Shown here piece after piece: positions 1-64,000 of a stretch of 64,000 nucleotides of DNA; within the stretch, counting starts at the first letter, position 1; each line of letters begins with the position of its first letter. The notes under the pieces were generated by a model. The model was not told the DNA's origin, ran no database searches, and saw only the letters and a list, made by a program, of their open reading frames with translations. The stretch is from Undibacter mobilis (GTDB taxonomy: Bacteria; Pseudomonadota; Alphaproteobacteria; Rhizobiales; Xanthobacteraceae), in the NCBI RefSeq assembly GCF_003367195.1, contig NZ_QRGO01000001.1, forward strand, positions 2,652,501 through 2,716,500, read 5' to 3'. Position numbers and translations under genes: made by a program.

Positions 1-1780
1 CAATGACGCCGGCCGGCTTGCCGTTGACGGCGAGGAAGATCGCCGTGGCGCCGTCGCGGCGCTGTGCTTCGGCGTCGTCGTGCAGCGGCGCGGTGTCGAT
101 GCTGAGTTCTTTCAGGAAGGCAGGCGAGCCGAGCGCGATGCGTTTGCCGCTCACCATGCCGATGACGCCCTTGCCGGCGGGCGAGTCGAAGCCGCGCACC
201 GGGGCGAGGGTGAGGTGGCGCTCCGCGGCCGCCTTGGTGATGGCCGCGGCAAGCGGATGCTCGCTGCCGCGCTCGACGGACGCCGCAATGGTGAGCACCT
301 GTGTCTCATCGAATCCCTCGGCAGCGATCACAGCGACGACCTTGGGCTTGCCTTCGGTCAGTGTGCCGGTCTTGTCGACGACGAGGGTGTCGATCTTCTC
401 CAGCCGCTCCAGCGCCTCGGCATTCTTGATGAGGACGCCGCTTTGCGCGCCGCGACCGACGCCGACCATGATCGACATCGGCGTGGCGAGGCCGAGCGCG
501 CAGGGGCAGGCGATGATGAGCACGCTTACGGCGGCGACAAGGCCATAGGAGAGGCGCGGCTCGGGGCCGAACATCGCCCATGATGCGAAGGCAATGAGTG
601 CCATGGCGACGACGGCCGGCACGAACCAGCCGGCGACCTGATCGGCGAGACGCTGGATCGGCGCGCGCGAGCGTTGGGCTGTTGCGACCATTTGCACGAT
701 CTGTGCGAGCAGCGTGTCGCGGCCGACCTTGTCGGCGCGCATGACGAAGGAGCCGGAAGCATTGATGGTGCCGCCGATGACGCGTGCGTCCTTGTCCTTG
801 GTGACGGGCATCGACTCGCCAGTCACCATCGATTCATCGACCGACGAGCGGCCCTCGAGCACGGTGCCGTCGACCGGCACCTTGTCGCCGGGACGCACGC
901 GCAATTTATCGCCAGCGGCGATGGCGTCGAGCGCGACTTCCTCGTCGCCGCCGTCGTCCTTGACGCGACGGGCCGTCTTCGGCGCGAGGTTAAGCAGAGC
1001 CTTGATGGCGCCGGAGGTCGCCTCACGTGCGCGCAACTCCAGCATCTGGCCGACGAGCACCAGCACGGTGATCACCGCAGCGGCTTCGAAATAGACGGCA
1101 ACGGCGCCGCCGTGACCGCGGAACGCCTGGGGAAAGATGCCAGGCGCGAAGGTGGCGACGACGCTGTAGAGATAGGCGACGCCGGTGCCCATCGCGATCA
1201 GCGTGAACATGTTGAGGTTGCGCGTCACCAGCGATTGCCAGCCGCGCTCGAAGAACGGAAAGCCAGCCCACAGTACGACCGGTGTGGCGAAGGCGAACTG
1301 GATGTAGTTCGACAGCCTTGGATCGACCCAGTTGTGTTCGCCGAACAGATGCGCGCCCATGTCGAGTACGAAGACCGGCAGCGTCAGCGCCAGACCGATC
1401 CAGAAGCGGCGCGTGAAGTCGAGGAGTTCGGGGTTGGGGCCGGTGTCGGCGGTGGCGATTTCGGGTTCGAGCGCCATGCCGCAGATCGGGCAGGAGCCGG
1501 GGCCTTCCTGCCGGATCTCGGGATGCATCGGACAGGTGTAGATGGCGCCTTCGACGATGGGCTCGGCTTCGCGCGGCCCAAGATACTTCTCAGGATTGGC
1601 GATGAACTTGGTCCGGCAGCCGGGATTGCAGAAGTAATAAGTGCGGCCATTGTGCTCGGCGCGATGCTTGGCCGTGTGCGGGTCGACGGTCATGCCGCAG
1701 ACCGGATCGATGGCGGAATTCGCGGCCGGCCCCTGATGATGATCGTGGCCGCAGTGATCGTGATGGGTGTGGTCGCTCAT
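1..1780 (-). CDS. copA: Copper/heavy-metal-translocating P1B-type ATPase (3' end outside window)
   Basis: ATP-driven export of Cu+ (or Ag+) across the inner membrane. The start ATG at 1778-1780 opens a His-rich tail. Then come a YHS-like metal-binding segment (DPVCGM, about residues 25-65), a second metal-binding motif (CPMHPEI then [12 protein letters not shown]), membrane segments, the actuator TGES, the CPC transport motif ([10 protein letters not shown], about residue 423), the phosphorylation motif DKTGTLT (about residue 467) and the SEHPL motif. The ATP-binding domain is cut by the window edge. It is divergent from the CsoR-type repressor with a 46-bp gap that holds the operator, so copper-induced derepression is likely. 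YHS plus HMBD N-termini without a classical HMA domain are common in alphaproteobacterial Cu-ATPases. Exact ion preference is inferred. Confidence 0.93.
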
Positions 1781-1799
1781 ATGCGCGTGCCTTGCAAGA

Positions 1800-1818
1800 T
1801 ATACCCTAGGGGGGTATA
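1800..1818. promoter_or_regulatory. CsoR-type operator between copA and the repressor gene
   Basis: A 19-bp inverted repeat with 7-bp arms TATACCC and GGGTATA around the spacer TAGGG lies between the divergent starts at 1780 and 1827. G-tract palindromes of this kind are bound by CsoR/RcnR-family repressors. The site would block both promoters, giving autoregulation plus control of the ATPase. Confidence 0.75.
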
Positions 1819-1826
1819 TAGAGCCT

Positions 1827-2138
1827 ATGGCAAAGCACAGCAAGTCCGCTCATGCGACCCATCACGGTTCTAGCCACAAGGCCGACACCCTGAAGCGGCT
1901 CGGCCGGCTCGAAGGCCAGGTGCGCGGCATCGCGCGCATGGTCGACGAGGACCGCTACTGCATCGACATTGTCACGCAGATCGCCGCCGCGCGCGCCGCC
2001 TTGCGTAAGGTGGAAGAGGAAATCCTGCGCGAGCATGTCGCGCATTGCGTCGAGCACGCCATCGCCTCCGGCGACAAGGCCGACCAGCGCCGCAAGGTCG
2101 CGGAGTTGATGGACGTCATGGGCCGGGCGGGACGGTAG
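1827..2138 (+). CDS. csoR: CsoR/RcnR-family metal-sensing repressor
   Basis: Small all-helical repressor (DUF156 family), 103 aa from ATG 1827. An upstream in-frame start at 1767 would run through the operator, so 1827 is preferred. The family core [16 protein letters not shown] is followed by Cys45 (RYCIDIV), His70 and Cys74 (HVAHC). This is the Cys-His-Cys pattern of Cu(I)-binding CsoR rather than FrmR or CstR. The N-terminus is His-rich ([15 protein letters not shown]), which could add metal affinity. Its operator (1800-1818) and the divergent copper ATPase fit copper-responsive repression. A sulfur-sensing role linked to the nearby YeeE/YedE genes is a weaker alternative. Confidence 0.9.
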
Positions 2139-2143
2139 AGACG

Positions 2144-2180
2144 CGTCATTCCGGGGCGCGGCCGAAGGCCGCGAACCCGG
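2144..2180. repeat. Fragment of a dispersed palindromic repeat
   Basis: Contains CGTCATTCCGGGGCGCG followed by a small hairpin (GCGGCC/GGCCGC). It matches the left end of the complete element at 9882-9996. It lies between the convergent csoR-like and DUF2892 genes, where it could also act as a terminator. Confidence 0.65.
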
Positions 2181-2197
2181 ACTGACAATCAGTTACA

Positions 2198-2392
2198 TTA
2201 CTTCGTCGAGCAGCCGACGATGCTGTAGGCGGGGCAATAGCCGAACACCGCGGTGAGAATCGGCACCACGCCAATCCAGCCGACCCAGGCCCAGCTTGTG
2301 CCCGGGGCGATATAGCCGAGCGCGAAAGCGATGAGGGCGATGCCCACAACGACCCGCGCGAGGCGGTCGATCATTCCGACATTGGCAGCCAT
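2198..2392 (-). CDS. DUF2892 family inner-membrane protein (YgaP-like membrane part)
   Basis: A 64-aa protein with two predicted membrane helices, beginning MAANVGMIDRLARVVVG, typical of DUF2892. It resembles the membrane tail of the rhodanese YgaP without the rhodanese domain. DUF2892 proteins often occur with YeeE/YedE transporters, sulfur transferases and ArsR-type regulators in sulfide detoxification loci. The two genes just upstream on the same strand are YeeE/YedE proteins. A conserved Cys sits in GYCPAYSIVGCS. The biochemical role is unknown. Confidence 0.8.
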   Translation of the reverse strand: MAANVGMIDRLARVVVGIALIAFALGYIAPGTSWAWVGWIGVVPILTAVFGYCPAYSIVGCSTK

Positions 2393-2421
2393 AACGGTCT
2401 CTCCTTGTTAATTCGTACGCT

Positions 2422-3042
2422 CTATTCCGCAGGAACGACGTGGAGGTCCGGACGCGCACGCTGCTCCGTAGCGAGGTCGCCGTCAACATCGTTGCCCATG
2501 TCGTCGCGCCACGGGCGCCAGGCTTCGAGCGCGATGAGAACCACGACCAGAACGGCAGCAAGACCAAGCGCGCCGGCCCAGTAGGGGATGCCGAAGAGCT
2601 GGCTGAAGATCAGCTTGCCGCTCGACTGGCCGAGAAAGGTCTTGGTCAGCGTCGGCTCGGCGTATGAATAGGCGACGGCGCCGAACAGCCCGCCGACCAA
2701 CGTGAACAAAGCGTCGCGATAGCCGGCGCCGACCTGTGCCAACGTCGTGCCCGGGCAGGCGCCGGCGAGTGCGATGCCGGCGCCAAGGATGAGACCGCCG
2801 ATGATGTCGGCGTAGTACATCGCCGCCTTCGGCGCGAGCTTGACGTAACCAAAGCCGTTGAGCACGGCGAGCACCACCGCACCGGTCGCGACGGCGGTGA
2901 GGAATACCTTGAGCATGATGAAGTTACGCATCTGCATCTGGCCGACAATGATGCCGGGCTCGAACACGCGCGATTTCTCTAGCGCGAAGCCGAACACGAT
3001 TCCCATCACGATGCCGATGACGATCGCGGAAGTGAGAGTCAT
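2422..3042 (-). CDS. YeeE/YedE family sulfur-compound transporter, second half (PmpB-like)
   Basis: A 206-aa polytopic membrane protein. It carries the YeeE/YedE motif GACPGT, whose Cys in characterised thiosulfate transporters (TsuA/YeeE) hands the substrate across. A charged tail follows the last helix. It follows the other half-transporter with an 18-bp gap, so the two are co-transcribed and probably form one two-subunit channel, as the single-chain YeeE carries both halves. Substrate (thiosulfate, sulfide or persulfide) is inferred from the family only. Confidence 0.85.
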   Translation of the reverse strand: MTLTSAIVIGIVMGIVFGFALEKSRVFEPGIIVGQMQMRNFIMLKVFLTAVATGAVVLAVLNGFGYVKLAPKAAMYYADIIGGLILGAGIALAGACPGTTLAQVGAGYRDALFTLVGGLFGAVAYSYAEPTLTKTFLGQSSGKLIFSQLFGIPYWAGALGLAAVLVVVLIALEAWRPWRDDMGNDVDGDLATEQRARPDLHVVPAE

Positions 3043-3060
3043 GATTGATCTCCTTGAAAA

Positions 3061-3576
3061 TCAGATACGGCGGAGCAGCAGCATCGCCGTGGCGATGCCG
3101 CCCGCGAACATGGCGGCGACGGCGACGGTCGAGCCGACGGCAAGTTGCGCCATGCCCGAGAGGCCATGGCCGCTGGTGCAACCGTCGGCGATGCGGGCAC
3201 CGACCAGCATCAGGAAGCCGCCGGCAAAGGCGACGGCGTAGCGTTTGGCGGGTGACGAGTTGCCGAGCGCGCGGCGCCAGATCGGCGAGATCGGCGCGCG
3301 CTTCGCGCCCGACATCTTCATCGACAGGAAGGCGCCAATGGCGACACCAATGACGAGGGCGACCTGCCACCAGTTCTTGCCGGTCGCAGCGATGTGTTTG
3401 GCGATGTAGTCGATCTTCACCGCGGATGGGTCGAGCCACGAAGCGATGAGGCCGCCAATGCTGACATAGGACGACGACGCGCCGAGCGCGGTTTCGATCA
3501 GCAGGAAGGCGGGGATTTGCAGAAGTCCGATAACGACGCCGGCAAGGTAAGGCGACCAGGCTTTCTGGCTGAGCAT
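3061..3576 (-). CDS. YeeE/YedE family sulfur-compound transporter, first half (PmpA-like)
   Basis: A 171-aa membrane protein with several hydrophobic helices. It carries the conserved motif ADGCTSGHGLSG, the partner of the GACPGT motif in the next gene. Together the pair corresponds to one full-length YeeE/YedE protein split in two. The start is ATG at 3576. The upstream 130 bp to the MetE-like gene contain an AT-rich patch near 3620-3645 that may hold the promoter, but I cannot name a regulator for it. Role in sulfur-species uptake or export is by family. Confidence 0.85.
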   Translation of the reverse strand: MLSQKAWSPYLAGVVIGLLQIPAFLLIETALGASSSYVSIGGLIASWLDPSAVKIDYIAKHIAATGKNWWQVALVIGVAIGAFLSMKMSGAKRAPISPIWRRALGNSSPAKRYAVAFAGGFLMLVGARIADGCTSGHGLSGMAQLAVGSTVAVAAMFAGGIATAMLLLRRI

Positions 3577-3704
3577 GGCGAATCCTCCATCGGCAACGCG
3601 CGGGCGCGGCGCGCAATCACATATGGAGAAACGAATATATCTCCGCCATCGAACCCGTATTGACCTGGATCAACCCTCGCGCGGACGTGAAGGCTGTGGA
3701 GAAG

Positions 3705-4727
3705 TCAGCCGAACCGCTGCCGCGCCAGTTTGGCCCCGTCGCCCAGCGCCTTGAGCTTGGCCTCGGCGATCGGGCGGTGCATCGGCGCCATGCCGCAATT
3801 GGTGCAGCAGACGATGCGGTCCTTCGGCACGTATTTCATCACGTCGGCGATGACGGAGGCGACCTTGTCCGGCGTCTCGACAATGTCGGTCGCGACATCG
3901 ATGACGCCGACCAGCAGGTCCTTGCCTTCGAGCAGCGACAGAAGGTGGAGCGGTACACGCGAGTTGATGGCTTCGAGCGAAATCTGATTGACTTTGCTCT
4001 TCGCCAGCGCCGGGAAGATCTTCTCGTATTGCCGCCATTCCTCGCCGAGCGAGTTCTTCCAGTCGATATTGGCCTTGATGCCGTAGCCGTAACAGATGTG
4101 GACGGCGGTCGTGCATTTGAGGCCGTCAATCGCGCGATGAAGTCCCTCAATACCCCAGGTCGGCACCTCATCCATGAAGACGTTGAAGGCCGGCTCGTCG
4201 AACTGGATGACGTCGACGCCGTCTTTCTCCAGCGCGCGGGCCTCGGCGTTGAGAAGATCGGCGAAGGCGAAGGCCATTTTCACCTTGTCGCCGTAATGGG
4301 CGTCGGCGACGGTATCGGCAATCGTCATCGGGCCGGGCAGGGTGACTTTGAGTTTGCGCGCCGTGTGGGTGCGGGCGTGCCGGGTCTCGGCCTCGTGGAC
4401 GCGGCCCTTGAGCGTCAGCGCGCCGCGCACCACCGGCACCATCGCCTTGTAGCGATCGGCACGGATGCCCATCTCGACCTTGTTCTGGGTATCGATGCCA
4501 TCGACATAATCGAGGAAGCCGTGGACGAAATGCTGGCGTGACATCTCGCCGTCGCAGACGATGTCGATGCCGGCATCTTCCTGCAGCTTGATCATCAGCA
4601 GCGTGGCGTCGAGCTTGCCCTGGGCTAGGTCAGCGCCGTCGAGCCGCCACTTCGGCCACAGTTTATCCGGCTCGGCGAGCCATGATGGCTTCGGCAAGCT
4701 GCCGGCAATGGTGGTCGGAAACAGCAT
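3705..4727 (-). CDS. MetE-like (cobalamin-independent methionine synthase C-terminal domain) protein
   Basis: 340 aa, about half the length of classical MetE, so it has only the catalytic C-terminal barrel. It begins MLFPTTIAGSLPKPSWLAEP, includes IVCDGEMSRQHFVHGF and FDEPAFN, and ends near the zinc-ligand region (VCCTNCGMAPM). Such core-MetE proteins may use a methyl donor other than methyl-tetrahydrofolate, and several alphaproteobacterial copies have no proven substrate. It is the third gene of an operon, 23 bp after the FAD monooxygenase, which suggests that it handles a product of that enzyme. Methionine synthesis itself is not proven. Confidence 0.82.
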   Translation of the reverse strand: MLFPTTIAGSLPKPSWLAEPDKLWPKWRLDGADLAQGKLDATLLMIKLQEDAGIDIVCDGEMSRQHFVHGFLDYVDGIDTQNKVEMGIRADRYKAMVPVVRGALTLKGRVHEAETRHARTHTARKLKVTLPGPMTIADTVADAHYGDKVKMAFAFADLLNAEARALEKDGVDVIQFDEPAFNVFMDEVPTWGIEGLHRAIDGLKCTTAVHICYGYGIKANIDWKNSLGEEWRQYEKIFPALAKSKVNQISLEAINSRVPLHLLSLLEGKDLLVGVIDVATDIVETPDKVASVIADVMKYVPKDRIVCCTNCGMAPMHRPIAEAKLKALGDGAKLARQRFG

Positions 4728-4750
4728 CGACGCCTCCCTCTGCAGCGCTA

Positions 4751-5956
4751 TTAAACGGCGCCTTGATCCTGCCGCCAGTTATAGACCCAATCGTAGCGCT
4801 TCAGTAGGCGTTCGCCGCCGATCAGACGCATCACAAGATTGCGCGCGACCGCTTCGGGTCCGGTGCGGCCATAGATCGAGCCTTGCTGGCGTGCGGTGCG
4901 CTGGACCCGCGCGGTGCGGGCGCGGCGCAACCTTTCATAGGCCCGCAGGCCGGCCGCCGGATTTTCGCTGTGTTTTTTCAGCGTGTCGGCGAGCACGGCC
5001 GCGTCTTCGATCGCCATGCCGGCGCCTTGCGCGAGGAACGGCAGCATCGGATGCGCGGCATCGCCGACCAGCGTCACCGCACCGGCGCCGCCGGCAAAGG
5101 GGGTGGCATTGTCGAACAGCGCCCATTTGAGCCAGCGCTGCGGAATGCCGATCAGTTCACGCACCGATTCCGCCCAGGTGAAGCGGGCAAAGCGCCGCAG
5201 AATCTCGGTGCGGTCGCCGGGCGCGTTCCAGCCTCGCTCATTCCAATCGTCGTTGACGATGCCGACCAGATTGACGAGGGCGCCGGCTTTGACCGGATAG
5301 GCGACGAGATGGGCATCCATGCCGAGAAAGAGATGAACCACCGGCGCGCGGAGATAGTCGGGGACGCTGTCGGCGGGCACCAGCGTCCGCCAGGCCGTGC
5401 GATGTGCGAAGACGGGCTTGCGGTGGCTCTTGAGCTTGTCGCCAACCGCCGACCAGATGCCATCGGCGCCGATCAGCGCCGCGCCGCGCTCGTCAACCAG
5501 TTGCTTGCCGCGAAACGCCTGCACGGTGATGCCGTTGGCATGGCTGGCGAAGTCGTCGAAGCGATGATCGAGTTTGATGTCGATGTCGATCATGCCGCGC
5601 GCGCCATCGAGCAGGGCGGCCTGCAGGTCGCCGCGATGAATGACCCAGAACGGCGCGCCGTAGCGGCGTTCGGCGAGGTCACCGAGGGGAATGCACGCGA
5701 TTTCGCGGCCCGAGCCGCCGGACATCACGCGGATCATTTGCGGTTTGACGACATGGGGCTCGAGCCGGTCGCGCAGGCCGAGTTCGAAGAGGATGCGGGT
5801 GGCGTTCGGCGAGAGCTGAATGCCGGCGCCGGTCTCTTCCAGCTTCGCCGCCTGTTCGAGCACGGTGGCGCGGAAGCCGGCGCGCGACAAAGTCATCGCG
5901 GTGGTCAGACCGGCAATGCCGGCGCCTGCGACGATGACGTGACGCGAAGGCGCCAA
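4751..5956 (-). CDS. FAD-dependent aromatic-type monooxygenase (salicylate/3-hydroxybenzoate hydroxylase-like)
   Basis: 401-aa group A flavoprotein hydroxylase. The N-terminal Rossmann motif is VIVAGAGIAGLTTAM, the middle DG motif is ALIGADGIWSAV, and the GD motif near the C-terminus is LVGDAAHPMLPFLAQGAGM. The ETGAGIQLSPNATR segment is typical of the salicylate hydroxylase branch. The start is a TTG at 5956, 15 bp after the zinc-finger gene, and no strong ribosome site is visible. It is co-transcribed with a zinc-finger protein and a MetE-like protein. No other aromatic catabolism genes are nearby, so the substrate is open; UbiH-like biosynthetic roles remain possible. Confidence 0.88.
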   Translation of the reverse strand: MAPSRHVIVAGAGIAGLTTAMTLSRAGFRATVLEQAAKLEETGAGIQLSPNATRILFELGLRDRLEPHVVKPQMIRVMSGGSGREIACIPLGDLAERRYGAPFWVIHRGDLQAALLDGARGMIDIDIKLDHRFDDFASHANGITVQAFRGKQLVDERGAALIGADGIWSAVGDKLKSHRKPVFAHRTAWRTLVPADSVPDYLRAPVVHLFLGMDAHLVAYPVKAGALVNLVGIVNDDWNERGWNAPGDRTEILRRFARFTWAESVRELIGIPQRWLKWALFDNATPFAGGAGAVTLVGDAAHPMLPFLAQGAGMAIEDAAVLADTLKKHSENPAAGLRAYERLRRARTARVQRTARQQGSIYGRTGPEAVARNLVMRLIGGERLLKRYDWVYNWRQDQGAV

Positions 5957-5971
5957 GATGCGAATCCGGAG

Positions 5972-6217
5972 TTAGGCCGCGACGAGCCGATAGGCGCAGG
6001 CGGCCGGTATCGCGGCGTGCGGATCGAGCGAGGCGTTGAAACGATAGAGCGTCGAGCAGTAGGGGCAGATGATTTCGCTGTCCGCGCCCATATCGAGGAA
6101 GACATGCGGATGGTCATAAGGCGGCGTGGCGCCGACGCACATGAACTCCTTGGCGCCGACTTCGATCACCGGGACGCCCGGATCGTTCTGGAAGTGGGGG
6201 ACAACGTGCTCCGCCAT
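5972..6217 (-). CDS. zf-CHCC zinc-finger domain protein (NDUFS6-like)
   Basis: 81 aa from ATG 6217; longer upstream in-frame readings are not supported. It carries the zf-CHCC signature: FMCVGATPPYDHPH then IICPYCSTLYRF, so one Cys, one His and a CxxC bind zinc. The family includes the small complex I accessory subunit NDUFS6 of mitochondria and is near-universal in alphaproteobacteria. It is the first gene of a three-gene operon with the FAD monooxygenase and the MetE-like gene. Function in bacteria is not settled. Confidence 0.87.
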   Translation of the reverse strand: MAEHVVPHFQNDPGVPVIEVGAKEFMCVGATPPYDHPHVFLDMGADSEIICPYCSTLYRFNASLDPHAAIPAACAYRLVAA

Positions 6218-6452
6218 AACGCCTCGCCTTCTTGCCTTCTGCCGTCGCCTTAAAGGAACCGATTTGCGCCCGCACCATAGCGAGGCGCCCACCATATATC
6301 TAGCGGTGATGCTTCGTTAGGCTTGGTGCGGGATTCGGTGGAACTGTGTTGATTCGGCTGGGTTTTCCGTCGGCATCAGGGCGTAAGACGCCGGACCATG
6401 GCGGGTAATCCCCAGGCGGCATCGTTACCGTTACTTCATTCGGTCGGATGGC

Positions 6453-7607
6453 ATGCGCGACTCGGCAGGTTTGGCCCCTCAAGATGTGCAGAAGCGGCTG
6501 CTGCGCCAGCACAGGCTGGCGCCAGTTCTGCTTGTCGCCGTGCTGCTGGCGGCGGCCGGCGTCTATGTGGTGCCGCGCGGCTTCGAGGCCGGTCACCTGT
6601 TCTCGATCGAGGATGATCCGGAGGCGATCGCCGAGCGGGCGTTGGCCGCCAGCTTCAACAGCGATCTGGCGAACCGCGAAATCGAATCGGCCCTGGCGGC
6701 CAAAGACAGCGATCTCGCCAAGAGCTTTGTCGATCTCGCCGCCGATCGGCAGGTGACACTGGCGCCGGGTCTGGCCGACAAGGTCAATGTCGCGGTTGCC
6801 GAGGACGCAAGCGCGGGCCATGCGGCGCAGAGCTTCGCCTACGGTCTGGTCACCGGCGAGCCGAGCGACATGCCGGGGCTTGCCGGCACCGCCCTGGGCG
6901 ATCTGTTCGTCTTCGGCGACATCCGCGATGCGGTGCGCGAAGGCGCGCGGCTGGCGAGCGGGCAGGAGGCCGACGAACTCATTCTCGGGCTGGCCTGCGT
7001 CGGCCTGGCGATCACCGCCGGCACTTATGCGACCGGTGGCCTCGCCGCACCGGCGCGGGTCGGGCTCACCGTGGCGAAAGTTGCGCGTAAGACGGGGCGC
7101 CTCAGCGCCGGGCTTGCCGCGCGCGTGTCGCGCATGCTGCGCGGCGTCGTCGACGGGCCGGCGTTGCGCCGGGCCGCCGCCAGCTTTTCGATCACAGAGC
7201 CACAGCTTGCCGTGCGCGCGGCGCGTGATGCGGTGAAGTTGGAACGCGCCGACGGGCTGGTCGATATGGCGCGCAATGTCGGGCGCGTTCAGGCCAAAGC
7301 AGGCACGCAAGCCGCACTCGACGGCCTAAAGATCGCGGAAAGTCCGGCCGAGGTGGCGCGTGTTGCCAAGCTCGCCGAGAAGACAGGCAGCCGCACGCGC
7401 GCGATCCTGAAGACCGCAGGCCGCGGCGCCATCGCGCTGTCGCTCGCTGCTTTCAATCTCACGACATGGATCGTCAGCGCGCTGTTCACGCTTACGATGT
7501 TTATCGCTTCGCTCAAGAGTGCGACCGAGCGCGGGGCGCGGCGCTACTTCCGCTATCGCAAGCGCCGGCGGATGGAGCGTGAGGCCGACGCGGCCTTTCC
7601 GGTGTGA
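6453..7607 (+). CDS. Conserved membrane protein of unknown function
   Basis: 384 aa. A hydrophobic segment near residues 24-40 (APVLLVAVLLAAAGVYVV) is followed by an Ala-rich soluble part. A second hydrophobic stretch lies near 170-195 (GLACVGLAITAGTYATGG), a third near 325-350 (ALSLAAFNLTTWIVSALF), and the C-terminus is basic (YFRYRKRRRMEREAD). I do not recognise a named domain. Codon usage matches the neighbours, so it is a genuine gene. It reads in the same direction as the alpha/beta hydrolase 67 bp downstream. Confidence 0.78.
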   Translation: MRDSAGLAPQDVQKRLLRQHRLAPVLLVAVLLAAAGVYVVPRGFEAGHLFSIEDDPEAIAERALAASFNSDLANREIESALAAKDSDLAKSFVDLAADRQVTLAPGLADKVNVAVAEDASAGHAAQSFAYGLVTGEPSDMPGLAGTALGDLFVFGDIRDAVREGARLASGQEADELILGLACVGLAITAGTYATGGLAAPARVGLTVAKVARKTGRLSAGLAARVSRMLRGVVDGPALRRAAASFSITEPQLAVRAARDAVKLERADGLVDMARNVGRVQAKAGTQAALDGLKIAESPAEVARVAKLAEKTGSRTRAILKTAGRGAIALSLAAFNLTTWIVSALFTLTMFIASLKSATERGARRYFRYRKRRRMEREADAAFPV

Positions 7608-7673
7608 GATTTGCGCAGCGTGAGCAGCCGGTTTAAGGAGCGCCGGCGGAAAACGATCCAGGATTGTCAGCAC

Positions 7674-8426
7674 ATGCCCAGCTTCAAGAACGGTGACGTC
7701 GACATCGCCTATCTCGACGAAGGAGCGGGCGATCCGATCGTGCTGGTGCACGGTTTTGCCTCGACCAAGGAAATCAACTGGGTCAATCCGGGCTGGGTCA
7801 CGACGCTGACACGCGCCGGCTTTCGCGTCATCGCGCTTGACGATCGCGGCCATGGCGCGTCGCAGAAGCTGTACGATCCGGCCGACTACGACACGGCCAA
7901 GATGGCCGACGACGTGCGCGCGCTGATGGATCACCTGGGCATCGCGCGTGCTGACGTCATGGGCTACTCGATGGGCGCACGCATCACCGCATTTCTCGCG
8001 CTCAAGCATCCCGAGCGCGTGCGCTCGGCCATCATGGGCGGTCTTGGCATGCACCTGATCGACGGCGTCGGGCTGCCGACCACCATTGCCGATGCGCTGG
8101 AAGCGCCGTCGCTCGACGATGTCTCCGATAAGCAAGGCCGCGTCTTCCGTGCGTTTGCGGAGCAGACCAAATCGGATCGTAAGGCGCTGGCCGCCTGTAT
8201 CCGCGGTTCGCGTCAGGTCATGACGCGCGAGGAGTTCTCGTCGCTGAAGCCGCCAATCTTGATTGCCATCGGCACCAAGGACGATGTGGCGGGTTCTGCG
8301 CATGATCTGGCGGCGCTGATCCCGGGTGCGAAGGCGCTCGATATCCCGGACCGCGACCACATGCTGGCGGTCGGCGACAAGGTCTACAAAGCCGGTGTTC
8401 TTGAGTTCCTTAACCTGCGTCCTTGA
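7674..8426 (+). CDS. Alpha/beta-fold hydrolase
   Basis: 250 aa from ATG 7674; a TTG 63 bp earlier would add a basic tail without homology. Seen: the oxyanion HG (LVHGFAS), the nucleophile elbow GYSMGA with Ser99, an acid after the IAIGTKDD strand, and the catalytic His in PDRDHML near the C-terminus. All three members of the triad are present. The substrate cannot be told; small esterases and epoxide or C-C hydrolases share this layout. Confidence 0.87.
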   Translation: MPSFKNGDVDIAYLDEGAGDPIVLVHGFASTKEINWVNPGWVTTLTRAGFRVIALDDRGHGASQKLYDPADYDTAKMADDVRALMDHLGIARADVMGYSMGARITAFLALKHPERVRSAIMGGLGMHLIDGVGLPTTIADALEAPSLDDVSDKQGRVFRAFAEQTKSDRKALAACIRGSRQVMTREEFSSLKPPILIAIGTKDDVAGSAHDLAALIPGAKALDIPDRDHMLAVGDKVYKAGVLEFLNLRP

Positions 8427-8543
8427 TACTTGGCGCACATCTGCGCTTCGCAAAAAAGCCGGCTTGTTCTTCGGGTGTTCTCTGGCGCCGGGTGTGCTAA
8501 GGAATATCTGAGAGATTGAGAGGCATTCGGAGAATAATATTCT

Positions 8544-9371
8544 ATGGCGCTGCATCAGACCCGGCCCAAAGGCCTGAATTCCGTCGATCCCGTCTGGACC
8601 CGCATTCGCACCGAAGCCGAAGACATCGTGCGGCGCGAGCCGGAACTCGCCAGCTTCATCTACGAGAACATCCTGCACCACGACACGCTGGAGACGGCGG
8701 TGGCACATCGCGTCAGCCAGCGGCTCGAGCATGCGGACGTGTCGAGTGATCTCATTCGCCAGGCGTTCAGCGATGCCATCGAGGATCGTCCGGCGCTCGG
8801 CGAAGAGTTCAGGGCCGATATCGTCGCCACCATCGACCGCGACCCGGCCGCCAACCGGCTCATCGAGCCGCTGCTTTATTTCAAGGGCTTCCATGCCATC
8901 CAGACGCATCGTCTGGCGCACTGGCTGCTCGGCAAGGGCCGCAAGGATTTCGCGCTGTATCTGCAGAGCCGGTCGTCGGCCGCGTTCCAGTGCGACATCA
9001 ATCCGGCGGCGAAGATCGGCCGCGGCATCTTCCTCGATCATGCGACCGGGCTCGTCGTGGGCGAGACCGCAGTGATCGACGACAATGTTTCGATCCTGCA
9101 CGACGTCACGCTCGGCGGCACCGGCAAGGAAAACGAAGATCGCCATCCCAAGATCCGTCAGGGCGTGATGATCGGCGCGGGCGCCAAGATTCTCGGCAAT
9201 ATCGAGATCGGCCGCTGCGCGCGCATCGCCGCCGGTTCGGTGGTGATCAAGCCGGTTCCGAATAACGTTACGGTGGCTGGCGTGCCGGCCCGGGTGGTCG
9301 GTGAAGCCGGCTGCTCCGAGCCGTCGCGGACCATGGATCAGATGCTGTCCGGTATCATGCTGGATGGCTGA
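8544..9371 (+). CDS. cysE: Serine O-acetyltransferase
   Basis: 275 aa. Transfers acetyl from acetyl-CoA to L-serine, the first step of cysteine synthesis, in the cytoplasm. The N-terminal helical domain (VDPVWTRIRTEAEDIVRREP, about residues 13-120) is followed by a left-handed beta-helix of hexapeptide repeats (about 150-245) with the catalytic region FLDHATGLVVGETAVI and HDVTLGG. The length matches E. coli CysE (273 aa). The C-terminal tail, which in CysE carries the cysteine feedback and synthase-binding residues, here ends GIMLDG. Monocistronic by spacing. Confidence 0.96.
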   Translation: MALHQTRPKGLNSVDPVWTRIRTEAEDIVRREPELASFIYENILHHDTLETAVAHRVSQRLEHADVSSDLIRQAFSDAIEDRPALGEEFRADIVATIDRDPAANRLIEPLLYFKGFHAIQTHRLAHWLLGKGRKDFALYLQSRSSAAFQCDINPAAKIGRGIFLDHATGLVVGETAVIDDNVSILHDVTLGGTGKENEDRHPKIRQGVMIGAGAKILGNIEIGRCARIAAGSVVIKPVPNNVTVAGVPARVVGEAGCSEPSRTMDQMLSGIMLDG

Positions 9372-9455
9372 ACGGGCGTCATCCTGACGGGTTGCGCTCC
9401 GGCGTCCAATCGGGCAACTAGCTGCGACAATACGATTTGTTCAAGGAGCGGCCCG

Positions 9456-9875
9456 GTGGACGTCCAGGAAGTATCAAAGCTCGACGCCTATCTGAAGAAG
9501 ATCTTCGGCAACCAGACCATTCGCGTGGTGCCGAAGTCCGACGACATGGCCGAAGTCTTCGCCGGCGAGGACGATCTCGGCGAACTGACATCCGATGAAG
9601 ACGAGGGCGAGAAGTCGTATAACTTCCGCATGGTCATCCAGGTCTCGAACGACCCGTCGATGCAGCCGGTGCCGACGCTGAATGCCTATCTGCGCAGCAA
9701 GTTCAACAACGACAAAATTCGCGTCGTGACGCGGCCGAAGAAGATGGATTCGCTCGAGGTCTATATCGGCGAAGAATTCCTCGGCGTTCTGTTCCTCGAA
9801 GCCGAACGCGGCCGCAAGTCCTACATCTTCGAACTGCCAATCCTCGATTTCGATCTCGAGGACACCGGCGAGTAA
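9456..9875 (+). CDS. Tandem DUF3126 protein
   Basis: 139 aa from GTG 9456, with AAGGAG eight bases upstream. It contains two copies of the DUF3126 unit. Copy 1 is at about residues 7-65 (KLDAYLKKIFGNQTIRVVP ... EKSYNFRM) and copy 2 at about 74-135 (TLNAYLRSKFNNDKIRVVT ... RKSYIFELPILDFDLED). The copies share the AYL-x2-x-F-x-N-x2-IRVV pattern. I know DUF3126 as a single unit of about 70 aa in alphaproteobacteria, so this looks like an internal duplication. The second copy has the more typical ending. Function unknown. Confidence 0.85.
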   Translation: MDVQEVSKLDAYLKKIFGNQTIRVVPKSDDMAEVFAGEDDLGELTSDEDEGEKSYNFRMVIQVSNDPSMQPVPTLNAYLRSKFNNDKIRVVTRPKKMDSLEVYIGEEFLGVLFLEAERGRKSYIFELPILDFDLEDTGE

Positions 9876-9881
9876 TATCTC

Positions 9882-9996
9882 GCCGTCATTCCGGGACGCG
9901 AACGACGTTCGCGAACCCTGAAATCCAGCCAAATCCGACAGCGTTGCTTGTTTCCGGATTCCGGGTTCGCGCTTTCAGTGCGCCCCGGAATGACGG
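9882..9996. repeat. Dispersed palindromic repeat element with terminal inverted repeats
   Basis: About 115 bp bounded by GCCGTCATTCCGGGACGCG on the left and its near-perfect inverse CGCCCCGGAATGACGGC on the right, with internal copies of the TTCGCGAACCC/GGGTTCGCG pair. Fragments of the same element occur at 2144-2180 and 38281-38312. It sits between convergent genes and can fold into a long hairpin, so it may terminate transcription in both directions. Confidence 0.82.
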
Positions 9997-10737
9997 CTAA
10001 ATGTTAGGCCGCCAGCGCGCCATCACCTTGTCGATGCCAGCGGCGACATTTCGCCAGTCGGACAGCCATTCGCGCGGAAAGCGGAAGGTGATGTCGGCGG
10101 CGCCGGCGCGTTTTTCCAGCAGGCAAGTGCCGGCATTGGCGACACCCTGGCGCGAGCAGCGCGCGAGGAAACGTTCCATCTGCGCCTGATCGTAGACAAG
10201 GTCTTCGCCTTCGTAAGGCGTGTCGGCGCGGAAGGGATGAACGACCAGGCCTTCCGGGCCGGCCGCCTGCGATTTCGACAGATAGCGCGGATAGATATTG
10301 CGCACCCGCTCGGCGAGGGGCAGTGCGCCATCATCGAGCTGGATGAGGGCGAACAACCGCTCATTGGGATCGACCGGCTTGCCGTCGATGACCTTGATCG
10401 ACGGGTCGGGCGGGATCAGCGATGGCCACAGATAGGCGACATCGATGCGGCTCTGCGAGCCGGCGTGGCGCTGGCTCGGAATGCGCACCGCGGCGGGCTC
10501 GATATTGAAGACCGTGCCGCCAATGGTGATCGGAATAGACGGCGCATCGGTTGCGACCGGCGCATCGGGCCACCGCGGCCACAGCACATAGGCCACGTAA
10601 ACCGCGGCGACGACGCAGACAGCGGCAAACACCGCCACCGGCGCCACGAGCGGTCCGGCATGCGGTCGGCGCTTGTGCGGCCGACGCCGGGATGCGGGGT
10701 GATGCGCGATGCTGGCCATGGTCCTCTGAAGTGCCAT
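9997..10737 (-). CDS. Conserved single-pass membrane protein of unknown function
   Basis: 246 aa from ATG 10737 (ATG 10719 is also possible). A basic N-terminus (SRRRPHKRRPHAG) precedes one membrane helix (LVAPVAVFAAVCVVAAVYVAY), so most of the chain should be periplasmic. The periplasmic part starts IPITIGGTVFNIEP and contains conserved-looking AYLWPSLIPPDPS and YEGEDLVYD. I do not recognise the family. The promoter region is shared with the divergent gene at 10844 and holds a CtrA-type site. Confidence 0.78.
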   Translation of the reverse strand: MALQRTMASIAHHPASRRRPHKRRPHAGPLVAPVAVFAAVCVVAAVYVAYVLWPRWPDAPVATDAPSIPITIGGTVFNIEPAAVRIPSQRHAGSQSRIDVAYLWPSLIPPDPSIKVIDGKPVDPNERLFALIQLDDGALPLAERVRNIYPRYLSKSQAAGPEGLVVHPFRADTPYEGEDLVYDQAQMERFLARCSRQGVANAGTCLLEKRAGAADITFRFPREWLSDWRNVAAGIDKVMARWRPNI

Positions 10738-10763
10738 GGCTTGGTTAACGTTTCGTAAAGGGG

Positions 10764-10778
10764 TTAACCATCCGTTAA
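10764..10778. promoter_or_regulatory. CtrA-type binding site TTAA-N7-TTAA
   Basis: The sequence TTAACCATCCGTTAA matches the full CtrA consensus exactly. It lies 27 bp upstream of the minus-strand start at 10737 and 66 bp upstream of the plus-strand start at 10844. A further TTAAC half-site is at 10745. CtrA is the cell-cycle and motility master regulator of alphaproteobacteria. Confidence 0.65.
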
Positions 10779-10843
10779 GGAATGGCTGGCGGGTCCGGCG
10801 CGGTGCGAGGTACTTCAAAGCCTCGTATCGCGTTGAGGCGTCG

Positions 10844-11170
10844 ATGACCCCGGAATCCATGCAGATGCTTCTGGCCCTCGCCTTCGGCTTTGCCGTGGCG
10901 GGGCTGTCGTGTTCGGCCTTTCAGCTCGCGACCAGCCGGCTGCCGAGCTTCACCATGCTGGCCAAGGGCCCGAGCGCGCAGGCGCTCGCCGCCGTGCCCC
11001 TGCTGATCGTCGCCGCGCCGTTCCTGATCATGCGCAACACGCTGATGGGCGCGCGTCATGAGGCGCGTCAGTTCCAGTTCGTTTTCCTGGCCACGATCAT
11101 TGCCGGCTTCTGGAGCCTGATGTCGGGGCAGGTGCTGGTGATGAGTCTGCGCGCCTGCGGCGTGGTCTGA
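10844..11170 (+). CDS. Small integral membrane protein (DUF6949-like)
   Basis: 108 aa from ATG 10844; the open frame extends further upstream but through the intergenic CtrA-type site. Three hydrophobic helices are visible: LLALAFGFAVAGLSCSAF, LAAVPLLIVAAPFLIM and FVFLATIIAGFWSLMSG. The arrangement resembles a small Rhizobiales membrane family that I associate with DUF6949, but that name is from memory. No enzymatic motif is visible. Function unknown. Confidence 0.75.
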   Translation: MTPESMQMLLALAFGFAVAGLSCSAFQLATSRLPSFTMLAKGPSAQALAAVPLLIVAAPFLIMRNTLMGARHEARQFQFVFLATIIAGFWSLMSGQVLVMSLRACGVV

Positions 11171-11260
11171 CGCTGCGTTTACGACGGCGAAACGACGCGC
11201 CGGCCACTTCCATTTCGGCGATCTTCCGGGCTAACTCGCGCCCCTGACAGGGAGTGCGAC

Positions 11261-11791
11261 ATGCCGATTTATGAACTCGACGGACAGGCCCCGGAATTTC
11301 CGGCCGAGGGCGACTACTGGGTGGCCGAGACCGCCGTGCTGATCGGCCGCGTGCGGCTCAGGCGCAATTCAAGCGTCTGGTTCGGCGCGGTGCTGCGCGG
11401 CGACAATGAATGGATCGAGCTCGGTGAGGGCTCCCAGATCCAGGACAATTGCACGCTGCACACCGACATGGGTTATCCGATGACGATCGGCAAGGATTGC
11501 GTCATCGGTCATCAGGTGATGCTGCATGGCTGCACCATCGGCGACAATTCGCTGATCGGTATGAACGCCGTCGTGCTCAACGGCGCGAAGATCGGCGCCA
11601 ACTCGCTGGTCGGCGCCGGCGCGCTGGTGACTGAGGGCAAGAGCTTCCCCGATAATTCGATGATCGTCGGCGCCCCGGCGCGCGCCATCCGCACGCTCGA
11701 TGACAAGATGCTGGCGATGATCCGCGGCGGCGCCGACCACTACGTCCAGCGCTCGAAGCAGTATGCCAAGGGCCTGAAACGGATCGGGTGA
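11261..11791 (+). CDS. Gamma-class carbonic anhydrase family protein
   Basis: 176 aa, a trimeric left-handed beta-helix. Hexapeptide repeats run from about residue 25 to 140. The zinc histidines are visible as His67 (NCTLHTD), His84 and His89 (IGHQVMLHG). The protein lacks the acidic loop of archaeal Cam, so it belongs to the CamH/YrdA/PaaY group, where hydratase activity varies. It is followed by a strong terminator hairpin and is probably monocistronic. A beta-class carbonic anhydrase is also encoded in this window, at 62216-62914. Confidence 0.92.
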   Translation: MPIYELDGQAPEFPAEGDYWVAETAVLIGRVRLRRNSSVWFGAVLRGDNEWIELGEGSQIQDNCTLHTDMGYPMTIGKDCVIGHQVMLHGCTIGDNSLIGMNAVVLNGAKIGANSLVGAGALVTEGKSFPDNSMIVGAPARAIRTLDDKMLAMIRGGADHYVQRSKQYAKGLKRIG

Positions 11792-11815
11792 GAGCTGCGC
11801 TGTTTATAAAAAGTT

Positions 11816-11843
11816 GCGGCCAGGCTTGGGGGAGCCTGGCCGC
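11816..11843. terminator. Terminator hairpin after gamma carbonic anhydrase gene
   Basis: Perfect 11-bp stem GCGGCCAGGCT / AGCCTGGCCGC with a 6-nt loop, 24 bp after the stop. There is no long T-run on the plus strand, so it is a GC-strong hairpin that may work in both directions between convergent genes. Confidence 0.7.
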
Positions 11844-11943
11844 GCGCGTTCCCGGTCTGGGGACGGGAGGGGTGGGGACGTGACCGGGACCGCGTATCCT
11901 CACCGAGATTGTTTGTTACGACAGACTTTCCCCAAGGGTTCCT

Positions 11944-12612
11944 CTATCGAGCCGAGACAGTGGCCGGTGCGTTGCGCGGCTCGCCGAGCGACACCCATGC
12001 ATTCTGATCGGCCTGCGACTGACGCTTGACGAATTTGTAGCCAGTCTGGGTCCAGGGCAGGATCTGCGCTTCCTGGTTATCGAGAATGAACTCGCCGCGA
12101 TCGGTCTTGACCGTGAGCACCGCATGGCCGTCGCCGCGCTTGTCGCGCACGACAGTGATCAGCAATGCCTCACGCGGCCAGCCGGCCTGGGTGAGCATGC
12201 GGCGTTTCACGAGAACATAGTCTTCGCAGTCGCCGTAGCCGTCCTCGCCATAATTCCAGCGTTCGACCACGCCCCAGTGTTCGATGTCGGTCACCGGCTT
12301 GATCGACTGGTTTGCCCAGTTGTTGACCTTCACAAGGTCGTCCCAGGCCTTCGAGGTCAGTACAATGTCGCGCGGCGCGGACGCCTTGGTGTCGCACTCG
12401 CCTTTGTATTCCTGGCAGAAGTCGATCCAGCCGATCGGCGCGCGGGTCGCTTCGCCGACGGTGGCGAAGACCGGACGGTTCGCAGCAGCGCTGTTGCCGA
12501 GCGAGGCAACGCGGTCGCCGGCAAAACCGGCTGAGAATGAAATCGTCAGCGCGGCGGCCGCGATCGCTACAGTATTGGCGATGCGAATACAGCCTTTGCC
12601 TGATGTAATCAT
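11944..12612 (-). CDS. Bacterial transglutaminase-like cysteine proteinase (BTLCP)
   Basis: 222 aa from ATG 12612, which has GGGAAGGGA about 7 nt upstream; ATG 12630 is less well placed. An N-terminal signal peptide ends near AGFAGDR. The papain/transglutaminase-fold triad is visible as Cys129 (GYGDCEDYVLVK), His163 (GDGHAVLTV) and Asp178 (FILDNQ). BTLCP proteins are periplasmic. Relatives (LapG type) cleave surface adhesins under c-di-GMP control, but this Rhizobiales branch has no shown substrate. The tandem PilZ gene upstream on the same strand is a c-di-GMP receptor type, though 480 bp separate them. Confidence 0.9.
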   Translation of the reverse strand: MITSGKGCIRIANTVAIAAAALTISFSAGFAGDRVASLGNSAAANRPVFATVGEATRAPIGWIDFCQEYKGECDTKASAPRDIVLTSKAWDDLVKVNNWANQSIKPVTDIEHWGVVERWNYGEDGYGDCEDYVLVKRRMLTQAGWPREALLITVVRDKRGDGHAVLTVKTDRGEFILDNQEAQILPWTQTGYKFVKRQSQADQNAWVSLGEPRNAPATVSAR

Positions 12613-13092
12613 GGTGTTGTCCCTTCCCATTTGTCCCGGGACAACATTCGCAAAGATGTTTTTCGCCGCTCTGAAATAGAATTCTAAGTATTAAATGGAG
12701 TTGTCGTCAAATGAGATGCGAATACTTTGAAAACTGAAGTCTAATTCGAATAAAAATCGAATGAATACGATTTGTCTAAAACTTGAGGCATTAGGATCGT
12801 TTGGCCAGCAAAACCAGGTGAAATTGCTGCCGCGAAGCGGCGTGGTTTACCGTGCCGGAGGCCGGCCGGCCGCAGCAGCCCCGCGTTTGAACGCGGAAAA
12901 TCCGCTGTCGGCGCCGGCTAAAATCCGCACAATTTTAGCGGCTGCGAACATTGATCGCTGACCATGCCGCGATGATGCCGTCGGCGTGCCGCCAGAACGA
13001 ACGCTTCAGGCCGCGGATGCGGTGCGCCAAAAAGCCGAACGCCGCGGCGGCGGCCACGGCGTTTGTCGATGGACGGTTCGGAAAACCCGGTT
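12613..13092. other. Intergenic region between BTLCP and PilZ genes
   Basis: The part next to the BTLCP gene (12660-12790) is clearly AT-richer than the genes and probably holds its promoter. The rest (12830-12935) is GC-rich with small palindromes such as GGCCGGCCGGCC. A 40-codon GTG-started frame on the minus strand ending at 12935 was considered, but it has no ribosome site. I see no other gene. Confidence 0.5.
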
Positions 13093-13716
13093 TTAGTCGC
13101 CGGTGACGTTGTCTTCGATGAAGTCCGGGTGCTGCAGCCGGCTGAACTCGACCGCGAAGCCGTCCTCGATATGGCGGACGACGCGGCACGGCGTCTTGCC
13201 GAGGGTGACAGCGGAGCCGACCGGCGGCAGGAGTTCGCGCGGTACGGACACAGCGGCGCCCGACGCCGACAGGTCGATGACCCGGCAGGTGATGTTCTGG
13301 CCGTTCGGCAGAATGAGGCGAGCGCGGGAATTCTTTGGCGTGAAACGGCCATGGCGGCGATCTTCCGGCAGATTGAGAATCTGCCGGTTGGCCAGCCAGG
13401 TGAGCTGGGCGGCGAGCTTGTCGCGCTTGCGGGCGGTCGCCGAGATGGTCATGGCGAAACCGTTGTCCAGCAGGCGGGCGATCTGACCTTCAAGCCGGCC
13501 GAGGTGATCGACATAGGCGATGACGCGCTCGCCGACATTGCCCATGACCGGCGCCACCAGCGCCATGCCGCCGGGCGACATGTTCACGACCTGACAGGGA
13601 TATTCATTGCGGTCGGCCAGCATATAGCGGCCGAGCAGGTTGACCTTGACGCGCTGGTGCCGCCGTCGCTCGTCGGCCAGCGGCAGAATTCTCGGTTGGG
13701 TCAACGGCAACGCCAT
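13093..13716 (-). CDS. Tandem PilZ-domain protein
   Basis: 207 aa with two PilZ domains, the c-di-GMP binding fold. Domain 1 (about residues 17-110) has RRRHQR and, 27 residues on, NMSPGG. Domain 2 (about 115-200) has RRHGR and DLSASG. Both keep the RxxxR and [D/N]xSxxG ligand motifs, so both could bind the second messenger. No output domain is attached, so it likely acts by protein contact, for example on motility or exopolysaccharide. A near-consensus CtrA site lies about 60 bp upstream. Confidence 0.9.
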   Translation of the reverse strand: MALPLTQPRILPLADERRRHQRVKVNLLGRYMLADRNEYPCQVVNMSPGGMALVAPVMGNVGERVIAYVDHLGRLEGQIARLLDNGFAMTISATARKRDKLAAQLTWLANRQILNLPEDRRHGRFTPKNSRARLILPNGQNITCRVIDLSASGAAVSVPRELLPPVGSAVTLGKTPCRVVRHIEDGFAVEFSRLQHPDFIEDNVTGD

Positions 13717-13775
13717 GGGCGAATGGACTCTAGGAGGGCGTGTCTCACGCTGCCCATGACCCTATGGCTGTATCG

Positions 13776-13790
13776 TTAATGCGCGGTTAG
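13776..13790. promoter_or_regulatory. CtrA-like site (one mismatch)
   Basis: TTAA-N7-TTAG, one base off TTAA-N7-TTAA, 60 bp upstream of the PilZ start at 13716. It suggests cell-cycle control of the PilZ gene. A single degenerate match is expected sometimes by chance, so confidence is modest. Confidence 0.4.
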
Positions 13791-13817
13791 CTGGTAACCC
13801 GCTCCGACGAATGCCGG

Positions 13818-14492
13818 TCAGTCGGAACTCGATTTCGGCGGGATTTCGCGGCCGCCACTGTAAACAACGAAACCACGGCGCATCCGGCCGCCGTCGCGCA
13901 AGGCCAGCGGATAGTCGGCGGCAGTCGGTTCTGTCAGCAGGGCGCCCGCAATCGGGGCCTGTGCCGGCGCCAGCGCCGGTCCGTTGGCAAAGGCTTCGAC
14001 CTCCGGGCCGACATGACGCAATGTGGTCAGGTGCAGTTCGGTCACCGGTTTCGAGCCCAGCCAGAACGGCACAGACAAGGGCGCCAGGACGCCGAGCGCG
14101 CGAATACGGGCATGGCCTTTGTTGGCGAGAGGCAGGAGCAGCATTTCCAGATCGACCTCGGCGCCATCGGCGGCAAGACCGGTGAGCCCCAGGACGGCGC
14201 CGACATGCTCCTCTGTCAGGGTGACGGCGAGCGCCTCGATTGTCCTTTGGTCGTCCTCGCGCCACAGCGTGGTGAGGGCCTCGCCTTTGATCTCGCGATT
14301 GAACAGGGCGCAGACGCGGGTGCCGGCGAGGCGAAACCGCCAGCGATCGACGAAGTCGGCGGCGAGCATCACCGTGTCGCCAAGCGCCCGGCGGATATCG
14401 GCGGGATCGATGTCGCCGCGCTCCGGCGCCGGCCGGGCGCCGCGCTTTTCGTTCCAGTAAGCGTAAACCGCTTGCGATGATATGTGCTTCAT
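13818..14492 (-). CDS. PAS-domain protein (PAS_5 family)
   Basis: 224 aa from ATG 14492; the frame stays open upstream but that part is not protein-like. It begins MKHISSQAVYAYWNEKRG and has the PAS_5 pattern RRALGDTVMLAADF, RFRLAGTRVCALFNREIKG and LTTLWREDD. PAS_5 proteins of Rhizobiales carry no attached kinase or output domain. The ligand is unknown. It is probably a stand-alone sensor or adaptor and lies directly upstream of the PilZ gene on the same strand. Confidence 0.87.
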   Translation of the reverse strand: MKHISSQAVYAYWNEKRGARPAPERGDIDPADIRRALGDTVMLAADFVDRWRFRLAGTRVCALFNREIKGEALTTLWREDDQRTIEALAVTLTEEHVGAVLGLTGLAADGAEVDLEMLLLPLANKGHARIRALGVLAPLSVPFWLGSKPVTELHLTTLRHVGPEVEAFANGPALAPAQAPIAGALLTEPTAADYPLALRDGGRMRRGFVVYSGGREIPPKSSSD

Positions 14493-14714
14493 GACGCGCC
14501 ACCCTGTGCCGTGGCGAGACGTCCGGCCTTCTCCGTTGTGCCCGTTCGGGACAGATCGGGGGCCAAACGCCACGCTCGCTATGTTCTGAGCAGGGCGCGT
14601 GCCGCGCCGGGCGGTTTGGCTAAAGTGCGGTGCGTTAGCGTTAAAATCGCCGCAAGCGTGCTTGCAGCGCCTTCGCGAAAGCCTTAACTCCAGCGCTGGT
14701 AACGGAAATAGCTC

Positions 14715-15464
14715 GTGCAACAACGCGAACCGCTGTTCAATCTCCCCACCGTCATCGTCAGCTTGTTGGGTGTGCTCGCGCTCATCCATGGCGTGCGCGA
14801 ATGGTTTATCACGCAGCAACAGGACATCTGGGTGCTGCTCGACTTCGCGTTCATTCCGGCGCGCTATGATGCGACGCCGGTTTCAGGCGGTGTCTTTCCC
14901 GGCGGCTCAGGCGCCGAGGTGTGGAGCTTCGTCACTTACGCCCTGCTGCATGGCAGTTGGATGCACCTCGCCGTCAATGCGGTGTGGTTGATGGCTTTCG
15001 GCTCGCCGCTGGCGCGCCGCTTCGGTACGGTGCGCTTCCTGGTCTTCTTCGCGGTGACCGCGGCGGCGGGCGCAGCGATGCATCTCGTCACCAATGCGGG
15101 TTCGATCGCGCCGATGGTCGGTGCTTCGGCGTCGATCTCCGGCGCGATGGCGGCGACCATGCGCTTTGCCTTTCAGCGCGGCGGTCCGCTCGGGATGTGG
15201 CGCAATACCGACGACGATGCCTATCGCGTGCCGGCGCTGTCGCTGAGCGGCGCGTTCAGCGATCCGCGGGTGTTGCTGTTTGTCGGCGTCTGGTTCGGTA
15301 TCAACATCCTCTTCGGCCTGTGGTCGTCGCCACTGACCGGCAGCGATGAGGTTGTAGCCTGGCAGGCGCATATCGGCGGTTTCCTCGCCGGACTTCTGCT
15401 GTTTTCGTGGTTCGACCCGGTCGTATCCGAGGTGGAGCCGCGCGACGACGTCACATTGCATTGA
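14715..15464 (+). CDS. Rhomboid-family intramembrane serine protease
   Basis: 249 aa from GTG 14715. Six or so membrane helices. The rhomboid features are LLHGSWMHLAVNAVWL (residues 78-93, the HxxxN region), the serine site VGASASISG with Ser138, and the helix-6 histidine AHIGGFLAG with His219. The residue after the catalytic Ser is Ala rather than the usual Gly of GxSG. A 100-residue loop region with FVGVWFGINILFG follows the Ser helix. Cleaves membrane proteins within the bilayer; the substrate is unknown. Confidence 0.9.
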   Translation: MQQREPLFNLPTVIVSLLGVLALIHGVREWFITQQQDIWVLLDFAFIPARYDATPVSGGVFPGGSGAEVWSFVTYALLHGSWMHLAVNAVWLMAFGSPLARRFGTVRFLVFFAVTAAAGAAMHLVTNAGSIAPMVGASASISGAMAATMRFAFQRGGPLGMWRNTDDDAYRVPALSLSGAFSDPRVLLFVGVWFGINILFGLWSSPLTGSDEVVAWQAHIGGFLAGLLLFSWFDPVVSEVEPRDDVTLH

Positions 15465-15681
15465 TTCAAGGCTGATCGCTGCTGCGGTTCCCGCTATTCG
15501 CACAGACTATGTCGCAATGCAGCGTAACTTGCGACGCCACGCCGCTTGACGGAACAGCTGTCGCGGCCTGATCGTTACATCGGACCCGAGACTCGGACGA
15601 CGAGAGCGCGGTCAAGCGGGTTGGCCTGACCAGGCTCTTGAAGCTTCGCGTTTGGAGCTTTCGGGAATTCAGGAGGCTGCC

Positions 15682-16113
15682 ATGAACGTGAAGACGATTC
15701 TGGCCGCTAAGGGCGGCGACATTATCAGCATCGAACCGACGGCCGATCTTGCGGCCGCCGCAAAACTCCTCAGCAAGCATCGTATCGGCGCGGTCGTGAT
15801 TTGCGGCGCCGGCGGGCGTCTGTCCGGCATTCTGTCGGAACGCGACATCGTGCGCGCCGTCGCCGAGCATGGCGCGTCGGCGCTCGCCATTCCGGTCGGG
15901 CAGGTGATGACACGCAATGTGATCACCTGCGGCGAGAACGACTCTATTTCCGACCTGATGGAGCGAATGACGGCGGGCAAGTTCCGCCACATGCCGGTGC
16001 TGAAGTCTGATCGCCTGATCGGCGTCATCTCGATCGGCGACGTCGTCAAATCGCGCGTGCAGGAAATCGAGAGCGACGCCGCAGCGATGCGCGATTACAT
16101 CCAGACGGCGTGA
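15682..16113 (+). CDS. Two-CBS-domain protein
   Basis: 143 aa from ATG 15682, which has a perfect AGGAGG six bases upstream. Two CBS motifs, about residues 5-60 (LLSKHRIGAVVI ... GILSERDIVRAV) and 75-130 (ISDLMERMTAGKFRHMPVL ... GVISIGDVVK), form one Bateman module that normally binds adenosine nucleotides. There is no attached enzyme, so it acts as a stand-alone energy or nucleotide sensor. Monocistronic, ending in a shared terminator. Confidence 0.93.
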   Translation: MNVKTILAAKGGDIISIEPTADLAAAAKLLSKHRIGAVVICGAGGRLSGILSERDIVRAVAEHGASALAIPVGQVMTRNVITCGENDSISDLMERMTAGKFRHMPVLKSDRLIGVISIGDVVKSRVQEIESDAAAMRDYIQTA

Positions 16114-16125
16114 TCGCTGACCAGC

Positions 16126-16149
16126 AGCGGCGGCTTACTTGCCGCCGCT
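16126..16149. terminator. Bidirectional terminator hairpin
   Basis: Perfect 9-bp stem AGCGGCGGC / GCCGCCGCT with a TTACTT loop between the convergent CBS and patatin genes. The right arm encodes the last residues of the patatin gene (its stop codon is in the loop). Confidence 0.65.
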
Positions 16150-17169
16150 CACGCCGGCTTCATAAGGCTGCGACAGGCTCTCGATCGCCTCGGTGACGGT
16201 TTCGAGCGCCTTTTCCGCAGCATCGACGCCGACCGCAATGGCGTCCTTGTTGCGGTGAAAATCGAACCAGCCGATGGAGCCGAGACGCGGGCTGATGAGC
16301 ACGTCCGGCGGATCGCCGGCCAGCCGCGCGCGCGTGATGCGGTCCTGCATTACGTTGAAGGCCTCCACCATCACCGTCGGGATGCCGGGGCGGCCGTGAT
16401 CGCCGAACAGCTTGCGCCGCAATGAGGCTTCACGTCCGAACAGCGCCCGCAGGCCGTGCTGCACTTCAGGCACCGGCGGCGGGTCGTCCTTCTCGTCAGA
16501 GCCGTGGTCCGCGATGATGGTGCCGCGACCGAACAGGTCGGCATTGAGGTTGACGGCGATGACGACGCGGGCGCCGAGCGCGCGCGCCGCCGATACCGGC
16601 ACCGGATTGACCAGCGCGCCATCGACGAGCCAGCGGCCGCCGATCTTTACCGGCGGGAAAATGCCGGGCAGGGCATAGGAAGCGCGCAGCGCGTTGGACA
16701 GCCGGCCGCGCGTCAACCAGATCTCGTGCCCGGTGCTGAATTCGGTGGCGATCGCGGCAAAGCGCATCGGCAGGTCTTCAATGCGCGTATCCTGAAGCCC
16801 TTCGGTGAGCTTGCTGGCCAGCCGGTTGCCGCCGATCAGTCCCGAGCCCGACAGGCTGATGTCGAGATAGCTCATCACGCTGCGCGTGGTCAGGCTGCGC
16901 GCCCAGGTTTCCAGATTGTCGAGTTGGCCGGCCGCATGGCAGCCGCCGACCACGGCCCCGATGGAGGTGCCGACAATGACGTCAGGAACGATGCCGTGCG
17001 CGGCCAGAGTGCGGATGACACCAATATGGGCGAAGCCGCGGGCGGCCCCGCCACCGAGCGCAAGACCGATCGTCGGCCTGATCTTGTCGGGTTTCGCCGC
17101 CGTCTCGGTCGCGTCGGCCGCGCGGTCGTCGCCGCTATGGGCCCGTGCGAAGAATCCCTCAAACACCAA
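16135..17169 (-). CDS. Patatin-like phospholipase
   Basis: 344 aa. Seen: the oxyanion loop LALGGGAARGFAHIG (residues 36-50), the nucleophile elbow VGTSIG with Ser69, and the catalytic dyad Asp183 in WLVDGAL. It resembles the bacterial RssA/YlbK group of cytoplasmic patatin-like acyl hydrolases. The C-terminal third (after residue 200) contains a charged segment ADHGSDEKDDPPP. Substrate is unknown; phospholipid or acyl-ester hydrolysis is expected from the family. Confidence 0.93.
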   Translation of the reverse strand: MVFEGFFARAHSGDDRAADATETAAKPDKIRPTIGLALGGGAARGFAHIGVIRTLAAHGIVPDVIVGTSIGAVVGGCHAAGQLDNLETWARSLTTRSVMSYLDISLSGSGLIGGNRLASKLTEGLQDTRIEDLPMRFAAIATEFSTGHEIWLTRGRLSNALRASYALPGIFPPVKIGGRWLVDGALVNPVPVSAARALGARVVIAVNLNADLFGRGTIIADHGSDEKDDPPPVPEVQHGLRALFGREASLRRKLFGDHGRPGIPTVMVEAFNVMQDRITRARLAGDPPDVLISPRLGSIGWFDFHRNKDAIAVGVDAAEKALETVTEAIESLSQPYEAGVSGGK

Positions 17170-17414
17170 GCCTGAACTCCTTAGATCCGGGCCTCATGAT
17201 CGGGCCGGCTCGGGTCGCGAGACAAGTCATTGCCCCGCATTTGGTGAATGCCCGGCCGTAAAACAATGGCGGGGCCGATATGGCAGCCAGAGTCGAATGA
17301 CAGAACGGTGACATCGCAAGCCTGCGCCGGGGCCGTTACCTTAGGGTTAAGGAGCCGGCCCGGAACAATGCTGCGACGCCTCATTGGTTCAAGGGCTTAA
17401 GGCAAAAAATCGGG

Positions 17415-18020
17415 TCAGCGTGTGGGGCGGGTTATCGAAAACAGGCTGTCGACGACGGCATAATCGCTGTAGCCACAGCGGGCGATGGGACGCATGGCTG
17501 CCGTGTCGAGAATGCCGTCCTTGAGAAAGCGATCGTCGATGTAAACGCCCACGACCTGGCCGAAAACGACGTGGCAATCGACGGCCGCCCCTGCGATGTC
17601 CTGCATGGCAACGATTTTGGTCATCTTGCATTCCAGCGCGCAGGGGCTTGCGGCGACGCGCGGCGGCTTGACGATGCGCGACGGCGCCGGGGCAAGACCG
17701 GCGCGGATCATCTCGTTCTCGCCGCGCGCCAGCGGTGCCGAAGTTTCGTTCATCTGGTCGCGCAGATCGTAAGTCGCCAGGTTGCAAACGAACTCGCCGG
17801 TCTCTTCGATGAAGGCGACCGAATCCTTGTGGCCTTCGCTGGCGAACATCACCAGATTGGGCCGGCTGTTGACGCCGTTGAAAAACGAGTAGGGCGCGAG
17901 GTTGATCTCGCCTTTGGCATTCATCGACGTGATCCAGCCGATCGGCCGTGGCGCGACGATCGCCTTGAATGGATCGTGGGGCAGGATGTTGCGGTCGCGC
18001 TTGTCCGGTTCGTAGAACAT
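17415..18020 (-). CDS. Flavin reductase-like domain protein
   Basis: 201 aa from ATG 18020. The FMN-binding split-barrel pattern is visible: IVAPRPIGWITSMNAKGEIN, LAPYSFFNGVNSRPNLVMFA, EFVCNLATYDL. The family reduces or binds FMN, often delivering it to a partner monooxygenase. Its start codon overlaps the nitroreductase stop by one base (TGATG), so the two are translationally coupled and may share flavin. The shared substrate is unknown. Confidence 0.9.
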   Translation of the reverse strand: MFYEPDKRDRNILPHDPFKAIVAPRPIGWITSMNAKGEINLAPYSFFNGVNSRPNLVMFASEGHKDSVAFIEETGEFVCNLATYDLRDQMNETSAPLARGENEMIRAGLAPAPSRIVKPPRVAASPCALECKMTKIVAMQDIAGAAVDCHVVFGQVVGVYIDDRFLKDGILDTAAMRPIARCGYSDYAVVDSLFSITRPTR

Positions 18021-18598
18021 CAGCCGGGCGTCCCGCCATAATAGGTCACGATGGTGTCGAGCCTCGGCCGCTCGCGATCTTCCGGTGGCTTCACCGCCTT
18101 GCCGATATAGACGAAGCCGGCGACGCGCTCGTGATCGGCAAGGCCGAGGGCGCTCATCGCGGCGCGGTCGAAGGCGAACCATTCGGTGAGCCAGCTGCCG
18201 ACATAACCCATGGCATGCGCTGCGGTGAGCAGATTCATGCAAGCGGCGCCGGCGGACATCTGCTGCTCCCATTCCGGGATTTTCGCATGCGGTGCAGCGC
18301 GGCTGATCACCGCGACAACGAGCGGCGCGCGGGCGAGGCGCTGGCGCTCGAATTCGATCTGGTCGGGCGTCGCATCAGGGCGGGTGCCGCGAAACACGGC
18401 GGCAATTTTGTCGCCGCCGGCGAGGCGTGCATCGCCGGCAAAGACGATGAAACGCCAGGGCGCGAGCTTGCCGTGGTCCGGTACACGCGAAGCGACGGTG
18501 AGCAGCGTTTCAATTTCTGAAGAGGAAGGGCCGGGGCCGGTCATTTCGATCGGCTTCACGGAACGGCGGGTTTTGAGAAGTTCTAAGGCGTCGGGCAT
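18020..18598 (-). CDS. Nitroreductase family protein (YdjA-like)
   Basis: 192 aa from ATG 18598. FMN- and NAD(P)H-dependent reductase fold: LKTRRSVKPIEM at the N-terminus (FMN phosphate contact), ASRVPDHGKLAPWRFIVF (residues about 36-53), GAACMNLLTAAHAMGYVGSW, and a C-terminal GFVYIG. The short length and the PDHGKLAPWRF motif place it in the YdjA/TdsD subgroup. Upstream partner of the flavin reductase with a one-base overlap. Physiological substrate unknown. Confidence 0.91.
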   Translation of the reverse strand: MPDALELLKTRRSVKPIEMTGPGPSSSEIETLLTVASRVPDHGKLAPWRFIVFAGDARLAGGDKIAAVFRGTRPDATPDQIEFERQRLARAPLVVAVISRAAPHAKIPEWEQQMSAGAACMNLLTAAHAMGYVGSWLTEWFAFDRAAMSALGLADHERVAGFVYIGKAVKPPEDRERPRLDTIVTYYGGTPG

Positions 18599-19202
18599 GG
18601 GGGCTTTCGAGAAACAGCGCAGGGTGAAGACGGTTGTGCGGTGGCTAAGGGGCAATACCCAGATAGTCGGCGCCGCGCTTTACCGCAACCAGATACCGGC
18701 AAGAAGTTGAAGACGTCTCCCGCCGCGTCGCGACAGGCGCCGGTCCGCCACCGGCCTTCATGGCCTTCGATCTGCAACCGGTTGCGTCTGCATCATGGTT
18801 CGTGTCTGCGACTGCGACAATATGCCGTTCACTACGAATTCAAGCTCTGAGAACCGATCCGATTTGTTCAAGTGATTCGTTTTGCTGCCGCCGTGCGCCC
18901 GAGAAGAATCGTAGTTTAATAATGTGGAATTCGTGCCGTTCTTCTTTTTTGAACGAGTGGTAGTCACATGCCGGAATAAACAGTTTTGGTGGTTGCGCCT
19001 GACCAATATGAAACCTGAAGTCACCATCCTAAACGCAAATTCATTCGGCAATGGAGGCGCTATAAACAATTTTAATAGAACTGCCTGTTATCTCTAATGC
19101 GAGGTCGTGATCGCGATCTCACATCACGCGTCTTGCTAGTCCGTCTGGTTTTAAACAACCGCCATGCACGGACTGCGAGCGCCAGGCAGAGACAGAAAGT
19201 CC
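18599..19202. other. Intergenic region upstream of the first cheW gene
   Basis: About 600 bp. From about 18830 to 19100 it is visibly lower in GC than the genes. It likely holds promoters for the divergent nitroreductase and cheW genes. A 103-codon frame on the minus strand (18758-19069) has unlike codon use and no family features, so I do not call it. Confidence 0.5.
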
Positions 19203-19760
19203 ATGAGCCAGCTTTCATCTACTTCAGACGCTGCAACAGCGGTATCTGCTTCAGAGGCCGCGGTAGCGGTATCTAGTGACTGGGCCAACAGCGTTGCTGC
19301 GAGCGATGCAACCGGCGCGGCGCAAATCCAGTTCATCAGCTTCGCCATCGGCAACGACCAGTACGGCGTCGACATCATGGCGGTGCGCGAGATCAAGGGC
19401 TGGTCCGATATCACGCATCTGCCGAAGCAGCCCGAATATGTGCGCGGCGTTCTCAATCTTCGCGGCGCTATTGTCCCGATCGTCGACCTGCGTTGCCGTT
19501 TCGGTCAGGGCCTGACCGAAACCACGCCGCTGCACATCGTCATCATCGTGCAGATTGGCGGGCGTCAGGTCGGCCTGATTGGCGACCGTGTGCTCGATAT
19601 CGTCTCCGTCGAGACATCGCAAATTCAGAAAGTGCCGCGCACGGGCAATGGTCTGCAGAACGATTTCCTTGCCGGGCTTGTAACGCACGATGGCGTCATG
19701 ATCGCGCTGATCAATCTACCGGATCTGGTCTGCGTACAGGCCGACGAAGGTCAACACTAA
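19203..19760 (+). CDS. cheW: Chemotaxis adaptor protein CheW (paralogue 1)
   Basis: 185 aa from ATG 19203. Couples chemoreceptors to the kinase CheA. A low-complexity Ala/Ser/Val tail (about 40 residues) precedes the CheW core, which begins QFISFAIGNDQYGVDIMAV and contains REIKGWSDITHLPKQPEYV, NLRGAIVPIVDLR and GLIGDRVLDIVSVE. The core is nearly the same in all four CheW genes of the window; the N-terminal tail and the last residues (ending EGQH, not LDA) are specific to this copy. It precedes MCP1 by 89 bp on the same strand. Confidence 0.95.
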   Translation: MSQLSSTSDAATAVSASEAAVAVSSDWANSVAASDATGAAQIQFISFAIGNDQYGVDIMAVREIKGWSDITHLPKQPEYVRGVLNLRGAIVPIVDLRCRFGQGLTETTPLHIVIIVQIGGRQVGLIGDRVLDIVSVETSQIQKVPRTGNGLQNDFLAGLVTHDGVMIALINLPDLVCVQADEGQH

Positions 19761-19849
19761 ACAAGAACGCCGACGAACAAGGATCAAACGGTTCGGACGC
19801 CGGCATCTCGCAACCACGATAGATTTTGCCCAGAACGGGAGACACTTAA

Positions 19850-21601
19850 ATGCTTCGCCTTTCTAACATTAGTATCGCCATCAAACTCGGCCTCATGTCC
19901 GGCATAGGCATTCTTTTGGTCGTCGGTCTCGTCGTCGGCGAGATGATCGGCAGCGCGTCGGTTCATCGCTCCAACCAATTGGCCGACGCGCAGGCTGCAA
20001 TCGTGTTGGGGGTGACCGGTACCGAAGTGAACCTGCGCACCATGCAGGTCGCGGTTCGGGATTCTCATCTTGCCCGCGACAAGGAGCAGCTCCAGGCGGC
20101 GTTCAAATCCGTTCAAGCGCAGCAGAAGATGTTCCACGACAGCGCGACGGCGCTTTTGCCGAAATTCGCCAAGCCGGAAAACCGGGCGCGATTCGAGAAA
20201 ATCGCTGCCCTCGTCGACGATTACGCCAAGGAAGCCAAGCTCATCGGCGACATCAAGGCTGGTATGTTCGACGCCCAGGCCAAGCAGGACGCCGCGCTGG
20301 TCGAGGAACTGGATAAAAAATTGGTTGCCGAGGCGAAAATCGCGCTGGCGACGGCGCAGCAAATCGATCACCTGATCGAAGAAGCATCCAAAGTGGCGAT
20401 CAAGGCCAAAGCCGACCGCGAGAGCGAGGCCCAGGCCGCCGAAGAACTTGCTACTTACGTCGCCCTGGGGCTCGGAGCTCTGGCGGTGGTGCTGATGATC
20501 GGTTCGGCGCTGGTGGGTGCCGTCACTATCGCCCGTCCGCTGCGGGCCTTGGTCGATCCGCTGACAGCCGTTTCCTCCGGTAACTTCACCGTGCAAGTCC
20601 CAGGCGTGGGCCGCAAGGACGAAGTCGGCCTGATTGCGGAAGCGGTGCAGACGATGGCGCAGAAGATGAGCCACACCATCGGCGAGATCAAAGCCTCGGG
20701 CCGCGAAGTGACCAACGCCTCGGCCGAAATCGCGACCTCGACCACCGATCTGTCGCAGCGCACCGAAGAGCAGGCCGCGAGCCTCGAAGAAACCTCGGCC
20801 GCCATGGAAGAGCTTGCCGCCACCGTGCGCCGCAACGCCGAGAACGCCCAACTGGCGAACCAGGATGCGGCGGCGACGCGCGAAGTTGCCGATCGTGGCG
20901 GGCAGGTGGTCGCCAAGGCAGTCGATGCGATGGCCAAGATCGAGGACTCGTCACGCAAGATCTCCGACATCATCGGTGTCATCGACGAGATCGCCCGCCA
21001 GACCAACCTGCTGGCCTTGAACGCGGCCGTGGAAGCGGCGCGTGCCGGTGAGGCCGGTCGTGGCTTCGCGGTCGTGGCGTCCGAAGTGCGCAGCCTGGCG
21101 CAGCGCTCGTCGCAGGCCGCCAAGGACATCAAGGACCTGATCACCAACTCGAACGGTCAGGTGAAGGATGGCGTCGACCTGGTCAACCGGGCCGGTCAGT
21201 CGCTCACCGAGATCGTCGAGTCGATCAAGAAGGTCGCGGTGGTCGTCTCCGAGATCGCCAATGCGTCGGCCGAACAGGCCACCGGCATTGACCAGATCAA
21301 CAAGGCGCTCACGCAGATGGACGAGGTGACGCAGCAGAACTCGGCGCTGGTCGAAGAGAATGCGGCCACAGCCAAGACGCTGGAGCATCAGGCCAAGGCG
21401 ATGGATGAGCAGGTCTCGGTCTTCCAGATCGACGATGGCTCCCATGGTCAAGCTCCGGCGGCGCGTGCTGAACCGGCGCGGCCGGTCAGCAAACCCGTGG
21501 CCAAGGTTGCGCCCAAGCCGGTCGCTCGGGCCGCAGGGCCGGCCCGGGAGATGCAGGCGTCTCTGGCAACCGCGGTCGGACAGGACTGGAAAGAGTTCTA
21601 G
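19850..21601 (+). CDS. Methyl-accepting chemotaxis protein (MCP1)
   Basis: 583 aa. Membrane helix 1 at about residues 10-35, periplasmic four-helix-bundle-like sensor (about 40-195; [19 protein letters not shown]), helix 2 at about 200-225, then HAMP ([20 protein letters not shown]) and the coiled-coil signalling domain. The hairpin tip is visible as [20 protein letters not shown], with [20 protein letters not shown]. After a Pro/Ala/Lys linker the protein ends QDWKEF, a WxxF pentapeptide like the CheR/CheB tether NWETF of enteric receptors. The sensor region resembles MCP3. The ligand is unknown. Cotranscribed with cheW1. Confidence 0.95.
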
Positions 21602-21654
21602 CGCACAGAGCGCGTGGCACCCCGGAGCTCGCTCCAGATCCGGGACATTCGGGA

Positions 21655-21681
21655 CGAGCAGCCATCCCCTCTGGCTGCTCG
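21655..21681 (+). terminator. Rho-independent terminator after MCP1
   Basis: Perfect 10-bp stem CGAGCAGCCA / TGGCTGCTCG with a 7-nt loop, followed by TTCTGCTTTG, about 53 bp after the MCP1 stop. Confidence 0.75.
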
Positions 21682-21738
21682 TTCTGCTTTGCGGATTGGC
21701 TTGAAATCGCCGCGATTTCGGCCGAAAAGCACACCGAT

Positions 21739-22800
21739 ATGACCGCTGCGCACCCAACGGCCAATCGCCGCGTGAAAGCCTGGCTTTCCCCGCATAATTG
21801 CGGGGTTTTGGTCGTGTTCGCGGCCCTTTGGGTGGCCCTGATTGGTCCCGCCGCTGCGCAGATGACCCTGGCGCAGGCCAATAGCTCCAGTTCGCTGTTT
21901 TCGGCGACGCCGTCGTTCGGCGCCTTTACCCCGCCGCCAGCGCGCGGCGGCGACGGTTTCGGCGGTGCCGGTGGCGTTCTGGGGCCTCCATCGCAGGCAC
22001 CCGTTGCGATCCCGCCGGCCGCGGCCCCGATGGTGCCGGCCGGGCAGGTGGCGCTCTTGCTGTCGGCGCGATTCGGCACGCAGGCGAGCCCTATTACCGG
22101 CGGACTGACTTGGCGCATCTATGCCGCCAAGGCCGAGCAGGGCGGCAAGTACCGGCTTCTCCGTGAAGACAAGTCGCCGGCGCCGACGGTCGTGCTGCCG
22201 GCGGGCAACTACATCGTTCATGTCGGCTTTGGTTTGGCGAATGCGGTCAAGCCTGTGACCTTGCGCGGTGCCACCGTGCGGGAAGAATTCGATCTGCCCG
22301 CCGGTGCGCTGCGCATCGAAGGCCGCGTCGGCGATGCGCGCATTCCCGCGGCTCAGATATCGTTCGATGTGTTCAGCGGCAGCCAGTTCGAGCCTGGCGA
22401 CCGACGGCCGATCGCCGAACATGTGGCCAGCGGCGCCGTGGTCGTGGTGCCGGAGGGCACCTATTACATCGTGTCAAACTACGGCGATGCCAATTCGGTG
22501 GTGCGCTCCGACATTCGCGTGCAGGCCGGAAAACTGACCGACGTCATCGTCAATCATCGGGCGGCCATCATCACGCTCAAGCTGGTGAACGAAAAAGGCG
22601 GCGAAGCGTTAGCCAATACGGCGTGGTCGGTGCTGACGCCCGGCGGCGACGTCATCAAGGAATCGATCGGTGCGTTTCCGCGCGTGGTGCTGGCGGAAGG
22701 CGAATACCGCGCCATCGCGCGCAATGACGGCAATGTCTTCGAGCGCGAATTCACGGTCGTTCCCGGCGTGGACGGCGACATTGAGGTGCAGGCGCGATAG
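21739..22800 (+). CDS. Secreted protein of unknown function with beta-sandwich-like repeats
   Basis: 353 aa. Signal peptide or anchor at about residues 20-42 (GVLVVFAALWVALIGPAAAQ), then a Gly/Pro-rich linker (about 50-100). The rest shows repeated beta-strand units (about 105-353) in which an AG-x-Y or EG-x-Y turn recurs: LPAGNYIVHVG, VPEGTYYIVSNYG, LAEGEYRAIARNDG. These read like carboxypeptidase-regulatory or Ig-like modules. It lies 31 bp upstream of otsB on the same strand but has no evident trehalose link. Function unknown. Confidence 0.8.
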   Translation: MTAAHPTANRRVKAWLSPHNCGVLVVFAALWVALIGPAAAQMTLAQANSSSSLFSATPSFGAFTPPPARGGDGFGGAGGVLGPPSQAPVAIPPAAAPMVPAGQVALLLSARFGTQASPITGGLTWRIYAAKAEQGGKYRLLREDKSPAPTVVLPAGNYIVHVGFGLANAVKPVTLRGATVREEFDLPAGALRIEGRVGDARIPAAQISFDVFSGSQFEPGDRRPIAEHVASGAVVVVPEGTYYIVSNYGDANSVVRSDIRVQAGKLTDVIVNHRAAIITLKLVNEKGGEALANTAWSVLTPGGDVIKESIGAFPRVVLAEGEYRAIARNDGNVFEREFTVVPGVDGDIEVQAR

Positions 22801-22831
22801 ACAAACGCGCCTCTGAGCGGAGACGTTACGA

Positions 22832-23623
22832 GTGGTGAGTGCAGCAGCGAGCGCTACACATCAGGCCGAACAGGCCAATGCAGCAGCACTCCGGGCCTTC
22901 ACCGCGCTCGATCCGCGTGAGGTTGCGCTTCTTCTCGATGTCGATGGCACTTTGATCGACATCGGTCCGACACCCTTTGCCGTCGATGTTTCCGACACGC
23001 TGAAGCGCTCTCTCGAGCGGTTGTTCGAACTGACCGGCGGCGCTTTGGCGTTGGTCAGCGGCCGTCCCATCCATGATCTCGACAGGTTGTTTGCGCCGCT
23101 CGTGCTGCCCGCGGTCGGCGGCCATGGCGCGGAGATGCGCCTTGCCGAGGGCACGGCCGCGTCGCATGTCGCCGACCTGCCGGCCGCGTTGCGCGCGCGG
23201 CTGATCGGCGCGGTCGATCCGGATTCCGGCGTTGCGTACGAGGACAAGGGTTACTCGGTGGCGCTGCATTATCGGCGCGCGCCGGATCACGAGGCGCGGC
23301 TGCGCGCGCATGTCAGCGAAAGCCTGGCCGCATTCCCGGCCGAAGACACCGAAGTTCTTCCGGGCAAGATGATGATCGAGGTCAAGCGGCCCGGCATCGA
23401 CAAAGGGGCCGGCATTCGCCGCTTGATGGGCCATGAGCCGTTTGCCAGGCGCATTCCGGTCTTTATTGGCGACGATGTGACCGATGAGGCGGCTTTTGCC
23501 GCCATCCCGGCGCTCGGCGGGAGAAGTTTTTCCGTCAATCGCGCTTTCGAGGGGCTAAGCGGCATCTTTTCGGCGCCCGAGCAGGTGCGGCGCGCGCTCA
23601 GCGAATGGGCCGCAAAACACTGA
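22832..23623 (+). CDS. otsB: Trehalose-6-phosphate phosphatase
   Basis: 263 aa from GTG 22832. Removes the phosphate of trehalose-6-phosphate, the second step of trehalose synthesis. HAD-type motif I is LLLDVDGTLIDIG (two aspartates), and motif IV lies in FIGDDVTDEAAF. VSGRPIHDLDRLF and VGGHGAEMR are typical of the OtsB/T6PP family. It precedes otsA on the same strand, 109 bp apart. The pair makes the compatible solute trehalose for osmotic and desiccation stress. Confidence 0.95.
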   Translation: MVSAAASATHQAEQANAAALRAFTALDPREVALLLDVDGTLIDIGPTPFAVDVSDTLKRSLERLFELTGGALALVSGRPIHDLDRLFAPLVLPAVGGHGAEMRLAEGTAASHVADLPAALRARLIGAVDPDSGVAYEDKGYSVALHYRRAPDHEARLRAHVSESLAAFPAEDTEVLPGKMMIEVKRPGIDKGAGIRRLMGHEPFARRIPVFIGDDVTDEAAFAAIPALGGRSFSVNRAFEGLSGIFSAPEQVRRALSEWAAKH

Positions 23624-23732
23624 ACTTTCGGCGGCCGAAAGCGTTATTTGCCAGCAATTTGGCGTCATCTCTGGTATAAAATTCGCATAAATTTTTGGAA
23701 GGCGAGGCAGGGGCGTCGTTCAGTCGGGGAGA

Positions 23733-25166
23733 GTGAGAGCATTGTCACGACTTGTGGTTGTTTCCAACCGCGTGGGTATCCCCGACGGCAGCGCCCGCGC
23801 GGGCGGGCTTGAGGTGTCGATTCGGCCGGCGCTGAAAAAGCGCGGCGGCATCTGGTTCGGCTGGAGCGGCAAAGTGGCCGAGGAGAGAACCGGCGCGGCC
23901 AAGACCGTCGAGCATGACAAGGTCTCCTACATCACCATCGATCTCCTCAAGGGCGACTACGAGGAGTTCTACAACGGCTTCGCCAATCGCGTGCTGTGGC
24001 CGATCCTGCATTATCGGCTCGACCTTGCGGAATTCACCCGCCGCGATCTCGGCGGCTATTTCCGCGTCAACCAGTACTTCGTCGAGAACCTCGAACGGGT
24101 GCTGCGTCCGGACGATGTGATCTGGGTGCACGATTATCATCTGATGCCGCTGGCTCAGATCCTGCGGGAGCGCGGTCACAAGAATCGCATCGGATTTTTT
24201 CTCCACATTCCCTGTCCGCCGCCGGAAATCCTGACCGGCCTGCCGAACCACGAGCGTCTCATCCCGGCGCTGTGCCATTACGATCTCGTCGGATTTCAGA
24301 CCGAGAACGACGCCAACAACTTCTCGCGCTATCTGGCCAACGAAGTCGGGCTCAGGCGCGCGGGTGACGATGGCTTTTACTACGAAGACCGCGTCGTCCA
24401 CATCGGCATCTTTCCGGTTGGCGTCGAGACCGAAGCTTTTACGCGGCTGGCGCGGCGTGCGATCAGTACGCAGTTCGTCAGCGACGTGATGGCCAGCATG
24501 TCGGATCGGGCGCTGATCATCGGCGTCGATCGTCTCGACTACAGCAAGGGCATTCCCGAGCGTCTGAATGCCTATGAGCGTTTCCTCGCCAATTTTCCCG
24601 ACTGGCGCGGGCTGGTGACCTATCTGCAGATTACGCCGCGTAGCCGCACCGATATTCGCGAATATGCAGATATCGGCCGTCTGGTCGGTGAAACGGTTGG
24701 CCGTATCAACGGCACGTTCGGCGAGGCCTCGTGGACCCCGCTGCGCTACATCAACAAGGCGCACAGCCGCAGCTCGCTGGCGGGACTTTACCGTTACGCC
24801 CGCGTCGGCCTGGTGACGCCTTTGCGGGACGGTATGAATCTCGTTGCCAAGGAGTTCATCGCCGCGCAGGATCCCGACGATCCGGGCGTGCTGGTGTTGT
24901 CGCGCTTCGCCGGCGCGGCGCGCGAATGCAGCGCGGCCCTGCTGGTCAACCCCTACGACTCGGAAGGCGTCGCGATCGCCATCAATCGCGCATTGGGTAT
25001 GCCGCTCGAGGAGCGGCGCATGCGTCATCAGGCCAATTATGCTGCTCTGACGCGGAACGACCTGACGCAGTGGGCAGAGCGTTTCCTCGGGCGGCTTGAA
25101 GAGCATGTGCCGGCCGAAACCGAGACGCGACCGGCTGCCCGGCGCAGCGGGGGCGCGGTGGCCTAG
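23733..25166 (+). CDS. otsA: Trehalose-6-phosphate synthase (UDP-glucose)
   Basis: 477 aa from GTG 23733, or 474 aa from TTG 23742, which gives the family-like start [18 protein letters not shown] at 23727-23732 would suit the TTG better. GT-B fold glycosyltransferase family 20. Seen: the N-terminal SNRVG, the [15 protein letters not shown] motif, [12 protein letters not shown], and the C-terminal [13 protein letters not shown] and [13 protein letters not shown] donor-site motifs. Length matches E. coli OtsA (474 aa). Makes trehalose-6-phosphate from UDP-glucose and glucose-6-phosphate, then used by OtsB. Confidence 0.95.
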
Positions 25167-25265
25167 GCTTTGCCGCGAGTTCTGATACGAGACTTGATAC
25201 AGGTCATGGCCGAGGTCGCGGCAAGCGGCCAATTTGTGAACTCAAATTGAAAAGGCCTTCCCGCG

Positions 25266-25580
25266 ATGATCAGACCTTTTGTGGCCTTCGTTCCAGTGAT
25301 CGCCATCCTTGCCCTGAGCCAGTCTGCGGCTGCCGCCGATGCCGGCAAAGGCGAGGTTCTGGCCAAGCGCTGGTGCGCAGCATGCCACGTCGTCTCGACC
25401 GACCAACAGAGCGCCAATGGCCAGGCACCACCGTTCTCGGCCATCGGCAAGACGCCGGATCTCGATCCGTCGCGATTGGCGCTGTTTTTGCTGCTGCCCC
25501 ATCCGAAAATGCCGGACATGGCGCTCAGCCGCGGTGAAGCGGCCGATCTCGCTGCCTATATCCAGAAGCAGGGGCAATAG
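25266..25580 (+). CDS. Class I c-type cytochrome, small periplasmic
   Basis: 104 aa. Signal peptide (VAFVPVIAILALSQSAAAADA) with cleavage near residue 24, then a single heme motif Cys37-x-x-Cys40-His41 (CAACH). The distal Met is probably in HPKMPDM about 40 residues later. The C-terminal helix LSRGEAADLAAYIQKQG is typical of cytochrome c. A soluble periplasmic electron carrier; partner unknown. It reads towards thrS on the opposite strand, 7 bp away. Confidence 0.9.
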   Translation: MIRPFVAFVPVIAILALSQSAAAADAGKGEVLAKRWCAACHVVSTDQQSANGQAPPFSAIGKTPDLDPSRLALFLLLPHPKMPDMALSRGEAADLAAYIQKQGQ

Positions 25581-25587
25581 CGGCGTC

Positions 25588-27555
25588 CTAAGCCGCCGCC
25601 TTTGCCCGCTTCAAGTCCGGCGGCAGCGCTTCCTCGGTCAAGGTCTTCAGCGCGTCATCGAGGCTCATCACCTCGCTCTTGTCCGAACCAAGACGGCGGA
25701 TCGACACCTGCCGCGTCTCGGCTTCCTTCTTGCCGACAACGAGCAGAACAGGGACCTTGGCGAGCGAATGTTCGCGGACCTTGTAGTTGATCTTCTCGTT
25801 GCGCAGATCGGCATCGACACGCAACCCGGCCTTGCGCGCGGCAGCCATCACATCGGCTGCATAGGCGTCGGCATCCTGAGTGATGGTGCAGACCACAGCC
25901 TGCTTCGGCGCCAGCCAGAGCGGCAGATGCCCGGCGTAATGCTCCAGCACAACGCCAAGGAAACGCTCCAGCGAACCGCAGATCGCGCGATGCACCATGA
26001 CCGGCGTCTGCTTCGAGCCATCCGGCGCGATGTAGAAGGCCTCGAAGCGCTCCGGCAGATTGAAATCGACCTGCGTGGTGCCGCACTGCCAGTCGCGGCC
26101 GATGGCGTCGCGCAGCACGTATTCGAACTTCGGACCGTAGAACGCGCCTTCGCCCGGATTGACCGCGGTCTTGATGCGGTTGTTCTCCTTGGCGATGCGT
26201 GCCAGCACGTTCTGCATCACGCCCTCAGCATGATCCCAGGCCGCGTCCGAACCGACGCGCTTTTCCGGGCGGGTCGAGAGCTTGACGACGAGATCACCCT
26301 CGAAACCGAAGTCGGCATAAGTCGACATGATCAGGTCGTTGATCTTGAGGCATTCCTCCGCGAGCTGTTCCTCGGTGCAGAAGACATGCGCATCGTCCTG
26401 GGTGAAGGCGCGCACCCGCAAGAGGCCGTGCATCGCGCCTGACGCCTCGTAGCGATGCACAATGCCGAATTCGGCAAGACGGATCGGCAGTTCGCGATAA
26501 CTTTTGAGGCCGTGCTTGTAGATCTGCACATGGCCGGGACAGTTCATCGGCTTGATGGCGAACCAGCGCTTGTCCTCGGCTTCATCGCCGGCCGACTGTG
26601 CGGCGAACATGCTTTCGCGATACCACTGCCAGTGCCCGGAGGTCTCCCACAGCGACTTGTCGAGCATCTGCGGCGCGTTGACTTCCTGATAGTCGCCTTT
26701 CAGTCGGCGGCGCATATAGGCGATGATTTCCTGGAAGATGGTCCAGCCATTGGCGTGCCAGAACACCGTGCCGGGGCCTTCCTCCTGGAAATGGAAGAGG
26801 TCCATCTCGCGCCCGAGCTTGCGATGGTCGCGCTTCTCGGCTTCCTCCATCTGCTTGAGGTAGGCGTCGAGGTCGTCCTGCTTGGCAAACGCAGTGCCGT
26901 AGATGCGCGACAGCATCGGATTGTTGCTGTCACCTCGCCAGTAGGCGCCGGCCACCCGCATCAGCTTGAAGGCGTTGCCAACCTTGCCGACCGAGGTCAT
27001 GTGCGGACCGCGGCACAGGTCGAACCAGTCGCCCTGTTTGTAGATCTTGATCTGCTGGTCTTCCGGAATCGCGTCGACCAGTTCGACCTTGAAATGCTCG
27101 CCCTTGTCGGCGAACACCTTCTTGGTCTGCTCGCGCGACCACACTTCCTTGGTAAAAGGTTTGTCGCGGGCGATGATCTCCTTCATCTTCTTTTCGATGA
27201 CGGGCAGATCGTCGGGCGTGAACGGCTCGTTGCGCGCGAAGTCGTAATAGAAGCCGTTTTCGATGACCGGACCAATGGTGACCTGCGTGCCGGGCCACAA
27301 TTCCTGCACCGCCTCGGCCAGCACATGGGCGGCGTCGTGGCGGATAAGCTCAAGCGCGCGCGGGTCGTCGCGCGACACGAACTCGATGCGGGCGTCCTTC
27401 TCAATAGGGTCGGCGAGGTCGGCGAGGGTGCCATCGAGCGCCATGGCGACGGTGCGCTTGGCCAATGAGGGCGAAATGCCCTTGGCGATGTCGAGGCCGG
27501 TAATGCCGTTGGGATAGTCGCGGCGCGCGCCGTCGGGAAAGGTCAGGGCGACCAT
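25588..27555 (-). CDS. thrS: Threonyl-tRNA synthetase
   Basis: 655 aa. Charges tRNA-Thr in the cytoplasm. The N-terminal TGS domain (about 1-60: [19 protein letters not shown]) is followed by the editing domain ([20 protein letters not shown]) and the class II catalytic core with [11 protein letters not shown] (zinc Cys), motif 2 ([20 protein letters not shown]) and motif 3 ([20 protein letters not shown]), then the anticodon-binding domain. Length matches E. coli ThrS (642 aa). It is preceded by the DMT exporter on the same strand, and a small hairpin (CCCGCG/CGCGGG near 27581) lies between them. No T-box or leader autoregulation signal was recognised. Confidence 0.98.
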
Positions 27556-27650
27556 GGGATATTCTCCTGTTGCTCACTCCCGCGAACGAGCGCGGGTAAG
27601 CGGTGGAACTCAGGAGCGATATAGCAGGCGAATCGTGAGGCGCAACAGGT

Positions 27651-28568
27651 TCAGGGACGGCGATACCGCTGCCTGAGCCAGGCAAAAGCCCGGCCGTCGA
27701 TGACGATTAGCGAAGCTGCGATGATGAGTGCCCCGGCCACCTCGTTGGCCGAAAGCGGCTCGTTGAGGATCCAGACGCCGAGCAGGATCGCCGTCACCGG
27801 AATGAGCAGCGTCACCAGCACGACATTCACCGCGCCGGAGCGGTTGAGGATGCGGAAGAACAGGATATAGGCCAGCGCCGTCGACAAGGTGGCAAGGCCG
27901 GCGATCGCCAGCCAGGTGGTGGGGCCGGGCAGAGGCAGCGTCCATGGCCGTTCGACCGCGCCGGCAATCACCGCCATCACCGGTGTCGAGCAGATGAGCT
28001 GCGCCGTTGCCGAGGTCAGCGGCGGCACGCCGGCCATCGCGTGGCGGCCCCAATAGCCGGCAAAACCGTAGCTCAATGCGGCGCCGAGGCAGAGCACGAT
28101 GCCGATCGTCTGACTTTCGGCGCTCAAACCGGGCCCGCGTAGCACCGCCACGCCGCCAATGCCGATCAGCACGCCGGCCAGCCGTCGGCCGGTCAGGCGC
28201 TCTTCGCCGGTGAGTGCCATCACCGATACGGCGAACAGCGGCGTGGTCGCATTGAGGACTGAAGCGAGACCGCTGGAAATTGTGGTTTGCGCGGTGAGAA
28301 ACAGCGAGAACGGGATAACGTTGTTGACGAGGCCCATGACTGCGAAGGGCAGCCAGTCGACGGCGCGTTTCGGCAGCGAGCCGCCGAGCGGCTTGAGGAC
28401 AATCAGCAAACACAGAGCGCCGAACAGGACGCGCGCGAAGGCCACCGTCAGTGGCGGCAGTTCGCGCAGCGCCAGGCCGTTGAAAAAGAACGAGCCGCCC
28501 CACAGCACCGACAAGGCGATGAGCAGCAGCCAATCCTTCCGGTGCATTGGGATGGGTTCGTTGGCCAT
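27651..28568 (-). CDS. EamA/DMT-family transporter
   Basis: 305 aa, about 10 hydrophobic helices in two EamA repeats (about 8-145 and 155-290). Repeat 1 begins LLLIALSVLWGGSFFFNGLAL; repeat 2 begins near TIGIVLCLGAALSYGFAGYW. This is the drug/metabolite exporter superfamily, and amino-acid or metabolite efflux is usual. The specific substrate is unknown. The proline-rich second frame in this interval is not a real gene. Confidence 0.92.
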   Translation of the reverse strand: MANEPIPMHRKDWLLLIALSVLWGGSFFFNGLALRELPPLTVAFARVLFGALCLLIVLKPLGGSLPKRAVDWLPFAVMGLVNNVIPFSLFLTAQTTISSGLASVLNATTPLFAVSVMALTGEERLTGRRLAGVLIGIGGVAVLRGPGLSAESQTIGIVLCLGAALSYGFAGYWGRHAMAGVPPLTSATAQLICSTPVMAVIAGAVERPWTLPLPGPTTWLAIAGLATLSTALAYILFFRILNRSGAVNVVLVTLLIPVTAILLGVWILNEPLSANEVAGALIIAASLIVIDGRAFAWLRQRYRRP

Positions 28569-28654
28569 GAGCGCTCTTTTGCCGTTCGTCGTGGGTCGGC
28601 ACAGGCTGTGCTCAGACCAGCGCTACGGCGCCACCCGGTTTCTGTTCGTTTCGG

Positions 28655-28978
28655 TTACGGCTCGGTCTGGGTGTCGCGCCAGCGGCCGTAGCGCCACGGT
28701 CTCCACCACTGCGAACTGGGAGGCAACGCTTTCGGCACGAAGTCGAGGCCGTGCGTGCCCCACGGATGGCAGCGCAGGATGCGCGCCAGCGCCATCCAGC
28801 CGCCAGCCCAAAGGCCGAAGCGGCTGATGGCTTCGTCGGCATATTCCGAACAGCTCGGCAGGTGGCGGCAGCGCGGCCCGAGAAACGGCGACAGCGTGTA
28901 GCGATAGAGCGCGACCAGCCCGCGGCCCATGAGCCGCGGTATGCGAACAATAAAGGGAGCTTGTTCGGGTTCTGACAT
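28655..28978 (-). CDS. yidD: Membrane-protein insertion efficiency factor YidD
   Basis: 107 aa. The YidD core is visible: LVALYRYTLSPFLGPRCRHLPSCSEYADEAI, then GGWMALARILRCHPWGTHGLDFVP. The conserved Cys residues (CRHLPSC, LRC) and the HPWG motif are intact. An amphipathic N-terminal helix binds the inner membrane and assists YidC-dependent insertion. Classically it lies between rnpA and yidC; here it is away from that operon. Confidence 0.96.
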   Translation of the reverse strand: MSEPEQAPFIVRIPRLMGRGLVALYRYTLSPFLGPRCRHLPSCSEYADEAISRFGLWAGGWMALARILRCHPWGTHGLDFVPKALPPSSQWWRPWRYGRWRDTQTEP

Positions 28979-29320
28979 TGCGCTCTTGGCGTGCGTTCCG
29001 GCCGCGGACTAACGCCGCCATCGCACGGCATAAAGTTCCATAGCAAAGTTCCAGAGAAATGGAACTGCTCAGCTTTCAAGCACGATAGGGCAGGGGTAGC
29101 GACCTTTTTGCACTAGCGGGAATCCATGTGACAAATTAAAAAATACACATCGGGGGTGTGTTCGATCGGCCAATAGCTCAAAGCGCGCACAAACGCTTTT
29201 TGCCGCGGTGCGAACAAAACCCGGTGTGAGAATTCGGACTCCTCCGCTTATGCAATGCGGAGGATCGGTTCCGGTTCCAGCCGCCGGCGGATTTTCCGGG
29301 TCGGTAGCGGAAAGGGGAAG
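28979..29320. other. Intergenic region yidD / secreted ClpP-like gene
   Basis: About 340 bp between divergent genes. An AT-rich patch (29125-29160, with a run of A and T) may hold a promoter. A TATGCAATGCGG stretch precedes the next gene. No RNA gene or repeat was recognised. Confidence 0.45.
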
Positions 29321-30664
29321 ATGCGGCGTTCCCTGGCCACTATGTGCAGCCTGATCGGCGCATTGCTGATCGCGCCGGCTCTGGTCGGCTCGGCTCTGAT
29401 TGTTCCGGCGCGCGGCGACGATCGCTCGCTGCCGATGCATTTCGCCCTTCGTCTGGAAGGTCCGGCCGCGCAATGCGGCGACAACTGTCGAATCCTGATC
29501 GGCGCAAGCGGTGCGATTACGGCAGACAGCCCGCGCGATTTCATCAAATTCATGCAAGCGGGTACGGCGCGCGGCGACAATCTCCGCGACGCCACGGTGG
29601 TGCTGGATTCCGACGGCGGTTCGGTGCTCGGCGCCATCGCGCTCGGTCGCGAAATTCGCAAGGCGCGCCTGTCGACGGCTGTGGGACGTGTGGTTGATCT
29701 TACCGAAGTGGCTGAGGCCGTGCCCGGCGACATCAAGCGCGCGAAAGTCTCGCCGATCGCCGATTGCGAGTCGATGTGCGCCTTCGTGGTGCTCGGTGGC
29801 GTGAAGCGCACCGTGCCGGCCGAAGCCCGCGTCATGGTTCATCAGATCTGGCTCGGCGACCGCCGCGAGGATCCAACCGCAGCCAGCTATTCGGCTGAAG
29901 ACCTTGTGCTCGTGCAGCGCGACATCGGTTCGTTGGCGCGTTTCACGGAAGAGATGGGGGCGTCGATCGATCTGCTCGATCTGGCGCTACGCATCCCGCC
30001 GTGGGAGCCGCTGCATGTCATGTCGCGCCAGGAAATTGTCGCGATGCGGCTGGCAACCGAAGATCTCACGACGGCGCCGGTCGCCGCGGCGCCGTCGGCT
30101 GGGGTGCGCCCGCAGCGCCCCGCGCTCACCGAAGGCGCGGCGGCAACACCGATCAGCGAGCGCGGCTGGGCCTTGCTCAATCGCGATGAGGGGGCGGCGC
30201 TGGCCCGCCGTCATCCGCTGACCTTGAAAGGCGACCGCATTGGCAGCTTCGATCTCTTGTTGTCCTGCGGCGCCGACGGCAAATTCGACATGAGCTATGT
30301 CGAGCGCCGAACTGGCAGCGAGGCCATCGCGATCCCGAAACAGCTCGAGAATGTGCGCCTGCGCGTCGGTCGAACCGCGGCGACGCTGAAAGTTGTGTCG
30401 AGCGACCGCAAAGATCAGGCGAGCGAATTGCGCAGTCTGGCAATGGGGATGGTGCCCGACGAGTTGGTGCGGGGATTTGCCGAGGGCCGGCGTTCGCTCG
30501 TGGTCGAGACGACCAGTGGCGGCATGGTCACCATGATCCGCATCGGCAATACCGGCGCGCCGCAGAACTTTCCCCGTCTCGCCTCGGCTTGCGTGAAGCC
30601 GGCCGGCGACCGGGCGGATGCGTCGCTGGTGCAGAAGACCGGCGGCATGGCTTCGGCGAAATAG
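29321..30664 (+). CDS. Secreted ClpP-like (COG3904-type) protein
   Basis: 447 aa from ATG 29321 (AAGGGGAAG directly upstream). Signal peptide about residues 1-33 (LIGALLIAPALVGSALIVPARG). Residues 90-240 read like the ClpP/crotonase fold: VVLDSDGGSVLGAIALG, then CESMCAFVVLGGVKR with Ser151, then VMVHQIWLG with His174. Compare the ASMGAF ... MIHQP of ClpP, with a 23-residue Ser-His spacing here against 25 in ClpP. The third catalytic residue, Asp in ClpP, falls in an IPPWEP stretch and seems absent. The C-terminal 200 residues are unrelated and not recognised. Probably a periplasmic hydrolase or binding protein. Confidence 0.82.
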   Translation: MRRSLATMCSLIGALLIAPALVGSALIVPARGDDRSLPMHFALRLEGPAAQCGDNCRILIGASGAITADSPRDFIKFMQAGTARGDNLRDATVVLDSDGGSVLGAIALGREIRKARLSTAVGRVVDLTEVAEAVPGDIKRAKVSPIADCESMCAFVVLGGVKRTVPAEARVMVHQIWLGDRREDPTAASYSAEDLVLVQRDIGSLARFTEEMGASIDLLDLALRIPPWEPLHVMSRQEIVAMRLATEDLTTAPVAAAPSAGVRPQRPALTEGAAATPISERGWALLNRDEGAALARRHPLTLKGDRIGSFDLLLSCGADGKFDMSYVERRTGSEAIAIPKQLENVRLRVGRTAATLKVVSSDRKDQASELRSLAMGMVPDELVRGFAEGRRSLVVETTSGGMVTMIRIGNTGAPQNFPRLASACVKPAGDRADASLVQKTGGMASAK

Positions 30665-30678
30665 TTAAAAGCCGTGCG

Positions 30679-31128
30679 CTACTCGGCGGCCTGCTTGCGC
30701 TTGGCCTCGATCTCGTCGACGGCCTTCACCACGGCATCGAAGGTGAGCAGGGTCGAGGCGTGACGCGCCTTGTAGTCACGCACCGGCTCCAGATAGGCGA
30801 TCTCGGCCCACTTTCCGTCTTTCGGCGGAGCGCCGTTCTCTTTCAGCATCTTGCGCACGGTCTCGCGCAGCGCGCGCAACTCGGCCGAGGTCGAGCCGAT
30901 GATATGGCGGGCCATGATGGAGGAGGAGGCCTGGCCAAGGGCGCAGGCCTTCACGTCATGGGCAAAGTCGGTGACGTGGTCGCCGTCGAGCGTGAGGTCG
31001 ATGGTCACGGTCGAACCGCATAACTTAGAATGGGCGGTGGCCGTGGCGTCCGGCTTTTCGAGCCGGCCCAGGCGGGGAATATTACCGGCCAAGTTGAGGA
31101 TTTTCTCGTTATAGACGTCATTCAGCAT
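30679..31128 (-). CDS. IscU/NifU-like iron-sulfur scaffold family protein (variant)
   Basis: 149 aa from ATG 31128. Starts MLNDVYNEKILNLAGNIPRL, as NifU_N proteins do. Two of the three cluster cysteines are visible, Cys37 (KLCGST) and Cys62 (KACALGQASSSI). The third position reads ARHASTLLTF, with Ala124 where IscU has Cys after His, and the CGD aspartate is changed to Ser. The protein is nevertheless full length. A carrier or regulatory role rather than classical scaffold is possible. It is divergent from folE with a 266-bp gap; iscS or sufS is not nearby. Confidence 0.85.
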   Translation of the reverse strand: MLNDVYNEKILNLAGNIPRLGRLEKPDATATAHSKLCGSTVTIDLTLDGDHVTDFAHDVKACALGQASSSIMARHIIGSTSAELRALRETVRKMLKENGAPPKDGKWAEIAYLEPVRDYKARHASTLLTFDAVVKAVDEIEAKRKQAAE

Positions 31129-31394
31129 GCATTTCGTCCCGGCCGTCCCGACGCCGCCGGAGATCCGGCACATTGCCTCGGTCGTACAAAGCAATATATA
31201 GGGATCGTTCAGCCGGTTCGAGAAGGGGTTCTCGGCGGCTGAGGCCCGGGTTACCTGTTGAAAATCAAGAGGAAAGCCGGGCGGCTTTGGGATTGCGGCG
31301 TCCGATCGCCCCCAGGGGCGGACTGCGCGGCCACCCCGGTGACACTCCCGGTGCCGTCCCTTGAAGGCGAGCCCCGGTCGAACGGAGACCGTCC

Positions 31395-32045
31395 ATGGAC
31401 GCCAAGAATACTGTGATCAAGCCCTGGCAGCAGGGCCTTTCCGACCATGTCAGGACCGCGCCTGCGGCCAGCGCGCCGCGCCCCTCCCGCGAGGAAGCGG
31501 AAGCGGCCGTGCGGACGCTCATCGCCTATGCTGGCGACGATGCCACCCGCGAAGGCGTGCTCGATACGCCCAAGCGCGTGGTCGATGCTTACGATGAACT
31601 CTTCCAGGGCTATCGCGAAGTCCCGGCGGACTCGCTCGACCGCACCTTCTCGGAAACGTCCGGCTACAACGATTTCGTGCTGGTCAAGGACATTCCCTTC
31701 AACTCGCATTGCGAGCATCACATGATGCCGTTCTTTGGCCTGGCGCATATCGCGTACAAGCCGACGGATCGCGTGGTCGGCCTGTCGAAGCTGGCGCGGC
31801 TTGTTGATACCTATGCCAAGCGCCTGCAGACGCAGGAGAACATGACGGCGCAGATCGCCACCGCGCTCGAAGAAGTGATGAAGCCCAAGGGCGTGGCGGT
31901 AATGCTCGAAGCCGAGCATACCTGCATGACCATGCGCGGCGTGGCCAAGCCGGGCTCGCTGACGATGACCACGCATTTCTCCGGCACGTTCCGCGACGAC
32001 CCGAACGAACTCGTTCGCTTCATGTCGCTGCTGCGCGGGAAGTAG
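31395..32045 (+). CDS. folE: GTP cyclohydrolase I
   Basis: 216 aa. Converts GTP to 7,8-dihydroneopterin triphosphate, the first step of folate synthesis. A poorly conserved 40-residue N-terminus precedes the T-fold. Zinc ligands Cys106 and His109 ([13 protein letters not shown]) and Cys177 ([10 protein letters not shown]) are all present. The substrate motif [16 protein letters not shown] is intact. This is the zinc-dependent FolE1 form. A hairpin terminator follows the gene, 84 bp before hisI. Confidence 0.97.
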
Positions 32046-32075
32046 CGCTCTCTCAGGCGCAGTCGTGATGCCTTC

Positions 32076-32100
32076 ATTGCCGGGCTTGCCCCGGCAATTT
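32076..32100 (+). terminator. Terminator after folE
   Basis: Stem TTGCCGGG / CCCGGCAA with a CTTG loop followed by TTTACTGTC, 31 bp after the folE stop. It is moderately strong and has a short T-run. Confidence 0.6.
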
Positions 32101-32129
32101 ACTGTCTGTCGTTCAGCGAGACTTTAGAC

Positions 32130-32561
32130 ATGGCTTCCTCTCACGACATCGAAGAAGGCCTGACCCTTCTTCCCAAATTCGACGCCGATGGCCTCGTGAC
32201 CGCAGTGATAACCGACGCCGGCAATGGCGACGTGTTGATGGTCGCGCACATGAATGCCGAGGCGATTGCCAAAACCATCGAGACCGGCGAGGCCTGGTAC
32301 TACAGCCGCTCGCGCAAGAAACTGTGGAAGAAGGGCGAGACCTCGGGCCACGTCCAGCGCGTCCAGGAACTGCGAGTCGATTGCGATCAGGACGCGCTGT
32401 GGCTCAAGGTCGTGCAGGAAGGCGAGGGTGCCTGCCACACCGGGCGGCGCTCGTGTTTCTATCGTGCGGTGCCGCTGGGCCAGACCGGCGCCGTGAAGCT
32501 GGAATTCCAGAACGCCGGGAAGGTGTTCGATCCGGACGCGGTTTATTCATCCAAAGGTTAG
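32130..32561 (+). CDS. hisI: Phosphoribosyl-AMP cyclohydrolase
   Basis: 143 aa, monofunctional (no HisE pyrophosphohydrolase domain attached). Third step of histidine synthesis, opening the adenine ring of PR-AMP. Visible: [23 protein letters not shown] region, [12 protein letters not shown], the metal-binding [10 protein letters not shown] (Cys85, Asp86, Asp88), and zinc cysteines Cys102 and Cys109 ([13 protein letters not shown]). Upstream of the glycine riboswitch and dadA, on the same strand. Confidence 0.97.
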
Positions 32562-32621
32562 AGCGGTCGCGCCGCCATTACTGGCTCGACTTCTATCGAT
32601 GAATCGATTATTTCTATCGAT

Positions 32622-32816
32622 GAACGGGAGAGACCGGCCTCACGCTTGAGGCCGGCGCCGAAGGAGCAACCGCCCCGGAATCTCTCAGGCAAAAGAACCG
32701 TTCATCAGGATTTAGATCTCTGAAGAGTGGAGCCTCAAGCTCCCGCCGACGGTGAAAATCGCGAACGCAATGATGCTGTCGCGATGAAGCTCTCAGGCCA
32801 ATGACAGAGGGGGCAC
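32622..32816 (+). ncRNA. Tandem glycine riboswitch upstream of dadA
   Basis: Two gcvT-type glycine aptamers in series. Aptamer 1 (about 32625-32705) shows GGGAGAG, GCCGAAGGAGCAACCGCCC and the closing CTCTCAGGCAAAAGAACCG. Aptamer 2 (about 32720-32816) shows the GAAGAGTGG-like opening, GCCGACGGTGAAAATC and CTCTCAGGCCAATGACAGAGGG. The short linker and near-duplicate core are characteristic of this class. It ends 50 bp before the dadA start, so glycine probably switches dadA expression, most likely on. No gcvTHP genes follow. Confidence 0.93.
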
Positions 32817-32865
32817 GCAAGACGTCTGCGGACGATTGCGCGCACCTGTCAGAAGGGCCTGAGAC

Positions 32866-34149
32866 ATGCCTCCCCAAGCGTCCCCCAATTCATCCAAAAC
32901 GGATTTCGACGTCATCGTGCTCGGTGGCGGCGTCGTCGGCATCAATACCGCTTACTTCAATCTGAAAAACGGCAAATCGGTTTGCATCGTCGACCGTCAG
33001 CCGGAAGCCGGGCTTGAGACCAGCTTCGCCAATGGCGGGCAGGTGTCAGTCAGTCATGCTGAGCCCTGGGCTAATCCATCGGCGCCGCTGAAGGTTCTCA
33101 AGTGGCTGATGCAGAGCGATGCGCCGCTGCTGTTTCGGCCGCGCATGGACATTCATCAATGGTTGTGGATCGCGCGCTTCCTGGTCGATTGCCTGCCGCA
33201 TCGCGCCAATCGCCACACCACAGAGATTGTCAAACTGGCGGTGCAGAGCCGTTCGCTGATCCAGCAGATCCGCAGCGATGAGAATTTCCACTACGACGAG
33301 CGCAGCAAGGGCATCCTGCATTTCTATCGCAGCGCCCGCGAATTCGAGGCGGCGATTCCGGTCGCCGAACTGATGCGTCGATACGGCTGCGAGCGCACCG
33401 TGATCGACGCCGACAAGGTGGTCGAGATTGAGCCGGCTTTCGCCGGCAAGCGCCACGAGATTGCGGGTGCGACCTACACGGCCGCGGATGAAAGCGGCGA
33501 TGCGCTCAATTTCACGCAAAATCTGTCTCTGGTTTGCGAGAAGATGGGCGCGACTTTCCTGTATAACACGCAGGTGACCGCGCTCGGCGCCGATCGCGCG
33601 TCCGGCGATGTGAGCAGCGTCGAGGTCGTGGGCCCCGACGGTTACAAGACATTGCGGGCGCGCGACATCGTGGTCAGCATGGGTTCGTGGTCGGCGCCAT
33701 TCCTGCGCAACTACGGCATCAATCTGACGATCTATCCGGCCAAGGGCTATTCGGTGACAATTCCAACCGACGGCTCCAACATGGCGCCGGTGACGAGCCT
33801 GACCGATGACGAATACAAACTTGTCTATTCCAACTATGGCAGCCGGCTGCGCGTCGCCGGCACCGCGGAGTTGTCGGGCTATACGCGCGATCTCAACCGC
33901 ACGCGCTGTCAGGCGATCGTTGACAACGTGAAGCAACTATTCCCGCAGGCCGGCAATTTCGACGCGGCGACGTTCTGGTCGGGCCTGCGTCCGGCGACGC
34001 CTTCGAATATTCCGTATGTCGGGCGCACGCGATATCGCAACCTTTGGCTCAATACCGGCCACGGCACGCTCGGTTGGACGTTAGGGGCCGGCTCGGGTTT
34101 CCGCGTCGCCGGCATGATCGCCGAAGGCGAAGGGCCGATGGCCGCCTGA
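32866..34149 (+). CDS. dadA: D-amino acid dehydrogenase (DadA-like FAD oxidoreductase)
   Basis: 427 aa. Oxidative deamination of D-amino acids at the inner membrane face, electrons going to quinone. Rossmann FAD motif VIVLGGGVVGINTAYF (residues 16-31), then ETSFANGGQVSVSHAEPWANP, the DadA signature, and a C-terminal FAD site PYVGRTRYRNLWLNTGHGTLGWTLGAGS. The presence of a glycine riboswitch upstream suggests that glycine is a substrate or product signal. GlyA/glycine oxidase-like activity is possible in this FAD family. It reads into a hairpin shared with the CoA-ester lyase. Confidence 0.93.
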   Translation: MPPQASPNSSKTDFDVIVLGGGVVGINTAYFNLKNGKSVCIVDRQPEAGLETSFANGGQVSVSHAEPWANPSAPLKVLKWLMQSDAPLLFRPRMDIHQWLWIARFLVDCLPHRANRHTTEIVKLAVQSRSLIQQIRSDENFHYDERSKGILHFYRSAREFEAAIPVAELMRRYGCERTVIDADKVVEIEPAFAGKRHEIAGATYTAADESGDALNFTQNLSLVCEKMGATFLYNTQVTALGADRASGDVSSVEVVGPDGYKTLRARDIVVSMGSWSAPFLRNYGINLTIYPAKGYSVTIPTDGSNMAPVTSLTDDEYKLVYSNYGSRLRVAGTAELSGYTRDLNRTRCQAIVDNVKQLFPQAGNFDAATFWSGLRPATPSNIPYVGRTRYRNLWLNTGHGTLGWTLGAGSGFRVAGMIAEGEGPMAA

Positions 34150-34165
34150 GCCGCCAAGCTCGTCG

Positions 34166-34186
34166 TGCCCGGCAGAAGGCCGGGCA
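34166..34186. terminator. Bidirectional terminator between dadA and CoA-ester lyase
   Basis: Stem TGCCCGGC / GCCGGGCA with a 5-nt loop AGAAG between convergent genes, flanked by GCCGCC/GGCGG. Works in both directions. Confidence 0.65.
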
Positions 34187-34198
34187 TAACGGCGGAGA

Positions 34199-35071
34199 CT
34201 ACGTTTGTCCCGCGGCGGCGAGCAGCCGCTGCGCGCGAATGAGATGCGGGCGATCAAACATCTTGCCATCGATGCCGATGGCGCCGGCGCCGGGGTTGGC
34301 GGCGAAGGCGGCGATGATCGCCTTGGCCTTCTCGATCTGCTCCGGCGTTGGCGTGAACACCTCGTTGATCACCGGCACTTGCGCTGGATGAATGGCGAGC
34401 CGCCCGGTAAAGCCGTCGCGGCGTGCGGCGATCGTATCCTGGCGCAGGCCTTCGGAATTGCGGAAGTCGACATAGACCGTTTCGATTGCCGGCAGCTTGG
34501 CGGCCGCCGCGCCGAACAGGCAGATCGAGCGGGCGAGGCGATAGGGTTCTGTGAGAAAACCCTTGTCGTCGCGGTTCGATTCCGCGCCAAGCTCGGCGGA
34601 AAGATCCTCCGGGCCCCAGGTCATGCCGATCAGGCGCGGGCTCGCATCCTTGAAGGTGCCGGCGAGAAACAGCCCGGCCGCCGACTCGACATTCTGGGCC
34701 AGCACCTTGATCGAGCCTTCGGCGACGCCAGAGAGGGCTTCCTGCGCTGTAAGCTTCGCGTCGAGGTGAATAACGCTCGTGCCGCCTTCAGCCTTGGGAA
34801 ACAGCACCGCATCGGGCATGCCCGGCACGATGGCTTCGAGGTCGGCGTCGGTCATGCCGGTATCGAGACCATTGATGCGCACGAACAGGCGCGGGCGCTC
34901 GGCCTTGCCGGTGTGCGCCTTCAGATAGTCGCGCGCGGCTTCACGCGCCGCCGGCTTGCGCTCGGGTGAAATCGAGTCTTCGAGATCGATGATGACGGCA
35001 TCGGCGCCGGAGGCCATGGCCTTGTCGAGCTTGGCGCCGGCGTCGGCGGGGACAAAGAGGAGGGAACGCAT
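34199..35071 (-). CDS. HpcH/HpaI aldolase / citrate-lyase beta-like CoA-ester lyase
   Basis: 290 aa from ATG 35071. Metal-dependent TIM barrel: RSLLFVPADAGAKLDKAM, DAVIIDLEDSISPERKPAAR (metal acidic residues), RINGLDTGMTDADLEAIV, FPKAEG and MTWGPEDLSAELG. The family includes malyl-CoA lyase, citramalyl-CoA lyase and CitE. The 118-bp repeat region separates it from the MaoC hydratase on the same strand; this lyase-MaoC pairing is frequent in Hyphomicrobiales and suggests a C4-C5 CoA-ester pathway (for example mesaconyl- or methylmalyl-type CoA esters). The exact substrate is inferred. Confidence 0.9.
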   Translation of the reverse strand: MRSLLFVPADAGAKLDKAMASGADAVIIDLEDSISPERKPAAREAARDYLKAHTGKAERPRLFVRINGLDTGMTDADLEAIVPGMPDAVLFPKAEGGTSVIHLDAKLTAQEALSGVAEGSIKVLAQNVESAAGLFLAGTFKDASPRLIGMTWGPEDLSAELGAESNRDDKGFLTEPYRLARSICLFGAAAAKLPAIETVYVDFRNSEGLRQDTIAARRDGFTGRLAIHPAQVPVINEVFTPTPEQIEKAKAIIAAFAANPGAGAIGIDGKMFDRPHLIRAQRLLAAAGQT

Positions 35072-35089
35072 GTAGGTTGGACTCCTTGG

Positions 35090-35191
35090 CCTCATCCTTC
35101 GAGACGCGGCCTTGCGGCCGCTCCTCAGGATGAGGAATGTTGACCCTCATGGTGGGGAGCCGCGCAAAGCGCGGCGTCTCGAACCATGAGG
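35090..35191. repeat. Pair of dispersed palindromic (REP-like) hairpins
   Basis: Two adjacent palindromes. The first (35090-35135) is bounded by CCTCATCCTTCGAGACGCGG and CTCCTCAGGATGAGG; the second (35145-35191) by CCTCATGGTGGGGAGCCGCG and CGTCTCGAACCATGAGG. This is a sequence type I know from dispersed repeats in Bradyrhizobium and relatives. It is distinct from the CGTCATTCCGGG element at 9882. It lies between two codirectional genes. Confidence 0.75.
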
Positions 35192-35198
35192 CCGGTCG

Positions 35199-35681
35199 TT
35201 ATTTCGGCCGCTTGATGATGAAGGCGTTGCGCTTGCATTCGGCCACCAGCGTGCCGTCCTGCTTGAAAGCCTGGTGATGGAACTCGACGATACCGGCGGT
35301 CGCGCGCGATTTCGATTCGCGCTTGCTCACGACCGTGGTCTGGCAGTTGATCGTGTCGCCTTCGAACAGCGGATTGGGAAAACGGACGTCGGTCATGCCC
35401 AGATTGGCGATGGTGGTACCGACCGTCATGTCCGACACCTGTATGCCGATCATCAGGCCGAGCGTGAACAGCGAGTTCATCAGCGGCTGACCGAATTCTG
35501 TCTCGGTCTCGCAGAAATGGCGGTCGATATGCAGCGGCTGCGGATTGAGCGTCATGTTGGAGAACAACATGTTGTCCATCTGGGTCACGGTGCGGGTGTA
35601 GCGGTGCTCATAGAGCTTGCCGACCTCCATGTCCTCGAAATAGAGCCCGCCGCGTTTATGTCGTTGCACCGTTTCCGCCAT
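35199..35681 (-). CDS. MaoC-family hot-dog dehydratase/hydratase
   Basis: 160 aa. Hot-dog fold: GGLYFEDMEVGKLYEHRYTRTVTQ, FSNMTLNPQPLHIDRHFCE (the N-x4-H type hydratase motif) and VRFPNPLFEGDTINCQTTV. Adds water to or removes it from an enoyl-CoA ester in the cytoplasm. It is on the same strand as the CoA-ester lyase, 117 bp upstream of it through a repeat, so the two probably act in one CoA-ester route. Length is that of single-domain MaoC proteins. Confidence 0.88.
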   Translation of the reverse strand: MAETVQRHKRGGLYFEDMEVGKLYEHRYTRTVTQMDNMLFSNMTLNPQPLHIDRHFCETETEFGQPLMNSLFTLGLMIGIQVSDMTVGTTIANLGMTDVRFPNPLFEGDTINCQTTVVSKRESKSRATAGIVEFHHQAFKQDGTLVAECKRNAFIIKRPK

Positions 35682-35753
35682 TGTCCCGTTCTCCGCACTT
35701 TTTCGTTTTTTTGCACCGAGGCCGGTAACCCGGCACGCCGGCTACAAATGCCG

Positions 35754-35768
35754 TTAACCGTTCGTTTA
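35754..35768. promoter_or_regulatory. CtrA-like site (one mismatch)
   Basis: TTAA-N7-TTTA between the divergent MaoC gene (start 35681) and lytic transglycosylase gene (start 35860). It fits cell-cycle control of a peptidoglycan enzyme, but a single degenerate match is weak. Confidence 0.4.
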
Positions 35769-35859
35769 CCATAATTACCCAAGGTCTCCAGGAGCAGTTC
35801 CCGCCCTGTTGGCCGTTTGCAGCCGGCTTTTTAACGCCGGCAACCCCGAGGGCAACCCG

Positions 35860-36918
35860 ATGGCTGTCGATCGCGTCGCCAATAGCGCCGCTGTCCCTGG
35901 TGTCGCACCGCATATCAGCGGCGCGATCAGCAAAGCGGCGGAATCGACCGGGATCAGCTTCCAGTATCTGCTCACCACGGCCCGTATCGAATCCAGCCTG
36001 AATCCGCAGGCGCAGGCCGCGACCTCGTCGGCCAAGGGCCTTTACCAGTTCATCGACCAGACCTGGCTTGCCACCGTCAAGCAGGACGGTGCTTCGCTTG
36101 GCCTCGGCCAGTATGCCGACGCCATCACAAGGACCGCCAGCGGCCGTTACGAGGTCGCCGATCCGGCGATGCGGTCCGAGATTCTCAAGCAGCGGACCGA
36201 TCCGGCGATGAGCGCCATGATGGCCGGCGCGCTGGCGCGGACCAATGCGGAGTACCTCACCGCCGTCACCGGCAAAGTGCCGACCGAGGGCGAACTCTAC
36301 ACCGCGCATTTTCTCGGGCCGGATGGGGCGGGGCGGCTGATCAATGCAGTCAACTCGCGCGGCAACGCTAATGCCGCCGCCATGTTTCCCGCTGCGGCCG
36401 CGGCCAACCGGCCGATCTTCTACAACCGCGATGGTTCGGCCCGCACGGTGACCGAGGTCTATGACCGGCTTACGGCGAAATTCGATAATACGCGCCTGGC
36501 GCTGGTGCAGAATGTCGACCGTCCGCCGGCGCCGATTGACCAGCCGGGGACCGGTCATGTCCTCGGGGCGCAAGCTCCCGACAGTGCGCCGTCAGCGCCG
36601 TCAGCGACGCGAGCGGTCGCGGCGCCGGTCAAGGTGCCCGATACCGCGGGCATGACCCAGGTGCTGGCCGCGGCCGACAATCGTCCGCCGCCGGTGCCGT
36701 CGCGGCCTTTGTTCGCCGCGATGTTCAGCGATGGCGAGCGCGGTGCGGTGAGCCGCACGGTGACGTCACTCTGGTCGGATACGGAGGGGGCGGGAAGCGG
36801 GGCCACGTCATTGCCGGCGCCGGGCCCGGTCGCTTCGGCTGATCGGCCGGTGCGGATGCACGACCTGTTCACCGACAGCGCCGCGCGGGCGCGGGGGCTC
36901 TTTACCGGGCGCGGTTAG
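35860..36918 (+). CDS. Lytic-transglycosylase (SLT) domain protein
   Basis: 352 aa from ATG 35860. Peptidoglycan-cleaving fold: ISFQYLLTTARIESSLNPQA with catalytic Glu44, SSAKGLYQFIDQTWLATV, then LYTAHFLGPDGAGRLI and NRDGSARTVTEVYDRL. A low-complexity Ala/Pro-rich C-terminal half (after about residue 225) has no domain. No classical signal peptide is visible at the N-terminus, as in flagellar rod or secretion-system muramidases exported by other routes. It sits near DUF2336 and two-component genes, so a motility or envelope role is plausible. Confidence 0.85.
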   Translation: MAVDRVANSAAVPGVAPHISGAISKAAESTGISFQYLLTTARIESSLNPQAQAATSSAKGLYQFIDQTWLATVKQDGASLGLGQYADAITRTASGRYEVADPAMRSEILKQRTDPAMSAMMAGALARTNAEYLTAVTGKVPTEGELYTAHFLGPDGAGRLINAVNSRGNANAAAMFPAAAAANRPIFYNRDGSARTVTEVYDRLTAKFDNTRLALVQNVDRPPAPIDQPGTGHVLGAQAPDSAPSAPSATRAVAAPVKVPDTAGMTQVLAAADNRPPPVPSRPLFAAMFSDGERGAVSRTVTSLWSDTEGAGSGATSLPAPGPVASADRPVRMHDLFTDSAARARGLFTGRG

Positions 36919-37065
36919 CGCCCATTCTGGGACTTGCAGCACATTCCGCGCCAACGTCGTTAATCTCTTCTCAAGAACTATGCTGAACGCTTTGTTAAGT
37001 GTCGCGGGCTAGGATGGCTGCGTTCGCCGTTGTGTTGGCGAGTGTTTGTAGCGTCCGGTCGTGTC

Positions 37066-38253
37066 ATGATTGTTCGTCAGTTCCTGCAGTGGCTGCGTAA
37101 TGCATCGCCCGGTGAGCGTGCCGAGGCGACTTCCGCTCTGGCGAGAGCCTATCTCCATTCCGATTTATCAGCCGACGATCTATCCGCCGCCGAAGGCGCG
37201 ATGATCATGTTGCTCGACGATCCGTCGCCGCTGGTGCGCGGCGCCTTGGCGCAAGTGTTCGCTTCGGCGCAGAAAGCGCCGCCAATCGTAGTCCATGCGC
37301 TGGCCGCCGATCAGCCGGAAGTCGCCATTCCCGTATTGTCGCGTTCGCCGCTCTTGAGCGACGAGGATCTCGTCGATCTGTTCGCCACCGCCCAGCCGGA
37401 TTCGCAATTGGCGATCGCTTCGCGGGCGATACTGACCACGCCGGTCGCCGCCGCTATCGCGGAAGTCGGTTGCGCGCAGGCTTGTCTGGCGCTGCTCGAG
37501 AACCCCGATGCGGACATCGCGCTGTTCTCGATCGACCGCATCATCGAGCGCTTCGGTCATCTTGCTGCGATCCGCGAGAACCTGATCGCGCGCAGCGATC
37601 TGCCGATGGCGACGCGTCAGGCGCTGCTCGCCAAGCTGTCGCAGACTTTGGCGGGTTTCGTCACGGCGCGGCATTGGCTCGGCTCCGAGCACGCAGAATA
37701 TGCCGCGCGTGAGGCCTGCGAGAAGGCCACCGTCGCGCTTGCCGCCGAGACGCCCTACGAGGAAATCGCCGAACTGATGCGGCATCTGCGCCAAAGCGGG
37801 CAGCTCACCGCCGGCATGATTCTTCGGGCGCTGTTGTCCGGCAATGTCGTGCTGTTCGAGGAGGCCATCGCCGAACTGACCGGCATGTCCATCGACCGTG
37901 TGTCGGCCTACATCAATGACAAGCATGTTTCCGGCTTCCGCGCGATCTACACCAAGGCCGGCTTGCCGGATGCCGCCTATCCGGCCTTCCGCGAAGCCAT
38001 CGCCGCCTTGCGCGACGGCATTCTGGTCGGCGAGACCGGCGGGGTGTCGCGACTCAAACGCCGCATGGTCGAGCATGTTTTGCACGCATGCGCCCTCGAG
38101 CGCCGCGACGATATGGCTTCGCTGCTCGCGCTGCTGCGCCGTTTCGCGGTCGAAGCTGCACGCGAGGAAGCGCGCATGTTCTGCGACGATCTGGTGGCTT
38201 ACGAGCCGATGCCCTACATGCCGCAGATCCACGAGACCCGGCTGGTCGCGTAG
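37066..38253 (+). CDS. DUF2336 domain protein
   Basis: 395 aa from ATG 37066 (an in-frame start 36 bp upstream is less likely). HEAT-like alpha-helical repeats: LLDDPSPLVRGALAQVFASA, ALAADQPEVAIPVLSRSPLLSD, LLENPDADIALFSIDRI. The DUF2336 core lies at about 160-310. This alphaproteobacterial family has been tied to motility and flagellin expression in some species but has no known biochemistry. It is the neighbour of the Hpt and response-regulator genes, transcribed towards them. Confidence 0.87.
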   Translation: MIVRQFLQWLRNASPGERAEATSALARAYLHSDLSADDLSAAEGAMIMLLDDPSPLVRGALAQVFASAQKAPPIVVHALAADQPEVAIPVLSRSPLLSDEDLVDLFATAQPDSQLAIASRAILTTPVAAAIAEVGCAQACLALLENPDADIALFSIDRIIERFGHLAAIRENLIARSDLPMATRQALLAKLSQTLAGFVTARHWLGSEHAEYAAREACEKATVALAAETPYEEIAELMRHLRQSGQLTAGMILRALLSGNVVLFEEAIAELTGMSIDRVSAYINDKHVSGFRAIYTKAGLPDAAYPAFREAIAALRDGILVGETGGVSRLKRRMVEHVLHACALERRDDMASLLALLRRFAVEAAREEARMFCDDLVAYEPMPYMPQIHETRLVA

Positions 38254-38280
38254 GGCGTACCTCGAATTTAGCGGTTAGGG

Positions 38281-38312
38281 AGTTTGGGTTCGCGCTTTCA
38301 GCACGCGCCGGA
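38281..38312. repeat. Fragment of the dispersed palindromic repeat
   Basis: The segment TTGGGTTCGCGCTTTCAGCA plus GCGCCGGAATTC matches the right part of the complete element at 9882-9996 (GGGTTCGCGCTTTCAGTGCGCCCCGGAAT). It lies between convergent genes and is a decayed copy. Confidence 0.6.
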
Positions 38313-38323
38313 ATTCAACGCGC

Positions 38324-38902
38324 TTAAGCCGGCGTTAGAGGCGGCGAACCCGTGATTTGTTCGATGATGTCGGGCCGGGTCTTGTTCTCTTCGACCAGGA
38401 AATGATCGGTGACATCACGCAGTTTGTGGTTGAGCTGCGATGCGAGTTCCTTGGCGTCGGAGCGGGCATATTCGCGATGAATGGCGCGCACAGCGTCGAC
38501 ATGCTGGCTGATCAGCTTGATCGGAATGCGGTTGGGCTGTGGCGTGTATTCGATCAGTCGGCACAGGCTGTCGGCAATGGCGGCGACCGCCGGGAAACCG
38601 AGTGTTGCGGCCTGGCCCTTGATATCGTGGGCGGCGTGAAACAGAGCGGTTTTCGCGTTCTCAGTGACGCCGCGCGCGACGATGGTCTGCCGGCACTTGT
38701 CGAGGCGTTCGCATTCCTCTTCCATCCAGCCGGCAAATTCGCTGGACAATTCGGCAAGCGCCTGTTCGGCCCGCGCCACAGGATCGTCTTCGCCCGCGGC
38801 GAGCGGCGTGTCGGTGACGGCCTTGCGCAACTTGTTCTCGGGCCGGATGACCTCGTGATCACCGTAGGTCATGATCGCGACTGAGTTCTTTTTGGACCGC
38901 AT
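38324..38902 (-). CDS. Histidine phosphotransfer (Hpt) domain protein
   Basis: 192 aa. A four-helix Hpt domain with phospho-His92 in LFHAAHDIKGQAATLGFP (the HDIKG motif). The N-terminal 45 and C-terminal 60 residues are charged and likely helical. It follows the CheY-like gene by 15 bp on the same strand, so the two form a phosphorelay pair. There is no kinase in the immediate area. The His-Asp partner may be the adjacent receiver protein. Confidence 0.9.
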   Translation of the reverse strand: MRSKKNSVAIMTYGDHEVIRPENKLRKAVTDTPLAAGEDDPVARAEQALAELSSEFAGWMEEECERLDKCRQTIVARGVTENAKTALFHAAHDIKGQAATLGFPAVAAIADSLCRLIEYTPQPNRIPIKLISQHVDAVRAIHREYARSDAKELASQLNHKLRDVTDHFLVEENKTRPDIIEQITGSPPLTPA

Positions 38903-38917
38903 ATTGCGCTGCCTTGG

Positions 38918-39463
38918 TCAGCTCGGGGTACGAACTTTTTCGAGCAGGGTTGAGTGCTTGATGACATCGGCCTTGCCGCCCTTGCGCCGTTCGGGGCCGA
39001 CGTAACCTGCGCCGGTGCTGCGGCGGCGGTCGGGACCGAAATAGGTTCGGGTGCGGATAAACGGCCGCGGATTGACGACGATATTGACGATCCGCTCGTA
39101 GAGGCCCTTTGCCGAAATCGGCTTGGCCAGGAATTCGGTGATGCCGGCGTCACGTGCAGCGGTCACGCGCTTCTTTTCCGAATGGCCGGTGAGCATGATG
39201 ATGGCGACGTAAGGGTTGCCGTTGGCGCCGGGCTGGCGGATCATTTGCGTCAGTTCCAGGCCGTCGAAGATGGGCATCGTCCAGTCGCTGATGACGATGT
39301 CGGGGCCGAAGTGGTTGAAGGCTTCGAGCCCGGTGGCGCCATCTTCCGCCTCGAAAACCTCACGAGCGCCGAAGCCATGGAGCAGGGTGCGCAGAATACG
39401 GCGCATGTGCGCATTGTCGTCGATGACGAGGAAGCGCAGCCGATTGAAATCGATGCGGACCAT
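38918..39463 (-). CDS. CheY-like response regulator with extended tail
   Basis: 181 aa. Receiver domain 10-130: acidic pair Asp15/Asp16 (FLVIDDNAHM), phospho-Asp60 (IVISDWTMP), Thr/Ser in MLTGHSEKKR and Lys114 (FLAKPIS). A basic tail (TYFGPDRRRSTGAGYVGPERR, about 140-165) has no recognised output domain and could bind partner or nucleic acid. The upstream region (39521-39535) has a TTAA half-site. Cotranscribed with the Hpt gene downstream. Confidence 0.92.
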   Translation of the reverse strand: MVRIDFNRLRFLVIDDNAHMRRILRTLLHGFGAREVFEAEDGATGLEAFNHFGPDIVISDWTMPIFDGLELTQMIRQPGANGNPYVAIIMLTGHSEKKRVTAARDAGITEFLAKPISAKGLYERIVNIVVNPRPFIRTRTYFGPDRRRSTGAGYVGPERRKGGKADVIKHSTLLEKVRTPS

Positions 39464-39723
39464 TGTGCCCCGGAAACACGCGCGCGCTTCGGATGTGCCG
39501 AAACAGGCGGAAAACCTACAGATTTAGGGTTAATGGAGCGTTTCGGCCGATGAAACCCGCCGGTTCTCGTCGCTTTTCAACGGTTGAAAGGTCGGCGAGA
39601 ACGACCGCCGAGGGGCTGGTCATCCCCGTACCGGCGTCTAAGCTGCCAACAACCGCTCGCGCCGGGCGGCTCTACGGCCCTGTGGCCTCGCGATAGTTCG
39701 TCTGCAAACGGAATGGTCCCGCC

Positions 39724-40566
39724 ATGAAGACAATCCTGATCCCGACCGAAGACCATGACGCCATGCCGGCGGTGCTTGAGGGCGCACGCCTGATCGCGCG
39801 GGCCTTCGACAGTTACATGGAAGGCTTCGCGGTGCGGCCGTCGCCGGGCACCTATGTCACGGTCGAGCCTGTGTCGAGCCTGGCTATTTCCGGGGTGTTC
39901 GAAGCTGATACGGCCAAGGTGAAGGCCGAGTTCGAAAAGTTCATGCAGGGTCGCAATGTGCCGCTGGGTGGCACCGAAGTGCCGGCGGTCTATTCCTATG
40001 CCTGGCCGCGCGCTGAGGCGATGGAGGATGCCTTCATCGGTAACTACGGCCGCATCTTCGATCTGATCGTGCTCGGCCGGCCGGGCTCGGCACCGGAAAA
40101 TCCGCGAATGCCGCCGCTCGAAGCCGCGCTGTTCGACGCCGGCAAGCCGGTGTTGATTGTGCCGAAGCAGACGCCGGCCGGGATCGGCCGTAATGTTCTC
40201 ATTGCCTGGAACGGCTCGACCGAACAGGCCCACACCAACGCCTTCGCCATGCCGTTCCTCAGGCAAGCGGACAAGGTGACGGTTCTGTTCGTACAGGGCG
40301 GTTCGCCCGACGGACCACCGGTGGAGGAGGCGGCGCGGCACCTGCGGCGTAACGGCGTCAAGGCCGAGGCGGTCTCCGTCAAGCGCGGCGACCGGCAATC
40401 AGGCGAGGCGATCGGCGAACTCACGCTGGAGTATGCGGCCTCGCTCGGCTGCGACCTGGTGGTGAAGAGCGCCTATACGCAAAGCCGTTTGCGCCAGATG
40501 ATTTTCGGCGGCGCGACGCGACACATTCTTGCCAACGCCACTGTGCCGGTGTTGATGGCACACTGA
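39724..40566 (+). CDS. Tandem universal stress protein (UspA) domain protein
   Basis: 280 aa with two Usp folds (about 1-145 and 150-280). Copy 2 retains the ATP/phosphate-type GxxGS-like motif (KSAYTQSRLRQMIFGGATRHILANATVPVLM), the usual C-terminal signature of the family. Copy 1 starts MKTILIPTEDHDAMP. A stress-inducible cytoplasmic protein, role inferred from family. It reads towards the MFS exporter 25 bp downstream, so the two may be cotranscribed. Confidence 0.9.
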   Translation: MKTILIPTEDHDAMPAVLEGARLIARAFDSYMEGFAVRPSPGTYVTVEPVSSLAISGVFEADTAKVKAEFEKFMQGRNVPLGGTEVPAVYSYAWPRAEAMEDAFIGNYGRIFDLIVLGRPGSAPENPRMPPLEAALFDAGKPVLIVPKQTPAGIGRNVLIAWNGSTEQAHTNAFAMPFLRQADKVTVLFVQGGSPDGPPVEEAARHLRRNGVKAEAVSVKRGDRQSGEAIGELTLEYAASLGCDLVVKSAYTQSRLRQMIFGGATRHILANATVPVLMAH

Positions 40567-40591
40567 GGGGGAAGACAAGCAGGACGATTCG

Positions 40592-42079
40592 TTGCCCAAC
40601 ACCCCCAATCCAGCCCCCGGCGTGTCGAAGCATCCCGGCTTTCTCGCCATCTTCCCCTCCATCATGCTGCCGATGTTTCTGGCGGTGGTGGACCAGACCA
40701 TCATCGCGACGGCGTTGCCGGCGATCGTGGCCGCGACCGGCGAGGTCGAGCGCGCGTCCTGGATCGTCGTTTCTTATCTGATTGCCGCGACCATCGCAGC
40801 GCCGGTCTATGGCCGACTCGGCGATTCCTTCGGCCGTCGCCGGATCATGTATTTCGCTCTCGCCATCTTCATGGTCGCGTCGGTTTTGTGCGCGGCATCG
40901 ACCACAATCCTCACGCTGACCTTAGCGCGTGTGCTGCAAGGTCTCGGCGGAGGCGGCCTGATGACCTTGTCACAGGCGCTGATCGGAGAGTCCATTCCGC
41001 CGCGCGAGCGCGCCCGTTATCAGGGTTATCTTGCTGCCGTCGCGGTTTGCGCCAACAGTTTCGGCCCGATCGCCGGTGGTTTTCTCACCGAGCACTTCGG
41101 CTGGCAGTCGATTTTTCTGGTCAATCTGCCGATTGGACTATTCGCGTTCTATCTGGTGACCCGGTTGCCGCCTCCGCATGGCGAACGCTTGGCCTGGCGC
41201 GCCGATCCGGGAGGCGCCATTCTGTTTGCAATCTTCGTTGCGACGACACTGCTGGCGCTGGAACAGGTGCAGCGTGCCGATCTGGCGAACCTGCCGATCG
41301 GTGCCGCGCTGCTGGCAGCCGGTGTCATCGCTCTTGTTATTCTCGTCTGGCACGAGAACCGTGCGGCCTCGCCGCTCATTCCGCTCTCGCTGCTGCGGCA
41401 ATCGGCGATCTGGCACAGCGACGCCATGGCGGCCTGTCACGGCGCCGCGCTGGTATCGCTGATCACCTTCCTGCCGGTCTATCTCGAAGTGGTGCGCGGA
41501 TTTTCGCCGTCCGCGACGGGCCTCGTGCTGGTGCCGCTCACGGTTGGCATCGGTGTCGGCTCGCTGGTCACAGGCCGGCTGGTCAACATCACCGGGCGTC
41601 TGATGATCTATCCCGTGGTCGGGCTATTCATCGCGACACTCGATTTCATGGTGTTGTCGCTATTTGGCGACAGGTTCGATATCGTCGCGCTCGCGATTCT
41701 GCTGCTCGTCAACGGTCTCGCGATGGGCACGGTCATGGGCGTGGTGCAGGTCAGCGTGCAGAACGCCGCCGGACAGCTGCGGCTCGGCGAGGCCGCCGCT
41801 TCGGTTCAGTTTTCGCGCTCGATCGGCGCTGCTTTTGGCACGGCGCTGGTGGCGACGCTTTTGTTCGCGGTGCTGTCGTTGCGTAATCCGGATTCGGCGC
41901 GGGTCTTTGCCGCGATGTTCGAGCACGCTAAGCATGCCGGCGCCGGTTTGTCAGTGTCTCAGCTATCGGAGATTCAGGGCGATATCACGGTCGCGTTCCG
42001 CGCCGCCTTTATGGCGATGGCGCTGTTCACGACTTGCGGCTTTTTCCTGTCCATCACAAATCCGCAAAAGCGGATCTGA
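40592..42079 (+). CDS. MFS multidrug exporter (EmrB/QacA, DHA2 type, 14 TM)
   Basis: 495 aa from TTG 40592 (a GTG at 40622 would give MSKHPGFLAIFPSI). Fourteen predicted helices. Motif A is VYGRLGDSFGRRRIMYFAL, and the DHA2 motif C appears as VAVCANSFGPIAGGFL. The first helix starts LPMFLAVVDQTIIATALPAIV, which is typical of the EmrB/QacA group. Proton-driven export of toxic compounds is expected. Cotranscription with Usp suggests stress-linked expression. Confidence 0.93.
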   Translation: MPNTPNPAPGVSKHPGFLAIFPSIMLPMFLAVVDQTIIATALPAIVAATGEVERASWIVVSYLIAATIAAPVYGRLGDSFGRRRIMYFALAIFMVASVLCAASTTILTLTLARVLQGLGGGGLMTLSQALIGESIPPRERARYQGYLAAVAVCANSFGPIAGGFLTEHFGWQSIFLVNLPIGLFAFYLVTRLPPPHGERLAWRADPGGAILFAIFVATTLLALEQVQRADLANLPIGAALLAAGVIALVILVWHENRAASPLIPLSLLRQSAIWHSDAMAACHGAALVSLITFLPVYLEVVRGFSPSATGLVLVPLTVGIGVGSLVTGRLVNITGRLMIYPVVGLFIATLDFMVLSLFGDRFDIVALAILLLVNGLAMGTVMGVVQVSVQNAAGQLRLGEAAASVQFSRSIGAAFGTALVATLLFAVLSLRNPDSARVFAAMFEHAKHAGAGLSVSQLSEIQGDITVAFRAAFMAMALFTTCGFFLSITNPQKRI

Positions 42080-42086
42080 ACAGGGC

Positions 42087-42869
42087 TTAGAAACCGAATT
42101 GTTCGGTGAGGATGCGCTCGTCGAGACTGTGGCCCGGGTCGAACAGCAGGTTCAGCGAGATGGCGTGATCCATGCTGATATTGACCTTGCGTACAAAGCG
42201 CACTTCGTCGTGATCGGCAACCGCAGCAACCGGGCGCTTGTCGGCTTCCATGACCTCGATGGTGACATGCGCCTTGTCCGGCAACAGGGCGCCACGCCAG
42301 CGCCGTGGCCGGAACGGCGAGATTGGCGTCAGCGCGAGCAGGGGGGCATTGATCGGGATGATCGCGCCTTGCGCCGATAGATTATAAGCGGTCGAGCCCG
42401 CTGGCGTCGCGACCAGCACACCGTCGGCGACCAGCTCGGCGAGCCGCTCCTTGCCGTCGATGAGAATGCGCAGACGCGCGGCTTGCGCGCTCTGCCGGAA
42501 CAACGACACCTCGTTGATGGCGCGCCGCTCATGGATCACGCCCGCTTCGTCGCGCGCTTGCATGATCAGCGGATGGATGATGGTCGTGTGCGCCGCGGCC
42601 AGGCGCTCATGCAAGCCTTCAAGCGAATATTCATTCATCAGGAAGCCGACCGTGCCGCGGTGCATGCCGTAGATCGGCTTGGCCGAGGTCATGAAGCGGT
42701 GCAACGTCTGCAGCATCAGGCCGTCGCCGCCCAGCGCGACGATGACGTCGGCTTCCTTCGGGTCGGCATTGTCGTAGCGCGCCTCGAGCTGAGCAATGGC
42801 GGCGCGCGCCTCCGGCGTCGGGCTGGCGACAAAGGCGATGCGCTTGAATGAGGGGGCCGAGGGGCTCAT
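42087..42869 (-). CDS. nadK: NAD kinase
   Basis: 260 aa. Phosphorylates NAD to NADP. The GGDG motif is visible at residues 47-50 ([19 protein letters not shown]), then [36 protein letters not shown], and [12 protein letters not shown]. Length is slightly short of the usual 290 aa, as for several alphaproteobacteria. Convergent with the MFS gene; the intervening sequence is only 7 bp. Confidence 0.95.
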
Positions 42870-42991
42870 CGGGGGCTCTTGAGAGACCGGTCCCGCGCAA
42901 TGAGAATCTTGCGCAAGTCCCTGTCAGACATTCGATTTCCGGCGCTCCTTTATACGACTTGGGTTCGCTTTGTCGAGGCGGGATGGCCAAA

Positions 42992-43013
42992 GCCCGGCGC
43001 CGAAGCGCCGGGC
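42992..43013. terminator. Hairpin terminator of the lost MCP
   Basis: Stem GCCCGGCGC / GCGCCGGGC with a CGAA loop. An equivalent palindrome lies at 46055-46076 after MCP3, and the stretch between each hairpin and its MCP end (43014-43059 and 46077-46123) is also alike. This shows that it once terminated an MCP gene. Confidence 0.75.
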
Positions 43014-43059
43014 AGGTCGTCCTTTGCAAGGATCAGGCGATCGGCTTTACCCTGGAGCC

Positions 43060-43086
43060 CTAGAACTCCCTTTCAGTCGGTCTCCG
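43060..43086 (-). pseudogene. Remnant of an MCP C-terminus
   Basis: About nine codons only. The reverse strand ends ...GGGAGTTCTAG, like the MCP3 and MCP4 ends (...AGGAGTTCTAG, encoding WKEF-stop), but the Trp codon is TGA and one G is inserted. It begins directly after the CheW2 stop codon (43087-43089). The whole receptor body is gone. Together with the hairpin 42992-43013 it is a deletion scar of a CheW-MCP pair. Confidence 0.82.
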
Positions 43087-43620
43087 TCAGGCGTCGAGCA
43101 TGACGGTCCTGGAGTCGTTGCCATCGTGATCGGCGAGGAGATTTGGCAGGTCTATCAGGGCAATCATGACGTCCTCATTCGACACCAGGCCGGCAAGGAA
43201 ACTGGTCGAATCAGCGTGCCCGGTGCGCGGCACCGGCTGGATCTGCGCGGCCGTCACGGCGACGATATCAAGCACGCGGTCGCCGATGAGGCCGACCTGG
43301 CGGTCGCCGATCTGAACGATGATGACGATGTGCAAGGGTGAGGTTTCGGTCAGACCTTGGCCGAACCGACAGCGCAGGTCGACGATCGGGACGATAGCGC
43401 CACGCAGATTGAGCACTCCGCGGACATAGTCCGGCTGCTTCGGCAGATGAGTGATGTCAGACCAGCCCTTGATTTCGCGTACGGCCATGATGTCGACGCC
43501 GTATTGTTCATCGCCGATGGCAAAACTGATGAATTCGGTGGCTGTGGCCGGCGCGGTGGATCGGGATGTCGGTTCGACACGGTGATCCACTGCATTGTGT
43601 TCAGTCGCAGGCAGGTTCAT
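43087..43620 (-). CDS. cheW: Chemotaxis adaptor protein CheW (paralogue 2)
   Basis: 177 aa. The CheW core begins EFISFAIGDEQYGVDIMAV and contains REIKGWSDITHLPKQPDYV, NLRGAIVPIVDLR, and ends with VMLDA. A short variable tail (PATEHNAVDHRVEPTSRS) precedes the core. Unlike the other cheW genes, it follows an MCP (MCP2) on the same strand and is followed only by an MCP remnant. A strong hairpin lies between MCP2 and it, so it may have its own or read-through transcription. Confidence 0.95.
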   Translation of the reverse strand: MNLPATEHNAVDHRVEPTSRSTAPATATEFISFAIGDEQYGVDIMAVREIKGWSDITHLPKQPDYVRGVLNLRGAIVPIVDLRCRFGQGLTETSPLHIVIIVQIGDRQVGLIGDRVLDIVAVTAAQIQPVPRTGHADSTSFLAGLVSNEDVMIALIDLPNLLADHDGNDSRTVMLDA

Positions 43621-43654
43621 TTACATCATCCTGATGTCGCGGGTGTGGAGACCG

Positions 43655-43699
43655 CCGACTTGGCCGCGATGCGATCTCTTTTCATCGCGGCCGAGTCGG
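43655..43699 (-). terminator. Strong hairpin between MCP2 and cheW2
   Basis: A 17-bp arm pair (CCGACTTGGCCGCGATG at 43655-43671 and CATCGCGGCCGAGTCGG at 43683-43699, one mismatch) begins 34 bp after the MCP2 stop and ends 35 bp before the cheW2 start. No T-run follows, so it may be an attenuator or mRNA processing site rather than a full terminator. Confidence 0.6.
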
Positions 43700-43732
43700 G
43701 ACGGTTCGGAGGTATTTCGATCGAGCGGCGAA

Positions 43733-45490
43733 CTAGAATTGCTGCCACTCGTCGTTAACGGCCGTGGCGAGTGCGGTCTGCATGCCGCGCGCGGTTCCGG
43801 CAGTGCGCCGGGCTGGCGCAGCCTTAGTGCCGGCGGGAGTACGTTGCGGCACGGTCTTTGACGCCGGCGTGGCAGACGGCTCGACTCTCGGCGCAGGAGC
43901 ATGTTGCCCCACCTGCGCCGTTGCCGAGTGACCTTTCACGCGCGGGCGGAAGAACGCGATCCGTTGATCGTTCGACATCGCTTTGGCCTGCTGTTCGAGC
44001 GTCTTGGCGGTGGCGGCGTTCTCTTCCACCAGCGCCGAGTTTTGTTGCGTCACGACATCCATCTGCGAAAGAGCTTTCGTGATCTCGGTGATGCCGGTCG
44101 ACTGCTCGATGCTGGCGCTGGCGATTTCGGAAACGACGGCAGTAACCTTCTGAATGGAGGTGACGATTTCATCGAGCGACTGGCCGACTTTGTTGACCAG
44201 TTCGACGCCGTCCTTCACTTGAGTGCTGCTGCTGTTGATGAGGTCCTTGATGTCCTTGGCCGCTTGCGAGGAGCGCTGCGCCAGGCTGCGAACTTCGGAA
44301 GCAACGACAGCGAAACCGCGCCCTGCTTCGCCGGCCCGCGCTGCCTCGACGGCCGCGTTGAGAGCGAGGAGGTTGGTCTGACGGGCGATTTCATCGATGA
44401 CGACGATGATGTTGGAGATTTTCGTCGATGAATCTTCGATCTGGGCCATGGCTTCGACCGTCTTGGTCACGACCGCACCGCCGCGGTTTGCGACATCGCG
44501 GGCACTGACCGCGAGATCGCTTGCCTGCTTGGCGTTTTCCGCATTCTTCTTAACGGTGGCAGACATCTCTTCCATTGAGGATGAAGTCTCCTCAAGGCTT
44601 GCGGCCTGTTCTTCCGTACGCTGGGAGAGATCGGTGGTGGCGTTGGCGATCTCAACCGCGGCGTTGGTAACCTCGCTGGACGAGACTTTGATCGTGGCAA
44701 TGGTGTCACCAAAACGCTCGACGATCATTTCGCCGGCTCCGGCAATCTGGCCGACTTCGTCTTTGCGGCCGAGGCCGGTCATCGTGACATTGAAGTCGCC
44801 TTCGGAAACCTTCTTGAGCTGGGCCACGACCGAAACTATCGGGGTTGCCACAGTCTTCGTCAGGAAGAACCCGAAAAAGATCGCGAACACAATCGTGATC
44901 ACTGAGCCGCCAACCATGGCCCAGGTCGCGAAACGTCCCGCCGAATCGCTGGCGGCCTGGCGTACGGCCAGAAGGTCGCGCTCCATTTTGTCGACCTGCG
45001 CCATAATGCTGCGGATGCCGTCCATGGACGTCTTGCCGGCGCCGCCGGCCTCCATCGACCGGGCCTGCTCGCGGGTGGCGGGATTGCGCATCAGTTCGAT
45101 TTCAACCTTGCCGACCTGCGTCGCCCATTGCTCCTCAAGCGCCTTTACTTTGTCGAGCCGATCCTGCTGGACGGGGTTGTCCGATGTTAGGGCTTTGATT
45201 GCTTTGAAATTCTGAGCGAAGTTGGCTTCGCCTGCTTTCATTGGCTCGAGGAATTTCTCGTCGCCAGCGATGAGATAGCCGCGCAATCCGGTTTCGCGAT
45301 CGACCATGTCGCTGACAAGCTTTCCGGCGACTTCAAGAACCCGATAGGTATGCGTGTTCCAGCTCTGCGCCTTCTCCATGGCTGACAGGCTGTTCAGAAC
45401 AATGGCAGTCAACGCCAGGAGAACGGCAATTACTGCTGCGAATGACAGGGCGAGTTTGTGTGCAATCTTCAAGTTGAGCAGGAGGTTCAT
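43733..45490 (-). CDS. Methyl-accepting chemotaxis protein with CHASE3-type sensor (MCP2)
   Basis: 585 aa. Membrane helix 1 about residues 10-35, helix 2 about 185-210. The periplasmic part has the CHASE3 motif [24 protein letters not shown] ([20 protein letters not shown]) and the signalling coiled coil follow, with [20 protein letters not shown] at the tip. The C-terminus ends NDEWQQF, a WxxF tether like those of the other MCPs. The signalling domain is more diverged than those of MCP3 and MCP4. It is followed by cheW2. Confidence 0.94.
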
Positions 45491-45786
45491 TGGGCGTCCA
45501 GGTTGTTTGGAGGAAGTCTGTTAGGCGCCGCGGCCGTGGCGGACAGTCGCTAATGCCACAATAATTGCGGCAGCCACTCGCGAAGGGATGAGGGTCCCGC
45601 GCCTAGGCTCTTTCTAAAAAACAAGTCCTAAAAGACGGTTTGAAATATGCTTAATTTATATGTACATAATATATCTAACTTCCCGAGCCACCAGTCGCCA
45701 TCGCTTGTGGCTGCCTCTCTAATCAATAAAGACTGACGCCGGCTAACGAGCCGACCTCAGTGTTCTGGCGTAAATGCAAGGCAATG
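45491..45786. other. Promoter region upstream of MCP2
   Basis: Contains a low-GC stretch (45620-45700, with TTTATA and ATAATATAT) that probably holds the MCP2 promoter. I see no complete sigma factor consensus that I would commit to. Confidence 0.4.
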
Positions 45787-46047
45787 TCAGTCCGTGCCGA
45801 CCCCGTCGATCGCGGCTTTGCGCTGGATATATTCCAGGTAGTTGGTGCTGCCGCAGAGCGTGGCGACGTTGGTGAGATACTCGCGGGCTTTGACGCGGTT
45901 GCGCTGTTCGGCGTGCCACATGCCGTAATCGGAACAGGAGCGGCGCGTTTCGGGTCGGCTTTCAGCACCGCCTTGTAGAAAATCTTTGACGGCGCGTAGT
46001 CGCCCATGCGGCGATTGGCATAGCCGCTACAGTTGGCGACGTCGGCG
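45787..46047 (-). pseudogene. Frameshifted C-terminal fragment of the TPR-like gene at 51934
   Basis: About 260 bp aligning with the last third of the TPR-like gene. The upstream part reads DVANCSGYANRRMGDY, with KAVLKADPK after it, in one frame. A one-base deletion near 45940 shifts the rest, which in the other frame reads YGMWHAEQRNRVKAREYLTN and ends AIDGVGTD. The parallel residues in the intact gene are YGMWQAEQGNRVKAREYLTK and AVIDGTGTY. The N-terminal two thirds, including the signal peptide, are missing. A decayed duplicate, not expressed as a full protein. Confidence 0.9.
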
Positions 46048-46054
46048 TGCAAAT

Positions 46055-46076
46055 GCCCGGCGCCGCGGCGCCGGGC
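46055..46076. terminator. Palindromic terminator after MCP3
   Basis: GCCCGGCGCCG followed by its exact inverse CGGCGCCGGGC, a perfect 22-bp palindrome about 47 bp after the MCP3 stop. The same motif is found at 42992-43013. Confidence 0.7.
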
Positions 46077-46123
46077 AGGTCGTTCTTTGGAAGGGATCAG
46101 GCAATCGGCCTTCGCCTGGTGCT

Positions 46124-47932
46124 CTAGAACTCCTTCCAGTCGGTGTCGGCGCTGGCCGTCTCGATCTTCTTGAGCGCGCCGCCGGTTCCGGTGTGCTTGA
46201 GCTGGACGACGGACTTGGGGGCCGTCGGCTTTGCTGAAGCCGGTTTGGCAGGCACCACTTTGGCGATGGCAGGCTTGGCCGCCGGTGCTCTGCCGCCTAT
46301 TTCGGTTTCGATAGCCGAAGTGCTGCGAACCGTGGTGCGGTCATTCTGGCCGAGTTGGAAGAACGCGACCTGTTCGTCCATCATCTTGGCCTGATGCTCG
46401 AGGGTCTTGGCGGTGGCCGCATTTTCCTCGACCAGCGCCGAGTTTTGCTGCGTCACTTCATCCATCTGGGTGAGCGCCTTGTTGATCTGATCGATGCCGG
46501 TGGCCTGCTCGATGCTGGCATTGGCGATATCGGTCACGATCTCGGCGACCTTCTTGATCGAGGTGACGATATCGTTGAGCGAGGTGCCGGCCTGGTTGAC
46601 GAGGTCGACGCCTTCCTTCACCTGGACGCTCGAGTTGGTGATGAGGTCCTTGATATCCTTGGCCGCCTGCGAGGAACGCTGGGCGAGGCTGCGGACTTCG
46701 GAGGCCACCACCGCGAAGCCACGGCCGGCTTCACCCGCACGGGCCGCTTCCACGGCCGCGTTGAGGGCGAGCAGGTTGGTCTGGCGGGCGATCTCGTCGA
46801 TGACACCGATGATGTCGGTGATCTTCTGCGAGGACTCCTCGATCTTGGCCATGGCTTCGACGGTGCGGGCGACCACCTTGCCGCCGAGATCCGCGACGTC
46901 GCGGGTCTCGTTGGCCGAACGGCTGGCTTCCTGGGCGTTCTCGGCGTTGCGGCGCACGGTCGAGGTGAGCTCTTCCATGGCGGCGGAGGTTTCTTCCAGG
47001 CTCGCGGCCTGTTCCTCGGTGCGCTGGGAGAGATCGGTGGTCGAGGTCGAGATTTCGGCCGAGGCGTTAGTCACTTCGCGGCCGGAGGCTTTGATCTCGG
47101 CGATCGTCTCGCGCACTTTCTCCGCCATTTGCCGAACCGACGCAGCGATCTGGCCAACTTCGTCCTTGCGGTCGGTATTCGGGACCTTGACGGTGAAGTT
47201 ACCTGCAGCGATTTCGTCGAGCGGCTTGACCATTTCGCGAAGGGGGCGGGCGATGGTCATCGCGCCCATCAATGCCGCGGCGATCAAAATCGAGATCGTC
47301 AACACGCCCAATATGACCGATATGCGGTTGGCAAAATCGGCGGTGTCCTGAGCTTCGATCATCCGATCGCTTTTAGTCTTGACCGCGGCTTTTCTGGCCT
47401 CGGCGACGAGCGCGTTGATGCGTTCTGCGGTTGCCAGCGAAACCTTGGCTGCGGCAAGTTGCTTGCCGTCAAATTCGGTTGCTTGTGCAGCGTCTTGTCT
47501 GGCCTGGGCCTCGATCATCTGCCTCCTGAAGTCGACGATGACTTTAGCGTCCTTGGCATACTGATCGAGCGTGGCAATGATTTCTTCGAATCGGGCCCGA
47601 TTTTCCGGCTTGGCGAACTTTGGCAAGAGAGAGGATGCCTGATCGTGGCTGGTCTTACGGCGCTCCTCAAGAGTCGTCACGGCCGCCTGCATTTGGTCGA
47701 GGCTGCGGGACAGGCGTACATCGCGGACGGCCAATTGCAAGCTGCGCAAATTGGACTCGGTTGCGGTAGCTCCTTGCAGGATGTCGGCCTGCATGTTGGC
47801 AAGGTCGGTCGAGGATCTGACCGAGCTGCTACCCATAATCTGCCCCACGATGAGGCCGACCGCGAACAGAATACCAAGCCCGGACATCATTGAAAGTTTG
47901 AGCCCGATGCTGATATTGGAAAGCTTTAACAT
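46124..47932 (-). CDS. Methyl-accepting chemotaxis protein (MCP3)
   Basis: 602 aa; AGGAG lies just upstream of the ATG. Membrane helix 1 about 12-35, periplasmic four-helix-bundle-like sensor (about 40-200; [20 protein letters not shown], similar in type to MCP1), helix 2 about 205-230, HAMP ([20 protein letters not shown]), signalling coiled coil with [20 protein letters not shown] at the tip. Linker Lys/Ala/Pro-rich, C-terminus SADTDWKEF (WxxF tether). About 750 bp (46350-47099) are nearly identical to MCP4. Preceded by cheW3 on the same strand. Confidence 0.95.
46350..47099 (-). repeat. 750-bp near-identical block, copy A (in MCP3)
   Basis: Matches 49280-50029 at the same length; fewer than ten differences were noted by eye over the whole block. 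It encodes the HAMP-proximal coiled coil and the signalling domain. The flanking sensor regions and C-terminal linkers are much less alike. Confidence 0.92.
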
Positions 47933-48031
47933 TGATTTCTCCTGGCGATGGAAAGAGAGCTGTTGATAGATGCGACGTCACTGCGGCTCGTCACCGCAGA
48001 TAAAGTTACGGAGTCCCCCCTCAGAGACCCG

Positions 48032-48583
48032 TTACGCGTCGAGGACGATTGTCTTGGAGTCGATGCCGTTGTGGTCGGCAAGCAGGTTTGGCAGGTCGAT
48101 CAAGGCGATCATGACGTCTTCATTCGACACCAGTCCGGCAAGAAAGTTGGTCGAATGGGTGTGGCTGGTGCGCGGTACCTGTTGGATCTGCGCCGGCGTC
48201 ACCGATACGATGTCAAGCACGCGATCGCCGATGAGACCGACCTGGCGGTCGCCGATCTGCACGATGATGACGATGTGCAATGGTGAGGTTTCGGTCAGGC
48301 CCTGGCCGAAGCGGCAGCGCAGGTCGACGATCGGGACGATAGCGCCGCGCAAGTTGAGCACGCCGCGCACATAGTCCGGTTGCTTGGGCAGATGAGTAAT
48401 GTCCGACCAGCCCTTGATTTCGCGCACGGCCATGATGTCGACACCGTACTGCTCCTCGCCAATGGCGAAGCTGATGAACTCGGTGACATTTGATGCCCCC
48501 GCGGCGGCTTCGGTCAGAGGAGCGGTCGTCGCCGAGGCAACGGGCTGTGCCGTAACAGGAGGTGATGTAGCAATCTGAGTCAT
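48032..48583 (-). CDS. cheW: Chemotaxis adaptor protein CheW (paralogue 3)
   Basis: 183 aa; GAAGGAAG sits upstream of ATG 48583. A Thr/Ala/Val-rich tail of about 35 residues, then the CheW core (EFISFAIGEEQYGVDIMAV, REIKGWSDITHLPKQPDYV, NLRGAIVPIVDLR), ending TIVLDA. The core is nearly the same as CheW2 and CheW4. It lies 99 bp upstream of MCP3 on the same strand; the two form a cheW-MCP unit. Confidence 0.95.
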   Translation of the reverse strand: MTQIATSPPVTAQPVASATTAPLTEAAAGASNVTEFISFAIGEEQYGVDIMAVREIKGWSDITHLPKQPDYVRGVLNLRGAIVPIVDLRCRFGQGLTETSPLHIVIIVQIGDRQVGLIGDRVLDIVSVTPAQIQQVPRTSHTHSTNFLAGLVSNEDVMIALIDLPNLLADHNGIDSKTIVLDA

Positions 48584-48961
48584 TGAGGCTTCCTTCTCTT
48601 GACCCTACGACAAACAGCGCCTGCATGCGCGACGGCAGCGCCGCGCATTGCTCTCGACAGAGGCAATTCGTCGTTTGAGGGTAGGGATAGGAATACCCGC
48701 GTAATTTTAAATCGCGATTGAATTTAAACTTAATCTACTTTGCGCAGATGCGTTCAAATCACGACAGTAAGATGTGTTACCTGACAGAGCGAAGAATTTA
48801 AAAACACAATAACTGCATCGCATTTTTGCGTTTGTCGACGTGGCGGAATTTTATAAATAACAAGTGCCAGACTGGGAATCCATGATGCGTTTATCAACGT
48901 CGTCGATGCGATGCCGCGAATCACTTGGCGACGTTCGTCTGTGATCAGAGTCCGAAAAATT
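48584..48961. other. Low-GC spacer upstream of cheW3
   Basis: About 380 bp between cheW3 and the terminator of MCP4. The stretch 48700-48860 is much richer in A and T than the genes and probably holds the cheW3 promoter. I see no coding sequence that I would support. Confidence 0.5.
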
Positions 48962-49000
48962 GGGCGGCACGACGATCGAGGGGAGATCGCCGCGCCGCCC
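48962..49000 (-). terminator. Rho-independent terminator after MCP4
   Basis: A hairpin with outer stem GGGCGGC / GCCGCCC and inner stem CGATC / GATCG, followed on the minus strand by ATTTTTCGG. It starts about 41 bp after the MCP4 stop. Confidence 0.75.
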
Positions 49001-49041
49001 GGAGCCGATGGCATCGCCTCCATCGGACTTCGCTGAGAGCC

Positions 49042-50844
49042 CTAGAACTCCTTCCAGTCGGTGTCGGCGCTGGCCGTCTCGATCTTCTTGACCGCGCCGC
49101 CGGTGCCGGTCTGCTTAAGCTGCACCACCGCCTGATACTTGGCCGGGACCGGCTTCGCGATCGCCACTGCCGGCTTGGCGTCCACCGGCCTTGCTTCGGC
49201 CGACCGGGCAGGCTTGGCCGCCGGCGTCTTGGGCACCATTTCCTTGGCAATCCGGCCGGCCATCGCGGCCTCTTCCTGACCGAGTTGGAAGAACGCGACC
49301 TGTTCGTCCATCATCTTGGCCTGATGCTCGAGGGTCTTGGCCGTGGCGGCATTTTCCTCGACCAGCGCCGAGTTCTGCTGCGTCACTTCATCCATCTGGG
49401 TGAGCGCCTTGTTGATCTGATCGATGCCGGTGGCCTGCTCGATGCTGGCATTGGCGATGTCGGTCACGATCTCGGCGACCTTTTTGATCGAGGTGACGAT
49501 ATCGTTGAGCGAGGTGCCGGCCTGGTTGACGAGGTCGACGCCTTCCTTCACCTGGACGCTCGAGTTGGTGATGAGGTCCTTGATATCCTTGGCCGCCTGC
49601 GAGGAACGCTGGGCGAGGCTGCGGACTTCGGAGGCCACCACCGCGAAGCCACGGCCGGCTTCACCCGCACGGGCCGCTTCCACGGCCGCGTTGAGGGCGA
49701 GCAGGTTGGTCTGGCGGGCGATCTCGTCGATGACACCGATGATGTCGGTGATCTTCTGCGAGGACTCCTCGATCTTGGCCATGGCCTCGACGGTGCGGGC
49801 GACCACCTTGCCGCCGAGATCCGCGACGTCGCGGGTCTCGTTGGCCGAACGGCTGGCTTCCTGGGCGTTCTCGGCGTTGCGGCGCACGGTCGAGGTGAGC
49901 TCTTCCATGGCGGCGGAGGTTTCTTCCAGGCTCGCGGCCTGTTCTTCGGTGCGCTGGGAGAGATCGGTGGTCGAGGTCGAGATTTCGGCCGAGGCGTTGG
50001 TCACTTCGCGGCCGGAGGCTTTGATCTCGTGGATGGTGGTCCGGACCTTCTCCGCCATGACCTGGACCGAGTTGGCGATCTGGCCGACCTCGTCCTTGCG
50101 ATCGAGACCTGGTACCTTGATGGCAAAGTTGCCTTCGGCGATCTTGTCGAGCGGATCGACCAGGGCGCGAAGCGGCGAGGCGATACCGTACTGGCCGATT
50201 GTGAAGCCAATGATGAGGCCAAGGATGATGCCGATGGCGGCGCCGCCCATCATCAGTTTCGACGTATAGAGATATTCGGCGGTGGCGTCGTTCGAAACGG
50301 TCTCGACGTCCTTGTCCAAGCCTTCGGCCAGCACCCGGAGATTGACACGCACCTTGTTGGCGAGTTCTGCGCTCGACATTGCCTCCTTGCGCAGCCGGTC
50401 CAGTTCGGCGGTCATCTGGAAGTTGGTCACTGCGGCGGCGGCGCGGAAGGTGCCGTTGAGCTCCTTCTGGTAGGTGGTCCAGTCGGCTTCAAGCTCCGCC
50501 AACTTGGCCTTGACGTGGGGCCGGGTGGCCTTCTCCTTGAGCCACTGGAAGCGCTCCTGGAACAGCTTGCTCTCCGACGCGACAGCATCCTGCGCGGTCT
50601 TGATGCTTTCCGGGCGCGGATCGGTCGAGACCTGGAATTCGGCTCGGTTGATGGCGAGAAGGTTGACGGCAAGACGCTGAGCCATCGTCGACTGGCTGGA
50701 TACGACCTCCATCCGGTCGGTCGCTTCGCTCAGCGACTTGAGGGAGGTGATGCCGAGCCAGGCGATGGCGGACGCCACCATGGCGAGCAGCATGACGACG
50801 GAAACTATCTTGGTCAGCACTTTGAAGCGAGCAAGGATGGACAT
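49042..50844 (-). CDS. Methyl-accepting chemotaxis protein (MCP4)
   Basis: 600 aa. Membrane helix 1 about 10-32, periplasmic sensor about 35-185 with many charged helices ([20 protein letters not shown]), helix 2 about 190-213, HAMP ([20 protein letters not shown]), coiled-coil signalling domain with tip [21 protein letters not shown] low-complexity Pro/Ala/Lys linker, then SADTDWKEF (WxxF tether). The 750-bp signalling core (49280-50029) is nearly identical to MCP3, but the sensors are unrelated. Preceded by cheW4 with a 48-bp gap. Confidence 0.95.
49280..50029 (-). repeat. 750-bp near-identical block, copy B (in MCP4)
   Basis: Partner of 46350-47099 (same length). Encodes the adaptation and kinase-control coiled coil. 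The block ends at the same codon on both sides, and outside it the two genes are clearly different. Confidence 0.92.
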
Positions 50845-50892
50845 CTAAATCCCCATTTTCCTGATTAGATAATGTTGGCGCGATGAGATTTT

Positions 50893-51453
50893 TTAAGCGT
50901 CGAGAACGACGGTCTTCTGTTCGTTGGCGACATGGTCCGCCAACAGGTGCGGCAGATCGATCAAGGCGATCATGACGTCCTCGTTCGACACCAGCCCGGC
51001 AAGAAAGCTGGTCGAATGAGCGTGACTGGTGCGCGGCACCTGTTGGATCTGCGCCGGCGTCACCGACACGATGTCAAGCACGCGATCGCCGATGAGACCG
51101 ACCTGACGGTCGCCGATCTGCACGATGATGACGATGTGCAGCGGCGTGGTTTCGGTCAGGCCCTGGCCGAAACGGCAGCGCAGGTCGACGATCGGAACGA
51201 TGGCGCCACGCAAATTGAGCACGCCGCGCACATAGTCCGGTTGCTTGGGCAGGTGGGTAATGTCCGACCAGCCCTTGATTTCGCGCACGGCCATGATGTC
51301 GACGCCGTACTGCTCCTCACCAATGGCGAAGCTGATGAACTCGGTAACGTGCGAGGCCGCCGTGCCGTTGACGGCGGACTCGGAATCGTTGGTTGTATTG
51401 ATACTAATCTTAGGTTGAGTAATGATGGGTGTGGGTGCGACAACTTGCGACAT
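50893..51453 (-). CDS. cheW: Chemotaxis adaptor protein CheW (paralogue 4)
   Basis: 186 aa from ATG 51453 (an in-frame upstream start is less likely). Tail MSQVVAPTPIITQPKISINT, then the CheW core (EFISFAIGEEQYGVDIMAV, REIKGWSDITHLPKQPDYV, NLRGAIVPIVDLR), ending TVVLDA. It is followed by MCP4 48 bp downstream on the same strand; the two are co-transcribed. The core is nearly identical to CheW3. Confidence 0.95.
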   Translation of the reverse strand: MSQVVAPTPIITQPKISINTTNDSESAVNGTAASHVTEFISFAIGEEQYGVDIMAVREIKGWSDITHLPKQPDYVRGVLNLRGAIVPIVDLRCRFGQGLTETTPLHIVIIVQIGDRQVGLIGDRVLDIVSVTPAQIQQVPRTSHAHSTSFLAGLVSNEDVMIALIDLPHLLADHVANEQKTVVLDA

Positions 51454-51852
51454 TCCAGTGGTCCTTATTGTCCCTACGACAGGCAATAGTCATCGAAATG
51501 CGCGGCTTTACTTGGCCGAACATACCGCTCTGACGCGGAATCAAATCACACGAAGAGCATGTAGTAATAAGATACCGTGTTTACCTTAAGTTGAAATTGA
51601 TTTTATTCATAATATAAATAGTTAATAAATATTGTTAATACACGTATAGGCTGTATATGGCGAGCCGCTGTATCGGCAAAATCCGAGAAAATACATCGTG
51701 TTGCCGTGTTGCCGTGCTGCCGCGATAGCGTCGTCGAAGCGATCGACAAATTGGATGACGAAATTTCTAGAGTGAATGGCGCGCGGTTGGCGCCGGAGCA
51801 ATGCGAATCAGAATGCATCGCTCGTTGCACGAGGCGCCAGGAGAGGCGGAAA
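51454..51852. other. Low-GC spacer upstream of cheW4
   Basis: About 400 bp. From 51540 to 51660 it is strongly AT-rich (ATTTTATTCATAATATAAAT), probably the promoter of cheW4. A short array of GTTGCCGT-like units lies at about 51700-51725. No coding sequence is supported. Confidence 0.5.
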
Positions 51853-51888
51853 CAAAAAAAACCGCCGGGTGATATGAGCCCGGCGGTT
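51853..51888 (-). terminator. Rho-independent terminator after the TPR-like gene
   Basis: Ten-base stem AACCGCCGGG / CCCGGCGGTT with an 8-9 nt loop, followed on the minus strand by a run of T. It ends about 46 bp after the gene's stop and insulates it from cheW4. Confidence 0.85.
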
Positions 51889-51933
51889 AGAATTTGTCGC
51901 TTGTGCGATTGTGCGGTTAAAGCAAGCCGGCGA

Positions 51934-52482
51934 TCAGTACGTGCCGGTGCCGTCGATCACGGCTTTGAGCTCGATATACTCCTGGCAGTTGGTGTTGCCG
52001 CAGAGCGAGGCGACCTTTGTCAGATACTCACGAGCCTTGACGCGGTTGCCCTGTTCGGCCTGCCACATACCGTAATAGGACCATGTGCGGGTGTGCTTCG
52101 GGTCGGCTTTCAGCGCAGCCTCGTACCAGATCTTCGACTGCTCATAGTTGCCCATACGGCGGTTGGCATAGCCGATGTAGTTGGCAACGTCCGGGTTGCT
52201 GTCGCGGCCGAGTGCATGCATCGCGGCAATGCCCGCATCGTATTGGCCGGCGAGAATCAATTGACGCGCTGCGCGATAGTCACGCAGGAATTTCTCATGG
52301 GCCTTGGCTTGCGCGAGCTGCTGCTCCGGCTGTTCGATTGCGCTGCCTTTCTTGTCCTTCTTCTTGTCGTCTGTCGGCGTATCGGTGCCGGCCGCATAGA
52401 CCGGCTTGAGGCCAACGGCGGTGACGAGCAAGGCCGCGGCGGCGATTTGAGGGAGGTGACGTAAAACACGGATGAGGGTCAT
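51934..52482 (-). CDS. Secreted TPR-like repeat protein
   Basis: 182 aa. Signal peptide at the N-terminus (IAAAALLVTAVGLKPVYAAG), then a Lys/Asp-rich patch (DKKKDKKG). A tetratricopeptide-like array (about 85-165) follows, with ADPKHTRTWSYYGMWQAEQG and AREYLTKVASLCG. TPR repeats mediate protein contacts, here in the periplasm. It is the upstream gene of the MCP4-cheW4 block but is isolated by a terminator. A frameshifted partial copy lies at 45787-46047, next to MCP3, so the gene was part of a duplicated block. Function unknown. Confidence 0.85.
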   Translation of the reverse strand: MTLIRVLRHLPQIAAAALLVTAVGLKPVYAAGTDTPTDDKKKDKKGSAIEQPEQQLAQAKAHEKFLRDYRAARQLILAGQYDAGIAAMHALGRDSNPDVANYIGYANRRMGNYEQSKIWYEAALKADPKHTRTWSYYGMWQAEQGNRVKAREYLTKVASLCGNTNCQEYIELKAVIDGTGTY

Positions 52483-52775
52483 GGCGGTTGGACCTCTGTG
52501 GTTGATGCGGCACGGCGACAGGTTACGCCAGGTCGCCGGCCCAACAGGAAAAACAATTCGTGAAGTCGTTTAGTCCCGCCGGGAAACGAAATTTATCCGG
52601 CCACCAGGCCGGCAGGGTGGTTCTTTGGAACCCGACAACCTGAACGGCGGATAACGGCCCGTCTCAGATCGCATTCAGAGCCGGAGGCCTAGAAAGGGTG
52701 CCATCAGCCGGCCCGTCGCCGGTTCGCCGGGGATAACCCAAGGGTGCCGGCCGCCCGCCAAAAAGGAAGAATTCG

Positions 52776-53060
52776 ATGTTCAAGACCATCTCTGCCGCCG
52801 CTATTGCGCTCAGCCTGATCGCCGCGCCGGCCTTCGCTCAGAGCGCCAGCCCGACCGCCGCCACCACGGCCCCGGTGACCACGCCGGCCAAGCCAGTTGT
52901 CCAAAAGAGCGATGCGGTCAGGAAGCACGTCGCCAAGCACAAGAAGAACAAGCACGTTGCGCAAAAGCACAGCGTCAAGAAGCACACCGCCAAAGCGCCG
53001 GCGAAGCTGAAGGCCGCCAAGGTCAAGACCGACAAGACCGTCAAGCCGAAGGCCATCTGA
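52776..53060 (+). CDS. Lys/His/Ala-rich secreted small protein
   Basis: 94 aa. Signal peptide (MFKTISAAAIALSLIAAPAFAQ), then a Thr/Pro/Ala linker and a basic C-terminus with repeated KH pairs (VRKHVAKHKKNKH, KHSVKKHTAKAPAKLKAAK). Net charge is strongly positive. No fold was recognised. Similar small secreted Lys-rich proteins occur in Rhizobiales. Possibly cell-wall or polyanion binding. The KHx spacing could also bind metal. Function unknown. Confidence 0.8.
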   Translation: MFKTISAAAIALSLIAAPAFAQSASPTAATTAPVTTPAKPVVQKSDAVRKHVAKHKKNKHVAQKHSVKKHTAKAPAKLKAAKVKTDKTVKPKAI

Positions 53061-53164
53061 TCGCCATTCCGGCGCTCGTCAGAACTCACAGTTTCGGGCA
53101 CCGCGGTTCCTCGATGGGCCGCGGTGCTTGACTCACGTTAACGTTCCATTGAATTATCGAAGCC

Positions 53165-53392
53165 GTGCTGGTTCCCCGGGTCGCTCCGGGGACGAAAGAG
53201 GGAACACGGTTGTCCCGCAAGGCCGCTTTCGGCGATCTTGCGTCATTCCGTGGCTGCCCCCGCAACTGTAAGCGGCGAGCCCGCGTCCGCACGGCCACTG
53301 GGAATTCTCCCGGGAGAGCTTTTCTCCTTTGAGAGCCTGGGAAGGCCGGACGCAACGGGCCATGACCCGCAAGCCAGGAGACCTGCCAGCAC
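53165..53392 (+). ncRNA. Cobalamin (B12) riboswitch upstream of btuB-like gene
   Basis: Outer stem GTGCTGG (53165-53171) pairs with CCAGCAC (53386-53392). The conserved core is visible in order: AAAGAGGGAACACGG, GCCCCCGCAACTGTAAGC, GCCACTGGGAA, GACCCGCAAGCCAGGAGACC (the B12-box region). It lies 224 bp before the TonB-receptor ATG. When cobalamin binds, the class usually lowers expression, so the receptor is made when B12 is scarce. Confidence 0.95.
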
Positions 53393-53572
53393 AGTCACCC
53401 AACCGGTGGACGGGCGGTCCATACGGAGCGGCGCTTTCGCAGCGGTGACGTCAATGCCGGTGCGATGGTCCGTTGGAGTTTATTGTCCCACGAACATCGG
53501 CAGGTGAGCGTCTCGAGGCGTCAGTCGTCTGCGTTGCGTTCGCATGTTCCTCGCACCGGTTTGGTTTCACCC

Positions 53573-53597
53573 GGCGCGCCCGTCATCGACGGGCGCC
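53573..53597 (+). promoter_or_regulatory. Possible expression-platform hairpin before btuB
   Basis: Stem GGCGCGCCCGTC / GACGGGCGCC (one extra G on the left) directly before the ribosome site GAAGGA (53601-53606) of the TonB receptor. It is positioned to block translation or terminate transcription in response to the riboswitch, but the mechanism is inferred. Confidence 0.45.
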
Positions 53598-53615
53598 ATC
53601 GAAGGAATGTGCGTT

Positions 53616-55571
53616 ATGGGGGTTCGTTTTCGTCTGGCTGCCGCGAGTGCGGTGGCGGTCATCGCGGCGGTGCAGGCCGCGTCCAATCCTGCCAAAGCTC
53701 AGTCAGCATCTGAACCGGTCGTACTGCCGGAAGTGTCGGTCAGTGCCACCGGCATTGCCACGCCGCTGAGCCAGATCGCCAGTTCGGTGACGGTGATCAC
53801 CGCCGAGGAGATCGCCCGCACCCAGCGCCGCACCCTGCCGGATGTGCTCAACAATGTGCCGGGTCTCAATGTGGTGCAGACCGGCGGCCCCGGCGGCCAG
53901 ACTGCGATCTTCATGCGTGGCACCAATTCGAACCACGTCAAGGTGCTGCTCGACGGCATCGACATGGGCGATGTCAGCGCGCCGAACGGCGCGGTTGATC
54001 TCGCCCATATCGCCACCGGCGATATCGAGCGTATTGAGGTGCTGCGCGGCCCACAGGGCGGCCTCTATGGTGCCAATGCGATCGGCGGCGTGATCTCGAT
54101 CGTCACCAAGAAAGGCGAGGGGCCGGCGAAAGCCACAGCGACACTTGAGGGCGGTGCGCTCGGCACCTTCAACCAGTCTGCCGCGGTCAGCGGCGCCAAG
54201 GATCGCTTCGATTATGCGTTCAGCGTCGCGCATCTGCGCTCGTCGCATGTCGACGTCACGCCGACCTACGTGCTGCCGGCCGGGCAGTCAGCCAATCCGA
54301 ACTCCTACGACAACATGACCTATTCGACCCGGCTCGGCGCCAAGATCACAGACGATCTCCGGGTTAATCTGATCGGCCGCTACGTCGATATCCGGCTGAA
54401 ATATTCCAACGATGATCCGAGCACATTTCCATCGGCGCCTTATGCGACGCGGTCCGACTACGGCAACAAGGCCTTCTTCGGCCGCGCCGAGGCGGTGTAT
54501 GCCGCACTCAATGGCCGCTTCATCAACACCGTCGGTGTCAACGTCGCCGACAACAGCCGCACCAACAAGGACCCCAACGCCAATCCGGCAACGACGAATG
54601 ACGGCACGCGCACTGCGGTGAACTGGCGCGGCGAGATCGCCGTGGCCAAGGGCCATACCCTCCTGCTGGGTGCCGAGCGCTCGGAAGAACGCGCCAACAC
54701 CCAGACTTACGGCATGTTCGGCGGCGCGCCGCTGTCCTATTCTGCCAAGAACGGCAACACCGCCGGTTATGCCGAAATGCAGTCGCAATTTGCCGAACGC
54801 TTCTTCATCGTCGGCAACATCCGTGTCGATGACGACGACAAGTTCGGCAGTCATACGACATGGCGCGTTGCGCCGGCCTTCATCATGCCGGGCAGCGAGA
54901 CCAAACTGAAAGGCAGCTACGGCACGGCATTCAAGGCGCCGACCTTGTACGAGCTCTACGGCGTCGGCGACTTCAACTATGTCGGCAATCCGAATCTGAA
55001 GCCGGAAACCAGCAAGGGCTGGGAAGTCGGTTTCGAGCAGCCGCTGTTCGGCGACCGGCTGCGTTTCGGAGTTACTTATTTTCGGAACGACATCAAGGAC
55101 CTGATCAACAACGTGTTCGCGCCGGTGAATACTTACGTTAATGTAGGCAAGGCCAAGACCGAGGGCTATGAAGCCTTCGTCGATGTCAAGGCCACTGACC
55201 GGCTGCGCTTTCACGCCGATTACACCCGTACCGACGCGACCAATGTGATCGCCAATACCGAGCTGTTGCGCCGGCCCAAGCACAAGGCCAATTTCTCGGC
55301 GTCCTATCAGGCGACCGAGGCGCTCGGCCTGTCGGCGAGCGTGCTCTATGTCGGCCCCTGGATGGATTTCGATCGCCAGGGCCTGTGGACGACGGCCCGC
55401 GACTTCCAGGGCTATACCGTGGTCAATATCGCGGCGAATTATGCGGTCAATAAGCAGGTCACGGTCTTCGGACGCGTCGATAATCTGTTCGACAAGCGCT
55501 ACGAAGTACCGGTCGGCTGGAAGGCGCCGGGCGTCGGCGTCTTCGGCGGTATCAAGGTCTCGACCCTATAG
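53616..55571 (+). CDS. btuB: TonB-dependent outer-membrane receptor, probable cobalamin transporter
   Basis: 651 aa from ATG 53616, which has GAAGGA 9 nt upstream; an earlier ATG at 53607 has no room for a ribosome site. Signal peptide (VAVIAAVQAASNPAKAQS), plug domain (about 45-150: LPEVSVSATGIATPLSQ, IFMRGTNSNHVKVLLDGIDM, RGPQGGLYGANAIGGVISIV) and a 22-strand barrel to the end (last strand FGGIKVSTL). The cobalamin riboswitch in its leader identifies it as a B12 or cobamide receptor. No btuFCD or cob genes are in the window. Confidence 0.93.
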   Translation: MGVRFRLAAASAVAVIAAVQAASNPAKAQSASEPVVLPEVSVSATGIATPLSQIASSVTVITAEEIARTQRRTLPDVLNNVPGLNVVQTGGPGGQTAIFMRGTNSNHVKVLLDGIDMGDVSAPNGAVDLAHIATGDIERIEVLRGPQGGLYGANAIGGVISIVTKKGEGPAKATATLEGGALGTFNQSAAVSGAKDRFDYAFSVAHLRSSHVDVTPTYVLPAGQSANPNSYDNMTYSTRLGAKITDDLRVNLIGRYVDIRLKYSNDDPSTFPSAPYATRSDYGNKAFFGRAEAVYAALNGRFINTVGVNVADNSRTNKDPNANPATTNDGTRTAVNWRGEIAVAKGHTLLLGAERSEERANTQTYGMFGGAPLSYSAKNGNTAGYAEMQSQFAERFFIVGNIRVDDDDKFGSHTTWRVAPAFIMPGSETKLKGSYGTAFKAPTLYELYGVGDFNYVGNPNLKPETSKGWEVGFEQPLFGDRLRFGVTYFRNDIKDLINNVFAPVNTYVNVGKAKTEGYEAFVDVKATDRLRFHADYTRTDATNVIANTELLRRPKHKANFSASYQATEALGLSASVLYVGPWMDFDRQGLWTTARDFQGYTVVNIAANYAVNKQVTVFGRVDNLFDKRYEVPVGWKAPGVGVFGGIKVSTL

Positions 55572-55671
55572 TCTGGCAAATACGCCTGAACGCGCGGCCG
55601 TCCGCCGGCCACGCGTTCGCCTTTGAAAATCGCTAGGATCGCCCCGGGAAAACGATTCCAAGGGGCGAACC

Positions 55672-56241
55672 ATGATGCGATCGTATTTGAGCGCCGGCCT
55701 TCTTTTCGTTGCCGTCGCTACGACGCCGGCACGGGCTGATGACATTGTCGATGCCATCGAGCAGGGCCGCAAAGCATACCAGTCCGGTGATATGACGGCG
55801 GCCAAGCAATCGCTTGACCTTGCCTCGCAGCTGATCGCGCAAAAGAATGCGGAGGGCTATGCGACGGTGTTGCCAGAGCCGTTGTCGGGCTGGAAGGCCG
55901 ATAAGGCGCAGACCAGCGCCGTCGGCGCTGCTGTGTTCGGTGGCGTCTCGGCGGCCACGCGCACCTATACCAATGCCAAGGGCGACACGGTCGAGATTTC
56001 GATCAGCGGGGATTCGGCGCTGCTGATGCAGTTTGCGCCGATGCTGAACAATCCGGCGATGGCCGGCGCGCTCGGCAAGCTGATCCGGATCGGCAACCAG
56101 CGCGCTGTGCAGAACCCGGATGGTGACGTGATGATGATCGTCGCCAACAAGTTCCTGATCAATGTTCAGGGCACGGCGGACTCGGCGAGCAAGGTGGCTT
56201 ATGCTCAGGCGATCGATATCGCCAAACTGTCGAAGCTGTAG
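55672..56241 (+). CDS. Secreted protein of unknown function
   Basis: 189 aa. Signal peptide (YLSAGLLFVAVATTPARAD, cleavage near residue 23). Mature region has DIVDAIEQGRKAYQSGDMTA (alpha-helical, TPR-like start), YATVLPEPLSGWKADKAQTSAVGAA, then GDTVEISISGDSALLMQFAP. The conserved-looking LPEPLSGW turn is seen in other bacterial periplasmic proteins. It is followed 18 bp later by a lipoprotein gene. Function unknown. Confidence 0.82.
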   Translation: MMRSYLSAGLLFVAVATTPARADDIVDAIEQGRKAYQSGDMTAAKQSLDLASQLIAQKNAEGYATVLPEPLSGWKADKAQTSAVGAAVFGGVSAATRTYTNAKGDTVEISISGDSALLMQFAPMLNNPAMAGALGKLIRIGNQRAVQNPDGDVMMIVANKFLINVQGTADSASKVAYAQAIDIAKLSKL

Positions 56242-56259
56242 GTGTCGGTGAGGTTGCTA

Positions 56260-56676
56260 ATGCGGTGGATGTTTGTCGGTGTGGCGTTGCTCGTCGCCGG
56301 TTGCGCCTCAGACGATGTCGGGCCGAGCCCGGCGGAGTTGCAGGCGCGGTGGGACGCCCAGAACATCGCTCCGCAGAATTACAAGAACGACCTGCTGGCA
56401 TTCCTGCGCACCTATCTCAACGAGCCGGTCGGCGTGCGCAATGCGCAGGCATCGCAGCCGCTGTTGAAGAAAGTGGGGCAGGGCGATCGCTTCATCGTCT
56501 GCGTTCGCTTTCGTGAGAGGAAATCGGCGAACACCTATGCGCCGCCCAAAGACGGCGCTGCCGTCTTCGTGTCCGGCAAGCTCGATCGTTTTCTTGATAC
56601 GCCGCCGGAAGTCGCCGCGCTCTGCAAGGAGGTGCCGCTTGAGCCGTTTACCGAACTCGAGAAGCTCACGCGCTGA
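56260..56676 (+). CDS. Small outer-membrane-type lipoprotein
   Basis: 138 aa from ATG 56260 (GGTGAGG lies 6 nt upstream; a GTG at 56242 abuts the previous stop). N-terminal lipobox LLVAGC at about residues 9-14. Mature sequence has NYKNDLLAFLRTYLNEPVGV and DRFIVCVRFRERKSANTYAP. Anchored to a membrane by lipid at the Cys after the signal peptide. Family not named. A terminator follows. Confidence 0.82.
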   Translation: MRWMFVGVALLVAGCASDDVGPSPAELQARWDAQNIAPQNYKNDLLAFLRTYLNEPVGVRNAQASQPLLKKVGQGDRFIVCVRFRERKSANTYAPPKDGAAVFVSGKLDRFLDTPPEVAALCKEVPLEPFTELEKLTR

Positions 56677-56725
56677 CAGAGGGACCGCAAGGTGAACCGC
56701 TGGTGCAGCGCGCCCAATAACCAAT

Positions 56726-56749
56726 AACCGCCGGGCTGACCCGACGGTT
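56726..56749 (+). terminator. Terminator after lipoprotein gene
   Basis: AACCG-C-CGGG / CCCG-A-CGGTT with a single mismatch and a CTGA loop, then CGCTTTGTT. About 50 bp after the stop. Confidence 0.6.
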
Positions 56750-56793
56750 CGCTTTGTTCATTCAAAGGTCGAAAGTGTCCCCGGGCTTCGAGG

Positions 56794-56997
56794 CTACTTA
56801 ACCTTGAGGTTCTCCGCCGACGTCTTGCCGCGGTTTTCGACGAGTTCGAACTGCACGGTCTGACCTTCGTTCAGCGTGCTAAGTCCGGCGCGCTCCACCG
56901 CCGAGATATGGACGAACACATCCTTGCCGCCATCCTGCGGCTGGATGAAGCCGTAGCCCTTCGTCGGATTGAACCACTTTACGGTGCCCTGAGGCAT
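56794..56997 (-). CDS. Cold-shock (CspA-family) protein
   Basis: 67 aa from ATG 56997. Single CSD fold with RNP1 KGYGFI and RNP2 DVFVHI, starting [20 protein letters not shown]. Binds single-stranded RNA or DNA. Upstream in-frame extension is not supported. Confidence 0.96.
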
Positions 56998-57135
56998 GCT
57001 AGATCTCCGAAGTATTACGAGTAGCAACACCCCAGTTTGGCACAGTCTTGAACCGCCGAACAAGCTTTCCGATTGCCCGCCGACTGTGACAATTGGTTCA
57101 ATTTTGGGCGTATTGCGGCGGGCCTCGCGCGGTCG

Positions 57136-57210
57136 TGGTGCCGGCTGAGGGGATTGAACCCCCGACCTTCGGTTTACAAAACCGCTGCTCTACCGCTGAG
57201 CTAAGCCGGC
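57136..57210 (-). tRNA. tRNA-Thr (UGU anticodon)
   Basis: 75 nt including CCA. Acceptor stem GCCGGCT / AGCCGGC, D-loop region TAGCTCAGCGGTAGAGC, anticodon loop TTTGTAA within CGGTTTTGTAAACCG, T-arm GGGGGTTCAATCCCC. The CCA is encoded. It is transcribed from the minus strand. Confidence 0.97.
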
Positions 57211-57475
57211 GCTTCCCGTCGCGACGCTCGGATAGCGGATTAGGCCTGACAAATCAATCGTATGGCGTCGGACGGGCAGGACAGCCTCCGGCGCAGACGC
57301 GCACCCGAGGCTGCCGGGTTGGCCAATTTATTGCCGAAAGAGGAGGAATTTGGCCGGTATCGTCAGCCTTGCCGTGGACGAATGAAAACGCCCCGCGGCC
57401 TGGTGAGCCGCAGGGCGCATTCGTCGAAGTGGCTATACGGCGGCGCCCAGGTTCCGGCGCCGCCATTATGCCCTA
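57211..57475. other. Intergenic region between tRNA-Thr and the MHS transporter
   Basis: Two hairpins follow the transporter stop on the minus strand. The nearer one (57439-57464) has the stem GGCGGCGCC / GGCGCCGCC. The farther one (57389-57417) has CGCCCCGCGGC / GCCGCAGGGCG with one bulge, then TTTTCATT. They terminate the transporter and face the tRNA promoter. No other feature seen. Confidence 0.6.
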
Positions 57476-59134
57476 TCAGGATGTGATATCGCGATCCTTC
57501 GTTTCCGGCAGGAAGAAGAAGCCGACGACGACAGTAATCGACGCGAAGATGATCGGGTACCAGAGACCGGCATAGATATCGCCGGTCGAGGCCACGATGG
57601 CGAAGGCGGTCGCCGGCAACAGGCCGCCGAACCAGCCGTTGCCGATGTGGTAGGGCAGCGACATCGAGGTGTAGCGGATGCGGGTCGGGAACAGTTCGAC
57701 CAGCATCGCGGCGATCGGGCCGTACACCATCGTGACGAAGATCACGAGGATGAGCAGCAGGCCGATGACCGCGGCAGGTGCCGCGCGGAAGATGTCGAAC
57801 GGATGCGCCATCTTCACGATGTTGGCGTCGCCGGCCTTCGGATAGCCCGCAGCCTGGACGGCGGCGAGAACCTTGGCGTTGTCGGCGGCCGCGGCATACG
57901 GGATGTCGGTGCCGTTGACCTTCACGACGACCGGCGAACCGGCTGCGCCATAGGAGGTCGAGTACTTGACCGACTGCTGCGACAGGTAGGCGCGGGCGGT
58001 GTCGCACGGCTTGGTGAAGACGCGCGTTCCGACCGGGTTGAACAAGTCGCCGCAGGCTGCACGGTCAGCCACCACCTCGACCTTCACGGTCTCGATCGCC
58101 TTTTCCAGCGCCGGATTGGCGTTGGTGGTGATCGCCTTGAAGATCGGGAAGAAGGTGAGCGCCGCGATCAGACAGCCGCCGAGAATGATCGGCTTGCGGC
58201 CGATCTTGTCGGACAGCGCGCCGAACACCAGGAAGAAGCCGGTGCCGAGCAGGAGCGACCATGCGATCAACAGGTTGGCGGTGTAGCCGTCGACCTTGAG
58301 GATCGATTGCAGGAAGAATAGCGCGTAGAACTGGCCAGTGTACCAGACCACGCCCTGGCCCATCACGCCGCCCAGCAGAGCGATGAGCACGATCTTGCCA
58401 TTCGACCAGTTGCCGAAGGCTTCCGTCAGCGGCGCCTTGGACGACTTGCCTTCATCCTTCATGCGCTGGAAGACCGGCGATTCATTCAGCTTCAAGCGGA
58501 TCCAGACCGAGACGCCGAGCAGCAGCACGGAGACCAGGAACGGAATGCGCCAGCCCCAGGCCGCGAAATCCTTCTCACCGACGATCGTGCGGGTGAAAAG
58601 AATGACCAGCAGCGACAGGAACAGGCCAAGCGTGGCGGTCGTCTGGATGTACGAGGTGTAGTAGCCGCGCTTGCCCTGCGGAGCATGTTCCGCAACGTAG
58701 GTTGCCGCGCCGCCGTATTCGCCGCCGAGCGCGAGACCCTGCGCGAGACGCAGTGCGATCAGGATGACGGGTGCAGCGAAGCCGATGGTGGCGGAGCCGG
58801 GGAGCAGGCCGACGATGAAGGTCGACAGGCCCATGATCAGAATGGTCACAAGGAAGGTGTACTTGCGGCCGACGATGTCGCCGACACGGCCGAACACGAT
58901 GGCGCCGAACGGACGCACGAGGAAGCCCGCGGCGAAAGCGAGCAGCGCGAAGATGTCACGCGTCGCTGGCGGATATTCGCTGAAGAATTGCGCGCCGATG
59001 ATCGCGGCGAGCGAGCCGTAAAGATAGAAGTCGTACCACTCGAATACGGTGCCGAGCGATGATGCGAAGATGACTCGCCGTTCCTCGGCAGTCATTCCGC
59101 GGTCCTTGAGACCGGACACGGTCGTCGTTGTCAT
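57476..59134 (-). CDS. MHS-family MFS transporter with a long periplasmic insertion
   Basis: 552 aa. Metabolite:H+ symporter family (ProP/KgtP/ShiA type): TVFEWYDFYLYGSLAA, RPFGAIVFGRVGDIVGRKYT, LRLAQGLALGGEYGGAA, LSDKIGRKPIILGG, and the C-terminal LFPTRIRYTSMSLPYH. Twelve helices are expected, and typical members have about 430 aa. Between helices 8 and 9 (about residues 335-430) is an insertion of roughly 90 residues with CGDLFNPVGTRVFTKPCDTA and no membrane helix. The start is ATG 59134. Substrate unknown; dicarboxylate, betaine or aromatic acid are usual. Confidence 0.93.
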   Translation of the reverse strand: MTTTTVSGLKDRGMTAEERRVIFASSLGTVFEWYDFYLYGSLAAIIGAQFFSEYPPATRDIFALLAFAAGFLVRPFGAIVFGRVGDIVGRKYTFLVTILIMGLSTFIVGLLPGSATIGFAAPVILIALRLAQGLALGGEYGGAATYVAEHAPQGKRGYYTSYIQTTATLGLFLSLLVILFTRTIVGEKDFAAWGWRIPFLVSVLLLGVSVWIRLKLNESPVFQRMKDEGKSSKAPLTEAFGNWSNGKIVLIALLGGVMGQGVVWYTGQFYALFFLQSILKVDGYTANLLIAWSLLLGTGFFLVFGALSDKIGRKPIILGGCLIAALTFFPIFKAITTNANPALEKAIETVKVEVVADRAACGDLFNPVGTRVFTKPCDTARAYLSQQSVKYSTSYGAAGSPVVVKVNGTDIPYAAAADNAKVLAAVQAAGYPKAGDANIVKMAHPFDIFRAAPAAVIGLLLILVIFVTMVYGPIAAMLVELFPTRIRYTSMSLPYHIGNGWFGGLLPATAFAIVASTGDIYAGLWYPIIFASITVVVGFFFLPETKDRDITS

Positions 59135-59417
59135 AGGCGTAACCCCCTAATGGACACGTTATGGTCGTGTGTCGGGCGACGCCTTGCTTGTCTTGATTGT
59201 CTTCGGCGCCACCTTGGGCGTATCGATACGCCCGGCCCAGCAACCGCGTCTGTCCGTCTCGCGTCTTACGCCTTTTGGCGGATGACAACTATTTAAGTTA
59301 TTGATATTTAATGACTATATCAAAAATTAGGGTTGGCGATGGTGCGTTGCGGTTTTTAACAGTCCAGCAACTTTTACGTCGAGTTCCGCGACGTCGATAC
59401 CCGGATGATGCCGTTCG

Positions 59418-59693
59418 TCAGACGCCGGCGGCTACGCGTTCGAGAACTTCGATCAGCCAGGCCGCCGCGTGCAATACCGACAGACGTTGCGCCAGTTTGG
59501 CCTTGCGGAAGGTATCGTTGAGAAGTTTGAGCGCGCGCTTGTGGCCGGGATGGGCCTGCGCAACGGCGCCGAGCCGATTTAGTCGCGCAAGGAGCTCTTC
59601 GCGCTGGCTCTCGACGTTGTCGTAGCGCTTACGGAAAGTTTCGGGCGCCGCAGGGCTGTCGGCGCGGTTGCTGGAAGAATTTCGATTCGGCAT
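59418..59693 (-). CDS. Small conserved protein, unknown function
   Basis: 91 aa. Start MPNRNSSSNRADSPA; two predicted helices with ESQREELLARLNRLGAVAQA and FRKAKLAQRLSVLHAAAWLIEVL, and many Leu/Ala heptads. Not a recognised family. Codon usage resembles the neighbours, so I take it as real. Confidence 0.68.
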   Translation of the reverse strand: MPNRNSSSNRADSPAAPETFRKRYDNVESQREELLARLNRLGAVAQAHPGHKRALKLLNDTFRKAKLAQRLSVLHAAAWLIEVLERVAAGV

Positions 59694-59881
59694 TCCGATT
59701 AACTTTAACCGCGATCCTTGATGTCGAGCCCCGCTGTCGTTTTCGCGGATGACGGTGCCGAAATCAAGGCCCGACGCACGCTCGTGAGGGCCTGCGAGAT
59801 TAATGTTACCCGGCGATTGAAGGTGGTCGCGTAAATCGTTCGTATATTGTGCAGGCGAACATCACGGATGGATCGCCTGCA

Positions 59882-60259
59882 ATGCGTGTCTCGATTGCCA
59901 TTGCCGCCCTGTTGGGAACTTTTGGATTGACCGCGGTTGAGGCAGCCGATCTGTCCGGCCGGGCCGGCTATTACGAATCGTATCCGTCCAGAGCACCGCA
60001 GGTCGTCGTCTACGACGTCGAGCCGGGCACCGAGATTCGCGCCTACTGGGCGCGGCCATGGCAGAACCGCCGCTACTTCCCGTTCACCGGTAAGAAGCCG
60101 AAGGTTGGCCGCCACGAAGACCTCAACGCACCACGCCGCATCGCGGCGCCGGCGCCCACTTATTACCAGGAGTGGTCGACGCTTTCGCTCTATCCGCCAC
60201 ACGCGATCATGCCGCCGGCCGACGTCGCGCCGTCCGCGCCCATCCTGCCGCTGAAGTGA
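59882..60259 (+). CDS. Secreted protein of unknown function
   Basis: 125 aa from ATG 59882. Signal peptide (SIAIAALLGTFGLTAVEAAD). Mature part is rich in Tyr, Pro and Arg: GYYESYPSRAPQVVVYDVEP, IRAYWARPWQNRRYFPF, IAAPAPTYYQEWSTLSLYPP. No family recognised. It is followed 4 bp later by another envelope gene, so the two are co-transcribed. Confidence 0.75.
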   Translation: MRVSIAIAALLGTFGLTAVEAADLSGRAGYYESYPSRAPQVVVYDVEPGTEIRAYWARPWQNRRYFPFTGKKPKVGRHEDLNAPRRIAAPAPTYYQEWSTLSLYPPHAIMPPADVAPSAPILPLK

Positions 60260-60263
60260 TCCG

Positions 60264-60896
60264 ATGACGATGTCGCCATTCAAAATTGCAGCGCTTGCCA
60301 TCGCCGCTACCGCGCTCGGCAGCGCAAGCGCGGAGGCGCAATGGTATTCTTCGGTGCAGCCCGCGCCGCAGCCTCTTTATCCTTATGCCCAGCCCGGCCG
60401 GTCGGCGAGCCAACCTTACGCCGTTGAAGTCGCGCCGGGTGCCTATGTCATTCACCGGCCGGGTGAGGCGAGAGCGCCTTCCGCGCGCCGCGCCCATCGC
60501 GCCGCGCCTGCGCCGCAGGTCAAGCCGTCGCGCTCTAAGAACGATCCAGCGCTGATCGAAGAGTTGCGGCAGCGCGCCGCCGGCAAACCCGCGACTGTCG
60601 TCAACACGACCAAGGTCGTCTACATGAAGCCGAAGGTGGTGGAGACGAAGCGTTACGTCGATCTGCCGCCGCGCGTGGTCGAGCGCTACACCGTCGTCGA
60701 TGACAGCAGTGGCGACAAGAAGGTCGTGGTCGAGGCGCCGCCGGTCGATACGCACGCCACGAAGAACGACAAGCCAGGCAAAGGTGACAAGCGCGTCATC
60801 CAGGCCGATGCCGAGATCACCATCCTCGGTCCCGATCGCATGACAATTCAGCTTTACCGCAAGGGCGAGCGCGGCAAGAACGCGCGCCTCAACTGA
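60264..60896 (+). CDS. Secreted Pro/Lys-rich protein, unknown function
   Basis: 210 aa (ATG 60264 or 60270). Signal peptide ALAIAATALGSASAEAQ, then a Pro/Tyr-rich segment (YSSVQPAPQPLYPYAQ), a basic region and a segment of paired beta-like repeats (VVNTTKVVYMKPKVVETKRYV and ERYTVVDDSSGDKKVVVEAPP). The end is EITILGPDRMTIQLYRKGERG. No fold named. A terminator follows. Confidence 0.75.
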   Translation: MTMSPFKIAALAIAATALGSASAEAQWYSSVQPAPQPLYPYAQPGRSASQPYAVEVAPGAYVIHRPGEARAPSARRAHRAAPAPQVKPSRSKNDPALIEELRQRAAGKPATVVNTTKVVYMKPKVVETKRYVDLPPRVVERYTVVDDSSGDKKVVVEAPPVDTHATKNDKPGKGDKRVIQADAEITILGPDRMTIQLYRKGERGKNARLN

Positions 60897-60921
60897 TCGG
60901 TTTCAGAGTTTGTGGGCGGCG

Positions 60922-60945
60922 ACGGCGGGCTGGGGGGCCCGCCGT
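60922..60945 (+). terminator. Terminator after the envelope gene pair
   Basis: Stem ACGGCGGGC / GCCCGCCGT with a TGGGGG loop, then TTGCTTTTG. It lies 26 bp after the stop and 20 bp before the convergent rlmB end. Confidence 0.78.
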
Positions 60946-60964
60946 TTGCTTTTGCAGCGTGTGC

Positions 60965-61825
60965 TTATGCGCGGCCGGCAATATAAAGCGAAAGCACTGC
61001 GGCGTTCGAGACGTTGAGGCTCTTGATCTCGCCCGGCATGTCGATGCGAGCGACCTTGTCGCATAGTTCGCGGGTGGACTGCCGTAATCCCTTGCCTTCG
61101 GCGCCCAGAACCAGCGCCAGCGGCTTGCGCAGCGTCATGTCCGACAAGTCGGCTTCGCCGTCGGAATCCAGACCGACCACCATGAAGCCCCGTTCTTTCA
61201 GAGCGGTGAGACCGCGGGCGAGATTCTGCACGGCAATCAGCGGCACCAGTTCCAGCGCGCCGGAGGCGGCCTTGGCGAGCGCCGCGGTGGCATCCGGCGA
61301 ATGACGCTGCGTCGTCACGATGGCGGTGGCGGCGAAAGCCGCGGCGGAGCGGAAGATGGCGCCGACATTGTGCGGGTCGGTGATCTGGTCGAGCACCAGA
61401 ACGGTGCCGTGCGCCGGCACTTCCTCGATCGGTGGCGAGGGCAGGGGATCGGCCTCGAGATAGAGACCCTGATGCACGGCGTCCGGCAGCAGGCGCTCGT
61501 CAATGGCGGAGGGTCGCACGATCTCCGGCGCGATGGCTGGCGCGATACCTTCTTCTTCCAGGCGGCGGGCGGCATTGTCGGTGACCAGCAGGCGGCGCAG
61601 CCGCCGGGTTGGATTGCGCAGCGCCGCGACGACGGTGTGCCAGCCGTAGAGAATGACGAGTTCGTCGTCGGTGGCCGCCCTGAGGTCCTCGCGCCGGGCG
61701 CGCGTGAAGCGCTCACGGCGCTCGACCTGTTCGCGGGTGGCGCCGGGTTTTGCTCCGGGTTTCGCGGTCTTCGGGCCGGATTTGGCGGGGCCGCTGCCGG
61801 CATAGGGGAAGGGGCGTTTGCTCAT
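60965..61825 (-). CDS. rlmB: 23S rRNA (guanosine-2'-O)-methyltransferase RlmB
   Basis: 286 aa from ATG 61825; a frame extending to 61945 is not supported. SpoU/TrmD-type (SPOUT) knot: LILYGWHTVVAALRNPTRR-like N-terminal start, HGTVLVLDQITDPHNVGAIFR (motif 1), FMVVGLDSDGEADL, LALVLGAEGKGLRQ (motif 2), and the C-terminal SLNVSNAAVLSLYI (motif 3). Methylates G2251 in 23S rRNA. The N-terminal segment is Lys/Gly/Pro-rich (about 20 aa), typical of Rhizobiales. Confidence 0.93.
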   Translation of the reverse strand: MSKRPFPYAGSGPAKSGPKTAKPGAKPGATREQVERRERFTRARREDLRAATDDELVILYGWHTVVAALRNPTRRLRRLLVTDNAARRLEEEGIAPAIAPEIVRPSAIDERLLPDAVHQGLYLEADPLPSPPIEEVPAHGTVLVLDQITDPHNVGAIFRSAAAFAATAIVTTQRHSPDATAALAKAASGALELVPLIAVQNLARGLTALKERGFMVVGLDSDGEADLSDMTLRKPLALVLGAEGKGLRQSTRELCDKVARIDMPGEIKSLNVSNAAVLSLYIAGRA

Positions 61826-62088
61826 GACCGGGACCTTTAGCGCATGATCCCGAAAAGTGGGACCGGTTTTCCGACCAGACCATGCGCCAGGAAGGATCGC
61901 AGGTCGGGGAACGGCCGGGCCGGGCAATTTCCGGCCGTCCTCCATTGACTTCGGCGGCTTGCCTGCTCATAACCCCAGCCATTCCCGCGATCCGCCTGGA
62001 CCGGAAACCCCGATTGTTCATCGGGATCAACGTGCTAGGACGGCGACCCGCCCGCAAATGCAGGTTCGTCGGGGGATGTGAACTTTGG

Positions 62089-62173
62089 GGGCGAGTGTCC
62101 CGAGCGGCAAAGGGGGCGGACTGTAAATCCGCTGGCTATGCCTTCGTAGGTTCGAGTCCTACCTCGCCCACCA
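62089..62173 (+). tRNA. tRNA-Tyr (GUA anticodon)
   Basis: 85 nt, CCA encoded. Acceptor stem GGGCGAG / CTCGCCC, class II with a long variable arm (GGCTATGCCTTC), anticodon GTA in the loop CGGACTGTAAATCCG, T-arm GTAGGTTCGAGTCCTAC. Confidence 0.96.
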
Positions 62174-62215
62174 TCCTTTCGATGCCTCACTCGAATTGTG
62201 CCGATTTCCCGGCCG

Positions 62216-62914
62216 CTAGGGCGCGTTGAACGCCGCCATGGCGTGCTGGCGCATGCCGCTCACCGGTTCGACCGGCTGGCGGGCGCGATCGTCGATGCTG
62301 GGCAGTTCATCGCGCTCCTTGATCGACGACAGATGCGGGCCGAGATCGCGCAGCAGGCCGTCGGTGACGCCGTAGAGCCAGCCATGGAGATGCAGCGGCT
62401 GGCCACGCAGCCAGGCTTTCTCGACGGTCGGGATCGCAGCGATGCGGCGCACCTGCATTTCGACATTGAGTTCGCACATGCGATCGATGCGTGCGGCCGG
62501 ATCGGGAATGGCGTCGAACAGCTTGCGGTGCTTGCGGTACAGCATCGTGATCGGCTGCAGCCAGTGATCGACCAGCGCCGTGCGCTCGTCACCGAGCGCG
62601 CGCTGGATGCCGCCACAGCCGTAATGACCGCAGACGATGACATGCTCGATGTGCAGCACGTCGATGGCGTATTCGAGCACGGCCAGCAGGTTCATGTCGC
62701 TGGTGTGCACCATGTTGGCGATGTTGCGCTGGACGAAGACCTCGCCGGGGTCGAGCCCGAGCACGTCATTGGCGGTCACGCGGCTATCCGAGCAGCCGAT
62801 CCACAACAGTTTCGGATTCTGGATGCCGGCCATGCGGATGAAATAGCCGGGGTCGTCGCGGGTCTTGGCCTGCGCCCAGGCGACATTGCGATCGAACAGG
62901 TGATCGAGGCACAT
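62216..62914 (-). CDS. can: Beta-class carbonic anhydrase
   Basis: 232 aa. Zinc and active-site residues: Cys41, Asp43, Arg45 (WIGCSDSRV), His97, Cys100 (CGHYGCGG). Start MCLDHLFDRNVAWAQAKT. Interconverts CO2 and bicarbonate in the cytoplasm. No extra membrane region. Directly upstream (22 bp) is the DUF2478 gene on the same strand, so the group may be cotranscribed. The window also has a gamma-class family member. Confidence 0.96.
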   Translation of the reverse strand: MCLDHLFDRNVAWAQAKTRDDPGYFIRMAGIQNPKLLWIGCSDSRVTANDVLGLDPGEVFVQRNIANMVHTSDMNLLAVLEYAIDVLHIEHVIVCGHYGCGGIQRALGDERTALVDHWLQPITMLYRKHRKLFDAIPDPAARIDRMCELNVEMQVRRIAAIPTVEKAWLRGQPLHLHGWLYGVTDGLLRDLGPHLSSIKERDELPSIDDRARQPVEPVSGMRQHAMAAFNAP

Positions 62915-62935
62915 GGGAAACCAAAGCCGTCCGGA

Positions 62936-63508
62936 TCAGGGCCGCAGATTGTCGCTCGCGGCGTGTTCGTTGTTGCGCAGGTCTGTGGCGAAACCTCTGG
63001 CCGCCAGCCAGCGCAGGATGTTCGGCGCGGACACATCACACTCGTCCGCCAGACCGCCGGCGAAATGGCGCCATTGGTCGAGATTGCGATAGGGCACGCC
63101 GACGATGAGCGGGACCTCGAGCGCGACCGCGCGGGCAAGCGCATCGCGCAGGCCGCCGCCTTCGGCTTCTATCTTGCCGAACTTGTTGAGCACGACGAGA
63201 TCGATTTCTTCCTTGAGAGCTTCGTCGAACAGACCGGCCGCCTCGATCAGGCGCGTGTGATCGAGCCGGCAGCCTTTGGCGGCGGGGCCGCGATCTTCTG
63301 ACAGTTGGAAGACGGTGCGCGAATAGAGTTCTTCCACCGCCATGTCGCACTTCGTCCGATCGCGCACGAATGTGTTGAGCTGCACCAGCCCGGCCACGCT
63401 CAGGCCGTCGTCACGCAGCCGGTAGGCGATATCCGCGAGCAATCGGTCGGCGGCGAGCCCATCGGAATACAGCACCGCAAGGATATTGGATGACATTTTA
63501 ACGACCAT
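62936..63508 (-). CDS. DUF2478 domain protein
   Basis: 190 aa from ATG 63508 (ATG 63496 also possible; both sit at the end of the upstream gene). Begins KMSSNILAVLYSDGL, includes GPAAKGCRLDHTRLIEAAGL and IDLVVLNKFGKIEAEGGGLR, which is the family signature. DUF2478 occurs next to molybdenum-dependent enzymes and ModABC in many alphaproteobacteria, but its reaction is unproven. The start overlaps the preceding gene by 11 bp, so coupling is likely. Confidence 0.83.
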   Translation of the reverse strand: MVVKMSSNILAVLYSDGLAADRLLADIAYRLRDDGLSVAGLVQLNTFVRDRTKCDMAVEELYSRTVFQLSEDRGPAAKGCRLDHTRLIEAAGLFDEALKEEIDLVVLNKFGKIEAEGGGLRDALARAVALEVPLIVGVPYRNLDQWRHFAGGLADECDVSAPNILRWLAARGFATDLRNNEHAASDNLRP

Positions 63509-63794
63509 GGATTTCACATGCGGGCTGAATTGCGCTGGCGAAGGCGCGCTTGATGAAGATTGCCGCCGGATCGGCCGATTTGCCGATCTGGCCGAGCAGC
63601 GTGACCCATTCTTCTTCCGACGCCCGGGCGGCATAGGAGCGCACCGCGTCCTGGCTGAAGGTCGCCAGATCGAGCCCTTCGCCGTCGGCACGCTCGCTCA
63701 TCGTTTGCAGCAAAGTGAGATCGCCGAGGCCGACGATGAGTTCGGTCGCGGCGGCGTCGTCGGTGAGGCGGCGGATCATGTCACCCAGCAGCAT
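63498..63794 (-). CDS. Small conserved protein, unknown function
   Basis: 98 aa. Helical, no signal peptide or membrane segment: MIRRLTDDAAATELIVGLGD, AVRSYAARASEEEWVTLLGQ, ending AIQPACEIHGR. It lies 12 bp after the PPIase stop and overlaps the DUF2478 start by 11 bp. The trio is likely an operon. Not a named family to my knowledge. Confidence 0.8.
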   Translation of the reverse strand: MLLGDMIRRLTDDAAATELIVGLGDLTLLQTMSERADGEGLDLATFSQDAVRSYAARASEEEWVTLLGQIGKSADPAAIFIKRAFASAIQPACEIHGR

Positions 63795-63806
63795 GGCTTT
63801 GCCTCC

Positions 63807-64000
63807 CTAGTTAACCCGATGCTCGGCGGCGCCGGCCAACTCGATGCCGTCGATCTCGGCCGCCGACACCAGCCGCGCCACATATTGCGCCTGCGCGCGG
63901 TGCATCACGCTGTCGCGCAGATAGTTGGCGATCTGTTCGGCGACGGCCTCGTAGGGCACCGTCCGGCCCTCGACCTTGCGGTCGAGCCGGATGATGTGAA
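63807..64000 (-). CDS. C-terminus of a peptidyl-prolyl isomerase-like protein (5' end outside window)
   Basis: Only about 63 codons are in the window. The read sequence HIIRLDRKVEGRTVPYEAVA and QIANYLRDSVMHRAQAQYVA is like the C-terminal helix and tail of parvulin-type PPIases near molybdoenzyme operons (NifM-like). It ends in TAG at 63807-63809. The assignment rests on the short tail and is tentative. It is the upstream member of the DUF2478 operon. Confidence 0.6.
   Translation of the reverse strand, partial: HIIRLDRKVEGRTVPYEAVAEQIANYLRDSVMHRAQAQYVARLVSAAEIDGIELAGAAEHRVN

Follow-up and report, generated by a model that had tools for sequence, protein, structure and literature searches.

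What does the short stretch between the stop codon of the coupling protein gene cheW2 and the NAD kinase gene nadK represent, in a window of 64,000 nucleotides from Undibacter mobilis (contig NZ_QRGO01000001.1, positions 2,652,501 to 2,716,500 of the forward strand)? A preliminary description of this DNA had taken it for the last few codons of an MCP gene, followed by the spacer and terminator of that gene, and had concluded that the body of the receptor had been deleted. The comparisons below lead us to a closely related account, which is very probably correct: part of a cheW–MCP island was duplicated, and a receptor was then lost, leaving a stub behind while cheW2, the hairpin and the sequence upstream of nadK were spared.

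Read along the minus strand, the island runs in the order TPR gene, cheW4, MCP4, cheW3, MCP3, a hairpin, a piece of a TPR gene, MCP2, cheW2, the remnant, a spacer, a second hairpin and nadK (Table 1). The genome as a whole has 23 PF00015 matches. The spacers upstream of cheW3 (48600–48899), cheW4 (51450–51749) and MCP2 (45450–45749) have G+C contents of 0.45, 0.43 and 0.50, respectively, in surroundings of about 0.6; a foreign origin of the DNA upstream of MCP2, considered for its low G+C, was dropped because the cheW4 and cheW3 spacers are lower still.

Table 1. Features of the island between the TPR gene and nadK, in minus-strand order (window positions).
Feature	Coordinates	Strand	Basis
TPR gene, full, far border of the island	51934..52482	minus	Pfam TPR
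cheW4	50893..51486	minus	Pfam
MCP4	49042..50844	minus	Pfam
cheW3	48032..48583	minus	Pfam
MCP3, with tail and hairpin like those of the remnant	46124..47932	minus	Pfam, self-comparison
MCP3 hairpin	46054-46077	minus	match to 42992-43013
Duplication join, end of MCP3 hairpin to TPR interior	46044..46049	minus	match ends, congener search
TPR gene copy, truncated, frame-broken	45787..46043	minus	82% to 51934-52191
MCP2, CHASE3-HAMP-MCP, upstream of cheW2, C-terminus EWQQF	43733..45490	minus	Pfam, tail
cheW2, intact coupling protein gene	43087..43620	minus	Pfam PF01584 118 bits, dN/dS
Deletion join, cheW homology to MCP tail homology	43084..43086	minus	self-comparison, base-by-base view
MCP remnant, E-T-D-[W to stop]-K-[+G]-E-F-stop	43060..43086	minus	aligned to MCP3, MCP4, L112, L113 tails
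Spacer from MCP stop to hairpin, homologous to the post-MCP3 spacer	43014..43059	minus	part of 84% match
Hairpin of lost MCP, probable terminator	42992..43013	minus	match to MCP3 hairpin, fold
nadK (NAD kinase), near border of the island	42087..42869	minus	NCBIfam PRK04761, 402 bits

Self-comparison of positions 42000–53000 matched 42986–43084 to the MCP3 tail and hairpin at 46049–46147, with 84% identity over 100 alignment columns and an E value of 2e-23. The local alignment score against the MCP3 place was 117, the maximum among 500 single-base shuffles of the query being 35, and in a DNA search of the whole genome with 42870–43100, with scores computed for 13 of the 36 first-look candidates, the same place was the only other own-genome match reported (E 1.9e-22). 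The tail also matches that of MCP4, where the hairpin is not part of the match (score 47, shuffle maximum 30), and does not match that of MCP2 (score 19, below the shuffle maximum of 29). On the minus strand from 43086 to 43060 the codons read E-T-D, then TGA at the position of TGG in MCP3 and MCP4, with one added G before a TAG stop. The stretch is thus an MCP remnant, significantly homologous to the terminal part of an intact MCP gene by both the E value and the shuffles, and, with TGA for Trp and the extra G, it lacks the x-W-x-x-F open frame of a functional CheR-docking pentapeptide. The WKEF-stop-like reading with a Trp codon turned into TGA and an inserted G, as first described, was confirmed by alignment to the MCP3 and MCP4 tails; the likeness of spacer and hairpin to the region after MCP3 survived alignment as well, and extends further than had been claimed.

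The boundary of this homology is sharp. The match between cheW3 and cheW2 (43084–43540; 86.4% over 457 bp) runs from the gene body to three bases beyond the stop codon, and the receptor-tail homology begins at 43084 against MCP3; in the base-by-base view it may extend to 43086 against the receptor tail of the relative at locus L113. The body of a receptor is absent after cheW2, and the two homologies meet abruptly at 43084; the deletion join lies no more than three bases from the cheW2 stop, which bears out the earlier placement of one deletion end within a few bases of it. By eye, microhomology at the join amounts to one to three bases at most. If a single receptor laid out as MCP3 or MCP4 was lost, the deletion would have removed 1,882 or 1,825 bases, values that are arithmetic from the coordinates of those two genes and not measurements on the lost sequence, and a loss of about 1.8–1.9 kb (one receptor body) or more is the best reading. 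A multi-gene deletion across the array would leave an identical scar, and the loss of just one receptor is what we infer. The claim that cheW2 formerly had an MCP whose body was deleted is therefore supported, by the alignment and by the relatives considered next, with the refinement that the number of lost genes is not fixed.

For the relatives, we compared the nadK loci of the best 30 of 58 matching genomes (60 searched), all of a single genus and including our own, with upstream sequence reaching about 1.5 kb at most and less in some. The nearest recognised gene upstream of nadK is the TPR gene in 16 of the 30 loci, an AraC-type gene in four, an MCP gene in three (L070, L073 and L078), a TonB gene in one (L088) and cheW in one, the window itself; five have no query gene. 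Because the TPR gene is nearest to nadK, with no island between them, in those 16 loci, the cheW–MCP island appears from gene order to be an addition between the two. The three MCP loci hold receptors at the position of the scar, as the preliminary description had expected of close relatives. In L112 (the L070 genome, G033) and L113 (the L073 genome) an open receptor end reading DTDWKEF or ETDWKEF is followed by a hairpin and then by the nadK upstream region, collinear with the window; both contigs begin inside the receptor, which is consequently partial, a point that weighs against the loss reading. A second contig of the L073 genome carries TPR-cheW-MCP and breaks off in the conserved tip of the receptor, only a few codons short of where the nadK contig starts, suggesting the arrangement TPR-cheW-MCP-nadK. 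L041 (by its coordinates the L078 genome, G014) is uninterrupted, with TPR, cheW, an MCP2-type receptor and nadK in this order, and its receptor is complete, with the tail DWKEF; that this receptor is MCP2-like and not MCP3-like counts against the loss of a receptor after cheW2.

The locus nearest by nadK identity (L108, 93%), which lies on a single contig, has the order TPR-cheW-MCP-cheW-MCP, then a methyltransferase and an AraC-type gene, then nadK. Both of its island cheW genes precede a full MCP ending DTDWKEF. The methyltransferase and AraC-type pair separates its receptor from nadK, which counts against the loss reading, as does the fact that no relative examined shows a cheW2 ortholog beside the very receptor that was lost. 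Genes for a methyltransferase-domain protein and an AraC/DJ-1-type regulator, in opposite orientations, adjoin nadK both in L108 (3846–6142, by Pfam) and in L110 (about 3620–5895), and the AraC-type frame is split in the L110 genome. The hairpin region after MCP4 (48940–49041) resembles by eye that after the TPR-side MCP of L108 (about 9099–9202), a likeness suggesting that the two receptors correspond in position.

The scar itself appears to be private to this genome. A DNA search with 42985–43160 gave matches in four of 43 congener genomes, our own included, and the join of cheW to a receptor tail was found in our own only; the matches in G004 and G011 lie within the cheW part and that in G030 extends six bases beyond the stop. 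Scoring covered the top 19 first-look candidates of each genome, and the tail known from G033 (L112) was not among the matches, so diverged copies of the scar may escape this search. The nadK loci support a private scar independently, the window being the only one of the 30 in which cheW adjoins nadK.

A further trace of rearrangement lies between MCP3 and MCP2. In the self-comparison, positions 45787–46043 match the 3' part of the TPR gene (51934–52191) at 82%, with 257 bases facing 258 so that the frame is broken. In a tree of nine TPR sequences this copy groups with the TPR gene of the window and that of L063, with a support of 94/95 (below the starred level), and its branch is longer than that of the intact copy (0.22 versus 0.042). 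A query of 45780–46150 found matches in 34 of 43 congener genomes, mainly to the TPR gene; in most of the relatives listed the TPR match ends at 46043–46050, and the match of the scar hairpin begins at 46049. Continuous matches across the TPR–hairpin join were obtained in our own genome and, weakly, in G003 and G020 (E 3.3e-4); the latter two were rejected as fusions, since they consist of 48–66 GC-rich bases and the 2 kb fetched for each matched neither the TPR gene nor cheW nor an MCP. The fusion of the TPR gene to the MCP3 hairpin was thus not found in the 42 other congener genomes. These matches indicate that part of the island was duplicated, with the truncated TPR copy as its trace. The similar divergence of the TPR piece (82%) and the remnant (84%) is consistent with one duplication event, and duplication of the island best explains why the remnant is so specifically like the tail and hairpin of MCP3.

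The coupling gene next to the scar looks intact, its C-terminus being in register with those of cheW3 and cheW4. It has been under constraint, with pairwise dN/dS values of 0.13–0.23 against five other cheW genes (one partial), which average over its whole history and do not isolate the period after the loss. In the DNA tree it clusters with the island's own cheW genes (support 98/96). Its protein is nearest to the TPR-side cheW of relatives (90% to that of L108 and 93% over 89 residues to a partial one in L063), whereas by synonymous distance it is nearest to cheW3, and the cheW trees single out no particular island cheW as its ortholog, which also weighs against the loss reading.

Downstream, the region around the scar hairpin folds at −23.3 kcal/mol and its MCP3 counterpart at −23.7 kcal/mol; the hairpins of L112 and L113 have a similar stem sequence, and a search against Rfam gave no matches at gathering scores within 42000–53000. 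Because the hairpin is strong yet only three T follow on its 3' side, we grade termination there as likely and no higher. MCP2 and cheW2 lie on a common strand, 112 bases apart, and would most likely form one predicted transcription unit ending at the hairpin of the lost receptor. Six close relatives (G004, G033, G030, G027, G010 and G029) conserve part of the sequence upstream of nadK, for which reason the deletion probably left nadK expression undisturbed.

Other histories could be proposed for the same sequence. An incoming MCP2–cheW2 block might have displaced whatever had separated the old tail from the truncated TPR copy, in which case the join would be an insertion edge. MCP2 is indeed of another type (CHASE3), and its sensor half has a close relative only in G014 (59%) among the 42 other congeners, with other matches at 30% or less; a protein search with this half found a nearer relative, P0002, at 75% among the best 120 of 297 matches. 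The spacers flanking MCP2 (45491–45787 and the gap to cheW2) match no island spacer tried, none of the eight comparisons with spacers of the window, L041, L063 and L108 reaching the 95% level set by its 200 shuffles, so that they give no position for an insertion edge or for a lost cheW. We nevertheless regard such a replacement as unlikely: cheW2 at least looks native, because it groups with the island cheW genes and at its 3' end the likeness to cheW3 continues for three bases after the stop, the spacer of MCP2 is not foreign-looking in G+C beside those of cheW3 and cheW4, and G014 has an MCP2-type receptor at the same locus. That receptor (L041 10526–12295) stands after cheW, whereas MCP2 of the window stands before it. 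Tentatively, the scar may record a receptor swap within one transcription unit: MCP2 would have taken over the island copy, and the old receptor would have been excised almost exactly, from just after the cheW stop to just short of the terminator, leaving the coupling gene and the terminator to the new receptor.

Copying of the tail and hairpin from MCP3 by duplication or gene conversion, with no receptor ever having stood after cheW2, would account for the fact that the remnant resembles the tail and hairpin of MCP3 in its own genome more than those of the aligned relatives. It is very unlikely, since the tail seems to be in its ancestral place: in L112 and L113 an MCP frame leads into the tail, after which the hairpin and the sequence upstream of nadK come in the window's order, and in L041 a complete receptor gene stands immediately upstream of nadK. 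As for chance, or a similarity of the hairpins only, GC-rich hairpins do recur and two short chance-like matches turned up in congeners, but a match that spans codons, spacer and hairpin, with the E value and shuffle scores given above, rules this out for practical purposes.

The preferred history, duplication followed by receptor loss, would thus have begun with a cheW–MCP island between the TPR gene and nadK. A partial tandem duplication would have joined the island end, just beyond the hairpin of the MCP, to an internal point of a second TPR copy, and the copy on the nadK side would then have lost its receptor body after cheW2. One end of this deletion would lie at most three bases from the cheW2 stop and the other about seven codons ahead of the stop of the receptor itself, so that the codons for the pentapeptide stayed in place as a stub, along with the hairpin and the region upstream of nadK. 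The stub would afterwards have decayed by a nonsense change and a one-base insertion, and cheW2 would now, most likely, close a short MCP2–cheW2 unit that uses the terminator of the old receptor. The locus offers a small, layered example of turnover in a chemoreceptor array, with the gain of an island between two conserved genes, a tandem duplication that dragged along part of a neighbour and a clean receptor loss that spared the coupling gene. A further suggestion is that receptors which have been lost, and which gene calling misses, may be recognised by short conserved tails and hairpins next to cheW genes.

Receptor tails of the form x-W-x-x-F are known as C-terminal pentapeptides that bind CheR or CheB and whose second residue is Trp and fifth Phe (PMC7390727). 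MCP3 and MCP4 end in DWKEF, which fits the consensus given there and is not itself named in the text of PMC7390727, and the remnant is a run of codons for such a tail. Unlike the pentapeptides described in that text, it has a stop for Trp and a shifted frame and cannot be read as one.

The cheW–MCP pairs of L108 and L041 resemble the window in their TPR and nadK borders, their cheW domain and their tails (DTDWKEF and DWKEF, respectively), and differ from it in that the receptor body is present and, in L108, in the two additional genes before nadK. Among the open-licence matches listed, judged by titles and the starts of abstracts, searches on cheW/MCP duplication, pseudogenes and chemoreceptor loss gave no title on such a scar, and a search on Pseudolabrys chemotaxis gave none on these arrays. 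Deletion stubs are an ordinary pseudogene outcome in duplicated gene arrays. The scar after cheW2 is likewise ordinary gene turnover in a receptor array that gains and loses members: it shares with such stubs the short homologous end, the collinear flank, the decaying codons and the intact paralog nearby, and is the same in kind, if small, with about seven codons, a spacer and a hairpin.
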